Source of the DNA: Thomasclavelia cocleata | GTDB lineage: Bacteria > Bacillota_I > Bacilli_A > Erysipelotrichales > Coprobacillaceae | DNA: 42,286 nt | Assembly (NCBI RefSeq): GCF_900102365.1 | Contig: NZ_FOIN01000022.1 | Coordinates: forward strand, 1-42,286 | Direction of reading: 5' to 3' | In this document: in pieces, positions 1 to 42,286 of the stretch | How positions within the stretch are numbered: the stretch's first letter is position 1 | How the letters are laid out: the number at the start of each line of letters is the position of its first letter | Program-made: the position numbers and the translations under genes | Notes under the pieces: model-generated | What the model was told of the DNA's origin: nothing | Database searches by the model: none | The model's input: the letters and a program-made list of their open reading frames with translations, nothing else

Positions 1-564
1 TTACAGGCAGCAATAAATGGTTTAGAAGAAGCAGAAGTAGTAGATAAATCATTATTGGAAGCAATGGTAAATAAAGTATTAGGATTAGAAGAAGATAAAT
101 ATATTCCATCTACTTGGCAAGCAATGTTACCAGAATTAGAAGCAGCTCAAGAAGTATTAGGAAATGAAAAAGCAACACAGGCAGAAGTAGATGAAGCATG
201 TGATGCATTAACAAGAGCATACTTGAACTTAAGATTAAAACCAAATAAAGATTTATTGGCAGATTTAATCAATAAAGCAAATGGATTAAACAGTGCAAGT
301 TATACAACTAATACATGGGCAGTAGTAGAAAATGAAGTAATAAAAGCACAAGCAGTATTAGAAGATCCAGAAGCTAGCGTTGTGGAAGTAAAAGCAGCAG
401 AAAAAGCTTTAACAAAAGCTCTTGAAGGATTAGAACTAGTAAAAGCTGGAGATACAACAGCAAGTATAAAAACTGGAGATGCAGTAAGTATGATGTATTC
501 ATTATTAGGTTTAGCAGTTGCTTCATTAGGATTCTATGAAAATAAAAAAAGAAAACGTGAATAA
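1..564 (+). CDS. C-terminal part of a FIVAR-repeat cell-surface protein (5' end outside window)
   Basis: The frame is open from base 1, so the gene begins upstream; 187 residues are visible. They hold about two and a half FIVAR-type helical repeats (pattern Y-x-x-x-T/S-W-x-x-x, then a conserved E-V-x-x-A before the next helix; W at about residues 39 and 102). FIVAR modules occur in long Gram-positive surface proteins, often sugar- or matrix-binding. The tail reads SIKTGD, then a hydrophobic stretch of about 17 residues, then KKRKRE. This has the layout of a sortase sorting signal, with KTGD in place of LPxTG, so wall anchoring is inferred. An intrinsic terminator follows directly. The same module type forms the end of the unfinished gene at the other edge of the window. 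Confidence 0.85.
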   Translation, partial: LQAAINGLEEAEVVDKSLLEAMVNKVLGLEEDKYIPSTWQAMLPELEAAQEVLGNEKATQAEVDEACDALTRAYLNLRLKPNKDLLADLINKANGLNSASYTTNTWAVVENEVIKAQAVLEDPEASVVEVKAAEKALTKALEGLELVKAGDTTASIKTGDAVSMMYSLLGLAVASLGFYENKKRKRE

Positions 565-583
565 AATATAATTTTATGTTCTA

Positions 584-613
584 CAAGACCCGTTAATAAT
601 GGGTCTTGTTTTT
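584..613 (+). terminator. Intrinsic terminator after the FIVAR protein
   Basis: Perfect 8-bp stem CAAGACCC / GGGTCTTG (584-591 and 601-608) with a 9-nt loop, followed by five T. It lies 20 bases past the stop codon. Confidence 0.9.
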
Positions 614-1101
614 AGGGTTTTATATGTATACATCTGATATTGATTGGTATACTTTTTTTTGTTTTTGGTTTATAATAAATGATGAAAATGGAAATTATTT
701 TGCTTAAATAAACTTTTAGATTTGATTACTTTGTTATTTAAATTAGTGCAACTAAGTTGATTTTAAGTGGTTTTTAATATATTTGATGTGTTGCTTTTTG
801 TTGTTTTAACATTTGCCGATTAGATGGATTGAAAAGTTCATCAGTCTTAAAAAGTAATAGAAAGCAATACATATTTTTTGACAATGGCTATGATAATATA
901 TTTTATATCAGCTATGAATTTTTGTGGAAATATCTTCACTTATATAAAGAATATTTGATAAAATAATATTGATTTTAGAGTTTAATCATTAGAGCATTTT
1001 TGAGAAAGTTAAGATAGTATGTGTGGATATAGTACCTGCTGGTGACTTCGAAACATATATTTTGCCAGATATTTTCAATAAGTTATGAGTAAATAAATAA
1101 A
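614..1101. other. AT-rich intergenic stretch without an intact gene
   Basis: No intact reading frame or RNA gene is seen. Its 3' half contains a stop-interrupted frame that looks like a gene remnant (annotated separately). The promoter of the following operon probably lies here, but no convincing -35/-10 pair was identified. Confidence 0.5.
924..1088 (+). pseudogene. Possible decayed gene remnant
   Basis: One frame reads as protein-like sequence broken by stops at 945-947 and 990-992. The longest uninterrupted end piece (993-1088, 31 residues) includes VDIVPAGDFETYILPDIF before a TGA stop. It has no start codon or ribosome binding site. The family is not recognised, and it may be chance in AT-rich DNA. 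Confidence 0.2.
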
Positions 1102-1167
1102 ATGCTTGTAAAGACAAAGAACTATGTGTATTTTGGAGATACAGGTGGAAAGGAATGTAAGGTTAAT

Positions 1168-1635
1168 ATGAAAAGAATAATTAAATTAGTGATAGTGATG
1201 ACTTTATGTATGGTGATGATAGGTTGCCAGAGAAAAGAAAAGAATGTTTATACAGAAACATATACATTAAAATATTTTTATGTTGAAGGATGTTCTAATT
1301 GTGAATATTTTACTAAAAATGGTCTACCATTAATTAAAGAAGAGTTTGGAGATCATATGAAGATAATAAAATATGATATGGATGATCAAGAAACTGTCGA
1401 GGATGTTAAAAGAGCATATAATGAGATAGTTGATAATATCATTGATTTTAATCAGGATGATTATGGTTTTGGACCTTTTTTAGTTCTAGAAGATTATTTT
1501 GCACAACTTGGGGTTGATAATGTTGATGATTTTTTGGAAAATTTAATTAAAGCTATTAATGATAAAAAATTAGGTAAACCAAAAGGTAGTGATACATATT
1601 ATTATTTTAAAGATGGTAAAATCAAGGAGGAATAA
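1168..1635 (+). CDS. Thioredoxin-fold lipoprotein
   Basis: A 155-residue protein when started at the ATG at 1168. That start places a lipoprotein signal first: KRIIK, a hydrophobic run, then the lipobox MIGC with Cys at about residue 20. The frame is open further upstream to 1102, but that start would bury the signal. The mature part has a GCSNC motif (CxxC) in the first strand-helix of a thioredoxin-like fold, so a membrane-tethered extracytoplasmic thiol protein is likely. Its redox partner is unknown. The gene ends two bases before deoD, whose AAGGAGG ribosome binding site lies inside this gene's last codons, so the two are probably co-transcribed and translationally coupled. The pairing with purine salvage has no obvious functional reason. 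Confidence 0.75.
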   Translation: MKRIIKLVIVMTLCMVMIGCQRKEKNVYTETYTLKYFYVEGCSNCEYFTKNGLPLIKEEFGDHMKIIKYDMDDQETVEDVKRAYNEIVDNIIDFNQDDYGFGPFLVLEDYFAQLGVDNVDDFLENLIKAINDKKLGKPKGSDTYYYFKDGKIKEE

Positions 1636-1637
1636 AA

Positions 1638-2339
1638 ATGGCAACACCACATAATGAAGCAGCAACTGGTGAAATTGCAAAAACAGTATTGATGCCAGGG
1701 GATCCGCTTAGAGCAAAATTTTTAGCAATGACATATTTGGAAGATGCAAAACAGTTTAATAATGTTAGAAATATGTTTGGATATACAGGAAGTTACAAGG
1801 GAAAAGAAGTGTCAATAATGGGGTCTGGTATGGGAATGCCTTCAATTGGTATTTATAGTCATGAATTATATAGTCAGTATGGTGTAGAAAATATTATTAG
1901 GATTGGTACATGTGGTTCTTTTAAAAAACATGTTCATTTGCGTGATATAATTATTGTTCAGGGATGTTGTACAGATTCAAACTTTGCTTATCAATTTGAA
2001 TTACCGGGTGTTTATAGTGCTATAAGTGATTATGGTTTATTAGAAAAAGCGGTTGCTCTAGCAAAGGAAAAAAATGTTAATTATCATGTAGGCAATATTT
2101 TATCTTCAGATATCTTTTATCATGCTGATAAAAACTCACCAGAAAAATGGGCATCAATGGGATGTTTAGGGGTAGAAATGGAATCATATGCATTATTTGC
2201 AACAGCTGCATATTTAAATAAACGAGCTTTAACATTGTTGACTGTTTCTGATTCTTTGGTATCTAAAGAGGAAACAACTCCTGAAGAACGTGAAAAATCT
2301 TTTACTGCAATGATGGAAATTGCTCTGGAGATTGCATAG
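1638..2339 (+). CDS. deoD: Purine-nucleoside phosphorylase, DeoD type
   Basis: 233 residues, the normal size for hexameric DeoD enzymes. It cleaves purine (deoxy)nucleosides with phosphate to the base and (deoxy)ribose-1-phosphate in the cytoplasm (purine salvage). Visible family signatures: the N-terminal ATPHNEA with the nucleoside-contacting His, the phosphate loop MPGDPLRAKF, IRIGTCGS in the central strand, VEMES for ribose binding, and TVSDSL with the catalytic Asp. A strong AAGGAGG sits 7 bases before the ATG. Its TAG stop shares one base with the GTG start of the HAD gene, indicating an operon of lipoprotein, deoD and HAD phosphatase. Confidence 0.96.
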   Translation: MATPHNEAATGEIAKTVLMPGDPLRAKFLAMTYLEDAKQFNNVRNMFGYTGSYKGKEVSIMGSGMGMPSIGIYSHELYSQYGVENIIRIGTCGSFKKHVHLRDIIIVQGCCTDSNFAYQFELPGVYSAISDYGLLEKAVALAKEKNVNYHVGNILSSDIFYHADKNSPEKWASMGCLGVEMESYALFATAAYLNKRALTLLTVSDSLVSKEETTPEEREKSFTAMMEIALEIA

Positions 2340-2962
2340 TGAAACAGAAATTTGCTTTTTTTGATTTTGATGATACGTTAATTCATGGTGATTCTGGTAA
2401 AGCTTTGTTAGGATATTATTTAAAAAAGTACCCTTTAGCAGTATTTAGACTGCTAAAGGTGCCTATTTTATATTTTTTGTATTTAATTGGGTTGGTTAAA
2501 TTTCAAACTGTTAAGTCCTCGTGGTTATTTCCGATGGATCGACTGGATGATGATGAATTAAATGATTTTTATCAAGTTTGTTTGGTTCCTAAATACTATC
2601 CTAATGTTGTTGCTGAATTAAAAAATAAAAAACAGCAGGGCTATTTAATCTTTATTTGTTCTGCCTCTATTGAAGGGTATCTTCGTTTTTGTAAATTACC
2701 AGTTGATGGTATTTTAGGTACAAAGACAGAAATTAAAAATGGAAAATATACTAGTAAAATGATTGGTAAGAATTGTAAAAATGAAGAAAAAGTTTTACGC
2801 TTAAATAACATTATTAACGAATTAAATTTAGAAATTGATTATGAAAATTCGTATGCATATTCTGATTCTTTTCATGATATTCCAATGTTAAAAATGGTAA
2901 AAAATAGAATTAAAATAAATAAAAAAAATGGAGAGATGACCCCATTTATCATTGAAGAGTAG
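2339..2962 (+). CDS. HAD-superfamily hydrolase, IB (phosphoserine phosphatase-like)
   Basis: 207 residues starting at a GTG that overlaps the deoD stop by one base. HAD motifs are in order: motif I DFDDTL (nucleophile and acid Asp, about residues 9-14), motif II ICSAS (Ser/Thr), a Lys in the KTEIKNGKY region, and motif IV YSDSFHDIPML with acidic metal ligands. The helical insert after motif I (RLLKVPILYFLYLIGLVKF) is the cap typical of subfamily IB, which includes SerB-like phosphatases. The substrate cannot be read from sequence. The operon with deoD makes a phosphorylated metabolite of nucleoside salvage possible, but that is inference. Confidence 0.88.
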   Translation: MKQKFAFFDFDDTLIHGDSGKALLGYYLKKYPLAVFRLLKVPILYFLYLIGLVKFQTVKSSWLFPMDRLDDDELNDFYQVCLVPKYYPNVVAELKNKKQQGYLIFICSASIEGYLRFCKLPVDGILGTKTEIKNGKYTSKMIGKNCKNEEKVLRLNNIINELNLEIDYENSYAYSDSFHDIPMLKMVKNRIKINKKNGEMTPFIIEE

Positions 2963-2976
2963 GTAACTGCTCTTTA

Positions 2977-3177
2977 TTATTTTGTATCTAAATCTACAAA
3001 TAACAGCATGATGTTGATAATACCAGCAATACCTACTAGAATATAGATTAACATTGATAAGAAACTATCAACACCAAATAATGAATCGACTAGGTTGAAA
3101 TTAAATAGACCAATCAACCCCCAGTTTATAGCACCAATTATTGTTAATGCTAAGGAAATTTTTTGTATTATATTCAT
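2977..3177 (-). CDS. DUF378 small membrane protein
   Basis: 66 residues, two predicted membrane helices, with the DUF378 signature INWGLIGLFNFNLVDSLFG. The function of this widespread family is unknown. The start at 3177 was chosen because AAGGAGG (3187-3193) lies 9 bases before it. The earlier in-frame ATG at 3186 directly abuts that site, and the still longer frame to 3228 has no site. It is transcribed away from the LolA-like gene. Confidence 0.85.
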   Translation of the reverse strand: MNIIQKISLALTIIGAINWGLIGLFNFNLVDSLFGVDSFLSMLIYILVGIAGIINIMLLFVDLDTK

Positions 3178-3270
3178 TATTTTCATCCTCCTTATTAAAG
3201 TGTATCCAAGATTAATATCTTTATACATATTATTGATATTTAAACATATTTTATTATTGGGGGTGTGATT

Positions 3271-4257
3271 TTGAAAAAAATTTATATTGGTATTGCAGTA
3301 GCAGTTGCATTAGTTATAGCATCGTTAATATTTTTTAAGTTTAAGGATAATTCTTTAGATAAGACGATTGATAAAGTTAAAGCTTATGATAAATATATGC
3401 TTACATGTAATATGGAAATGGTAGAGAATGATGAATTGAAAAGTTATTTAGTAAATGTAAGCTATTTAAAAGAAAAGAAGAATGAATATTATAAAGTAGA
3501 ATTATATGATAAATCCTTAAATCAATCACAAATTATTGTAAAGAATCCTGATGGGGTGTTTGTTTTAACACCTACCTTAAATCAAATTTTTAAGTTTCAA
3601 AGTGAATGGCCTAATAATTCCCCTAAACCATATATTTATCAATCTTTAATAGAGTTTTTAGAAAAAGGAGAAGTAGAAAAAATAAAAACAGGTTATCAGG
3701 TTAAATCTCAAGTTACTTATCCTAATGACTCAAGAATCGTTAGTCAGGAAATGATTTTTGATAAAACATTAGCACCAAAGCAAGTAACAGTATTGGATAA
3801 AGATGATGCAGAAATCATTACAGCAAATTTCACAGATTTTAAAACTGATGTTAAATTAAATCAGGAGAGTTTTGATGAAAAGAAGGTTCTTGAAAAAAGT
3901 ACTAGTGAGTACTCAAATGTTTCTAGTGAATTACCTTTATATCCAATTGCTTTAATGGGAAGTTCTTTAAATAGTGAAAAGGTATCAACGATTGATGGAA
4001 CTACAAATCATATTTTAAAGTTTACTGGTGATAAGAATTTTACAGTTGTAGAGACACCAGTAGTAGCAACTGATGAAATTAATATTGAAGTAGTAACTGG
4101 TGAGGTAATAGATCTTGTTGATGGTGTAGCGTTTTATAATGAAGGTCAATTAATGATGATGAAATCTGGTATTTTATGTAAAGTCTATTCTGAAGATTTA
4201 AGTAAAGATGAAATGGTTAGTGTTATTAGTAGTATGCAAACATCTAGTTTGAAATAG
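3271..4257 (+). CDS. LolA-like membrane-anchored protein (YdcC/GerS-type)
   Basis: About 328 residues: a single N-terminal membrane anchor or signal (KKIYIGIAVAVALVIASL) and a long extracytoplasmic part rich in beta strands, including GVFVLTPTLNQIFKF and a repeated 'V...D..EI..ANF.DF' segment. This resembles the LolA/LolB-like fold of Bacillus YdcC and clostridial GerS. The TTG at 3271 is preferred because GGGGG at 3259-3263 sits 7 bases upstream. The in-frame GTG at 3265 is too close to that site. Position directly before alr matches Bacillus ydcC-alr, which supports the family call. GerS-like proteins act in spore cortex modification or germination; that role here is inference. Confidence 0.7.
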   Translation: MKKIYIGIAVAVALVIASLIFFKFKDNSLDKTIDKVKAYDKYMLTCNMEMVENDELKSYLVNVSYLKEKKNEYYKVELYDKSLNQSQIIVKNPDGVFVLTPTLNQIFKFQSEWPNNSPKPYIYQSLIEFLEKGEVEKIKTGYQVKSQVTYPNDSRIVSQEMIFDKTLAPKQVTVLDKDDAEIITANFTDFKTDVKLNQESFDEKKVLEKSTSEYSNVSSELPLYPIALMGSSLNSEKVSTIDGTTNHILKFTGDKNFTVVETPVVATDEINIEVVTGEVIDLVDGVAFYNEGQLMMMKSGILCKVYSEDLSKDEMVSVISSMQTSSLK

Positions 4258-4304
4258 AGGCGTTGCCTCTACTTACATATTTATCAAAATAATAAAGGAG
4301 ATAA

Positions 4305-4333
4305 TTGAAATATTATATTGATTGGATTATACT
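4305..4333 (+). promoter_or_regulatory. Probable sigma-A promoter for alr
   Basis: TTGAAA (4305-4310), 17-bp spacer, TATACT (4328-4333). Transcription would start near 4340, giving a leader of only about 15 bases before the alr start. alr could therefore be expressed independently of the LolA-like gene. Confidence 0.55.
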
Positions 4334-4354
4334 ATGACAGTATGGAGGGTTAGT

Positions 4355-5428
4355 ATGAGTTTATATCGTGATACATATGCAGTAGTTAATTTGAAGTATT
4401 TAAAACAAAATGTTGAAATGATCTATCAAAAATTTAAACGACCTTTAATGGCGGTGATAAAAGCAGATGCTTATGGTCATGGTTATAAAGAAGTTGCTAG
4501 TTATATAAAAGATTTAGATTATATAGAAATGTTTGCTGTTGCGACATTACCTGAAGCGATTGAATTAAGGGAATTAGGAATAAAAAAAGGAATTTTAATT
4601 TTGGGAGCTGTACCAACAACTAAAGAAGAAATAGAACTGGCAATCAGTTATGATGTTTCTTTAACAATGATTTCTTTGGAATATATGCATCTTTTACAAA
4701 CATTAATTGATGATGAACCATTAAAAATTCATATAAAAATAGATACAGGGATGCATCGAATAGGTTTGACTAGAAAAGAAGAGTTAGAAGAAATGCTAGA
4801 AACAATTGATTGTACAAAATTTATTTTAGAAGGGGTTTTTACTCATTATGCTACAGCTGATGGAGAAATAGAGGCTTTTGAAAAACAGCAGACTATGTTT
4901 TATGATTTAGTTGATTATCATAAATTTAAGTATATTCATTGCTGTAATAGTGCAGCAATGGCATATCATGAAGATACTGGATCTAATCTAGGGAGAATTG
5001 GGATTGTTATGTATGGTATAGATCCAGCTGGTAATGAATCTAAAGAGTATAAACAAGCTATGTCATTATATACAAAAGTTTCAATGGTAAAAAAAATCAA
5101 AGCAGGTCAAAGAGTTGGTTATGGTTTAACTTATACAGCTGATCAAGATGAATATATTGCTACTTTACCAATTGGTTATGCAGATGGAATAATTAGAAAA
5201 AATCAAGGACGTAAAGTCTATATTAATGGCTCTTATTTTGAGATTGTTGGCAGAGTTTGTATGGATCAAATGATGGTAAGGGTTGATGAGAATATCAAAG
5301 CTGGAGATAAAGTAGAAATTTTTGGTGAGCATGTTAGTTTAGCGAGTATGGCAAAAGAGCTGGATACTATTTCTTATGAGATAATTTGTTTAATTTCGAA
5401 AAGGGTGGAACGTATATATATAAAATAA
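4355..5428 (+). CDS. alr: Alanine racemase
   Basis: 357 residues, a typical length. This PLP enzyme interconverts L- and D-alanine and supplies D-Ala for peptidoglycan (and teichoic acid esters). The PLP lysine is K36 in AVIKADAYGHG, and the second catalytic residue Y256 is in RVGYGLTY. The barrel and C-terminal beta domain are complete, with LPIGYADGI and GRVCMDQMMV. The start at 4355 follows GGAGG by 6 bases; the longer frame from 4322 lacks a site and adds non-conserved residues. The gene ends in a terminator shared with the convergent gene. D-Ala supply links it to the VanY-type carboxypeptidase gene at 13.1 kb. Confidence 0.97.
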   Translation: MSLYRDTYAVVNLKYLKQNVEMIYQKFKRPLMAVIKADAYGHGYKEVASYIKDLDYIEMFAVATLPEAIELRELGIKKGILILGAVPTTKEEIELAISYDVSLTMISLEYMHLLQTLIDDEPLKIHIKIDTGMHRIGLTRKEELEEMLETIDCTKFILEGVFTHYATADGEIEAFEKQQTMFYDLVDYHKFKYIHCCNSAAMAYHEDTGSNLGRIGIVMYGIDPAGNESKEYKQAMSLYTKVSMVKKIKAGQRVGYGLTYTADQDEYIATLPIGYADGIIRKNQGRKVYINGSYFEIVGRVCMDQMMVRVDENIKAGDKVEIFGEHVSLASMAKELDTISYEIICLISKRVERIYIK

Positions 5429-5456
5429 AAAATCAGCATTTAGCTGATTTTTTATT
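5426..5456. terminator. Bidirectional terminator between alr and the thioredoxin-fold gene
   Basis: Stem AAAAAATCAGC / GCTGATTTTTT around a 5-nt loop (core AATCAGC 5431-5437, GCTGATT 5443-5449), with A tracts on one side and T tracts on the other, so it can act for both convergent genes. It overlaps the last codon of the minus-strand gene. Confidence 0.85.
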
Positions 5457-5871
5457 TGAATAATTGAGCAAGTCGATAATATGATAATGCTCCTGTTTTA
5501 GTTGTAGATATTTTTCCGTCTTTATAGACTATTGTTTGTGGCACTGTTCCATTAGTGATATCAAGATCTTTTTCTAACCAAGTAGTGTAATCACTATCAT
5601 TAGAAACGTCTACATAGTATAAAGACTCGCTACGATTTTTTTCTAAAAATGTAGTCATAGTATCTTGATAAGATAATGTAGCATTATCATTTTTATTACC
5701 AATTACTACTACAAAACTATCTTTATCTTTTACTTTTTCTACAAGTGCATTTTGGGTAATTGTTGTAAATTCAACATGAGTGATTTTTCGATAAATAAAT
5801 AACCCTAAAAATACTACGATTACAATCCCAAAGATGCTAATTTCTCTCCATAATTTTTTTACTTTTTCCAT
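5452..5871 (-). CDS. Membrane-anchored thioredoxin-fold protein lacking active-site cysteines
   Basis: 139 residues: short basic start, one membrane helix (about residues 12-30), then an extracytoplasmic thioredoxin-like domain. The fold is suggested by SFVVVIGNKND, SLYYVDVSND and the cis-Pro-like strand VPQTIVYKDGK. Members of the PedC/BrcD-type thioredoxin group carry CxxC after the first strand. Here that place reads NKNDNATLSYQ and the whole protein has no Cys, so redox chemistry is unlikely and a binding or scaffolding role is inferred. The start at 5871 has GGAGG 6 bases upstream; the frame continues to 5895 without a site. Convergent with alr. Confidence 0.65.
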   Translation of the reverse strand: MEKVKKLWREISIFGIVIVVFLGLFIYRKITHVEFTTITQNALVEKVKDKDSFVVVIGNKNDNATLSYQDTMTTFLEKNRSESLYYVDVSNDSDYTTWLEKDLDITNGTVPQTIVYKDGKISTTKTGALSYYRLAQLFK

Positions 5872-5978
5872 AATTAGCCTCCATAACAGTACCATTATAT
5901 AATACCAAAAAAAATACCTAAAAACAACATTTAATAAGAGGATATCAGCTAATCACATAATATTTTTTATAAATTGAC

Positions 5979-6000
5979 AAAAAAAGAGAGTTATCTCTTT
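5979..6000 (-). terminator. Intrinsic terminator of galE
   Basis: Read on the minus strand: AAAGAGA, 4-nt loop, TCTCTTT (5983-6000), followed by a run of T (5979-5985). It overlaps the galE stop codon. Confidence 0.75.
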
Positions 6001-7000
6001 ATTGTTTATGCTTTAAAGCGTAATTCCATGTATCTCGACACATGTCTTCAATTCCCTTTGTTGCAACCCAATCAAGCTCTTTTTTTGCACGAGCAGGATC
6101 TGCGTAACATGTTGCAATATCTCCAGGACGACGTTCTTTTATCACATAATTAATTTTTACATGATTTACCTTTTCAAATGTTTTTACAAGATCAAGGACA
6201 CTATATCCAGTTCCAGTACCAAGGTTGCAAATATGAACACCAGGTTTTGAATAATGTTTGATTGCTTTAACATGACCAATAGCTAGATCAACAACATGAA
6301 TATAATCACGAACTCCTGTTCCGTCATGTGTATCATAGTCATCACCAAAAACACCTAAGCATTCTAATTCACCAGTCGCAACTTTCATAATATAAGGCAT
6401 TAGATTGTTTGGAATTCCTTTTGGATCTTCACCAATCAAGCCTGATTCATGAGCACCGATTGGATTAAAATAACGAAGCAAAGTTACAGACATTTCAGGG
6501 CATGCATGTTGAACATCGCTTAAAATTCTTTCCATCATTGCTTTACTTGTTCCATATGGATTGGTAGTTTCTCCTAATTTACAATCTTCTGTGATAGGAA
6601 CAACATCTGGATCGCCATAAACAGTAGCGCTTGATGAAAAAACAATTTGATTAACATGGTATTTTTTCATCATTTTACTAACAATTAATGTTGTAGTCAG
6701 GTTATTGGTATAATATTCAATTGGTTTTTCAACAGATTCACCAACAGCTTTAAATGCTGCACAATGAATGACAGCATCTATTTTATTTTCTTTAAATACA
6801 GACTCAGTTTTAGCTTCATTTAAAATATTAAATTCATAAAATTTTACTTCTTTTCCAGTAATTTCTTTAATATATCCTAAAACTTCAGGTTTTGAATTAG
6901 AAAAATCATCAATTACGATTACATCATAACCTGCATTTAATAATTCAACACAAACATGGCTTCCAATATAGCCAGCTCCACCGCATACAAGTACATTCAT
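5999..7000 (-). CDS. galE: UDP-glucose 4-epimerase
   Basis: 333 residues, full length. An extended short-chain dehydrogenase that interconverts UDP-glucose and UDP-galactose with bound NAD in the cytoplasm; it feeds galactose use and surface glycans. The Rossmann motif GGAGYIGSH is at residues 7-15, SSSATVYG carries the catalytic Ser near residue 123, and YGTSK gives the Tyr149/Lys153 pair. RYFNPIGAHESGLIGEDP and RDYIHVVDLA are typical of GalE. AGGAGG lies 8 bases before the ATG. It is a single-gene unit without other gal genes, so a biosynthetic role (glycopolymer precursors) is as likely as catabolism. Confidence 0.97.
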   Translation of the reverse strand: MNVLVCGGAGYIGSHVCVELLNAGYDVIVIDDFSNSKPEVLGYIKEITGKEVKFYEFNILNEAKTESVFKENKIDAVIHCAAFKAVGESVEKPIEYYTNNLTTTLIVSKMMKKYHVNQIVFSSSATVYGDPDVVPITEDCKLGETTNPYGTSKAMMERILSDVQHACPEMSVTLLRYFNPIGAHESGLIGEDPKGIPNNLMPYIMKVATGELECLGVFGDDYDTHDGTGVRDYIHVVDLAIGHVKAIKHYSKPGVHICNLGTGTGYSVLDLVKTFEKVNHVKINYVIKERRPGDIATCYADPARAKKELDWVATKGIEDMCRDTWNYALKHKQ

Positions 7001-7078
7001 TATATTTTCCTCCTAATATATGTTTTATAATAACACTTTTAACTTATAAATTAAAGATTATATCTCTTAATTTTATAT

Positions 7079-7113
7079 GAAAATAACTGGGAATTAAATT
7101 ATTACCCAGTTAT
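7079..7113 (-). terminator. Probable terminator of the EF-G-like gene
   Basis: Perfect 9-bp stem ATAACTGGG / CCCAGTTAT (7083-7091, 7105-7113) directly after the stop codon of the minus-strand gene. The T tract on the minus strand is short (TTTTC). Confidence 0.65.
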
Positions 7114-7121
7114 ATATTTTA

Positions 7122-9173
7122 TTATTTACTAATAACTTTTTTAACAATATTATCAGGTGCAAACTCATAATCTAAAAATTCCATTTCAAAAAAACCTTGT
7201 CCTTGGGTAATGGAACGTAGATCAACTGCATAATTCATAACTTCGTTCATTGGAGCTTCTGCGACAATTTTGATTAATCCATCATCAAGAACATCACTGC
7301 CAATTACTCGTGCTCTTTTTGTATTAAAGTTACTCATTATATCTCCAGTATATTGTTCATCTACAATTACTTTCATTTTCATATAGGGTTCAAGTAAAAC
7401 AGGATTTGCTTTAGGTATAGCCTCTTTAAAGCACATTGTTGTAGCGGTTTTAAAAGCCATTTCAGATGAATCAACATTATGATAGGAACCATCGATTAAA
7501 GTTGCTTTAATTCCCAGAACTGGATATCCAGCTAAAATGCCGCTTTTAACACTTTCGATTAATCCTTTTTCAACAGCTGGAAAATATGATTTAGGAACTG
7601 CACCTCCAAATATTTTTTCTTCAAATACATAAGGTTGACTATAATCATAGGTTGGTTCAAATGTGATCTCTACTTCACCAAATTGGCCATGACCACCAGA
7701 TTGTTTTTTGAAACGTGTTCTTTGGGTAACTGTTTTTTTAATGGTTTCACGGTATGGGATTTTAATTTCTTCTAAAGCTGCTTCAACTTTGAATTTATTT
7801 TTTAATTTTGATAGTAAGACATCTAAATGAATATCACCAATACCATAGATGCATTGTTGCTTAGTTTCTGGGTTAGGTTTAAATTGTAGTGTAGAGTCTT
7901 CTTCTAATAATTTGTTTATTGCATTAGTAATTTTTTCTTCATTACTTTTACCAACTGGAGTAATTGCTTTACCATAATATGGTGTTGAAAAATTTATTTC
8001 TGGTATAATAATTTGATATCCTGCAGTACACAAAGTATCGTTAGTTTTAGATGTGTTTAGTTTAGTGACAGCACCAATATCGCCAGCGTGTAAACAATTG
8101 ACTTCAATTAATTCTTTACCACAAGGTCGATATAATTTAGTGATTCTTTCACTTTCTTTTCTTTTAACATTATAAATAGAAGAACCACTATAAATAGTAC
8201 CAGTAATAACTTTAAATAAAGATGTTCTTCCAACAAAAGGATCAGCAATAGTTTTAAAGATAAAAATACTAGTAGGTAAACTTTCGTCATATCCGATGAT
8301 TTCTTCTTCGTGTTTATCTACATTTTCAACAATCAAAGAATTACTCATATCACCAGCCGCACTAAAGAAAGCGACCATAGAATTTAAAATTATTTGAATT
8401 CCAATTTGATCAGTTCCACATAGAACAGGAATTAATGTTTTTTCTATAACACCTTTACGTAATGCCCAAGATATTTCTTCTTTAGTAAAAGCTTCTTCAT
8501 TAATATATTTTTCTAATAGTTCATCACTTGTGTTTGCAACTGCTTCATCAATCATATCTTTAATAGGTTGAATTTCGCTCATTAATTCTTTTGGTATTTC
8601 TATAGGTTTAGTTTGATTTCCTTCAAAAATACGTCCCTCCATTTTTGCTACATTGATATATCCAACCATCTTATTATTATCCATAATTGGGACTTGAATA
8701 GGGGCTATAGCTTTTCCGTAAGTATCTTTTAATTCTTGTAATTTTGTTGAATAATTATTATTAGGATTGTCCAAACCATTAATATAAATGATTTTTGCTT
8801 TATCTTTTGCCTTAAACATTGCTTGTTTTGTTCCTGCGTTGATACCCGATGATGATGGAACAATAATTAAAGCTGATTCACACACAGCTAAAGCAGCTTC
8901 ACATTCTCCTGTAAAGTCAAATATACCAGGGACATCAATTAAGTTGATTTTACAATTATTCCATTCAACAGGAATAATGGATAAATTGACAGAAGATTTA
9001 CGAATAATTTCTTCAATACTATGATCGCTTAAAGTGTTTCCTTCGCTAACATTTCCAGTTCGGTTAAGCAGTCCACTACGATAAGCCATAGCTTCGACAA
9101 TACTTGTTTTACCACAACCAGAATGTCCTAATACTGCAACATTTCCAATTTCGTTTGCATGATAAGTTCTCAT
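7122..9173 (-). CDS. EF-G-like translational GTPase paralogue with degenerate GTPase motifs
   Basis: 683 residues with the full EF-G domain order: G domain, domain II, III, IV (with GGHGQFGEVEI) and V. The P-loop GHSGCGKTS is at residues 16-24. Other motifs depart from EF-G. Switch II reads DVPGIFDF at 80-87 instead of DTPGHVDF, so the catalytic His is Ile. The base-specificity motif is NGLD at 132-135 instead of NKxD. The usual switch I RGIT is missing (EIIRKSSV). Loss of the switch II His is known in the EF-G-like family without a demonstrated elongation role; the altered NKxD goes further. It is probably not the main EF-G. The start at 9173 was chosen for AAAGGTGG about 8 bases upstream; the GTG at 9185 overlaps that site. 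Confidence 0.85.
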   Translation of the reverse strand: MRTYHANEIGNVAVLGHSGCGKTSIVEAMAYRSGLLNRTGNVSEGNTLSDHSIEEIIRKSSVNLSIIPVEWNNCKINLIDVPGIFDFTGECEAALAVCESALIIVPSSSGINAGTKQAMFKAKDKAKIIYINGLDNPNNNYSTKLQELKDTYGKAIAPIQVPIMDNNKMVGYINVAKMEGRIFEGNQTKPIEIPKELMSEIQPIKDMIDEAVANTSDELLEKYINEEAFTKEEISWALRKGVIEKTLIPVLCGTDQIGIQIILNSMVAFFSAAGDMSNSLIVENVDKHEEEIIGYDESLPTSIFIFKTIADPFVGRTSLFKVITGTIYSGSSIYNVKRKESERITKLYRPCGKELIEVNCLHAGDIGAVTKLNTSKTNDTLCTAGYQIIIPEINFSTPYYGKAITPVGKSNEEKITNAINKLLEEDSTLQFKPNPETKQQCIYGIGDIHLDVLLSKLKNKFKVEAALEEIKIPYRETIKKTVTQRTRFKKQSGGHGQFGEVEITFEPTYDYSQPYVFEEKIFGGAVPKSYFPAVEKGLIESVKSGILAGYPVLGIKATLIDGSYHNVDSSEMAFKTATTMCFKEAIPKANPVLLEPYMKMKVIVDEQYTGDIMSNFNTKRARVIGSDVLDDGLIKIVAEAPMNEVMNYAVDLRSITQGQGFFEMEFLDYEFAPDNIVKKVISK

Positions 9174-9212
9174 TAAAATAACCACCTTTCTATAAGTGAA
9201 CTTCTTTCTTTT

Positions 9213-9221
9213 ATTTTATCA
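9213..9221 (-). promoter_or_regulatory. Extended -10 element for the EF-G-like gene
   Basis: Minus-strand TGATAAAAT (TG-n-TAAAAT), about 40 bases before the start codon. The -35 match is weak. The same 9-mer occurs before the MoxR and CotH genes. Confidence 0.4.
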
Positions 9222-9258
9222 TATATAAATAAAAATTAGGATCGATTTAGTAATAAAA

Positions 9259-9272
9259 AGATAACGCTTACA
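9259..9272 (-). promoter_or_regulatory. Possible cre (CcpA) site
   Basis: Minus-strand TGTAAGCGTTATCT fits the cre consensus TGWAANCGNTNWCA at all but the last position. It lies upstream of the -10 of the EF-G-like gene and about 130 bases before the tRNA promoter. Which unit it would control is unclear. Confidence 0.35.
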
Positions 9273-9404
9273 TTTGTTTTGAAGAAATTTCAAAAAAATT
9301 TTTTTAGTATTGATTAATTAAGGGAATTATGATAATATATTGCTTGCTTGAGTCGAGGGATGTAAAAATTAATATCGACATTAGTTAGAAAAGTAAAAAA
9401 AGTG

Positions 9405-9433
9405 TTGACTTTTGTTTAGTGAAATGATACACT
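9405..9433 (+). promoter_or_regulatory. Promoter of the first tRNA array
   Basis: TTGACT (9405-9410), 17-bp spacer, TACACT (9428-9433) preceded by TG at 9425-9426 (extended -10). The predicted start near 9440 is about 10 bases before the first tRNA. Confidence 0.7.
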
Positions 9434-9450
9434 TACAAAGTAACGTTTAT

Positions 9451-9526
9451 GGAGGTTTAGCTCAGTTGGGAGAGCATCTGCCTTACAAGCAGAGGGTCAG
9501 CGGTTCGAGTCCGTTAACCTCCACCA
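9451..9526 (+). tRNA. tRNA-Val (anticodon TAC)
   Basis: 76-nt cloverleaf with encoded CCA. Acceptor GGAGGTT / AACCTCC, anticodon loop CTTACAA, T loop GGTTCGAGTCC. First of seven tandem tRNAs. Confidence 0.97.
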
Positions 9527-9540
9527 TTAAAAATAAATAT

Positions 9541-9616
<76 letters not shown>

Positions 9617-9620
9617 TGAT

Positions 9621-9703
9621 GGAGGAGTAGCGAAGTGGCTAAACGCGGCTGACTGTAACTCAGTTCCTTTGGTTCGGTGGTTCGAATCCGCCCTCCTCCA
9701 CCA
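9621..9703 (+). tRNA. tRNA-Tyr (anticodon GTA)
   Basis: 83-nt class II tRNA with a long variable arm, acceptor GGAGGAG / CTCCTCC, anticodon loop CTGTAAC, encoded CCA. Confidence 0.96.
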
Positions 9704-9711
9704 GCTATTAT

Positions 9712-9787
9712 TGGGGTATAGCCAAGCGGTAAGGCAACAGACTTTGACTCTGTCATCTCCCTGGTTCGAATCCAGGTACCCCAGCCA
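9712..9787 (+). tRNA. tRNA-Gln (anticodon TTG)
   Basis: 76-nt cloverleaf starting TGGGGTA, anticodon loop CTTTGAC, encoded CCA after ACCCCAG. Confidence 0.96.
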
Positions 9788-9797
9788 AATATATAAC

Positions 9798-9873
9798 GAC
9801 CCGCTAGCTCAGCCGGTAGAGCATCTGACTTTTAATCAGAGGGTCAGGCGTTCGAATCGCCTGCGGGTCACCA
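9798..9873 (+). tRNA. tRNA-Lys (anticodon TTT)
   Basis: 76-nt cloverleaf, acceptor GACCCGC / GCGGGTC, anticodon loop CTTTTAA, encoded CCA. Confidence 0.97.
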
Positions 9874-9890
9874 TTTTCAAGAAAATATTT

Positions 9891-9979
9891 GCCCAGGTGG
9901 CGAAACTGGTAGACGCACAGGACTTAAAATCCTGCGGACCTTAAAATCCGTGCCGGTTCGATTCCGGCCCTGGGCACCA
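9891..9979 (+). tRNA. tRNA-Leu (anticodon TAA)
   Basis: 89-nt class II tRNA with a long variable arm, acceptor GCCCAGG / CCTGGGC, anticodon TAA, encoded CCA. Confidence 0.96.
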
Positions 9980-9984
9980 TTTTC

Positions 9985-10058
9985 GCGGGTGTAGTTCAAT
10001 GGTAGAACTTCAGCCTTCCAAGCTGACTACGTGGGTTCGATTCCCATCACCCGCTCCA
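9985..10058 (+). tRNA. tRNA-Gly (anticodon TCC), copy 1
   Basis: 74-nt cloverleaf, acceptor GCGGGTG / CACCCGC, anticodon loop CTTCCAA, encoded CCA. Identical to the copy at 14505-14578 that opens the second array. Confidence 0.97.
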
Positions 10059-10093
10059 TTTTGTAAATGTAGTGATAACACTTATAATAAATA

Positions 10094-10141
10094 GGTTGTA
10101 ACGATTAAAGAATTTATTCTTTAGATGTTGCAACTTTTTTT
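10094..10141 (+). terminator. Terminator of the first tRNA array
   Basis: Long interrupted hairpin: GTTG...CAAC at the base (10095-10098 / 10131-10134), a further short helix, and TAAAGAA / TTCTTTA at the top (10106-10112 / 10117-10123), then seven T. Confidence 0.8.
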
Positions 10142-10180
10142 GTTGGAGAAATAAAACTAATTTTGTTTAATTAATATTTA

Positions 10181-10213
10181 TGATGTAAAAATGATGCAAA
10201 TAAATAGTATAAT
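10181..10213 (+). promoter_or_regulatory. Operator repeats and promoter of the two-component operon
   Basis: Direct repeat TGATGTAA (10181-10188), 3 bases, TGATGCAA (10192-10199): an 11-bp period, as expected for an OmpR-family dimer binding one face of DNA. A perfect TATAAT lies at 10208-10213, and the expected -35 place (10185-10190) has no good hexamer and is covered by the repeats, suggesting activation by the bound regulator. The same repeat pair stands before the VanY gene. Confidence 0.6.
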
Positions 10214-10229
10214 AATAAGGGTGATAATG

Positions 10230-10889
10230 ATGAATAAAATATTAATTGTTGAGGACGAAAAAGCAATAAATGAATTAATAAGAATTAGTTTAACTGATGC
10301 AGGTTATTTATGTAGGTGTGCATATGATGGTATGCAGGGTGCAGATTTAATTGAGGGTGAATCATTTGATTTGGTTTTGTTGGATATTATGTTACCAAAA
10401 GTAAATGGATATGAGTTAATGGAGTATATCCGACCATTAAATATACCAGTTATATTTTTAACTGCAAAAGCTGATGTCAATGATCGTGTCAAAGGTTTAA
10501 AAATGGGTGCAGAAGATTATATTGTTAAACCGTTTGAAATTATTGAGCTTTTAGCAAGGGTAGAAACAGTGCTTAGAAGATATGATAAAATATCACATTA
10601 CTTATCAGTTTATGATGTTAGTGTTGATACTTTGTCGCGGGTAGTAAAAAAAGATGGTAAAATTGTAAATTTAACAGTTAAAGAATATGATTTGCTAGTC
10701 CTTTTTTTACAAAATAAAAATATAGCTTTGTTTAGAGATCGAATCTACGAATTAGTTTGGAAGGAAAGTTATCGTGGTGATAGTCGGACTGTGGATTTAC
10801 ATGTTCAGCGAATGCGAAAGAAAGTAGGTTTGGAAGATAAGATTGTTTCGGTGTATAAAATAGGGTATCGTTTGGAGGTGGATGAGTGA
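10230..10889 (+). CDS. OmpR/VanR-family response regulator
   Basis: 219 residues: receiver domain with acidic pocket ED at 8-9, phospho-acceptor D52 in LLDIMLP, T78 and K100 (IVKPF), then a C-terminal winged-helix DNA-binding domain ending in KIGYRLE. Of several possible starts (ATGs at 10191, 10227 and 10230), 10230 best fits the AAGGGTG site and begins exactly at the conserved NKILIVEDE. The stop overlaps the kinase start by 4 bases. The kinase and a VanY-type carboxypeptidase gene downstream suggest it controls cell-wall genes. Repeats upstream of its own promoter indicate autoregulation (inference). Confidence 0.94.
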   Translation: MNKILIVEDEKAINELIRISLTDAGYLCRCAYDGMQGADLIEGESFDLVLLDIMLPKVNGYELMEYIRPLNIPVIFLTAKADVNDRVKGLKMGAEDYIVKPFEIIELLARVETVLRRYDKISHYLSVYDVSVDTLSRVVKKDGKIVNLTVKEYDLLVLFLQNKNIALFRDRIYELVWKESYRGDSRTVDLHVQRMRKKVGLEDKIVSVYKIGYRLEVDE

Positions 10890-12334
10890 AATTTTTTTGG
10901 AAACTTTATTTAACGATAATGTTGACAGTTGTAACGTGTTTTAGTGTAGGTGGGTATTTGTTAATAGAAACAGGTTTTAAATCATCTTTACAAAGAGAGA
11001 TTGAAATGGCATACCAGGAAAATGATATTCTTTTTTCATCTTTTATAAATGAAATATTTACTCTGATAGATGGTTATGTAGATGCTAAATATAGTGATTC
11101 TGAGAGATTTAGTATTATTCAAAATTCGGCTACAACTTTAAGGATTCAAACTTTTAATGGTAGTATTTCGTTTTGTTTGCGTGATAAAAGAGGTAAAATG
11201 CTCTACCAAAATGGTGGTTTTTCTGATGATGTAAGTTTGATTAAAGAAATTAAATCTGGAACTAGAGGTTATAAAATAATAAAAAATAATAATAAGTATA
11301 AGGTACATACTTTAAGAAAATTAGAGTTAGGGATTGAAGGTATAGATATGTATCTTGAGAATTCTCGTGATATTTCTTCTTTGTTTAATGATCGTAAAGA
11401 TCAATATCAAACTTTTATATATTGTATAGGGTTGTTGTCTCTTATAGGAGCAGTGGTTATTTTTATTGTAACTAGATGGTTAGTGAAGCCGATAAAAAAA
11501 TTATCTCAAGCAACTAAGCGGATTATTGCTGAAGGCTTAGATAATGAAATTGTTGTTACTAGTGATGATGAAATTGGTCAATTTACTAAAGATTTTAATA
11601 CTATGACTAAACGTTTAATGGTATCAATGGATAAATTACAAGAAGCATTAAATCGTCAAGAAATATTTGTTGGTAATTTTGCTCATGAATTAAAGACGCC
11701 GCTAACTTCAATGATTGGTTATGGAGATATGCTTAGAAGTAAAAAACTTAGTGAAGAGCAAATTATTAGTTATTCAGATTTAATAGTACAAGAGGGAAAA
11801 CGTTTAGAAGTTATGTCGATGAAATTGATGGAATTAATTGTTTTAAAAAAACAGGATTTTGAAATGGTAGAAACTAATATTGTTGATTTTTTTGATGAAA
11901 TTAAGGCAATTGTTGCACCTATTATGAGAAATTCGAAAATTGATTTTAAGGTTTCGGTTGAACATGACGTTGTTTTAATAGAAAATGATTTGATGAAAAC
12001 GGTTTGTTTAAATTTGCTTGATAATGCTAGAAAAGCTGTAATTGATAATGGAATAATTGAATTTATGGGAGTAAAAGATATTGATGGTTATCGTATTGTG
12101 ATTAAAGATAATGGCTGTGGAATAGATGCTAAGGAAATTGATAAAATTAAAGAAGCTTTTTATATGGTTGATAAATCACGTTCGCGAAGTGCAGGGGGAG
12201 CTGGATTAGGTTTAGCGATTTGTGAACAGATAATAAAATTACATCATGGTAAGATGATAATTGAGAGTATAAAAAATCAAGGTACGATAGTAACTGTTTT
12301 GCTTAAAGGTGGTGAATCTGTTGCAAAGAATTAA
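10886..12334 (+). CDS. Sensor histidine kinase partner of the preceding regulator
   Basis: 482 residues, GTG start overlapping the regulator stop (GTGA). Order of parts: membrane helix 1 (about 6-28), an extracytoplasmic sensor region of about 145 residues, membrane helix 2 (about 175-197), HAMP linker, HisKA with H267 in FAHELKTPLTS, and HATPase with the N box LLDNARKA (N380), G1 box DNGCGID and G2 box GAGLGLAI. All catalytic residues are present. The sensor region has no family I recognise. It should phosphorylate the regulator encoded just upstream; the signal is unknown, with cell-wall stress plausible from the neighbours. Confidence 0.93.
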   Translation: MKFFWKLYLTIMLTVVTCFSVGGYLLIETGFKSSLQREIEMAYQENDILFSSFINEIFTLIDGYVDAKYSDSERFSIIQNSATTLRIQTFNGSISFCLRDKRGKMLYQNGGFSDDVSLIKEIKSGTRGYKIIKNNNKYKVHTLRKLELGIEGIDMYLENSRDISSLFNDRKDQYQTFIYCIGLLSLIGAVVIFIVTRWLVKPIKKLSQATKRIIAEGLDNEIVVTSDDEIGQFTKDFNTMTKRLMVSMDKLQEALNRQEIFVGNFAHELKTPLTSMIGYGDMLRSKKLSEEQIISYSDLIVQEGKRLEVMSMKLMELIVLKKQDFEMVETNIVDFFDEIKAIVAPIMRNSKIDFKVSVEHDVVLIENDLMKTVCLNLLDNARKAVIDNGIIEFMGVKDIDGYRIVIKDNGCGIDAKEIDKIKEAFYMVDKSRSRSAGGAGLGLAICEQIIKLHHGKMIIESIKNQGTIVTVLLKGGESVAKN

Positions 12335-12995
12335 AGTATTATTTACTGGAATTGGTGCAATGTTGTTATTGGTAATCATTGCTATATCACCAGTTTTATT
12401 ATCTAAATGGAATGATAGCAGAATACTTGCTCAAGTCATAGTGGAAAAAATTAATGAAAAAGATATTTTATCTATGCATACAAGTAAATTAAGTACGGAA
12501 GAAAAAATAAAGTTATTATATGATTATAATTCAGAAATTCAAAATTATGTTTGTATTAAACAACTGATAAAATCAAAAGAGGATTATAATAAAATAAGAG
12601 AAAATATTGTACAAGAAATAAAAGAATTGCAGAACCTGCAAATCATACCGATTGTTGATTTAGATGAAACTTATGAAAATAATACATTTAATACAGTAAC
12701 TTATGCTAAGGCTACTGATCCTGAAAGTTGTGTTGTTTTGATACAGGCAACATTTATCAGTGAAGAGGGTTATCTAGAAATATGGATTGATGGAAATGAT
12801 AATAAAATTTATAAATATCATTTTATTAATTATGTTTTTAAAAAAGAGAATATAAAATCAGGGGCTGCATTAAGTAAAAAAGGTATAGTTGCTTATGGAG
12901 TGGATTATTTAGGATTATCAAAGGATGAAGTGTTTGAACATTGTACAATTGAAAAAGATATTGACCATACTTATGCTGGAATTATTTATTTATGA
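12321..12995 (+). CDS. Membrane-anchored protein of unknown function in the two-component operon
   Basis: 224 residues. One N-terminal membrane helix (VLFTGIGAMLLLVIIAISPVLL), then a soluble, probably extracytoplasmic region of about 190 residues with alternating helices and strands and only two Cys. No family is recognised. The TTG at 12321 has AAAGGTGG 8 bases upstream; the GTG at 12309 overlaps this site and is unlikely. It overlaps the kinase gene by 14 bases, so it belongs to the same transcript. Position suggests an accessory sensor or modulator of the kinase, comparable in layout (not sequence) to YycH-type helpers. That role is inference. Its stop codon lies inside the operator repeats of the next gene. 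Confidence 0.6.
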   Translation: MQRIKVLFTGIGAMLLLVIIAISPVLLSKWNDSRILAQVIVEKINEKDILSMHTSKLSTEEKIKLLYDYNSEIQNYVCIKQLIKSKEDYNKIRENIVQEIKELQNLQIIPIVDLDETYENNTFNTVTYAKATDPESCVVLIQATFISEEGYLEIWIDGNDNKIYKYHFINYVFKKENIKSGAALSKKGIVAYGVDYLGLSKDEVFEHCTIEKDIDHTYAGIIYL

Positions 12996-13011
12996 TGCAA
13001 CTTTGATGTAA
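12993..13011 (+). promoter_or_regulatory. Operator repeats upstream of the VanY-type gene
   Basis: TGATGCAA (12993-13000), CTT, TGATGTAA (13004-13011): the same half-site and 11-bp period as before the response regulator gene, with a weaker third match (TGTAAC) at 13015. A clear -10 was not assigned between here and 13060. Confidence 0.55.
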
Positions 13012-13067
13012 AAATGTAACTAATTATATGCTTCCTTATTGTATTGTTTAAATATGGAGGTAGAAAG

Positions 13068-13793
13068 ATGAAAAAGAAAATAATGGTTGCTATTGTGTTG
13101 ATTGTTGGTTATGGATTAGGATTGAATTATGTAATAGAGCAAAAAAGTGTTGAAAGTCAGGAGAATGTTAAAAATGAAGTTACAAAGGCAAGTATAACTG
13201 AGGATAAAAATAATGAAATAATTAATGATGAATTATTAACATTGGTTAATTATAAAAATAAAGTACCAGATAATTGGCAGGTAAATTTGGTGTCTTTAAA
13301 TGATCAACAGTCAGTTGACCAACGGGCTTACCAAGCTTTGCAGGAAATGTTAGATGATGCTAAAAAAGAGGGGATGAAAATAATTGTTTGTTCATCATAT
13401 CGTACATATGATAAACAAAAGCAGCTTTTTATAAATAAGATTGGTGAATATTTAAAAAAAGGTTATTCGTATAATGAAGCTCAAGAAGCAGCGAGTATGT
13501 GGGTGGCAAAACCAAACACAAGTGAACATCAATTAGGGTTAGCAGTTGATTTGGTTTCTTATAATAATCAGCGGTTAGATAAAAGTCAAGAAAAAACTAA
13601 AGAACAGCGCTGGCTGATGGAAAATTGTCATCGATATGGTTTTATTTTACGTTATCCATCAGACAAAAGTAGTATTACTGGAATTAATTATGAACCATGG
13701 CATTATCGGTATGTAGGAAAAGCTCATGCTAAAAAAATTACTAGACAGGGGATTTGTTTGGAAGAATATTTAGATAATCTAAAAAATAGCTAA
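13068..13793 (+). CDS. VanY-type D,D-carboxypeptidase (peptidase M15B)
   Basis: 241 residues: N-terminal membrane anchor (about 3-21), a linker, and an M15 zinc peptidase domain. Zinc and catalytic motifs are complete: SSYRTYDKQ, S-E-H-x6-D (H154, D161 in SEHQLGLAVDL) and EPWHYR (E209, H212). It should remove the terminal D-Ala from peptidoglycan stem peptides outside the membrane. The start at 13068 has GGAGG 7 bases before it. Placement behind a VanRS-like pair recalls glycopeptide-resistance operons, but no vanH/ligase/vanX genes are present, so wall trimming or signalling is more likely than true vancomycin resistance. Shared operator repeats suggest control by the neighbouring regulator. 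Confidence 0.88.
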   Translation: MKKKIMVAIVLIVGYGLGLNYVIEQKSVESQENVKNEVTKASITEDKNNEIINDELLTLVNYKNKVPDNWQVNLVSLNDQQSVDQRAYQALQEMLDDAKKEGMKIIVCSSYRTYDKQKQLFINKIGEYLKKGYSYNEAQEAASMWVAKPNTSEHQLGLAVDLVSYNNQRLDKSQEKTKEQRWLMENCHRYGFILRYPSDKSSITGINYEPWHYRYVGKAHAKKITRQGICLEEYLDNLKNS

Positions 13794-13796
13794 AAG

Positions 13797-13825
13797 TTTA
13801 TATAAAATTCATATCTGTGTATAAT
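13797..13825 (+). promoter_or_regulatory. Probable promoter of the lysine/aspartate-rich membrane protein gene
   Basis: TTTATA (13797-13802), 17-bp spacer, perfect TATAAT (13820-13825), 22 bases before the start codon. Confidence 0.5.
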
Positions 13826-13847
13826 ATTATATACACGAGGTGAAAAA

Positions 13848-14351
13848 ATGACTAAGAGATTTGAATTTAATGATAGTGATTTGGAGATAGAAAATAATGA
13901 AGTAAAAATTGATGATATTGAAACTGACAGAATAATAAAGAAAGATAAACAGCGTCCAAGAATAAAGAAAAAGAAGGTTACAAAAACCAAACATAAAACA
14001 ACGGTAAAAAAAGAGAAACAAGGACGTTCTGTTTTTACAACGATTCTATTATTTTTATTGATTTTAGTTATTATTATAGGAATTTGTGTGGGTGGATATT
14101 TTGCCTATGAATATTATCAAGATCAACAAAAACAAATTGATAATCTTCAAAATCAGCTTGATGATTCAAAGAAAGATGATAATGATTATAAAGAAGACAA
14201 AAATAATATAGATAATAATGATTCAAAAAAAGAATTAGAAAGTGATAATAAATCTAATGATGGTGATGAACTAGATGATAGTATAATACCAGACAATTCT
14301 TCTGAGGATAATAATATCCCAGAAGATAATGAATACGAAGTTAATGAATAA
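13848..14351 (+). CDS. Single-pass membrane protein with charged low-complexity flanks
   Basis: 167 residues. An acidic-then-basic cytoplasmic N-terminus (ending in a KKKKVTKTKHK-type stretch), one membrane helix (about 63-87, TILLFLLILVIIIGICVGG), a short coiled-coil segment (QDQQKQIDNLQNQLDD) and an Asn/Asp/Glu-rich disordered tail. No domain is recognised. Composition bias means similarity searches will be weak. GAGGTG precedes the ATG by about 6 bases, and promoter and terminator bracket it as a single-gene unit. It could be an envelope or division-associated protein, but nothing in sequence proves a role. Confidence 0.65.
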   Translation: MTKRFEFNDSDLEIENNEVKIDDIETDRIIKKDKQRPRIKKKKVTKTKHKTTVKKEKQGRSVFTTILLFLLILVIIIGICVGGYFAYEYYQDQQKQIDNLQNQLDDSKKDDNDYKEDKNNIDNNDSKKELESDNKSNDGDELDDSIIPDNSSEDNNIPEDNEYEVNE

Positions 14352-14373
14352 AAATACCGTTAATGGTATTTTT
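14351..14373 (+). terminator. Intrinsic terminator
   Basis: AAAATACC / GGTATTTT (14351-14358, 14365-14372) with a 6-nt loop; it starts on the last base of the stop codon and ends in a short T tract. Confidence 0.75.
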
Positions 14374-14437
14374 ATTTGTATTATTTTTAATGTGAAAAGA
14401 AAATGTTTGAAAAAATTTAAAAATTAATAAAAAAGTC

Positions 14438-14466
14438 TTGCAATAGTATCTATAAAATGTTATTAT
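14438..14466 (+). promoter_or_regulatory. Promoter of the second tRNA array
   Basis: TTGCAA (14438-14443), 17-bp spacer, TATTAT (14461-14466), about 38 bases before tRNA-Gly. A clear vegetative promoter; this array does not depend on the first. Confidence 0.7.
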
Positions 14467-14504
14467 AGTTGAGCAGTAGTCATTAAGGGCACTGTTAAAA
14501 AGAA

Positions 14505-14578
14505 GCGGGTGTAGTTCAATGGTAGAACTTCAGCCTTCCAAGCTGACTACGTGGGTTCGATTCCCATCACCCGCTCCA
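14505..14578 (+). tRNA. tRNA-Gly (anticodon TCC), copy 2
   Basis: Identical over 74 nt to the copy at 9985-10058; the identity continues for two T after the CCA and then stops. First gene of the second array. Confidence 0.97.
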
Positions 14579-14580
14579 TT

Positions 14581-14656
14581 GCTTGAATAGCTCAGTTGGT
14601 AGAGCAATCGGCTGTTAACCGATCGGTCGTAGGTTCGAGTCCTACTTCAAGCGCCA
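14581..14656 (+). tRNA. tRNA-Asn (anticodon GTT)
   Basis: 76-nt cloverleaf, acceptor GCTTGAA / TTCAAGC, anticodon loop CTGTTAA, encoded CCA. Confidence 0.97.
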
Positions 14657-14657
14657 T

Positions 14658-14733
14658 GGCCTGTTGGAGAAACGGTTAACTCACATGCCTTTCACGCATG
14701 CATTCACGGGTTCGAATCCCGTACAGGTCACCA
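14658..14733 (+). tRNA. tRNA-Glu (anticodon TTC)
   Basis: 76-nt cloverleaf starting one base after the preceding tRNA, acceptor GGCCTGT / ACAGGTC, anticodon loop CTTTCAC, encoded CCA. Confidence 0.96.
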
Positions 14734-14745
14734 TTTTAAACTGAT

Positions 14746-14769
14746 CCAGGAATTATTCCTGGTTTTTTT
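14746..14769 (+). terminator. Terminator of the second tRNA array
   Basis: CCAGGAA / TTCCTGG (14746-14752, 14756-14762) with a 3-nt loop and seven T. Confidence 0.9.
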
Positions 14770-14786
14770 GTGTTATAAAAATGTTA

Positions 14787-15188
14787 CTAACAATTTTTTG
14801 TTAGTAACATTTGGGTAACTCCAATACAGTGGTTATTTAGGTTTCCTGCAATGTAATTTAGTAATTTTGCTTCTTTTTCAGAATAAGTTTTCTTATATCC
14901 ATTGATATGAAACATTCGATAAGAATTTTCTATATAATTTAATATCCAAAGTAGTGATTCTTTAAAATTGCCATGAAATACTGGTTTTTGGAGTAAAGGG
15001 TAAAAACTAGTATTATTTATTTCTTGATAAAAATGATCAAGAAAAGTAGCATTGTTTTTACAATCAGCTGAAAAATTATGCAATCTAGTTTTAATGTCTT
15101 TATTTGGAGCAATGGAAATTATTAAGTCATAATTAGCTGCAAGGAATAGTTGATTATACATTAAGTTTTCTATAATTGAAGTATTCAT
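14787..15188 (-). CDS. Small helical protein of unknown function
   Basis: 133 residues, almost entirely helical by composition, no signal peptide or membrane helix. Two longer helices near the start (NLMYNQLFLAANYDLIIS) and end (EAKLLNYIAGNLNNH) give a four-helix-bundle look, but the paired ExxH metal motifs of ferritin-like proteins are not evident, so no family is assigned. AGGTG lies 5 bases before the ATG. It stands alone, convergent with the tRNA array and divergent from the sporulation cluster. Confidence 0.55.
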   Translation of the reverse strand: MNTSIIENLMYNQLFLAANYDLIISIAPNKDIKTRLHNFSADCKNNATFLDHFYQEINNTSFYPLLQKPVFHGNFKESLLWILNYIENSYRMFHINGYKKTYSEKEAKLLNYIAGNLNNHCIGVTQMLLTKNC

Positions 15189-15875
15189 TTTATCACCTGT
15201 TACAGTTTATGCACATTTATTAAAAAAATGAAAACTATTATTTTTTACTATTTGTATGCTTAATTTTTTGAGAAAGTTTAGATGTTGTTAAATTTCAAAA
15301 ATGTTTGCTTTTATAGGGGATTTGTTAAAATCCTTGATTAGAAATATTAGTTGTAAATATTTTATTACAGTTATATTGATATAGTGAATTTTAGGAGTGT
15401 GACTTTTTTTTGGGATTTCTTTAATATAATTGCTTACAATAGTAGTAAGATACACTTTGATTGGAAATGGTTTTAATAAACGTATTATTAACTTTAGTGG
15501 TAGATTCTAATAATTTTTAGAATCTGCTTATAGATAATAACTAATTGTTTTCAAGGTTTAAAAATGTTGAGGTTTATTAGTGATATTTAGGATTAATTAA
15601 GGTGGGCTAATTACTTAGCTGGTATGCTTTAAATAATATCTTGTTAGAACATTTTTGAAGTGATTGGTATACATCCTAAAACAATTTTAGATGTTTTTTA
15701 ATTAGCTTTGAGTAAGGAGGGATATTTGCTTTTGTGTAAATGTTTTTGTTATGATATAACTATGATATACTATGTCTGAGGTTAGGTGATAATATGAATG
15801 ATAAATTAAAGGGGTTTTGTGTTTTATCAGGGAGAATGTTTGTAATAATGAAAATGATGATAGAGGTGAATCTTA
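15189..15875. other. Long AT-rich gap before the sporulation cluster
   Basis: No intact gene longer than about 35 codons. A stop-interrupted frame at about 15603-15770 reads WANYLAGML, then IFEVIGIHPKTILDVF, then LALSKEGYLL, and may be a remnant of an old gene. A promoter-like pair TTGCTT (15726-15731), 18 bp, TATGAT (15750-15755) could drive the DUF1146-spoIID-spoIIQ genes. Confidence 0.4.
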
Positions 15876-15895
15876 ATGTCTTATCAAATTATTAA
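15794..15895 (+). CDS. Candidate 33-codon small ORF overlapping the DUF1146 start
   Basis: ATG at 15794 with AGGTG 6 bases upstream; 33 residues with Met-rich middle (MFVIMKMM) and no recognised family. It ends 17 bases inside the next gene in another frame, so translation through it could couple to or tune expression of the DUF1146 gene. It may equally be chance. Confidence 0.25.
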   Translation: MNDKLKGFCVLSGRMFVIMKMMIEVNLNVLSNY

Positions 15896-16076
15896 GACTT
15901 TTGTGTATGTGGTTTCAGTGATGCTTTCAATGTGGGGATTAAGTTGTTTTAATTTTGATAATATAATTAGAAAGGCTAAAGTAAGAGAATTTTATTTATT
16001 TTTTTTAATAGCGTCATTATCTTTAGGATATTTGTTGGGATCGTTTATTTTAGAATTTGCTACAATACATTTTTAA
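15876..16076 (+). CDS. DUF1146 (YwzB-like) small membrane protein
   Basis: 66 residues with two membrane helices (VYVVSVMLSMWGLSCFNF and FYLFFLIASLSLGYLLGSFI) joined by a charged loop. This is the form and size of the DUF1146/YwzB family. GAGGTG precedes the ATG by 7 bases. In Bacillus ywzB stands upstream of spoIID and mbl, and the same order here supports the call. The function of the family is not established. Confidence 0.7.
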   Translation: MSYQIIKTFVYVVSVMLSMWGLSCFNFDNIIRKAKVREFYLFFLIASLSLGYLLGSFILEFATIHF

Positions 16077-16121
16077 CATATTTTAAATTATATCTCATAT
16101 AATTATGTGAGGTAATTGTAT

Positions 16122-17021
16122 ATGAGAGAGATAAGTGTAAAATTAGGAATTGTTATATTAGTTGGGGCTATTTTTTTATCAATGAATTATTATCAAGCTA
16201 AAGAAGAAACGATTCAAGGTAAAAAGGAGATTAAAGAAGAGCCAGTTAAAGTTGCAGTGACAATTGATAATAATGTTAATTATGTTGATTTAGATGATTA
16301 TCTTTTAGGTGTAGTTGCTGGAGAGATGCCTGCTAATTTTGAAACCGAAGCTTTAAAAGCACAAGTAGTAGCTAGTCGAACATTTGTTTATAATCGTAAT
16401 TTAAGTGTAGATAATACTACTAATAGTCAAGTGTATTTAAGTGAAGATAAGATGAAAGAGAATTGGGGTAACAAATACGATGAATATTATCAAAAAATTA
16501 GTACTGCTATTAAAGAAACAAAAAATGAAGTAATGAAATATCAGGGAGATTATATTTCTGCATTGTTTTTTTCATCTAGTAATGGATATACTGAAAATGT
16601 AGAAGATTATTTTGAATCAAGTCCTTTACCGTATTTAAGAAGTGTTGATAGTCATTGGGATTTAACAATAGATCCTAAAAATACTCGACAAGTATCTTTT
16701 ACCAAACAAGAGTTAAAAGAAAAATTTAATTGTCAAGATATAAATTTTAATATTATTGCGTATAAAAAGAGTGGTCGAGTAGCGACTTTGAGTGTTGGTG
16801 GTAAAAACTATAGTGGTCGTCAAGTTAGAGAAAAATTAGGTTTATCTTCGAGTTGTTTTACTGTTGAATATGTAAGTAATAAGTATGTATTTACAACCAA
16901 AGGTAGTGGTCATGGTGTTGGAATGAGTCAGTATGGAGCACAAGGAATGGCTTTGGAAGGTTCTAATTATAAGGAAATCTTGAATCACTATTATACTAAT
17001 ATTGAAATTGTAAATAATTAG
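16122..17021 (+). CDS. spoIID: Stage II sporulation protein D (lytic transglycosylase)
   Basis: 299 residues: an N-terminal membrane anchor (LGIVILVGAIFLSMNYY) and a SpoIID/LytB domain. SpoIID cuts glycan strands during forespore engulfment, acting with SpoIIM and SpoIIP in the mother-cell membrane. The signature DLDDYLLGVVAGEMPANF contains the expected catalytic Glu (E68), and the C-terminal motif GSGHGVGMSQYGAQGMA is intact. The start at 16122 has GAGG 9 bases upstream; the TTG at 16116 is too close. Followed by spoIIQ, as in Bacillus, but murAA and ywmB, which accompany it there, are absent. Confidence 0.93.
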   Translation: MREISVKLGIVILVGAIFLSMNYYQAKEETIQGKKEIKEEPVKVAVTIDNNVNYVDLDDYLLGVVAGEMPANFETEALKAQVVASRTFVYNRNLSVDNTTNSQVYLSEDKMKENWGNKYDEYYQKISTAIKETKNEVMKYQGDYISALFFSSSNGYTENVEDYFESSPLPYLRSVDSHWDLTIDPKNTRQVSFTKQELKEKFNCQDINFNIIAYKKSGRVATLSVGGKNYSGRQVREKLGLSSSCFTVEYVSNKYVFTTKGSGHGVGMSQYGAQGMALEGSNYKEILNHYYTNIEIVNN

Positions 17022-17065
17022 TATAAACCTTGTTTTAGTGGAAACACTACAAATGAGGTGAAACA

Positions 17066-17707
17066 ATGAAATTATTTATGAAGCGTAATAGACGTGTTTT
17101 AGTTTTTGGTATGGTAGTAATGTTATTTTTAATTGGAGTTGGTGTGATCCAATTAGTTTTAAATCAATATCAGCCATTTAAAGATACCGCTGTTGTCAAA
17201 GTGGAAGATAATAAAGAAGATAAGATTAAAGAGGAAAAACCAACTGTAACGACTGAGAAATTATTAAAGCCTGTTAGTGATGATGTAAAAATTGTAAAAA
17301 AATTCTATGATGCATCTTTAAGTGATGCTGAACTGGAAAAAGCATTAGTATATTTTGAAGGGGTTTATCGACCAAATTTAGGTGTGGATTTTTCAAAAGA
17401 TGGAAAAGCTTTTGAAGTTAAAGCAGCATGTTCAGGTACGGTAACTAAAAAAGATAATGATGCTTTACTTGGTTGGGTTGTAACTATAACTAATGAAAAT
17501 GGCTTTAGTACTACATATCAGTCATTAAATGAAGTTAGTGTAGAAAAAGATGCAGTTATTAAACAAGGTGATAAGATTGGAATTAGTGGAGAAAATGTTT
17601 ATGAATCTGAATTAAAATGTCATTTACATTTTGTTTTAGAAAAGGATAATCAGGCGTTAAATCCAGAATCTTATTTTGACCAAGATGTTACAAAAATAGC
17701 GGTATAA
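17066..17707 (+). CDS. spoIIQ: SpoIIQ-like M23-domain protein with a degenerate zinc site
   Basis: 213 residues: a membrane helix (about 11-30), a charged linker, and a LytM/M23 domain (about 95-205). SpoIIQ sits in the forespore membrane and binds mother-cell SpoIIIAH across the intermembrane space. The second zinc motif HLH is present (H186, H188), and the first ligand position reads PNLGVD with Asn104 where active enzymes have His. Loss of this His is also known for Bacillus SpoIIQ, so a structural role is expected. It lies between spoIID and mbl, in Bacillus order, and ends in a strong terminator. The ATG at 17066 follows GAGGTGA; the next in-frame Met is at residue 5. Confidence 0.85.
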   Translation: MKLFMKRNRRVLVFGMVVMLFLIGVGVIQLVLNQYQPFKDTAVVKVEDNKEDKIKEEKPTVTTEKLLKPVSDDVKIVKKFYDASLSDAELEKALVYFEGVYRPNLGVDFSKDGKAFEVKAACSGTVTKKDNDALLGWVVTITNENGFSTTYQSLNEVSVEKDAVIKQGDKIGISGENVYESELKCHLHFVLEKDNQALNPESYFDQDVTKIAV

Positions 17708-17709
17708 TC

Positions 17710-17756
17710 AACCAAATGGCAATAATAGAAAAAATTATTGCTATTTGGTTTTATTT
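17710..17756 (+). terminator. Strong intrinsic terminator after spoIIQ
   Basis: About 17-bp stem with one mismatch: AACCAAAT..GCAATAAT against ATTATTGC..ATTTGGTT, then TTATTT. It separates spoIIQ from the mbl promoter. Confidence 0.85.
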
Positions 17757-17767
17757 CGCTTTTAACC

Positions 17768-17795
17768 TTGTAAATATCAAAAATCATGGTACAAT
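17768..17795 (+). promoter_or_regulatory. Promoter of mbl
   Basis: TTGTAA (17768-17773), 16-bp spacer, TACAAT (17790-17795) with an upstream TG (17787-17788), an extended -10. Transcription would start about 15-20 bases before the ribosome binding site. Confidence 0.65.
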
Positions 17796-17823
17796 AGTTA
17801 AGAAAAAATAAGGAGGACTAATG

Positions 17824-18813
17824 ATGGCATTATCAAAAGAAATTGGTATCGATTTAGGTACAGCAAATATTTTAATTTATGTCAAAGGTGAAGGCATTGT
17901 TGTAAATGAACCTTCTGTAGTAGCGATAGATGATGAAAATAAAAAACCTTTAGCTGTTGGCCAAGAAGCTAAAGATATGTTAGGAAAGACACCAGGAAGA
18001 GTAAAAGCAATTCGTCCTTTAAAAGATGGAGTTATTGCAGATTTTAGAATAACAGAAATCTTAATTACTCATTTTATTAATAAATTAAATTTAAAAGGAA
18101 TTTTTTCTAGACCAACAATTTTAATTTGTTGCCCATCAAATATTACATCAATTGAAAAAAGTGCAATTAAAGATGTAGCTGAAAGATGTGGTGCTAAGCG
18201 AGTATTTATTGAAGAAGAACCTAAAGTAGCAGCAGTTGGTGCTGGACTTGAAATTTCAAAACCAACTGGTAATATGGTAATTGATATTGGTGGTGGAACT
18301 ACTGATATTGCAGTATTGTCTTTAGGTGATATAGTTACAAGTAGTTCGCTTAAAATTGCTGGAGATGTAATGGATGAAGATATTATTAAATTTGTTAAAG
18401 ATAAATATAAGTTATTGATTGGAGACCGTACTGCAGAACAAATTAAAATGCAAATTGGTACTGCAATTAAAGGGATCAGTGAAGAAATTTTTGAAGTAAG
18501 AGGTCGTGATTTAGTAACAGGATTGCCACATACGATTACAATTACTGCAGATGAAACTGAACTAGCTTTAAGAGAAACTTGTCAAACAATTGTAAGAGAA
18601 ACAAAACATGTATTAGAACAAACGCCTCCAGAATTAGCTGCTGATATTGTGTCAAGAGGAATTTTCTTAACAGGTGGAGGAGCATTATTAAGCGGACTTG
18701 ATCGCTTGTTGGAAAATGAATTAGGAGTACCAGTATTTGTTGCAGATGATGCTTTAAATTGTGTTGCTAATGGTTGTGGTGTAATGTTAGAAAATACACA
18801 TTATGTTAAGTAA
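17824..18813 (+). CDS. mbl: MreB/Mbl actin-like rod-shape protein
   Basis: 329 residues with the full actin-like ATPase fold: phosphate loop IGIDLGTANILIY, second loop MVIDIGGGTTDIAVLSLG, and adenosine motif FLTGGGALLSGLD. MreB-family filaments move under the membrane and direct lateral wall synthesis. The Mbl assignment rests on its place after spoIIQ, as in Bacillus; sequence alone would say MreB family. The SpoIIID gene that precedes mbl in Bacillus is absent (only a terminator and promoter lie between). Two adjacent ATGs are possible; 17824 has the better spacing (7 bases) to AGGAGG. Confidence 0.93.
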   Translation: MALSKEIGIDLGTANILIYVKGEGIVVNEPSVVAIDDENKKPLAVGQEAKDMLGKTPGRVKAIRPLKDGVIADFRITEILITHFINKLNLKGIFSRPTILICCPSNITSIEKSAIKDVAERCGAKRVFIEEEPKVAAVGAGLEISKPTGNMVIDIGGGTTDIAVLSLGDIVTSSSLKIAGDVMDEDIIKFVKDKYKLLIGDRTAEQIKMQIGTAIKGISEEIFEVRGRDLVTGLPHTITITADETELALRETCQTIVRETKHVLEQTPPELAADIVSRGIFLTGGGALLSGLDRLLENELGVPVFVADDALNCVANGCGVMLENTHYVK

Positions 18814-18860
18814 CATGAGAGTTAATAGTCAATGTCATTAAGTTAAGACGACTAAAATTT

Positions 18861-18903
18861 AACCAGAAGTTATATCAAAATGATATTTTCTTCTGGTTTT
18901 TCA
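18861..18903 (+). terminator. Terminator after mbl
   Basis: Stem AACCAGAAG / CTTCTGGTT (18861-18869, 18890-18898) with an inner ATATCA/TGATAT helix and a following T tract. Confidence 0.85.
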
Positions 18904-19205
18904 TTTTTTGTAGCTAATAAAGTGTAATTGATAAGTTGGGTATATAATTAAATTATTTAAAAATAAAATTGTAGGAATAAGAGCTTAATAGTAAATGTTA
19001 CAACAATGTTGAAAGAACTTAGTGATACTGTAATTTATAATAATCGTTTGGAAAAAAGTATTGGCTGGATTATTTGGATAAAGAGTCTTTGATTTTAGTT
19101 TGATTATTTTATTCTTAATATTATTATTATAAAACTAAATAACTTATTTATCTTGTATTTTATTCAAAAATAATTAATAATATACAAGAGATAGGGAGTG
19201 AGAAG
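18904..19205. other. AT-rich gap between mbl and the TagO-like gene
   Basis: No gene or RNA recognised. A 28-codon frame starting with ATG near 19006 has no ribosome binding site. The promoter of the TagO-like gene should be here but no clear hexamer pair was found. Confidence 0.4.
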
Positions 19206-20882
19206 ATGAATCCTAGTTTAATAATGTCGTTTGTTGTCACAATGATGATTACAGCTTTATTGATTCCTGTAGTTATCAGGTTAGGAAAAAGTTTAGGAAT
19301 TGTGGCACATAAAAATAAACGTACGGTTCATAAAATTGAGGTTCCTCGAATAGGTGGATATGCAATTTACATAAGTTCATTAATGGGAGCGGTGATTTTT
19401 CTAAAGACTGATCCCCAAATAAATGCAATTTTAATTGCTGGTTTTTTTGTTTTTTTTATAGGTCTATATGATGATGTTCATGATCTATCGCCTAAAACAA
19501 AACTAATAGTAGAATTAGTAGCAGCTTTAATTGTAATTGGTTATGGTGATATATATCTAAAAGGTTTTGATTTTATGCCTAGTAATTGGCCACCAATTAT
19601 TCCAGCAATCATCACTGTACTATGGATAGTAGGAATAACAAATGCAATAAATTTAATTGATGGTCTTGATGGGTTATCATCAGGTATTTCAATAATAGTT
19701 TTATTTACTATATCAATGACTTCTTTAACTAGTGGAAGAACTGATATTGCTTCTTTATCACTGGTTTTAGCAGGAGCGATTATGGGATTTTTATTTTATA
19801 ATTTTCATCCAGCAAAAGTTTTTTTAGGCGATTGTGGAGCTTTATATATAGGTTTTATGATTTCAGTAATTTCTTTATTAGGATTTGGTTATAATGTCTC
19901 TACCTTTTTTACTTTAGGTGCTCCAATTGTTGTTTTAATGGTTCCGATCATGGATACCCTGATAGCAATCATACGTAGAAAAGTTCATCATAAAAAGTTT
20001 AGTGAAGCAGATAGGGCGCATTTACATCACAATTTGATGTTTAAATTAAAGCTTGGACATCGAAAGAGTGTAATTGTACTTTATGGTATAACATTTTTGT
20101 TTTCATTAACTTCTTATGTATATTTATATGATTCTATATTAGGAACAATAATGTTTATTATTTTAATGTTATTTTTTGAATTATTTGTGGAGTTAACAGG
20201 TATGGTTAGTCGAAAATATAAGCCATTACTTACAATAGTTAATATTTTTATTCATAGTGATCATTTACCTAAAATTAAGATTTTAGAAAGATATCGTAAC
20301 AAAAGAACTAAAAAAAGAGTTATTATTGATAGATTTATTATTTTAGGTTGTCTTTTATTAGTTATAGGTTTCAGTGGAACATATATGCATTTAAATCAAG
20401 AGAAACCAGTTATTAAAGAAAAACAGACTACTCCATATATTAAAACAGCATCTAATGAATTATTAGATGAGATTTATACTCGATTAGATAAGGCTTATCA
20501 AAATAGGCAATTAAATGAAGAGTGTCAATTAGTTGCATCATATTTTGCTGTTGATTATTTTACTTTAAAAGACAAAGAGGAAAATCAAATAGGAGGATTA
20601 GATTATATTTATCCTGATTTACAAAGTGCATTTAGTTCTTTTGCATTAAAATCATTTTATGTTAATAAAGAAGAATATCCAGAATTAGAAGTAGAGGATT
20701 ATGAAATTATTTCTTTTTCTCCTTCTAAAGTAGTTATAGAAGGGTTAGAGAATAATGAATATTATAATGTGCTTATTTCTTTAAGATATAAGCAAAAAGT
20801 TGAATCTTTACCAAATAGTGCAAATATAGTTTTGGTTTTAAATAATGATCGTTTTTATGTGGTGGGTGTTGATAATGCTTAA
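19206..20882 (+). CDS. TagO/WecA-like undecaprenyl-phosphate sugar-1-phosphate transferase with an extra C-terminal domain
   Basis: 558 residues. The first about 350 form a MraY/WecA-type polytopic enzyme that moves a sugar-1-phosphate (commonly GlcNAc-1-P) from its UDP form to undecaprenyl phosphate, the first step of teichoic acid or other wall glycopolymers. Motifs: DDVHD at 89-93, NAINLIDGLDG at 146-156, GDCG with D209, and HLHHN at 272-276. Unlike the usual about 350-residue enzymes, it continues with a basic linker, one more membrane helix (about 376-395) and about 160 soluble residues, probably outside the cell, of no recognised family though NTF2-like in feel. The frame is continuous, so this is a real fusion. 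The GNAT gene overlaps its end by 8 bases. Confidence 0.88.
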   Translation: MNPSLIMSFVVTMMITALLIPVVIRLGKSLGIVAHKNKRTVHKIEVPRIGGYAIYISSLMGAVIFLKTDPQINAILIAGFFVFFIGLYDDVHDLSPKTKLIVELVAALIVIGYGDIYLKGFDFMPSNWPPIIPAIITVLWIVGITNAINLIDGLDGLSSGISIIVLFTISMTSLTSGRTDIASLSLVLAGAIMGFLFYNFHPAKVFLGDCGALYIGFMISVISLLGFGYNVSTFFTLGAPIVVLMVPIMDTLIAIIRRKVHHKKFSEADRAHLHHNLMFKLKLGHRKSVIVLYGITFLFSLTSYVYLYDSILGTIMFIILMLFFELFVELTGMVSRKYKPLLTIVNIFIHSDHLPKIKILERYRNKRTKKRVIIDRFIILGCLLLVIGFSGTYMHLNQEKPVIKEKQTTPYIKTASNELLDEIYTRLDKAYQNRQLNEECQLVASYFAVDYFTLKDKEENQIGGLDYIYPDLQSAFSSFALKSFYVNKEEYPELEVEDYEIISFSPSKVVIEGLENNEYYNVLISLRYKQKVESLPNSANIVLVLNNDRFYVVGVDNA

Positions 20883-21354
20883 ATATAGAAGAATTTATGA
20901 ATTAGATGATGAATTATATGATTTTCATTTGCGACAAAAACAATATTATCTATTAGAGGGAACTGTTCCTACAAAAGAATATCTTATTGAGCAGATGGAT
21001 AATCCTGAGGGTTTTGATGAAAAGGAGCATTATATAAAGAAAATATATTATAATGAAAAAATGGTTGCTTTGATTGATTATCAGATAGGTTATCGTTTTT
21101 CGATGAAACATGATAATAGTTGTCTTTGGATTGGTTTATTTTTAGTGGATGAATCTTGGCAGCGAAAGGGAATTGGTAAAGAAATAATGGAGTTTATGAT
21201 TGATGAGTATAAAGAAACTTGTAGTACTGTTCAGTTAGCTTGTATTAAAGAGAATTTAAAAGGTTTATGTTTTTGGGAAAAATTAGGTTTTAAGGAAATC
21301 GATGTTAAAAGGTGTGGGAATTTAGAAGTTAGGGTACTAGAAAAGAGAATTTAA
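20875..21354 (+). CDS. GNAT-family N-acetyltransferase
   Basis: 159 residues with the GNAT core: the beta4 strand WIGLFLVDESWQ followed by the acetyl-CoA pyrophosphate loop RKGIGKEIM (Q/RxxGxG), then LACIKENLKGLCFWEKLGF in the C-terminal half. The acceptor is unknown. The start at 20875 (MLKYRRIYEL) was chosen because the longer frame from 20845 adds residues inside the TagO-like gene; GGTGGG precedes it. The 8-base overlap suggests co-expression with the TagO-like enzyme, so a sugar amine or wall precursor is a possible target (inference). Confidence 0.85.
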   Translation: MLKYRRIYELDDELYDFHLRQKQYYLLEGTVPTKEYLIEQMDNPEGFDEKEHYIKKIYYNEKMVALIDYQIGYRFSMKHDNSCLWIGLFLVDESWQRKGIGKEIMEFMIDEYKETCSTVQLACIKENLKGLCFWEKLGFKEIDVKRCGNLEVRVLEKRI

Positions 21355-21396
21355 AGATATATTTGATGACTATTCGTCAAAGTATTGATTAAATCA

Positions 21397-21425
21397 TTGA
21401 AATTTTAAAAATATTATGTTATTAT
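21397..21425 (+). promoter_or_regulatory. Promoter of secG
   Basis: TTGAAA (21397-21402), 17-bp spacer, TATTAT (21420-21425), about 40 bases before the secG start. Confidence 0.65.
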
Positions 21426-21465
21426 GTTCTAGCGATGTATCAAAGTATCAATTAGGAGGTATATT

Positions 21466-21696
21466 ATGTTTGGCACTATTTTAAATGTCTTATTAATGAT
21501 AATATCAATAGCACTTATTATATTATGTCTATTACAAAGTGGTAAATCTGATGGGATTGTTAATGCTTTAACTGGTCAAAATTCAAACTTATTTGCTCAA
21601 CAAAAAGAACGTGGAGCAGATTTAGTTATGACAAGAATAACAGCTGGTTTAGCAATAGCGTTCTTCATTATTGCCATCATTATTAGAATGTCATAA
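21466..21696 (+). CDS. secG: Preprotein translocase subunit SecG
   Basis: 76 residues with two membrane helices around the conserved loop (LLQSGKSDGIVNALTGQNSN, then RGADLVMTRITAGLA). It is the small SecYEG subunit of the inner-membrane export channel. AGGAGG lies about 7 bases before the ATG. The order secG-rnr-smpB-ssrA is the classic Firmicute arrangement, which supports every call in this block. Confidence 0.95.
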   Translation: MFGTILNVLLMIISIALIILCLLQSGKSDGIVNALTGQNSNLFAQQKERGADLVMTRITAGLAIAFFIIAIIIRMS

Positions 21697-21698
21697 TT

Positions 21699-21726
21699 AA
21701 TAGGACTATTGGTCCTATTTTTATTT
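21699..21726 (+). terminator. Terminator or attenuator between secG and rnr
   Basis: TAGGAC / GTCCTA (21701-21706, 21712-21717) followed by TTTTTATTTT. Only about 25 bases remain before the rnr start, so rnr is transcribed by read-through or from an unseen promoter. Confidence 0.7.
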
Positions 21727-21748
21727 TGGAATAAAGGGTGGTGAGTAA

Positions 21749-24007
21749 GTGAAAGAAAAAATTTTAACATTATTGAGTGATGAAAATTATATAGAGCGTT
21801 CAATTGATTTAATAGCTAAAAAGATAAATTGTACAAGTAGTGATAAATTTATTAAATTAGTTAAATTAATGAATGAATTAGAAGAAACAGGTGTAGTAGT
21901 AAGAAATAAATATAATCATTATTATTTGCCTAATCAGTTTGGTATGGTCTTGGGAACTCTTACTATTAATAAAAAGGGTTTTGGTTTCGTTGCAGTTGAA
22001 GACCAAGAAAAAGATATATTTATTGCTCCTGATTCTTTAAAGGATGCTTTTAATAAGGATATTGTATTAGTTGAAATAAATAAATATAGTGAAGTTGAAA
22101 GACCTGAGGGTAAAATAATTCGAGTAATAAAGCGTGGTCAAACTAAATTGGTTGGTGAGATTAAAAAAGGTAAACGTGATTATTATGTTGATGTTGATGA
22201 TCCTAAATTTGATAAGCGAGTTTATGTTGATCATGCTCATTTGCATGGTGCTATGCCAGGTCATAAAGTGTTAGTTGAAATTAAGGTATATAAACCTATA
22301 TTAAAAGGGGATATCGTAAAGATATTGGGACACAAAAATGATCCAGGAATTGATATTTTATCAATTGTTTATGAACATGGAGCATCAGTTGAATTTCCAA
22401 AAGCTGTATATGAACAAATTGAAGAAATTCCTGATACATTAGATGGTATTGATATAGGTGATCGAGTTGATTTGCGTAATGAAGTAGTTGTTACAATTGA
22501 TGGTGACGATGCTAAAGATTTGGATGATGGTATTTCATTAAAAAGATTAGCTAATGGTAATTATCGTTTAGGAGTTCATATTGCTGATGTATCTTATTAT
22601 GTAAAGGAAGGTTCGCCATTAGATAAAGAAGCTTTTTCAAGAGGAACATCTATTTATTTGGCAGATCGAGTTATACCAATGTTACCTCATAAATTATCAA
22701 ATGGTATTTGTTCTTTGAATCCTCATGTTGATCGTTTTACAGTTTCATGTTTTATGGAAGTTGATCAAAATGGAGATGTTATTGAACATGAAATCATACC
22801 TGCAATTATTAATTCAACAGAAAGAATGACTTATACTAATGTTAATAAGATATTAGATGGTGACCAAATGTTACAATTACAGTATAGTCATGTTAAGGAA
22901 TTATTTTTCTTGATGCAGGAATTAGCTTTGATTTTACAAAAAAAGAAAGCTAGGCGTGGAGCAATTGATTTTGATGTTAAAGAAGCAAAGGTTATTGTTA
23001 ATAACAAAGGTGAAACAACTGATGTAGTTTTAAGAGAGCGTGGAGCTAGTGATCGTATTATTGAAGAATTTATGTTGCTAGCTAATGAAACTGTTGCTGA
23101 ACACTTTAAGTGGCTTGAACTACCTTTTATTTATCGTGTTCATGAACAACCAAAAACAAAGAAATTAATGCAGTTTTGTTCAATTGCTAAAATTATGGGG
23201 TATACTATTAAAGGATCATTAGAAAATATATATCCTAATGAATTAAGCAGTATTATAGAAGCAAGTAAAGATACTCCAGAACATACAATTATATCAACTT
23301 TATTATTACGTTGTATGCAAAAAGCACGTTATGATGAACAGTGTTTGGGGCATTTTGGGTTAGCTGATGAATTTTATACGCATTTTACTTCGCCGATTAG
23401 GCGTTATCCTGATTTAATTGTTCATCGTATGATTAGAAGATATCTTTTTGAAAAAAGGTTAGATAATCAAACAATTAAACATTATCAAGAGATAATGCCA
23501 GAGATTGCTCTTCAAAGTTCTAATCAAGAACGTGAAGCAATTGATATTGAGCGTGAAGTTGATGATATGAAAATTGCTGAATATATGGAAAAACATATAG
23601 GTGAAGAATTTGAAGGAATTATAAGTTCTATTACCAATTTTGGTTTTTTTGTTGAACTTGATAACACAATAGATGGCTTAGTTCATGTTAGTGATTTAAC
23701 AGATGATTTTTATTTTTTTGATGAAAAAAATCTTCGCTATATAGGTCAAAGAACAGGTAAAGTGTTTAAAATGTCTGATTGTGTTAAGGTGAGAGTTGCT
23801 AGTGCATCAAAAATAGATAAATCAGTAGATTTTGAAATTGTTGGCATGAAATCCAACAAAAAGACACAAAAAACTGTTATAATAAATACACGTAAAGATG
23901 ATAAAAGAAAAAAAGGTCATTCTAAGCGTAGACGAAAACATGATTTTTCACGTTCTAATAAACGAGAAAGAAATGGTAAAGTAAGACATCGAAAAAGTAA
24001 ATATTAA
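21749..24007 (+). CDS. rnr: Ribonuclease R
   Basis: 752 residues: an N-terminal winged-helix-like segment, two cold-shock RNA-binding domains (about 65-225), the RNB catalytic domain with the acidic cluster IDGDDAKDLDD (Asp251-260), an S1 domain (about 620-700, GIISSITNFGFFVEL) and a very basic tail (KKGHSKRRRKH). It is a processive 3'-5' exoribonuclease that degrades structured RNA and works with tmRNA-SmpB on defective mRNA. GTG start with AAAGGGTGG upstream. Confidence 0.97.
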   Translation: MKEKILTLLSDENYIERSIDLIAKKINCTSSDKFIKLVKLMNELEETGVVVRNKYNHYYLPNQFGMVLGTLTINKKGFGFVAVEDQEKDIFIAPDSLKDAFNKDIVLVEINKYSEVERPEGKIIRVIKRGQTKLVGEIKKGKRDYYVDVDDPKFDKRVYVDHAHLHGAMPGHKVLVEIKVYKPILKGDIVKILGHKNDPGIDILSIVYEHGASVEFPKAVYEQIEEIPDTLDGIDIGDRVDLRNEVVVTIDGDDAKDLDDGISLKRLANGNYRLGVHIADVSYYVKEGSPLDKEAFSRGTSIYLADRVIPMLPHKLSNGICSLNPHVDRFTVSCFMEVDQNGDVIEHEIIPAIINSTERMTYTNVNKILDGDQMLQLQYSHVKELFFLMQELALILQKKKARRGAIDFDVKEAKVIVNNKGETTDVVLRERGASDRIIEEFMLLANETVAEHFKWLELPFIYRVHEQPKTKKLMQFCSIAKIMGYTIKGSLENIYPNELSSIIEASKDTPEHTIISTLLLRCMQKARYDEQCLGHFGLADEFYTHFTSPIRRYPDLIVHRMIRRYLFEKRLDNQTIKHYQEIMPEIALQSSNQEREAIDIEREVDDMKIAEYMEKHIGEEFEGIISSITNFGFFVELDNTIDGLVHVSDLTDDFYFFDEKNLRYIGQRTGKVFKMSDCVKVRVASASKIDKSVDFEIVGMKSNKKTQKTVIINTRKDDKRKKGHSKRRRKHDFSRSNKRERNGKVRHRKSKY

Positions 24008-24028
24008 TAATTAAAAGGGGGAATGTGT

Positions 24029-24475
24029 ATGAAGATTATTTCAAACAACAAAAAGGCGTATCATGATTATTTTATTTTAAATACTTATGAGGCTGGTGTT
24101 GAGTTAAAAGGGACAGAAATAAAATCAGTTCGTTTAGGAAATGTTAATCTAAAAGATGCTTTTGTTAGAATCAAAGATAATGAAGCATTTATAGAAAATA
24201 TGCACATTTCTCCTTATAGTCATGGTAATCGTTTTAATCATGAACCATTAAGAACAAGAAAACTTCTTTTACATAAAAAAGAAATATTAAAAATTTCTAA
24301 TAAATTAAAAGAAGGAGGCTTGACAGTTGTACCAACTAAGCTATACTTTAATACAGGTAGTAAAGTTAAATTAGAAATTGGTCTTGCTCGTGGTAAAAAA
24401 CTTTATGATAAACGTCAAGATTTAAAAGAAAGGGATTCTAAAAGAGAAATTCAAAAAGCTCTTAAAAATTATTAA
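24029..24475 (+). CDS. smpB: SsrA-binding protein SmpB
   Basis: 148 residues with all family marks: [47 protein letters not shown] and a C-terminal basic tail ending [13 protein letters not shown]-like. It binds tmRNA and places it in stalled ribosomes. The ATG at 24029 has AAAAGGGGG 7 bases upstream; the ATG at 24023 almost abuts that site. tmRNA follows 3 bases after the stop. Confidence 0.96.
24320..24347 (+). promoter_or_regulatory. Possible internal promoter for ssrA, inside smpB
   Basis: Perfect TTGACA (24320-24325), 16-bp spacer, TATACT (24342-24347), about 130 bases before the mature tmRNA 5' end. It falls on conserved smpB codons, so the match may partly be chance. Confidence 0.4.
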
Positions 24476-24478
24476 ACT

Positions 24479-24831
24479 GGGGGTGTCCTGGGTTCGACAG
24501 GTATATGTCTGACCTTAGCTGCAGTCGAAGGCATTCGTTAAATGCACAAATAAATAACTGGAAACAGACAAACTAATTACGCTTTCGCTTAGTCGACATA
24601 GACATGAAAGCTGCCACTATTTAGTGTGCCTATAACTAGATAACTGGTATCATAAATTTATAGGATAAGAGTATCTAAAGCTTAGGTAGGTATTACGAAA
24701 ATTTTATAAGCTCGTTAGGTGGAAAATTGCTCATTGATTGTAGCCTAATTAAATTAGTTCAATGAGATAAACTGTAGACGCTTTGGAGGGATTATGCTTG
24801 GACAGGGGTTCGATTCCCCTCACCTCCACCA
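24479..24831 (+). ncRNA. ssrA: Transfer-messenger RNA (tmRNA)
   Basis: 353 nt. The ends form the tRNA-like acceptor GGGGGTG / CACCTCC plus A-CCA, with T arm GGGTTCGATTCCCC at the 3' end. The tag frame probably resumes at GGA (24560) after AATAACT and reads GNRQTNYAFA, ending at TAG (24590-24592). The NYAFA ending resembles mycoplasma tags rather than the ALAA of Bacillus. It rescues stalled ribosomes with SmpB, encoded just upstream. Confidence 0.96.
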
Positions 24832-24845
24832 ATAAACCAATTGAC

Positions 24846-24876
24846 CGAATAGATTGGATATCTATTCGTTTTTTTT
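24846..24876 (+). terminator. Terminator of ssrA
   Basis: Perfect 9-bp stem CGAATAGAT / ATCTATTCG (24846-24854, 24860-24868), 5-nt loop, eight T. Confidence 0.92.
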
Positions 24877-24898
24877 ATATAGAAAGGGTGTGTTTTTC

Positions 24899-26023
24899 AT
24901 GAATTATATTTTAAAACAATTTGATAATAATTTATTGTATTTTTCATTGGATTATACAAATGATGGATTACAAGTTCATATCAATTCAGTTAATGAGAAT
25001 ATGAAAAATCAAATCCCTTTAGATTTAGAGGTTGATGATAACTCACTAAAACGATGGTTGGAGAAAAGAACTATTCCAAGAAATAGAGCATATGTATCAA
25101 ACTTTTTATCAAGACTAGGTTTAAACGAAAAAGATACAAAAGGAATTATTGAAATATGTCAAGGATTATCACTTAATGATAGTTATTGGGTCGTTAAAGA
25201 AGATTGTACAGATATATTTAGTGATAAAAATCTATATACAAATTCATTTAATACAAATATAGCTTCTATTGCATTTACTGGGTATGGAAGCTATACTAGA
25301 TCTTCTTTCCGTTCATCACCTGAGTTTACAACCAATGGTATGCTTGCAAAATCATGGCGAAGAATAAAAGGCAAAGTGATGCTTTACAAGTCAGGAACAG
25401 AAGGTTTTGCAAACAGTGGATTAGAACCCTATTCGGAATTCTATGCTAGTCAAGTGGCAAGAACAATGGAATTAAATCACATTGATTATAATTTATCTAA
25501 ATGGAAAGGAAAGCTATGTTCAACTTGTGAGTTATTTACAAGTCAAGATATTTCATTTATTCCTATTGGTAGATTAGTAAAAACCGGAGGCATTGCAGCG
25601 GTTATAGAATATTATAAAATTTTAGGAGATAACTATTATCAAGAACTTATAGATATGCTAGTTTTTGATGCTGTTATCTTAAATGAGGATAGACATTTTG
25701 GTAATTTTGGATTATTAGTTGATAGTAATATTAATCAAATAATTGCGCCAGCACCAATCTTTGATAATGGATTATCTTTGTTATGCTATGCGATGGACAG
25801 TGATTTTAAAGAAATAAATACTTATGTATCTACACGTCTTCCAGCAGCCTATCAAGATTTTATAGGATTTGTTAAACCATTAATGTCAAATAGGCAAAAA
25901 GATAAACTTAGAAAATTAATAAATTTTAAGTTTGATAGAAAAACAAGGTATAAATTATCAAATAAACGTTTAAAACAATTAGAAAAAATAATTCAAGAAA
26001 GAGTAATATTATTATTAGATTAA
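24899..26023 (+). CDS. HipA-like serine/threonine kinase
   Basis: 374 residues. The N-terminal region carries the motif LKRWLEKRTIPRNRAYVSNF and GLSLNDSYWVV, found in stand-alone Firmicute HipA-like proteins. The C-terminal kinase shows K164 (MLYKSG), E180 (PYSEFYASQ), the catalytic loop LNEDRHFGNFG with D264 and N269, and the metal Asp D289 in FDNG. HipA toxins phosphorylate targets such as glutamyl-tRNA synthetase. No HipB-like helix-turn-helix partner gene adjoins it, so this is not a classical hipBA pair. The ATG at 24899 has AAAGGGTG 8 bases upstream. It lies immediately after ssrA, a frequent insertion site for mobile DNA. Confidence 0.82.
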   Translation: MNYILKQFDNNLLYFSLDYTNDGLQVHINSVNENMKNQIPLDLEVDDNSLKRWLEKRTIPRNRAYVSNFLSRLGLNEKDTKGIIEICQGLSLNDSYWVVKEDCTDIFSDKNLYTNSFNTNIASIAFTGYGSYTRSSFRSSPEFTTNGMLAKSWRRIKGKVMLYKSGTEGFANSGLEPYSEFYASQVARTMELNHIDYNLSKWKGKLCSTCELFTSQDISFIPIGRLVKTGGIAAVIEYYKILGDNYYQELIDMLVFDAVILNEDRHFGNFGLLVDSNINQIIAPAPIFDNGLSLLCYAMDSDFKEINTYVSTRLPAAYQDFIGFVKPLMSNRQKDKLRKLINFKFDRKTRYKLSNKRLKQLEKIIQERVILLLD

Positions 26024-26609
26024 TAGTATCACTCATTTTTTAATGGGATAACTTGTATCCTAGTGACATCCAAACTGAGCGTTAAATCCAAATTGAAGAA
26101 GTGAAATGGATGGTGTTGGAAAAACACCGATAAAATCAAATATTTTTTGAATAAATTAAATATCACTAAAAATTCCTATTTTGATGGATATCACATAAGT
26201 AGCACTGATGAGTGAAAATTTTTTAATATATTTTTTATAAAAGATTGATAAACATGATGAAAACTACTAGAAAAGATAAATATAAGAGATAAGCTGGTTT
26301 AAATGTGTTTGTTGATATGATTATTTTTTGGAATGTTTAATAAAATATTTAGTCCCTATTATCTTAGCTATATTAAATATAATCAGAGGATTATTGTTAT
26401 GTAGATGTTTTTGGCATGTTATCTGAAAAGTATGTGTGATATGATGCATAACTTAAAGATGATGATGTTATTAATAATTTATCCTTATAATCAATAACAA
26501 AATGAAAATATTTCATTATAATTTCGAATTCTTTTACATTTTGCTACACATCTTTAAATAAAACGTTTTTCTTGTTTTTTTAGATCGGATACACTTTATA
26601 TTTTAGTGA

Positions 26610-26640
26610 AAAACAAAAAGATTGTCTTTAAAAACAATCT
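26610..26640 (-). terminator. Terminator of fic
   Basis: AGATTGT / ACAATCT (26619-26625, 26634-26640); on the minus strand it is followed by TTTTTGTTTTT-like sequence. Confidence 0.7.
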
Positions 26641-26647
26641 ATATTTT
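26616..26647 (+). repeat. Hairpin repeat, copy A
   Basis: 32-nt element related to copy B at 28601-28633 (about 28 of 33 aligned positions identical, same orientation). The stem differs by a T-A to C-G compensatory change and one G-C to G-T change while the loop CTTTAAAA is kept. It coincides with the fic terminator. Confidence 0.5.
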
Positions 26648-26654
26648 ACATTGA

Positions 26655-27407
26655 TTATGAATTGAATTCAATGTCATGTTCTTGTATATAATCAACTGTT
26701 TCTTTCAAAAAAGTTAACTTTTCATCCAATAGACTTTGGCAATGTTCGAATATTTTTAAAAGTTCAGTATAATCTTTTTTTGATTGCGCTACATAAAGTG
26801 ATTCCATGTAATTCTTAGAATAATAATCATCAATCAAAATAAGATCTATATTATTCTCTATACATTGCTTAAGCATAATGAATCTTCCTATACGACCATT
26901 TCCATCTTGAAAAGGATGAATATTTTCAAATCTTGCATGAAACTTTACAATATCCTGAAGTGACTTAGATGATGCTTCCCATTTTAAAAGTAGTTCTTCT
27001 ATTCTTATATCTACTTCCCAAGGCTGGGCTAGTTTTAAATCAACACCAGAAATCATATTGGGTATCTTTTTCCAACATCCTGCAAATCCTCTTTCATGAT
27101 CAAGTGTTTTATCTTTCAACATACGATGAAGTTCAAGTATTAATTGTTTTGATAATGGTTCGTTTAATGTTTTAATAACAAAATCAAATAATTTAGTAGA
27201 GTTGATTGTTTCATATACATCATCAATTTTATGACTACCTTCAATAATATTTTGTTGTAAATATTTTTCTAGGTTTTCTTTTGTAAAAGTACTTCCCTCA
27301 AGTTTATTTGAATGATATAGAAATTCTGTCTTGATACTTTCGTATGCAGAATTAGGTGTGCCTTTCAAATACATTATAATTTGGAACTGATAATCATATT
27401 TTTTCAT
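26655..27407 (-). CDS. Fic-domain protein (probable AMP-transferase) with internal inhibitory motif
   Basis: 250 residues. The Fic core motif HPFQDGNGRIGR is complete (H164 to R175), so transfer of AMP or a related nucleotide to a target hydroxyl is chemically possible. An N-terminal inhibitory motif S-x3-E-G is present at S33-E37-G38 (SNKLEG), which makes it a class II self-inhibited Fic protein. The ATG at 27407 directly follows a GTG at 27410; AAAGG is close to both, so the start is uncertain by one codon. A small decayed frame lies upstream on the same strand. Target unknown. Its position in the ssrA-proximal accessory zone beside a HipA-like kinase suggests stress or defence modules. Confidence 0.88.
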   Translation of the reverse strand: MKKYDYQFQIIMYLKGTPNSAYESIKTEFLYHSNKLEGSTFTKENLEKYLQQNIIEGSHKIDDVYETINSTKLFDFVIKTLNEPLSKQLILELHRMLKDKTLDHERGFAGCWKKIPNMISGVDLKLAQPWEVDIRIEELLLKWEASSKSLQDIVKFHARFENIHPFQDGNGRIGRFIMLKQCIENNIDLILIDDYYSKNYMESLYVAQSKKDYTELLKIFEHCQSLLDEKLTFLKETVDYIQEHDIEFNS

Positions 27408-27519
27408 CACCTTTCGTTTATTATTATATCATTAAAATTCTATTTGTTTCAATTTATAAAATAGATCTTTATTTTCTATTTATTTCTTTTTTAGTTAATT
27501 TTAGGTTGATATCTTGTTT

Positions 27520-27680
27520 TTACATTTCTTTAATAAAATCCCTAACCTCAGGCTCTACACTTTTCTTATACATATATGATAACGCATTAAATATTTTAGC
27601 TTCCAATGTTGTATTTTTTCGCTAGAATAGAATGTAACACTCTTATCTTTGACTGTTGATATTTTGATTTAACTTTGCAT
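27520..27680 (-). pseudogene. Broken small gene upstream of fic
   Basis: On the minus strand an ATG at 27680 has a good ribosome binding site (AAGGAG, 6-7 bases away), but the frame stops after three codons. Protein-like sequence then continues across frames: STVKDKSVTFYSSEK, then, after one base of shift in an A6 tract, NTTLEAKIFNALSYMYKK and SVEPEVRDFIKEM before TAA. Restoring the frame gives about 55 residues. No family recognised. It is oriented like fic and ends 113 bases before it, where a small partner gene could sit. Confidence 0.4.
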
Positions 27681-28014
27681 GACTTTCTCCTTTTTTGAAT
27701 ATCAAGTTTTATGTATAATTTTTCAAAATTTTCATTAAACAAGAAATAACTGTCAGTTTTTTAGGGGCATAGATAATTAGAAAATTAGGAAAATGTAGTA
27801 AATACAAAAGGTAGAAATTAGTGATTATATTATCACAATATTTCTACCTTTATTTGATAACTAAATCTCTAGAGATTTAAAGTAAAATTAATTTTTATCC
27901 CAATTTTGTATAAATACTAAGAAATGTGCTTATTACATTTAATTAATAACTAACTAATTAATCATTCAATTTCGCATCATCAATGTAAAAATATTCTAAT
28001 GATTTTTTACTAGT
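27681..28014. other. Intergenic stretch between the broken small gene and the small membrane protein
   Basis: Apart from one large hairpin (annotated as a terminator) nothing is recognised. Confidence 0.4.
27806..27855. terminator. Large inverted repeat, probable bidirectional terminator
   Basis: 12-bp perfect arms AAAGGTAGAAAT / ATTTCTACCTTT (27807-27818, 27840-27851) plus inner GTGAT / ATCAC. T-rich sequence follows on both strands. The nearest minus-strand gene ends at 28015. Confidence 0.55.
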
Positions 28015-28353
28015 TTATGCCTTTTTCATTTTTGCAAATCCAACAAAAGATAAAATCATTTGAATTATTATGAATATAAAATAAGGAATAAACATAACTA
28101 TAGCTACAGCATATAGAATTGCACCAGTAAGAGCAAATCCACGTTTATTCATAAATAAACCTAAACCATTAAATATGACAGCTAAGACTGTACATATCAT
28201 ATGAGGTGTAACTAATGCAGTTGCAATAGCAGCACCAGCCTGTTCAGCACCTTCAGAGCCACCTACAGCTCCACCAAAGTACGCTACTATGTAGATAGCA
28301 TAGAGAACACCTAGTACAAACGAAACTAAAAGACATTTGTTTAAATTTTTCAT
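28015..28353 (-). CDS. Small polytopic membrane protein of unknown function
   Basis: 112 residues with about four membrane helices (CLLVSFVLGVLYAIYIVAYF; a Gly/Ala-rich segment; MICTVLAVIFNGLGLFM; TGAILYAVAIVMFIPYFIF) and a short basic end KMKKA. No charged catalytic residues and no family name. Strong GGAGAGGGG site just before the ATG. It stands alone in the accessory zone. Confidence 0.65.
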   Translation of the reverse strand: MKNLNKCLLVSFVLGVLYAIYIVAYFGGAVGGSEGAEQAGAAIATALVTPHMICTVLAVIFNGLGLFMNKRGFALTGAILYAVAIVMFIPYFIFIIIQMILSFVGFAKMKKA

Positions 28354-28740
28354 AACCCCTCTCCTTTCTTAATTTTATATCAATATCTCATTTTGTAGAA
28401 CACAACTATGTAATGGGTTGTGTCCATTTTTATAATAACATAAAATCTCATGAGAACAAAATAAAAAGAAGTGAATTTATGTTTTATTTTGTAAAAAAAT
28501 GGTTGAATGGGATATGAGATTAGTTGATATAATAATGTAAATAGTTTTTTTAGATATAAAGAAGATATGATATAGGTATGCATTTGTAGTAGTTATAAAA
28601 TAAAGACTGTCTTTAAAAATAGTCTTATATTTTTTGTTTAAAATTTAAAATAGTACTATTTTATAAAAAGAATTTTGACATTTAGCTTATAGTAATTAAA
28701 AATAAATATAAGCATAAAATATAATTAGGGGGAACAGATT
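28354..28740. other. AT-rich gap upstream of the subtilase gene
   Basis: Contains hairpin repeat copy B and a TTGACA at 28675-28680 that may be the -35 of the subtilase gene, though its -10 (TAAAAA at 28697-28702) is poor. A 67-codon minus-strand frame here lacks a ribosome binding site and protein-like composition. Confidence 0.4.
28601..28633 (+). repeat. Hairpin repeat, copy B
   Basis: AAAGACT...AGTCTT hairpin followed by ATATTTTTT, related to copy A at 26616-26647 with compensatory stem changes. It has terminator form but no gene directly upstream on the plus strand. Confidence 0.5.
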
Positions 28741-29907
28741 ATGTATGATAAATATGAAACAGGAAAAGTAATTATAGCTGTAAATGAAAAAATTTCTTTT
28801 GATGAAATTGAGTTTTATATTAGCGCTGCTTTAGAAAGTATTGAATATGAAAAAATAGAGATTATTTTTAGTTCTAGTATGGTAATGGCAAAAAATGATG
28901 CTGAGAATATTATTCTGATTTATTTAAAAGATAAGAATCCAACAACTGTAATTAAAGCTATTGAAAAACTTTCATTGAGTCCATATATAAATTATGCAGA
29001 GCCTGATTATTTAGAAGAAATGCATCTAGTATCTAATGATCCACTGTACAAGTATCTTTGGGGAATTCAGAAGGTCAATGCACCTTTGGCATGGAATTAT
29101 ACAACTGGAAGTAGTGAGGTTGTTGTAGGGGTTATTGATACTGGAATTGATTATAATCATCAAGATATAGCACAGAATATGTGGGTTTCACCAAATGCAA
29201 ATTTATTTTATGGTTGGAATTTTGCTGATAATGATGATAACTCTATTGATACTGATGGACATGGGAGCCATGTAGCAGGAACAATAGGAGCGGTTGGTAA
29301 TAATGGTATTGGTATTACAGGAGTATGCTGGAATGTCAGAGTGGCATCTTTAAAATTTGGTCTTGATATTGCATCAGCTATTGCAGCGATTGATTTTGCA
29401 AATAATTTTAATATTCAAATTCTTAATGCTAGTTGGGGTGGGCGAGCATATTCTTATTCTTTAGAATATGCTATAGAAAATTATAATGGATTATTTATTG
29501 CTTCTGCAGGAAATAATGGGACAAATAATGATATTGAACCTATTTATCCTGCTTCTTATGATAGTGATAATATTATATCGGTTGCAGCGACAGATCCATA
29601 TGATGCATTGGCTCGTTTTTCAAATTATGGAGTAGATAGTGTTGATATAGCTGCTCCAGGAACGGATATATTAAGTCTTGATTTATATGGCGGATATAGT
29701 CCGTTAAATGGTACTTCTATGGCAGCTCCACATGTAGCTGGCGCAGCAGCTTTATTGAAATCATATATGCCTAATATTTCTACTTTAAGTTTAAAAAATA
29801 TTATTTTATCTAGTGTGGATAAAAATTCAAATTTAAATGGTAAAATATCAACAGGTGGTCTACTAAACATAGATGCAATGTTTAGTTTAGCAAAGTATTG
29901 GAAATAA
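28741..29907 (+). CDS. Subtilisin-family (S8) serine protease without signal peptide
   Basis: 388 residues. A propeptide-like N-terminal region of about 95 residues with the I9-type pattern (ENIILIYLKDKNPTTVIKAI, YINYAEPDYLEE), then a subtilase domain with the complete triad: D133 (GVIDTGID), H174 (DGHGSHVAGTIG) and S326 (NGTSMAAPHVAGAAALL), and oxyanion N258 (SAGNNG). There is no signal peptide or membrane helix at the annotated start, and the ribosome binding site (AGGGGGA) fixes that start. The enzyme is therefore intracellular or leaves by an unusual route. It ends about 40 residues after the Ser, so it is a minimal single-domain form. Confidence 0.92.
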   Translation: MYDKYETGKVIIAVNEKISFDEIEFYISAALESIEYEKIEIIFSSSMVMAKNDAENIILIYLKDKNPTTVIKAIEKLSLSPYINYAEPDYLEEMHLVSNDPLYKYLWGIQKVNAPLAWNYTTGSSEVVVGVIDTGIDYNHQDIAQNMWVSPNANLFYGWNFADNDDNSIDTDGHGSHVAGTIGAVGNNGIGITGVCWNVRVASLKFGLDIASAIAAIDFANNFNIQILNASWGGRAYSYSLEYAIENYNGLFIASAGNNGTNNDIEPIYPASYDSDNIISVAATDPYDALARFSNYGVDSVDIAAPGTDILSLDLYGGYSPLNGTSMAAPHVAGAAALLKSYMPNISTLSLKNIILSSVDKNSNLNGKISTGGLLNIDAMFSLAKYWK

Positions 29908-29992
29908 AAAGCTGTTTACACTTAATTGATTGTTGCTGGAAAAGAAATTAAGGCTAATAAATCAAAATATTATGGATAACTAGTAATAGTAA

Positions 29993-30026
29993 AAAAGTAT
30001 GTACATTAAGTTATACATACTTTTTG
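29993..30026. terminator. Bidirectional terminator between subtilase and ytaF-like gene
   Basis: Perfect 12-bp arms AAAAAGTATGTA / TACATACTTTTT (29993-30004, 30015-30026) with a 10-nt loop; A tract on one side and T tract on the other serve both convergent genes. Confidence 0.88.
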
Positions 30027-30045
30027 TTTGGTTTAAGAATACATT

Positions 30046-30675
30046 TTATAATTTTGAAAATGCTAAAAAAATTAATATTAAACCACTTAACCAAGATAAG
30101 TTAAATGATGTTTTTTTAGCAACCTTAATACCTATATAACTTCCTAAAAAAATAGCAATCATATCTGAAAATAACGAAAAGAATATTACTAAAATATGAT
30201 TGATATTAGTTAATCCTGCACCAAAACCAATAGACAATCCATCTATAGCGAGAGTTAGTGCTAACAAGGTGGCTTCTTTGTTGGAAAGGTATTTAGAAGT
30301 ATCAATATCTGCTTTTTCTGGATTAGAGTAAATGTTTATAAAAGTAGTTATTTTTGAATGTTTGAAAAATCTTATTTGTTTAAGATGATTAAAAAAATTT
30401 TTTATTTTTTTGTTAAAAAGTTTGATAATACCTAAAGAAAATAATAGAAGAAAAGAAATGAATTTAATTAAATGATTTGATACATATGGTTCAAAAAACT
30501 CTCCAAGTAATATAGATATAGCTAAAAAAACACTACAAATTATATTGATGATCATTGCAGATGAAAAGGGGATTTTGATTTTATTAGTTCCATATGCAAG
30601 ACTAGATATAAATGTATCAATCGACAGTGCCATAACTAATAATAAAGCTTCAATAACAGTATAAACAGTTAACAA
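30046..30675 (-). CDS. ytaF: YtaF/MntP-like sporulation membrane protein
   Basis: 209 residues, about six membrane helices in two related halves (LLLVMALSIDTFISSLAYG and LLALTLAIDGLSIGFGAGL, each with the ALxxD(T/G) pattern of the YtaF/MntP transporter fold). Bacillus YtaF is of the same size and sporulation-linked; MntP relatives export manganese. The start is a TTG at 30675 with AGGAGG 9 bases upstream. The longer frame to 30708 would read that site itself as codons RR, so it is rejected. Stand-alone gene. Confidence 0.8.
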   Translation of the reverse strand: MLTVYTVIEALLLVMALSIDTFISSLAYGTNKIKIPFSSAMIINIICSVFLAISILLGEFFEPYVSNHLIKFISFLLLFSLGIIKLFNKKIKNFFNHLKQIRFFKHSKITTFINIYSNPEKADIDTSKYLSNKEATLLALTLAIDGLSIGFGAGLTNINHILVIFFSLFSDMIAIFLGSYIGIKVAKKTSFNLSWLSGLILIFLAFSKL

Positions 30676-31037
30676 TATAATCAACCTCCTACATAATAAG
30701 ATATTCATTTTTTTTAATTGTGTAGATAATATAAAGTAATTATTTCATTTAAAGATTTTTTAATATAATGAATATAGATAAAAGAGGGAACTATAATGTT
30801 ATAGTAAATTTTAATGCTATTATTATTTTGTAATGATTGGAAAAGAGATGATTGTTGTAACAAAGATAATTATTATTAAGAATATTTTGACTTATGTAAC
30901 TATTGTAGTAATCAGTAAGAGTCTAAAAATAATAATGTATAGTATAAATAAATAGTTATTGTAATTTTTTCTTATTAATTGACGGATAGATTGATTTCCT
31001 TTACAATTAAGATATTGTTTAAATAAGGAGACAATTT
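30676..31037. other. Divergent intergenic region, ytaF-like gene / NSS transporter
   Basis: No gene seen. Holds the strong transporter promoter at its right end and presumably the promoter of the ytaF-like gene at its left. Confidence 0.45.
30979..31007 (+). promoter_or_regulatory. Strong promoter of the NSS transporter gene
   Basis: TTGACG (30979-30984), exact 17-bp spacer, TACAAT (31002-31007). Predicted start near 31014, leader about 24 bases with AAGGAG before the ATG, so no room for a riboswitch. Confidence 0.75.
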
Positions 31038-32408
31038 ATGAATAGAGAAAACTTATCTTCACGCTTAGGATTTATCTTATTATCTGCAGGTTGTGCTATT
31101 GGTTTGGGCAATATTTGGCGATTTCCATATATGGTAGGGAAATATGGTGGTGGAGCATTTGTATTAGTGTATTTATTTTTTCTGATTATTTTAGGATTAC
31201 CAATTATTGTTATGGAATATTCAGTAGGTCGGGCTTCAAAAAAAAGCGTTGCACAAAGCTTTCATGTTTTAGAAAAAAAGGGGCAAAAATGGCATTGGTT
31301 TTCATATGTAGCAATGGCTGGGAATTATTTATTAGTAATGTTTTATACCACGATTGCAGGTTGGATGTTAGCTTATTTTGTAAAAATGTTAAATGGTGAT
31401 TTTATAGGATTAACACCAAAAGAAGTAGGTGATGTTTTTTCATCATTGCAAATTAATCCACAAGCAAGTGTATTTTGGATGGTTTTAATTGTTGTTATTG
31501 GTTGTGGTATTTGTGCAGTTGGTTTACAACGAGGGGTAGAAAAGGTTACTAAAGTAATGATGGGTTTATTACTGGCAGTAATGCTTTTATTAGTAGTGAA
31601 GTCATTGAGTTTAGATGGAGCGATGAAAGGTGTTGAATTTTATCTTATTCCTGATTTTAATGCTTTAATGGAAAATGGGATTTTTAATGCCATTTATGGT
31701 GCTATGGGTCAAGCATTTTTCACTTTAAGTATTGGAATGGGTGGAATGGCTATTTTTGGTAGTTATATTGGTAGAGAACGTTCTTTAACTGGTGAAGGTT
31801 TTAGAGTTTTAGCATTAGATACTTTTGTAGCAACAATGGCAGGATTGATTATTTTTCCAGCATGTATGTCATTTGGAGTTGATGCTGGTAGTGGACCAGG
31901 GTTAGTTTTTGTAACTTTACCAAATATTTTTAATGTTATGGATAATGGACAAATGTGGGGTACTTTATTTTTTATTTTTATGAATTTTGCAGCTTTATCA
32001 ACAATTATTGCAGTATTTGAAAATATAGTTTCTTTTTCAATTGATTTATTTCAATGGTCAAGGAAAAAAAGTGTAATCTTAAATTTTATAATTATTGTTA
32101 TTGGTAGTATTCCTTGTGCAATTGGCTTTAGCATCTTATCTGGTTTCCAGCCTTTAGGTGCTGGAAGTGCAGTATTAGATTTACTTGATTTTCTAGTTTC
32201 TAATGTTATAATGCCACTTGGTTCATTAGTATTTTTGTTTTTCTGTACACGTAAAATTGGATGGGGATGGAAAAGTTTTATGTCTGAAGCTAATGCTGGT
32301 AAAGGATTGGGTTTTCCTGAAAAGGCCAAGTTTTATGTAAGCTGGATTTTACCTTTAATCGTAATATTCATTTTCTTATTTGGTTTATGGGAAAAGTTAT
32401 TTATGTAA
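31038..32408 (+). CDS. Sodium-dependent transporter of the NSS (SNF/LeuT) family
   Basis: 456 residues with about 11 membrane helices. The first helix carries the family signature AGCAIGLGNIWRFPYMVGKYGGG, whose unwound centre binds Na+ and substrate in LeuT. Helix 6-8 motifs GMGGMAIFGSYI and FAALSTIIAVFENIVSF also match. It imports an amino acid or amine with Na+; the substrate cannot be read from sequence. Single-gene unit between a strong promoter and a strong terminator. Confidence 0.95.
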   Translation: MNRENLSSRLGFILLSAGCAIGLGNIWRFPYMVGKYGGGAFVLVYLFFLIILGLPIIVMEYSVGRASKKSVAQSFHVLEKKGQKWHWFSYVAMAGNYLLVMFYTTIAGWMLAYFVKMLNGDFIGLTPKEVGDVFSSLQINPQASVFWMVLIVVIGCGICAVGLQRGVEKVTKVMMGLLLAVMLLLVVKSLSLDGAMKGVEFYLIPDFNALMENGIFNAIYGAMGQAFFTLSIGMGGMAIFGSYIGRERSLTGEGFRVLALDTFVATMAGLIIFPACMSFGVDAGSGPGLVFVTLPNIFNVMDNGQMWGTLFFIFMNFAALSTIIAVFENIVSFSIDLFQWSRKKSVILNFIIIVIGSIPCAIGFSILSGFQPLGAGSAVLDLLDFLVSNVIMPLGSLVFLFFCTRKIGWGWKSFMSEANAGKGLGFPEKAKFYVSWILPLIVIFIFLFGLWEKLFM

Positions 32409-32425
32409 TTTAGAGTTTAATAAAT

Positions 32426-32449
32426 AAAGCGCTCGTTTGAGCGCTTTTT
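32426..32449 (+). terminator. Terminator of the NSS transporter gene
   Basis: AAAGCGCTC / GAGCGCTTT (32426-32434, 32439-32447), 4-nt loop, T tract. Confidence 0.95.
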
Positions 32450-32755
32450 GTATGGATAAGATAAAATATTGTTGATAACTTTAATTATTACTAAAGATGA
32501 TAAACAATAAAATAATATTTTTTTAAAAAAGTTTTAAATATAGTAGAAATTTATAACTAGATTAAAGTAATAATATATTAGATAAAAACTTTAGAAATGC
32601 TATTAATACAATACTGGTTTTTATATTCATAAATTATCGTAATAAAATAGAAAGTAAATTTATTAGGGTATTTGAATTAGTAGAAGAATTAAGGGAAGTT
32701 AAAATACAGTGTTGTTAAGGAAATAGTATTATAATATTTATAGGGAGGGTTAATA
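32450..32755. other. AT-rich gap before the prepilin peptidase gene
   Basis: Nothing recognised except a TATAAT at 32730-32735 close to the next gene, without a well-spaced -35. Confidence 0.4.
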
Positions 32756-33520
32756 ATGGATTCTGTTTATTTTTTTATCTATTTTTATTTGTTTATTACT
32801 GGTAGTTGTGTAGGTAGTTTTGCTAATGCTGTAGTTTGTCGTATTCCAAAGGGAATATCAATTGCTAAGGGGAGAAGTTATTGTGAAAGTTGTCAAACTA
32901 GTCTTCAGTGGTATGATTTGATACCTATAATTAGTTATATTTTATTATGGGGTAAATGCCGTTATTGCAAAAAACAGATTTCTTTTAAACATTTCCTATT
33001 TGAATGTTTTGGGGGATTATTATTTATGTTAAGTTTTTATTGTTTTGGTTTAACTATTGAGACAGTACTTATGTTTTTTATAATTATGGTATTAACTGTA
33101 ATTGCGATTATTGATTATCAGACAATGAATATATATTTATCAACTATTTTAACTTTATTTATCTTAGTTATTGTTTATCGATTTTTTATTCAAATAGATT
33201 TTATGACATTATTAATTGGGGGATTATGCATCAGTGTACCAATGTTTATTTTTAACCTGATTATACCTTATAGCTTTGGTTTTGGTGATATTGAACTTAT
33301 GTTTGTTTCAGGATTGCTTTTAGGTTGGAAAAATAATTTATTAGCTGGATTTATTGGAATTATTATAGGAGGAATATATGCAGGTTATTTATTATTAAGA
33401 CATAAAGTTGAAGCTGATGGACATATTGCATTTGGACCGTTTTTAGTATTAGGAATTATAACATCTCTGTTTTATGGAACAGAAATAATAACATGGTATT
33501 TATCATTATTTAATTATTAA
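32756..33520 (+). CDS. Type IV prepilin peptidase (A24)
   Basis: 254 residues, about seven membrane helices. The N-terminal cytoplasmic loop has two CxxC pairs (C43/C46 and C68/C71), as in bifunctional PilD/ComC enzymes. The two catalytic Asp are present: D120 in AIIDYQTMN and D178 in FGFGDIELM (GxGD). It removes the leader of type IV pilin-like or competence pseudopilins and may methylate the new N-terminus. GGGAGGG before the ATG. No pilin, ComG-type ATPase or other partner is encoded in this window. Confidence 0.94.
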   Translation: MDSVYFFIYFYLFITGSCVGSFANAVVCRIPKGISIAKGRSYCESCQTSLQWYDLIPIISYILLWGKCRYCKKQISFKHFLFECFGGLLFMLSFYCFGLTIETVLMFFIIMVLTVIAIIDYQTMNIYLSTILTLFILVIVYRFFIQIDFMTLLIGGLCISVPMFIFNLIIPYSFGFGDIELMFVSGLLLGWKNNLLAGFIGIIIGGIYAGYLLLRHKVEADGHIAFGPFLVLGIITSLFYGTEIITWYLSLFNY

Positions 33521-33550
33521 ATAATATTTTTAAGTAATAAATTATTGAAC

Positions 33551-33588
33551 TAATAAAAAAGTAAGAATTAAATAGTAATTCTTACTTT
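33551..33588 (-). terminator. Terminator of corA (minus strand)
   Basis: Perfect 13-bp arms AAAGTAAGAATTA / TAATTCTTACTTT (33558-33570, 33576-33588), loop AATAG, then TTTTTTATTA on the minus strand. It overlaps the corA stop codon and may also slow plus-strand transcripts. Confidence 0.85.
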
Positions 33589-34537
33589 AATGAAACATAT
33601 CTTTTTTTATAAAAATTATTGTTGCAATAATACAAGCAATAACTGCCACTAGGGTCGGAAACCACCAATGAGCAATTGGTAGGCCTGTTACATTCATTCC
33701 ATAAAAACTAAATATAATATTAGGAATAGCCATTACAATAGTAATCACTGTTAATACTTTCATAACAATATTTAAGTTATTAGAAATTACTGAAGCAAAA
33801 GCATCCATTGTTCCAGAAAGAATATTTGAGTAAATATTACACATTTCAATAGCCTGATGTATTTCTATTAATACATCTTCTAATAAATCCTGGTCTTCAT
33901 CATATAGTTTTATTATTTTACCACGCATGATTTTATTTAAAGTAATTTCATCAGTTTTTAGTGAAGTAGAAAAATATACTAATGATTTTTCTAAACCTAG
34001 CATTTGAATTAGTTCTTTATTTTGCATTGATTTATGCAAGGTTTGTTCTGTACGTGATGAAATTCGGTCTATTTGACGTAAGTAAATTAAATAACGTTGG
34101 GAAATTCTAAGGAGTAAAAGTAATAAAAATCTAGTTTTTAAATTAGTATTTATTCCTTTAACTCGACCTTGACGCATATCATCTATATTTAAGTTTTCAT
34201 ACAAAGAAATTGTTACAACATAACCTTTCATAATAATAATACCTAGTGGTAAAGTAGTATATTGAAGCATATTTTTATCATAACCTTGAGCATTTTCTTC
34301 TTCGGCACTAGGATAGTCAATGATTACAAGCCTTTGATTATAGTCTTCATCATAATCAATATGTGAACTTTCTTCAGCATCTAAAGATGATTTTATAAAT
34401 TCTGGTAAAACACCAATCTTTTCGATTAAAAAATTTTTTTCTTCTTCATTTGGAGCAACTACATTAATCCAGCTTCCTGATTCTGGTTCATCAATTTTTT
34501 TTGTTATTGATCCATAAGTTTTATAAAATTCTAACAT
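33587..34537 (-). CDS. corA: CorA-type magnesium/divalent cation channel
   Basis: 316 residues: a long cytoplasmic N-terminal domain with helices forming the funnel, then two membrane helices near the C-terminus with the ion-selective loop YGMNVTGLP (GMN) between them. This is the CorA fold; Mg2+ uptake is the usual role, though some relatives carry Co2+ or Zn2+. The start at 34537 has GGAGG 5 bases upstream; the frame reaches 34549 but that ATG lies before the site. A leader of about 110 nt with competing hairpins precedes it. Confidence 0.93.
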   Translation of the reverse strand: MLEFYKTYGSITKKIDEPESGSWINVVAPNEEEKNFLIEKIGVLPEFIKSSLDAEESSHIDYDEDYNQRLVIIDYPSAEEENAQGYDKNMLQYTTLPLGIIIMKGYVVTISLYENLNIDDMRQGRVKGINTNLKTRFLLLLLLRISQRYLIYLRQIDRISSRTEQTLHKSMQNKELIQMLGLEKSLVYFSTSLKTDEITLNKIMRGKIIKLYDEDQDLLEDVLIEIHQAIEMCNIYSNILSGTMDAFASVISNNLNIVMKVLTVITIVMAIPNIIFSFYGMNVTGLPIAHWWFPTLVAVIACIIATIIFIKKDMFH

Positions 34538-34648
34538 CTTAGCCTCCATCTCAGGAGACTAATTTATTATGTCTCCTGCATTTTTATTATTTAATTGTTT
34601 GATATAAACCTGCTCGGGCTCAGGGGACATAACAACACCTTCTTTCAA
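34538..34648 (-). promoter_or_regulatory. Candidate regulatory leader RNA of corA
   Basis: Read on the minus strand, three segments compete. S1 ATGTCCCCTG (34630-34621) can pair with S2 CAGGAGACAT (34578-34569), 9 of 10. S2 can pair with S3 GTCTCCTG (34559-34552), 8 of 8. CTCC of S3 can pair with the GGAG of the ribosome binding site (34547-34544). A short CCTG..CAGG hairpin follows S1. It does not match the M-box core known to me. A translation switch responding to an ion is inferred. Confidence 0.45.
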
Positions 34649-34654
34649 GCACAA

Positions 34655-34683
34655 ATTATATCACAGAATAAAGAAGTTTTCTA
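34655..34683 (-). promoter_or_regulatory. Promoter of corA
   Basis: On the minus strand TAGAAA, 17-bp spacer, perfect TATAAT (34660-34655) with extended TG. Start near 34648, giving the about 110-nt leader. Confidence 0.65.
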
Positions 34684-34784
34684 AAAAATAGTATAATTTT
34701 TATTAAATATATTAAAATTACTAAATAAAAAAGAAGAATTTCAATATAGATTAATAATTATTACACTGAATTTCCACTAATTTA

Positions 34785-34793
34785 TGATAAAAT
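34785..34793 (+). promoter_or_regulatory. Extended -10 element before the MoxR gene
   Basis: TGATAAAAT (TG-n-TAAAAT), 35 bases before the start codon; the 16-mer TAATTTATGATAAAAT around it is repeated before the CotH gene. No good -35. Confidence 0.4.
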
Positions 34794-34828
34794 TGAAGTA
34801 TCAAGAAGTAGTAGGGGGAAGAAAAAAT

Positions 34829-35761
34829 ATGAATGATAAATTAGATTTATTAATAAATGAAGTAAAAAAAGCAGTATTGGGTAAGGATGATGTAATCAAA
34901 AGAACGATTGTTGCTATTCTTGCTGAAGGTCATATTTTATTTGAAGATATTCCTGGGGTAGGTAAAACAAATTTAGCAGTAGCATTTACAAAAGCATTAT
35001 CATTAAATTATCAACGAGTACAATTAACATCTGATATTTTACCTAGTGATTTATTAGGATATTCAGTTTATGATTTTGATAGTAAAAAAATGAGTTTTAA
35101 AAAAGGGCCTGTTTTTACTAATATCTTTTTAGCTGATGAAATAAATCGTACATCAAGTAAAACTCAGTCTGCTTTATTACAAGTAATGGAAGAAGGTATT
35201 ATTAGTGTGGATGGAAATACTTATCCCACTAGTAAACCATTTATAGTAATAGCTACACAAAATCCTTTTGGTAGTGCAGGAACTCAGATGTTACCAGATT
35301 CACAATTAGACCGGTTTATGATGCGGTTATCATTAGGATATCCTGATGAGGTTAGTGAAATTGAAATTATAAATCGTAAAAAGAATAGTAATCCCCTAGA
35401 TAATATTGAAGCTGTTATAACACCAGAAGAATTGGTTTTGATGCAAAAAGAAATTAAAAGTGTTCATATTGATGAAAGTTTAGTTCGTTATATAGTTCAA
35501 GTAGTCCAACAAACTCGAAAACATGAAAAAATTGAACAAGGGGCATCACCTCGAGCTTCAATAGCTTTGACAAAAGCTTCTCAAGCAACAGCTTATTTGT
35601 ATGGACGTGACTATGTTGTTATTGAGGATATAAATGAAAATCTTTATGAAGTGCTTAATCACCGAATCTTCTTAATTCCTAGTATTAAAAAAAATCGTAA
35701 AAGTTTTCAAATCATAATGGAAGAAATTATGATGCGAATTACACCTGTTACATATAAATAG
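34829..35761 (+). CDS. MoxR-family AAA+ ATPase
   Basis: 310 residues. Walker A GVGKT (43-47), Walker B FLADEINR (100-107), sensor 1 ATQNPFGSAGT, the arginine-finger region QLDRFMMRL, and a lid domain with GASPRASIALTKASQA. MoxR ATPases act as chaperones that assemble or activate partner protein complexes. The ATG at 34829 fits AGGGGGA and the conserved N-terminus; the frame from 34784 adds non-family residues. First gene of the MoxR-DUF58-transglutaminase set, a combination found in many bacteria. Confidence 0.95.
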   Translation: MNDKLDLLINEVKKAVLGKDDVIKRTIVAILAEGHILFEDIPGVGKTNLAVAFTKALSLNYQRVQLTSDILPSDLLGYSVYDFDSKKMSFKKGPVFTNIFLADEINRTSSKTQSALLQVMEEGIISVDGNTYPTSKPFIVIATQNPFGSAGTQMLPDSQLDRFMMRLSLGYPDEVSEIEIINRKKNSNPLDNIEAVITPEELVLMQKEIKSVHIDESLVRYIVQVVQQTRKHEKIEQGASPRASIALTKASQATAYLYGRDYVVIEDINENLYEVLNHRIFLIPSIKKNRKSFQIIMEEIMMRITPVTYK

Positions 35762-35762
35762 T

Positions 35763-36671
35763 ATGTGGCGATGTCGTTTAGTATATTTATTATTAATTGG
35801 ATTTGGTGTGTTTTTCTATATTGCTTTTATTGGTTATTTTTCTTATTATTTTTTATTAGTTATATTAGTTTTACCAATTGTTTCTTTCATTTATTTATTA
35901 TTGACTTGGAAGTTTTTGAAACTAGAATTTGTTGTAGATGATAAAAAAGTAAGACAAAATGAATTAGTAAGTATTTTTGTAAAACGGGATAAGTTTGGTT
36001 TAGGGGCTATTAAGTTCAAGATAGATAATAAAAAGTATCTTTTAAGGGGAAATCAAGATAAATTTGATATTTCGTTTAAACATTGTGGTGGTGAAAATTT
36101 AATTATTAAGGACTATTATCAATATGATAGTTTAAATCTATTTTGTTTGAAGAAACGTTGTTATTATCAAATTCCAATAACAATTTATCCAAAAAAGATT
36201 GATTTTGACTTTAGTGTATATCAACATTTACTTCCTAAAGATGGTGAAGAAGTTTATGCGATAAATCAAAAAGGTGATGATCCAACAGAAATATATGATA
36301 TTCATAAATATCGAGAAGGAGATTTACTAAAAAATATTCATTGGAAATTAAGTGCAAAATATGACGATGTGTTAGTAAAGGATAATGCATTATCTGTAAG
36401 TGAAATAATAAATATTCACTGTGATTTTGATGAAGATGATGATCATAATGATTTAGTCTTTAGTTATTTAGAGGTATTTTGTATTAAGTTATTAGAAAAT
36501 AAGTATAAGTTTTTGTTATCAAATAAAGAAATTACTAGTATTAAAGAATATGAAGATCAGTTTAAATATTTATTATGGAATAAAGATTATTATCCCGATG
36601 TAACTAAACATAATTATGAATTTATTATTAGTTATTATGGGATAAAAAGGATTGAAGGTGGTCACCGATGA
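35763..36671 (+). CDS. DUF58 membrane protein
   Basis: 302 residues: two N-terminal membrane helices (about 8-47), a beta-rich middle, and the DUF58 signature YDIHKYREGDLLKNIHWKLS near residue 180. Such proteins are the usual partners of MoxR ATPases; some carry a von Willebrand-like fold. Only one base separates it from moxR, and it overlaps the transglutaminase gene by 4 bases (ATGA). No clear ribosome binding site precedes it, so translation is probably coupled to moxR. Confidence 0.88.
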   Translation: MWRCRLVYLLLIGFGVFFYIAFIGYFSYYFLLVILVLPIVSFIYLLLTWKFLKLEFVVDDKKVRQNELVSIFVKRDKFGLGAIKFKIDNKKYLLRGNQDKFDISFKHCGGENLIIKDYYQYDSLNLFCLKKRCYYQIPITIYPKKIDFDFSVYQHLLPKDGEEVYAINQKGDDPTEIYDIHKYREGDLLKNIHWKLSAKYDDVLVKDNALSVSEIINIHCDFDEDDDHNDLVFSYLEVFCIKLLENKYKFLLSNKEITSIKEYEDQFKYLLWNKDYYPDVTKHNYEFIISYYGIKRIEGGHR

Positions 36672-38710
36672 AACTGTTAATTTATTTATTAGGTATTATT
36701 GGTTCAACTGGTTCTTTAATATACTCATTTGATTTTAATAGTAATCCTAATTTAATTTTCTTTTTCTGCGTTATGATTGGACTAGTTATTTATTTAGGAT
36801 ATACCAATACAAAAAATAAGCGACAGTTTATAATTGGGGGATTAGTAATAGATGGAATCTTATTAATGCTTCCTAATACTCTTGCATGTTTTTCGTATTT
36901 GGTTTCAACTGTCGTACATAAATATAATGATGTTTCGGTTTATAATTTTGGTTATGAAAGTATGTTGGATTTTTTTGATAAATCTTTTGTATGTACTTGT
37001 ACATTTTTATTATTGTTTATTCCAATGTATATATTGGCCTGTGTAGCAATAGAAAAGAATAAATATGGTTTAGGAATCATTGCTCTATTACCTGGAGTAT
37101 TTATAGAGTTATTATTTACTATTACTCCACCATGGTATTTTATTGGCAGTTTTGTATTATATTTTTTAGTTCTTTTGATTGTATCAATGCAAAAAGGGAA
37201 AAATGTAAAGATTCCAATAATTGGAATTTGTCTAGTATCAATGTTTTTTACATATCTGGTCTTTGGAATTGAGACATACCGTTTATCTTCAATAAGTTTG
37301 TTTAATCGTTCTAAGTTACCACTTGCTACAGCAGGAAATGTTAAAGAGAATTATAATGTAAATAAACAAGGGGATCGTTATTATCGAAATTCAGTTGACT
37401 TTATTATTGATGGAGCTAATGAACTGACAAACTTTAAGATGCGGGGAATTGGTTATGATAAATATGATAATGGTAATTGGAGTGTTATTGAAGATGATCA
37501 GAAATATATTTATTGGGTATATCGTAATTTGAACATTCTTGCTGATATTACTAAAGCTAAAAAACAGACTATTACAGTTGAACAGTTAAGTGGTTATAGT
37601 TATCGAAATTATACGCCTTATTATTTCACTAATACTGATTTAACATATTATGGTAATTATTTTATGGGTGAAAATCCTCAAAATTTTGAAATGATTATAC
37701 CTAATGATGATTTTAATTCTTTGTTTGCAAGTGTAAAAGCTGATGAAAAAAAAGAAATCTTATTAGAAATTGGAAAAAGAAATGGAACAGAGGATAGTTT
37801 TAAAGAATTACAAACTCGTTTTTATGATAATGATGGGATTCTAACAAGTGTATCAGATGAAGATAGCAAGATCATTGATCAATTTTTATTGCAAAATAAT
37901 ATTGTTTATAATGGTGATGTTTATGATTTGATTAATCAATGTAAAAATGCTTTGGCTAAGCAAACTAGTTATACTTTAAGACCAGGTGATTTACCAGATG
38001 ATGAAAATTATTTGAATTATTTTCTTAATGTTAATAAAAAAGGATATTGTGTACATTATGCATCATCACTAGCATTGATGTTAAGAAGAAATGGTATCGC
38101 ATCACGTTTTGTATTAGGATATCAAGCTAATGATAGCAAGAATAAAAAAGGACAATTAATTATTAGAGATCGAAATGAACATGCCTGGATTGAAATATTT
38201 GATGAGTATTTGGGATGGATTCCAATTGAAGCAATTGGAAATGGTGTAAGAAATGAAGATAGCACAGTACCTGTTAATCCTATTAATTCAGATAATAATA
38301 ACCAGACAACTCCAATAATACCAGAAGTTAGTGAAAGAAATGTAATTGAAAATGAAAATGAAAATAGTTCTAAAATTGAAATACCATTTTATGGATATAT
38401 TATAGGAACAATTATAATTGGCGGAATTATTTTTATCTTACAAGCAGTTATTCGTAAAAAAAGAATGTTTATAAATGCTAAAACAAATAATCAGTTAGTT
38501 TGTTATTATTATCATTATTTAAATAAATTAAATGGAGATACTTCTAAAATCAAATCTCTTGCAGATAAAGCTCGGTTTTCAACTCATGATATAACAGATG
38601 AAGAACTTAAAAGAGTCACTGATTATTATGATGAACAAATTAAAATCATCTATCATAAAGCAGGTATTTTTAAGAAAATATATTTTAAGTTTATTTTAGC
38701 TTATATATAA
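36668..38710 (+). CDS. Membrane protein with extracytoplasmic transglutaminase-like domain
   Basis: 680 residues: about six N-terminal membrane helices (to about residue 205), an external region, a transglutaminase-like papain-fold core, one more membrane helix (about 575-595) and a cytoplasmic tail. The core has Cys461 (KGYCVHYASS) and His505 (RNEHAWIEIF). The third triad position after GWIPI is Glu521 instead of the usual Asp (GWxPxD). It is the third member of the MoxR-DUF58-transglutaminase set; activity could be protease, cross-linking or only binding. The substrate is unknown. Confidence 0.9.
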   Translation: MKLLIYLLGIIGSTGSLIYSFDFNSNPNLIFFFCVMIGLVIYLGYTNTKNKRQFIIGGLVIDGILLMLPNTLACFSYLVSTVVHKYNDVSVYNFGYESMLDFFDKSFVCTCTFLLLFIPMYILACVAIEKNKYGLGIIALLPGVFIELLFTITPPWYFIGSFVLYFLVLLIVSMQKGKNVKIPIIGICLVSMFFTYLVFGIETYRLSSISLFNRSKLPLATAGNVKENYNVNKQGDRYYRNSVDFIIDGANELTNFKMRGIGYDKYDNGNWSVIEDDQKYIYWVYRNLNILADITKAKKQTITVEQLSGYSYRNYTPYYFTNTDLTYYGNYFMGENPQNFEMIIPNDDFNSLFASVKADEKKEILLEIGKRNGTEDSFKELQTRFYDNDGILTSVSDEDSKIIDQFLLQNNIVYNGDVYDLINQCKNALAKQTSYTLRPGDLPDDENYLNYFLNVNKKGYCVHYASSLALMLRRNGIASRFVLGYQANDSKNKKGQLIIRDRNEHAWIEIFDEYLGWIPIEAIGNGVRNEDSTVPVNPINSDNNNQTTPIIPEVSERNVIENENENSSKIEIPFYGYIIGTIIIGGIIFILQAVIRKKRMFINAKTNNQLVCYYYHYLNKLNGDTSKIKSLADKARFSTHDITDEELKRVTDYYDEQIKIIYHKAGIFKKIYFKFILAYI

Positions 38711-38788
38711 ATAGTACAATATTAGTTAAAGATACAAAAAAGAATAATTAAAAACTTTTAAAGTGTAAAGATGTTGTAGGAAAGTATG

Positions 38789-39256
38789 ATGAGAAGAAAA
38801 GATCGTAAAGTAGTTGAAAGTAGATTTAAAGAAATTATATTAGCTTGTTATTGTTGTAGATTAGGATTTAATGATGATGGCAAAATATATATTGTACCTT
38901 TAAGCTTTGGATATCATGAAGAAAATAATAAACGAATTTTCTATTTTCATGGAGCAGCAGAGGGTCGAAAAATTGAACTTATTAAAAAAAATAAATATGT
39001 AGGGTTTGAACTAGATACAAGTTATAAACTAGTTACATCAAATTTGCCTTGTAATCATTCTGCTTTTTATCGAAGTATAATTGGTAATGGAAAAGTAAGT
39101 TTTGTTGAAGATGAAGATGAAAAAAAACTAGCTTTAAGAATGATTATGGAGCATAGTACTGGTAAAAAAGATTGGCAATTTACTGATTCAATGGTTAGTT
39201 CTGTATGTGTATTTAAATTAGAAGTTTTGGAGATATCAGGAAAAGAGAATTTATAA
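38789..39256 (+). CDS. Pyridoxamine 5'-phosphate oxidase-like (NimA-type) flavin-binding protein
   Basis: 155 residues, split-barrel fold. RLGFNDDGKIYIVPLSFGY, FYFHGAAEGRKIELI and VGFELDT match the NimA/PNPOx-like family; a Cys-His pair (PCNHSA) and YRSIIGNGKVSFV complete the pattern. Such proteins bind FMN, F420 or heme; some reduce nitroimidazoles. The substrate cannot be inferred. Two adjacent ATGs (38786, 38789); the second has better spacing to AGGA. It follows the transglutaminase gene by 78 bases. Confidence 0.82.
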   Translation: MRRKDRKVVESRFKEIILACYCCRLGFNDDGKIYIVPLSFGYHEENNKRIFYFHGAAEGRKIELIKKNKYVGFELDTSYKLVTSNLPCNHSAFYRSIIGNGKVSFVEDEDEKKLALRMIMEHSTGKKDWQFTDSMVSSVCVFKLEVLEISGKENL

Positions 39257-39257
39257 G

Positions 39258-39290
39258 AAATCAAAAATAAATTAATATTTTTGGTTTTTT
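39258..39290 (+). terminator. Terminator after the NimA-like gene
   Basis: A/T-rich stem AAATCAAAAATA / TATTTTTGGTTT (39258-39269, 39276-39287) continuing into T tract. Confidence 0.65.
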
Positions 39291-39319
39291 ACTTTTTTAT
39301 TAATGATTACCATAAATAC

Positions 39320-39348
39320 TTAATAAATATATTAATTTATGATAAAAT
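39320..39348 (+). promoter_or_regulatory. Promoter of the CotH/FIVAR gene
   Basis: TTAATA (39320-39325), 17-bp spacer, TAAAAT (39343-39348) with extended TG (39340-39341). Start near 39355, just before the bistable leader. Confidence 0.5.
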
Positions 39349-39360
39349 AAATTTATGAAA

Positions 39361-39399
39361 CCCCTTTCGAATATTGTAAGGGGATAAGATAGAAAGGGG
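39361..39399 (+). promoter_or_regulatory. Bistable leader that can hide the ribosome binding site
   Basis: CCCCTTTC (39361-39368) is perfectly complementary to GAAAGGGG (39392-39399), the ribosome binding site 7 bases before the ATG. Its first six bases can instead pair with AAGGGG at 39378-39383. The two helices exclude each other, so translation could be switched. Confidence 0.45.
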
Positions 39400-39406
39400 A
39401 ATAAAG

Positions 39407-42286
39407 ATGAAAAAGGTAAGATTAGAAAAAATATTTATTGGTGTTTTATCAGTAAGTATAATAACTAACACAATAGGATTTTTACAACCTGTAAAATCAT
39501 TAAATTTTACTAATAATTTAGATATAAGAGAAATTAATGAAGATAGTGTTATGTTTGAACAAGAGTATGCAAAAATAGGTGAACCATTAACCGTTACGAG
39601 TAATTTAACTGGAGAATTAAGCTATAAATGGAAGGTTGGAGACAAGTTAGTTTCGAATGCTGTTAGCTATAGCCCAACAGTTAATGATTTAGAAAAGTTT
39701 ATTAGTGTTGAAATAAGTAATGGAATAAAAACTTTATCAACTAGGACATATTTTAGTCGTTTACCTGTAGTATATATCAATACTGAAAACGGTAGTGATG
39801 TAACTAGTAAAGATTATTATATAAATGGTGAAATGAAAATTCAAGGTAATGAACGATATAATCTTGAAACAACAAAATTATATGATGGAAAAATTGAAAT
39901 TAAAGGACGCGGTAATTCTACTTGGGGATTACCTAAAAAACCATATAAAATAAAATTGGATTCAAAAACTAATTTATTTTCAATGGGAAAAAATAAACAT
40001 TGGGTTTTATTAGCTAATTATTATGATTCTTCAAGTTTACGTAATACATTGTCTTATGATTTATCGGGGGCTTTAGATATGCCACAAACAGAAACAGTTC
40101 ATACAGGTGTTGTTTTTAATGGGAAATATGTTGGTATATATCAATTTTGTGAACAAATTCGTGTAGATGAAAAAAGGGTTGATGTTTTAAATTGGGATGA
40201 TGAAGCAAAAGATTTATCAAAAATTATTGCTACTAAAGAGGGCTTAAATGCAGATGATTTAGAGAGTTATTTAGCAGAAAATTTAAGTTGGACAACTAGT
40301 GGAAAATTTAATTATCAGGGTAAAACATATTTTATTTCTAATTATGATTATACAATTCCTAGTATTAATGGTGGTTATTTGTTAGAATTGGATTCTAATT
40401 ATGATGAAGTTTCTAAGTTTAAAACAAACAGTAATCAACCACTTATGTTTAAATCTCCAGAATTTGCTGTTAGTAACCAAGATATGATGAATTATGTTAA
40501 AAATTATATCCAAGCTTATGAAAATGCTGTTATGTCTAAGGATTATCATAGTATGTATGAGGGAAATAATGTTCATTACAGTGAATTGTTTGATATGGAT
40601 TCATTAGTTGATTATTGGTTAGTTACTGAATTGTTCTTCAATGAAGATGGAATGAAGAAGAGTACATATATGTATAAAGATGTTGATGATAAATTCCATA
40701 TGGGGCCAATTTGGGATATGGATTGGAGCAGTGGGGCTAGCCAAAGTGCAGCTATTCCAACTGATCAATGGCAAACATTATATTTTCCAGCATATGGCAA
40801 CTCAAGTGAACCACAATTAAGACAATGGTATCGTTATTTGATAAAGGATCCATACTTTGTTTCATGTGTTAAACAACGTTATGAAGAGGTAAGAAATAAT
40901 CAAATTGCTGATATGATGGCGAGTATAGAAGATTACCGTGTATATTTAAAAGAGGCTGGTGCTAGTAACTCTGCTATTTGGTATGGTAATACTAATACTA
41001 GTGAATATGAAATTAGTAAATTAAAGAGTTGGTTAACAGATCGTCTTGCTTTTATGGATGAACAATTTTCATCACTTTCAAAATTATATGCTTCTCTAGG
41101 AGTTAAAGTAGGTAATGAACAATTAATTTTAAAAGATCATAATGGAATTGTTTTACCAGCTGAAAATGATTTCAATGGGATTAGTAATGCTCGTAATTTA
41201 ATTAAAGTTGAAATGAATGTAACTGATCAAAATACTAAAAAAATTGCTTTATATAGTAATGGTGAGTTAGTTGGAGAAGAACTTGTAGTTGAAGGAAAAG
41301 TAATATTTGAATACACATTACCAACTAGTGGTAATTATGTATTACAGGCATATAAACTAGATCAAAATGATAATGTTATTAATAGTAAGGAAATAACTGC
41401 TAACTTATTAGTTGAACCAAGTATAACTATGGAGTTAGAATCTATTGAAATAGAATCTTTACCAAACAAGTTAAGTTATTATCAAGGTGAAAAGTTAGAC
41501 GTAGAGGGATTAGTAGTTAATGCTATATTTAATACTGGGAATAAAATTTCATTGAATCCTGATGAATATACTGTTTCATCATTGACAAATGAGCCAGGAT
41601 TGCAAACAATTGTAATCAGCTATAATGGAAAAACCATAAGTTTTGATGTTGAGGTAAAAGAACTTGTCTTAGACACATTAACAATAAAAAAATTACCTAA
41701 TAAAATAGAGTATTATGTAGGTGAAAAACTTGATTTAAGTGGTTTAATAGTTGAAGGTACTTATAATAATGGAAATACAGAAGAAATTACAGATTATACA
41801 GTAAGCGAATTAACTGATAAAGTAGGAGAACAAACGATTACAGTAAGTTATCAAGGTAAAGAAATAACATTTACTGTATTAGTATTGGAAAATACTATAT
41901 CTACAAATAAAGCAGCATTACAAATAGCTGTAGAAATGGCTAGTGCTGTAACAGCAGAAGATTTAGATAAAGTAGTACCAGCAGTAGTAACTGAATTCAA
42001 TGCTGCATTAGAAGAAGCAAGAGTAATCTTAGCTGATGATAATGCAACACAAGAAGAAGTGGATGCATCATTTGCAAGATTATCAGTAGCAATGCATATG
42101 TTAGAATTCTTAAAAGGTGACAAGGCTGAATTACAAGATCTAGTAGATTCAACAGCAGACTTAGCAGCAGAAAAATATACACCTGAAACATGGGCAGTAT
42201 TAGAAGAAGCATTAACAAATGCAAATACAGTATTAAACAATGAAAATGCAATGCAGGAAGAAGTAGATGGAGCATATGATAATTTA
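39407..42286 (+). CDS. Secreted CotH-kinase / Ig-like / FIVAR surface protein (3' end outside window)
   Basis: 960 codons are visible with no stop. Parts in order: signal peptide (about 1-33), a short beta domain (about 45-115), a CotH kinase domain (about 125-560), a linking beta domain, two bacterial Ig-like (Big_3-type) repeats starting near residues 678 and 755 (each LPNKx-YYxGEKLD), and FIVAR helical repeats from about 834. CotH hallmarks are KGRGNSTWGLPKKPYK (GRGNSTW at 167-173) and the metal site GPIWDMD (433-439). CotH proteins are atypical kinases first known from spore coats; in surface proteins of gut bacteria the domain precedes binding modules. The missing part probably ends in more FIVAR repeats and a sorting signal like the gene at the left edge. 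Confidence 0.9.
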   Translation, partial: MKKVRLEKIFIGVLSVSIITNTIGFLQPVKSLNFTNNLDIREINEDSVMFEQEYAKIGEPLTVTSNLTGELSYKWKVGDKLVSNAVSYSPTVNDLEKFISVEISNGIKTLSTRTYFSRLPVVYINTENGSDVTSKDYYINGEMKIQGNERYNLETTKLYDGKIEIKGRGNSTWGLPKKPYKIKLDSKTNLFSMGKNKHWVLLANYYDSSSLRNTLSYDLSGALDMPQTETVHTGVVFNGKYVGIYQFCEQIRVDEKRVDVLNWDDEAKDLSKIIATKEGLNADDLESYLAENLSWTTSGKFNYQGKTYFISNYDYTIPSINGGYLLELDSNYDEVSKFKTNSNQPLMFKSPEFAVSNQDMMNYVKNYIQAYENAVMSKDYHSMYEGNNVHYSELFDMDSLVDYWLVTELFFNEDGMKKSTYMYKDVDDKFHMGPIWDMDWSSGASQSAAIPTDQWQTLYFPAYGNSSEPQLRQWYRYLIKDPYFVSCVKQRYEEVRNNQIADMMASIEDYRVYLKEAGASNSAIWYGNTNTSEYEISKLKSWLTDRLAFMDEQFSSLSKLYASLGVKVGNEQLILKDHNGIVLPAENDFNGISNARNLIKVEMNVTDQNTKKIALYSNGELVGEELVVEGKVIFEYTLPTSGNYVLQAYKLDQNDNVINSKEITANLLVEPSITMELESIEIESLPNKLSYYQGEKLDVEGLVVNAIFNTGNKISLNPDEYTVSSLTNEPGLQTIVISYNGKTISFDVEVKELVLDTLTIKKLPNKIEYYVGEKLDLSGLIVEGTYNNGNTEEITDYTVSELTDKVGEQTITVSYQGKEITFTVLVLENTISTNKAALQIAVEMASAVTAEDLDKVVPAVVTEFNAALEEARVILADDNATQEEVDASFARLSVAMHMLEFLKGDKAELQDLVDSTADLAAEKYTPETWAVLEEALTNANTVLNNENAMQEEVDGAYDNL

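Follow-up and report, generated by a model that had tools for sequence, protein, structure and literature searches.

Upstream of corA, the gene for a CorA-type Mg2+ channel in Thomasclavelia cocleata, lies a leader whose segments can pair in several ways, and the locus raises the question of whether the channel gene is controlled through this leader and, if so, by what kind of sensor. The analysis started from a stretch of 42,286 nucleotides (hereafter the window), and the features discussed are listed in Table 1. A PF01544 profile search of the genome found corA as the sole CorA gene. Judged from the sequence, its start is most likely the ATG at 34537 rather than the start of the longer ORF, which the ORF finder places further upstream, at 34549; the CorA proteins of relatives begin at the same place, with MLEF or MIEF. 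Beside corA and divergent from it, the region 34784-38710 (plus strand) carries MoxR-type ATPase, DUF58-like and transglutaminase-like genes, named by eye from their translations only.

Table 1. Features of the corA locus, in coordinates of the window
Feature	Position	Strand	Remarks
corA, CorA-type Mg2+ channel	33587..34537	minus	PF01544, 157 bits; start most likely ATG 34537-34535
corA Shine-Dalgarno (SD), GGAGG	34547-34543	minus	
S4, GGAGGCTA, corA SD and 3' flank	34540..34547	minus	Pairs 8/8 with 34561-34554; helix 3:4 covaries
S3, GTCTCCTG, anti-SD	34559-34552	minus	First base is the last of the uORF stop codon; pairs with S2
S3, register for S4	34561-34554 (S3 overall 34552..34561)	minus	Two bases upstream; pairs with S4
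S2, CAGGAGACAT	34578-34569	minus	3' part of uORF; partner is S1 or S3
uORF, 23 codons and TAG, MSPEPEQVYIKQLNNKNAGDIIN	34559..34630	minus	TAG at 34561-34559; six N-terminal residues conserved with synonymous third-position changes, 29 loci
uORF codons 3-6, Pro-Glu-Pro-Glu	34613..34624	minus	Putative ribosome-destabilising stretch; resembles MgtL EPDP (PMC11282234)
S1, ATGTCCCCTG	34630-34621	minus	Opening ten bases of uORF, begins with ATG; pairs with S2
uORF SD, AGGTG	34636..34640	minus	GGTG invariant in 29 leaders
Extended -10 promoter element, TGATATAAT	34655..34663	minus	10/12 consensus matches, with TG
-35-like TAGAAA	34683-34678	minus	

Pairing segments of the corA leader

Segments S1, S2 and S3 and the corA SD lie on the minus strand, where an earlier note on this DNA had located them, and its claim of three mutually exclusive helices was borne out both by these positions and by covariation. 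In the T. cocleata leader, S1 pairs with S2 at nine of ten positions (one C-A mismatch), S2 with S3 at 8/8, and S3, read at 34561-34554, with S4 at 8/8. The minimum free energy fold combines helices 1:2 and 3:4 (-31.6 kcal/mol, z = -2.6), and one of 200 shuffled sequences folded as well.

The comparison was extended to 29 leaders, nearly all from Erysipelotrichales. When segments were chosen by best complementarity, the number of paired positions in 28 of the 29 was 8-9 out of 10 for S1:S2, 7-8 out of 8 for S2:S3 and 6-8 out of 8 for S3:S4; pair counts taken from alignments are a fairer test than such segment picking. In an alignment made from sequence only, 82.8% of the cells of helix 2:3 were paired, against 43-53% when the segments were slid, and five pairs had changed on both sides. 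For helix 3:4 the proportion was 91.8%, in a model-fitted alignment which leans towards structure, with five both-side changes, some of them outside the SD word. The covariation score exceeded all of 500 shuffles for each of these two helices. Helix 1:2 was paired in 86.5% of the cells (36-52% when slid), and its variation was small and its covariation weak; it is near-invariant because S1 sits on the start of the uORF. Its clearest compensations were found in leaders L014 and L017, in which Leu replaces Pro at codon 3 and S2 is altered in step. The covariation check suggested for this leader, run across 28-29 relatives, thus gave covarying helices 2:3 and 3:4 and a near-invariant 1:2 with few compensated pairs.

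Complementarity of this kind could also arise by chance between SD-like words, with no regulation attached to it. S2 and S4 are both SD-like, which makes some complementarity cheap. The explanation is nevertheless hardly credible, being contradicted already by the covariation outside the SD word, where the compensated pairs include TAG:CTA, TAT:ATA, TTG:CAA and CGTT:AACG, by the shuffle controls and by the amino-acid selection in the uORF described below. As judged from the aligned sequences, two predicted helices that exclude each other, 2:3 and 3:4, are each backed by compensation. Conserved, mutually exclusive helices of which one masks the SD are the arrangement expected of a translational attenuator, and the leader would be one with four segments, in which 1:2 and 3:4 together represent the OFF state and 2:3 the ON state. 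The earlier proposal of a translational switch acting on the corA ribosome binding site is likewise supported by the helices and their covariation.

An acidic reading frame in the leader

What the earlier note had missed, while seeing the helices, is a short upstream reading frame (uORF) of which S1 is the start and at whose end S3 lies. The uORF is conserved at the 29 loci, and its six leading residues mostly read M-S-P-[ED]-P-[ED]. Variants such as MAPEPE, MTPEPEP, MSPDP, MSSDP, MSASPDP, MSLDSDG and MSLDADG keep the acidic character. Among the departures from PEPE, L012, with PVPE, and the proline-free L014 and L017, with SLDAD/SLDSD, count against the peptide-sensor reading given below. An acidic N-terminus with proline, encoded by a uORF before a Mg2+ transporter gene, is one feature expected of leaders of the MgtL/MgtQ type, and it was found here as MSPEPE before corA, with conservation at 29 loci.

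Selection on residues 1 to 6 is seen when the codons are compared. Within codons 3-5, the fraction of locus pairs that differ is 0.61-0.73 at third positions and 0-0.14 at first and second positions, whereas from codon 7 onward all three positions differ about equally. These sequence patterns point to amino-acid selection on codons 2-6 only, with peptide selection ending at residue 6. The conservation of codons 4 and 5 is not explicable by a helix, because they are almost wholly outside S1. The middle of the uORF varies among leaders in sequence and length. Since the selection on codons 2-6 acts on amino acids, the ribosome that synthesises this peptide is the likelier sensor.

The same locus had been read as a possible undescribed ion-binding riboswitch controlling translation, and helices that exclude one another at the SD of a gene for a metal channel do fit such a reading. 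In 27/29 leaders, the distance from the end of a TGnTATAAT-type extended -10 element to the start of the uORF is 24-31 nt; by the usual promoter spacing, the transcript of T. cocleata would start about 18 nt upstream of the uORF. Because this conserved element stands so near the uORF, an aptamer would not fit into the predicted transcript. In the Rfam search the leader matched none of the families and gave no useful match. The M-box model RF00380 had no match at its gathering score in the window, nor at E values up to 10 in 34480-34790, in agreement with the remark that the M-box core is not recognisable. The conserved element consists of the uORF and four short segments, that is, a peptide and short stems around a variable uORF middle, so that the idea of a ligand-binding, ion-responsive RNA found no support. 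A riboswitch with an aptamer was rejected for want of an Rfam match and of space upstream of the uORF, and the ion-binding reading as a whole appears very improbable.

A terminator-like site was sought in the leader and none was found. A search of the genome for second copies of the leader returned, besides corA, chance matches only, the best of which precedes a ptsI-like gene. The Rfam search of the window also located a tmRNA gene at 24479-24831 and two tRNA clusters at 9451-10055 and 14505-14730, all on the plus strand.

Ribosome position and the proposed switch

A ribosome was modelled as 30 masked nucleotides, and the accessibility of the corA SD was computed for 29 leaders. Mean access was 0.06 in the free RNA, 0.39 with codons 2-7 in the P site and 0.08 from codon 8 to the end (Wilcoxon 4e-9 and 4e-7, values which are optimistic for related sequences). 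The zone of modelled opening coincides with the acidic and proline codons. When the sequence from codon 8 to the SD was shuffled, mean access became 0.37 in the free RNA, 0.49 with the ribosome at codon 4 and 0.37 at codon 13; since shuffling abolishes masking (0.37 vs 0.06), the predicted masking depends on the sequence of this region. Behaviour expected of an attenuator, in which an early ribosome opens the SD while free RNA and later positions leave it closed, was predicted as the mean of the 29 leaders and not in every leader. About a third of the leaders showed little or no modelled opening, and in T. cocleata access with an early ribosome rose to 0.10 only. In the model, the SD opens as well when a ribosome at the stop codon of the uORF covers S3.

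Taken together, these features make it probable, at about 0.68, that the leader of corA acts as a translational attenuator operated by ribosomes, with the leader peptide (MSPEPE...) as the sensor, like Salmonella MgtL/MgtQ. Transcription would begin about 18 nt upstream of the uORF. As long as the uORF is free of ribosomes or is traversed by them, 1:2 and 3:4 would form and the corA SD would be masked (OFF). At low Mg2+, ribosomes making Pro-Glu-Pro-Glu would pause and drop off, codons 1-7 would be kept occupied by paused or newly initiating ribosomes, and S2 would be left free. S2 would then pair with S3, S4 would be released and CorA would be made (ON). We infer here that the uORF is translated, that PEPE destabilises the ribosome at low Mg2+ in these bacteria, and that the leader responds to Mg2+ with this polarity. 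Ribosome destabilisation of this kind has been established for enterobacteria and, to our knowledge, not for these Firmicutes. The polarity proposed earlier, with 2:3 open and 1:2 masked, agrees with this model; the choice between the two states would be made by a ribosome.

The same uORF and helices could also work with the opposite polarity. In this case, ribosomes that finish the uORF would open 3:4 on reaching the stop codon and pass on to corA by translational coupling, and aborted translation would lower corA expression. The SD is modelled as open in most leaders when a ribosome stands at the stop codon, and many leaders have 3-10 nt between the end of the uORF and the SD. A terminating ribosome so near the SD should, however, hinder 30S binding, and the translation of E. 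coli corL is inverse to that of corA (PMC11552253). Coupling would moreover need neither the conserved 2:3 helix nor 1:2, and it would make a Mg2+ importer go down at low Mg2+. In four Clostridia, in addition, the uORF extends in a different frame across the start of corA. Coupling is therefore an unlikely account of the leader.

The logic of the attenuator proposed here, with 1:2/3:4 against 2:3 deciding on an SD according to ribosome position, is that of the erm-type leader-peptide attenuators, which differ in that the ribosome is stalled by an antibiotic, whereas nascent-peptide destabilisation at low Mg2+ is proposed for corA. Among the Mg2+ transporter leaders, that of mgtQ before mgtB in Salmonella is similar in having a short acidic uORF with region 1 inside it and a translational output, its 2:3 stem sequestering an anti-RBS and thereby opening the ribosome binding site of mgtB (PMC8092293). 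Unlike the corA leader, mgtQ has 8 codons, lies within an operon and lacks PEPE, and mgtB encodes a P-type ATPase in another phylum. On MgtL, before mgtA in E. coli and Salmonella, ribosomes drop off at EPDP at low Mg2+; the effect is due to acidic residues close to the N-terminus that are neighbours or separated by one position, and it is counteracted by EttA (PMC11282234). The MgtL leader shares with that of corA the N-terminal alternation of acidic residues and proline (EPDP vs PEPE), the Mg2+ transporter gene downstream and the two alternative structures, but its output is Rho-dependent transcription termination rather than SD masking. CorL precedes corA itself in E. coli and Salmonella and likewise has two leader conformations; in contrast to the present uORF it contains few acidic or proline residues, and its control is Rho-mediated in a long leader with a three-way junction, against about 110 nt here (PMC11552253). 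The M-box (ykoK, RF00380) also responds to Mg2+ upstream of Mg2+ transporter genes, as the corA leader would; its aptamer is absent in T. cocleata. The present leader thus joins features of MgtL, mgtQ and corL: PEPE lies on S1, 2:3 would act as an antisequestor, and the masked SD is that of a gene for a Mg2+ channel. By analogy, it probably works like MgtL/MgtQ, and the six-residue motif is too short to tell homology from convergence with mgtL, mgtQ or corL.

Distribution of the leader and nature of the signal

A covariance model of the leader was searched over 315 genomes of the order, only matches with E <= 1e-6 being counted, and the leader was found in 42 genomes. Twelve loci read individually have it directly before corA, and the coordinates put corA directly downstream in the remainder. 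The leader-bearing genomes are exactly those with a CorA at least 70% identical to that of T. cocleata (42/42), one corA being split over two contigs with 66 and 82% identity. Weaker matches in the order and the phylum (E 1e-5 to 0.05) were rejected, those inspected lying in or near unrelated genes. The more diverged corA genes of the order gave no match to the covariance model. The diverged leaders L040, L123 and L125, missed by model R2, were found by reading, and L123 and L125 carry acidic uORFs (MKEDPYSHDFF and MFPDPEYRS).

Similar uORFs precede corA in many Clostridia. Relatives of Candidatus Pararuminococcus (probably Oscillospirales) carry MTADPSG, MNPDPYS, MSPDPSRSRR, VKPDPLC, MKADPCGHSC and others, and more distant Clostridia carry MDDPDADL, MDSDPGS and MDGDPGS. 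By a strict rule (an SD plus [DE]P in residues 2-7), an acidic/proline uORF was found before 20/57 clostridial corA genes, probably a lower bound as the automatic corA-start finder misplaced several clostridial starts, compared with 14/1140 shuffles and 2/52 other genes. A strict nucleotide pattern searched in 299 Clostridia was uninformative, its SD spacing being fixed at 6 bases vs 5 in T. cocleata. In L160, L162 and L182, candidate helices 2:3 and 3:4 are visible by eye with unrelated sequences.

In the four Clostridia mentioned above (L161, L164, L165 and L181), the uORF (VKPDPLC... or VNPDPYG...) crosses the SD and start of corA in another frame, without an RNA switch. This would be a simpler design, in which finishing the uORF should block corA, and it fits completion being the OFF state.

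An M-box lies upstream of corA in eight clostridial loci (L187, L190, L195, L200, L204, L207, L208 and L214, at about 1110-1364 in corA orientation). By reading, a clear acidic uORF stands between M-box and corA in five of the eight (L190, L195, L200, L204 and L214) and a weaker one in the near-identical L207 and L208; these frames start MDDP..., MDSG... or MDSD.... The M-box before the uORF-corA unit ties the uORF to Mg2+, and the two elements are possibly two Mg2+ sensors in series.

These loci also bear on whether the same attenuator might answer to another signal instead of Mg2+, for instance the charging of proline-tRNA, EF-P or the activity of EttA/ABC-F. Two Pro codons are conserved in the uORF, proline and EF-P affect the Salmonella mgt leaders (PMC6460261, PMC8092293), and EttA acts on acidic N-termini, that of MgtL included (PMC11282234). 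Against this, L014 and L017 replace the prolines and retain acidity, many clostridial uORFs starting MDDP or MDSD are acidic with one proline or none, the downstream gene is a Mg2+ channel, and the uORF stands behind M-boxes in some genomes. Such another signal has a small chance of being the right one, and Mg2+ is the preferred signal.

We lean slightly towards a wider view in which acidic/proline leader peptides are ribosome-based Mg2+ sensors and a widespread means of corA control in Firmicutes, from Erysipelotrichales to Clostridia, with at least two output designs (the SD attenuator and the uORF over the corA start). In some Clostridia they would follow an M-box, giving a single gene an RNA-based and a ribosome-based Mg2+ sensor in series. 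A literature search, with subscription journals and preprints largely beyond its coverage, turned up no account of a corA leader of this kind from Firmicutes. What would be new here is that gut Firmicutes apply MgtL/MgtQ logic to corA, using another peptide and acting on translation. If the proposal is correct, Mg2+ sensing by ribosome destabilisation would be a general bacterial strategy and not an enterobacterial peculiarity, and corA, often termed constitutive, would gain a regulator in these bacteria. Through the leader, the destabilisation of Gram-positive ribosomes by acidic N-termini at low Mg2+ becomes directly testable, as does the combination of M-box and uORF in series.

In one other genus of Bacilli (L234, L235 and L236), a GTG-started frame, MEDSIPIRTIK, with a strong SD and an acidic N-terminus lies upstream of corA and is possibly a leader peptide.
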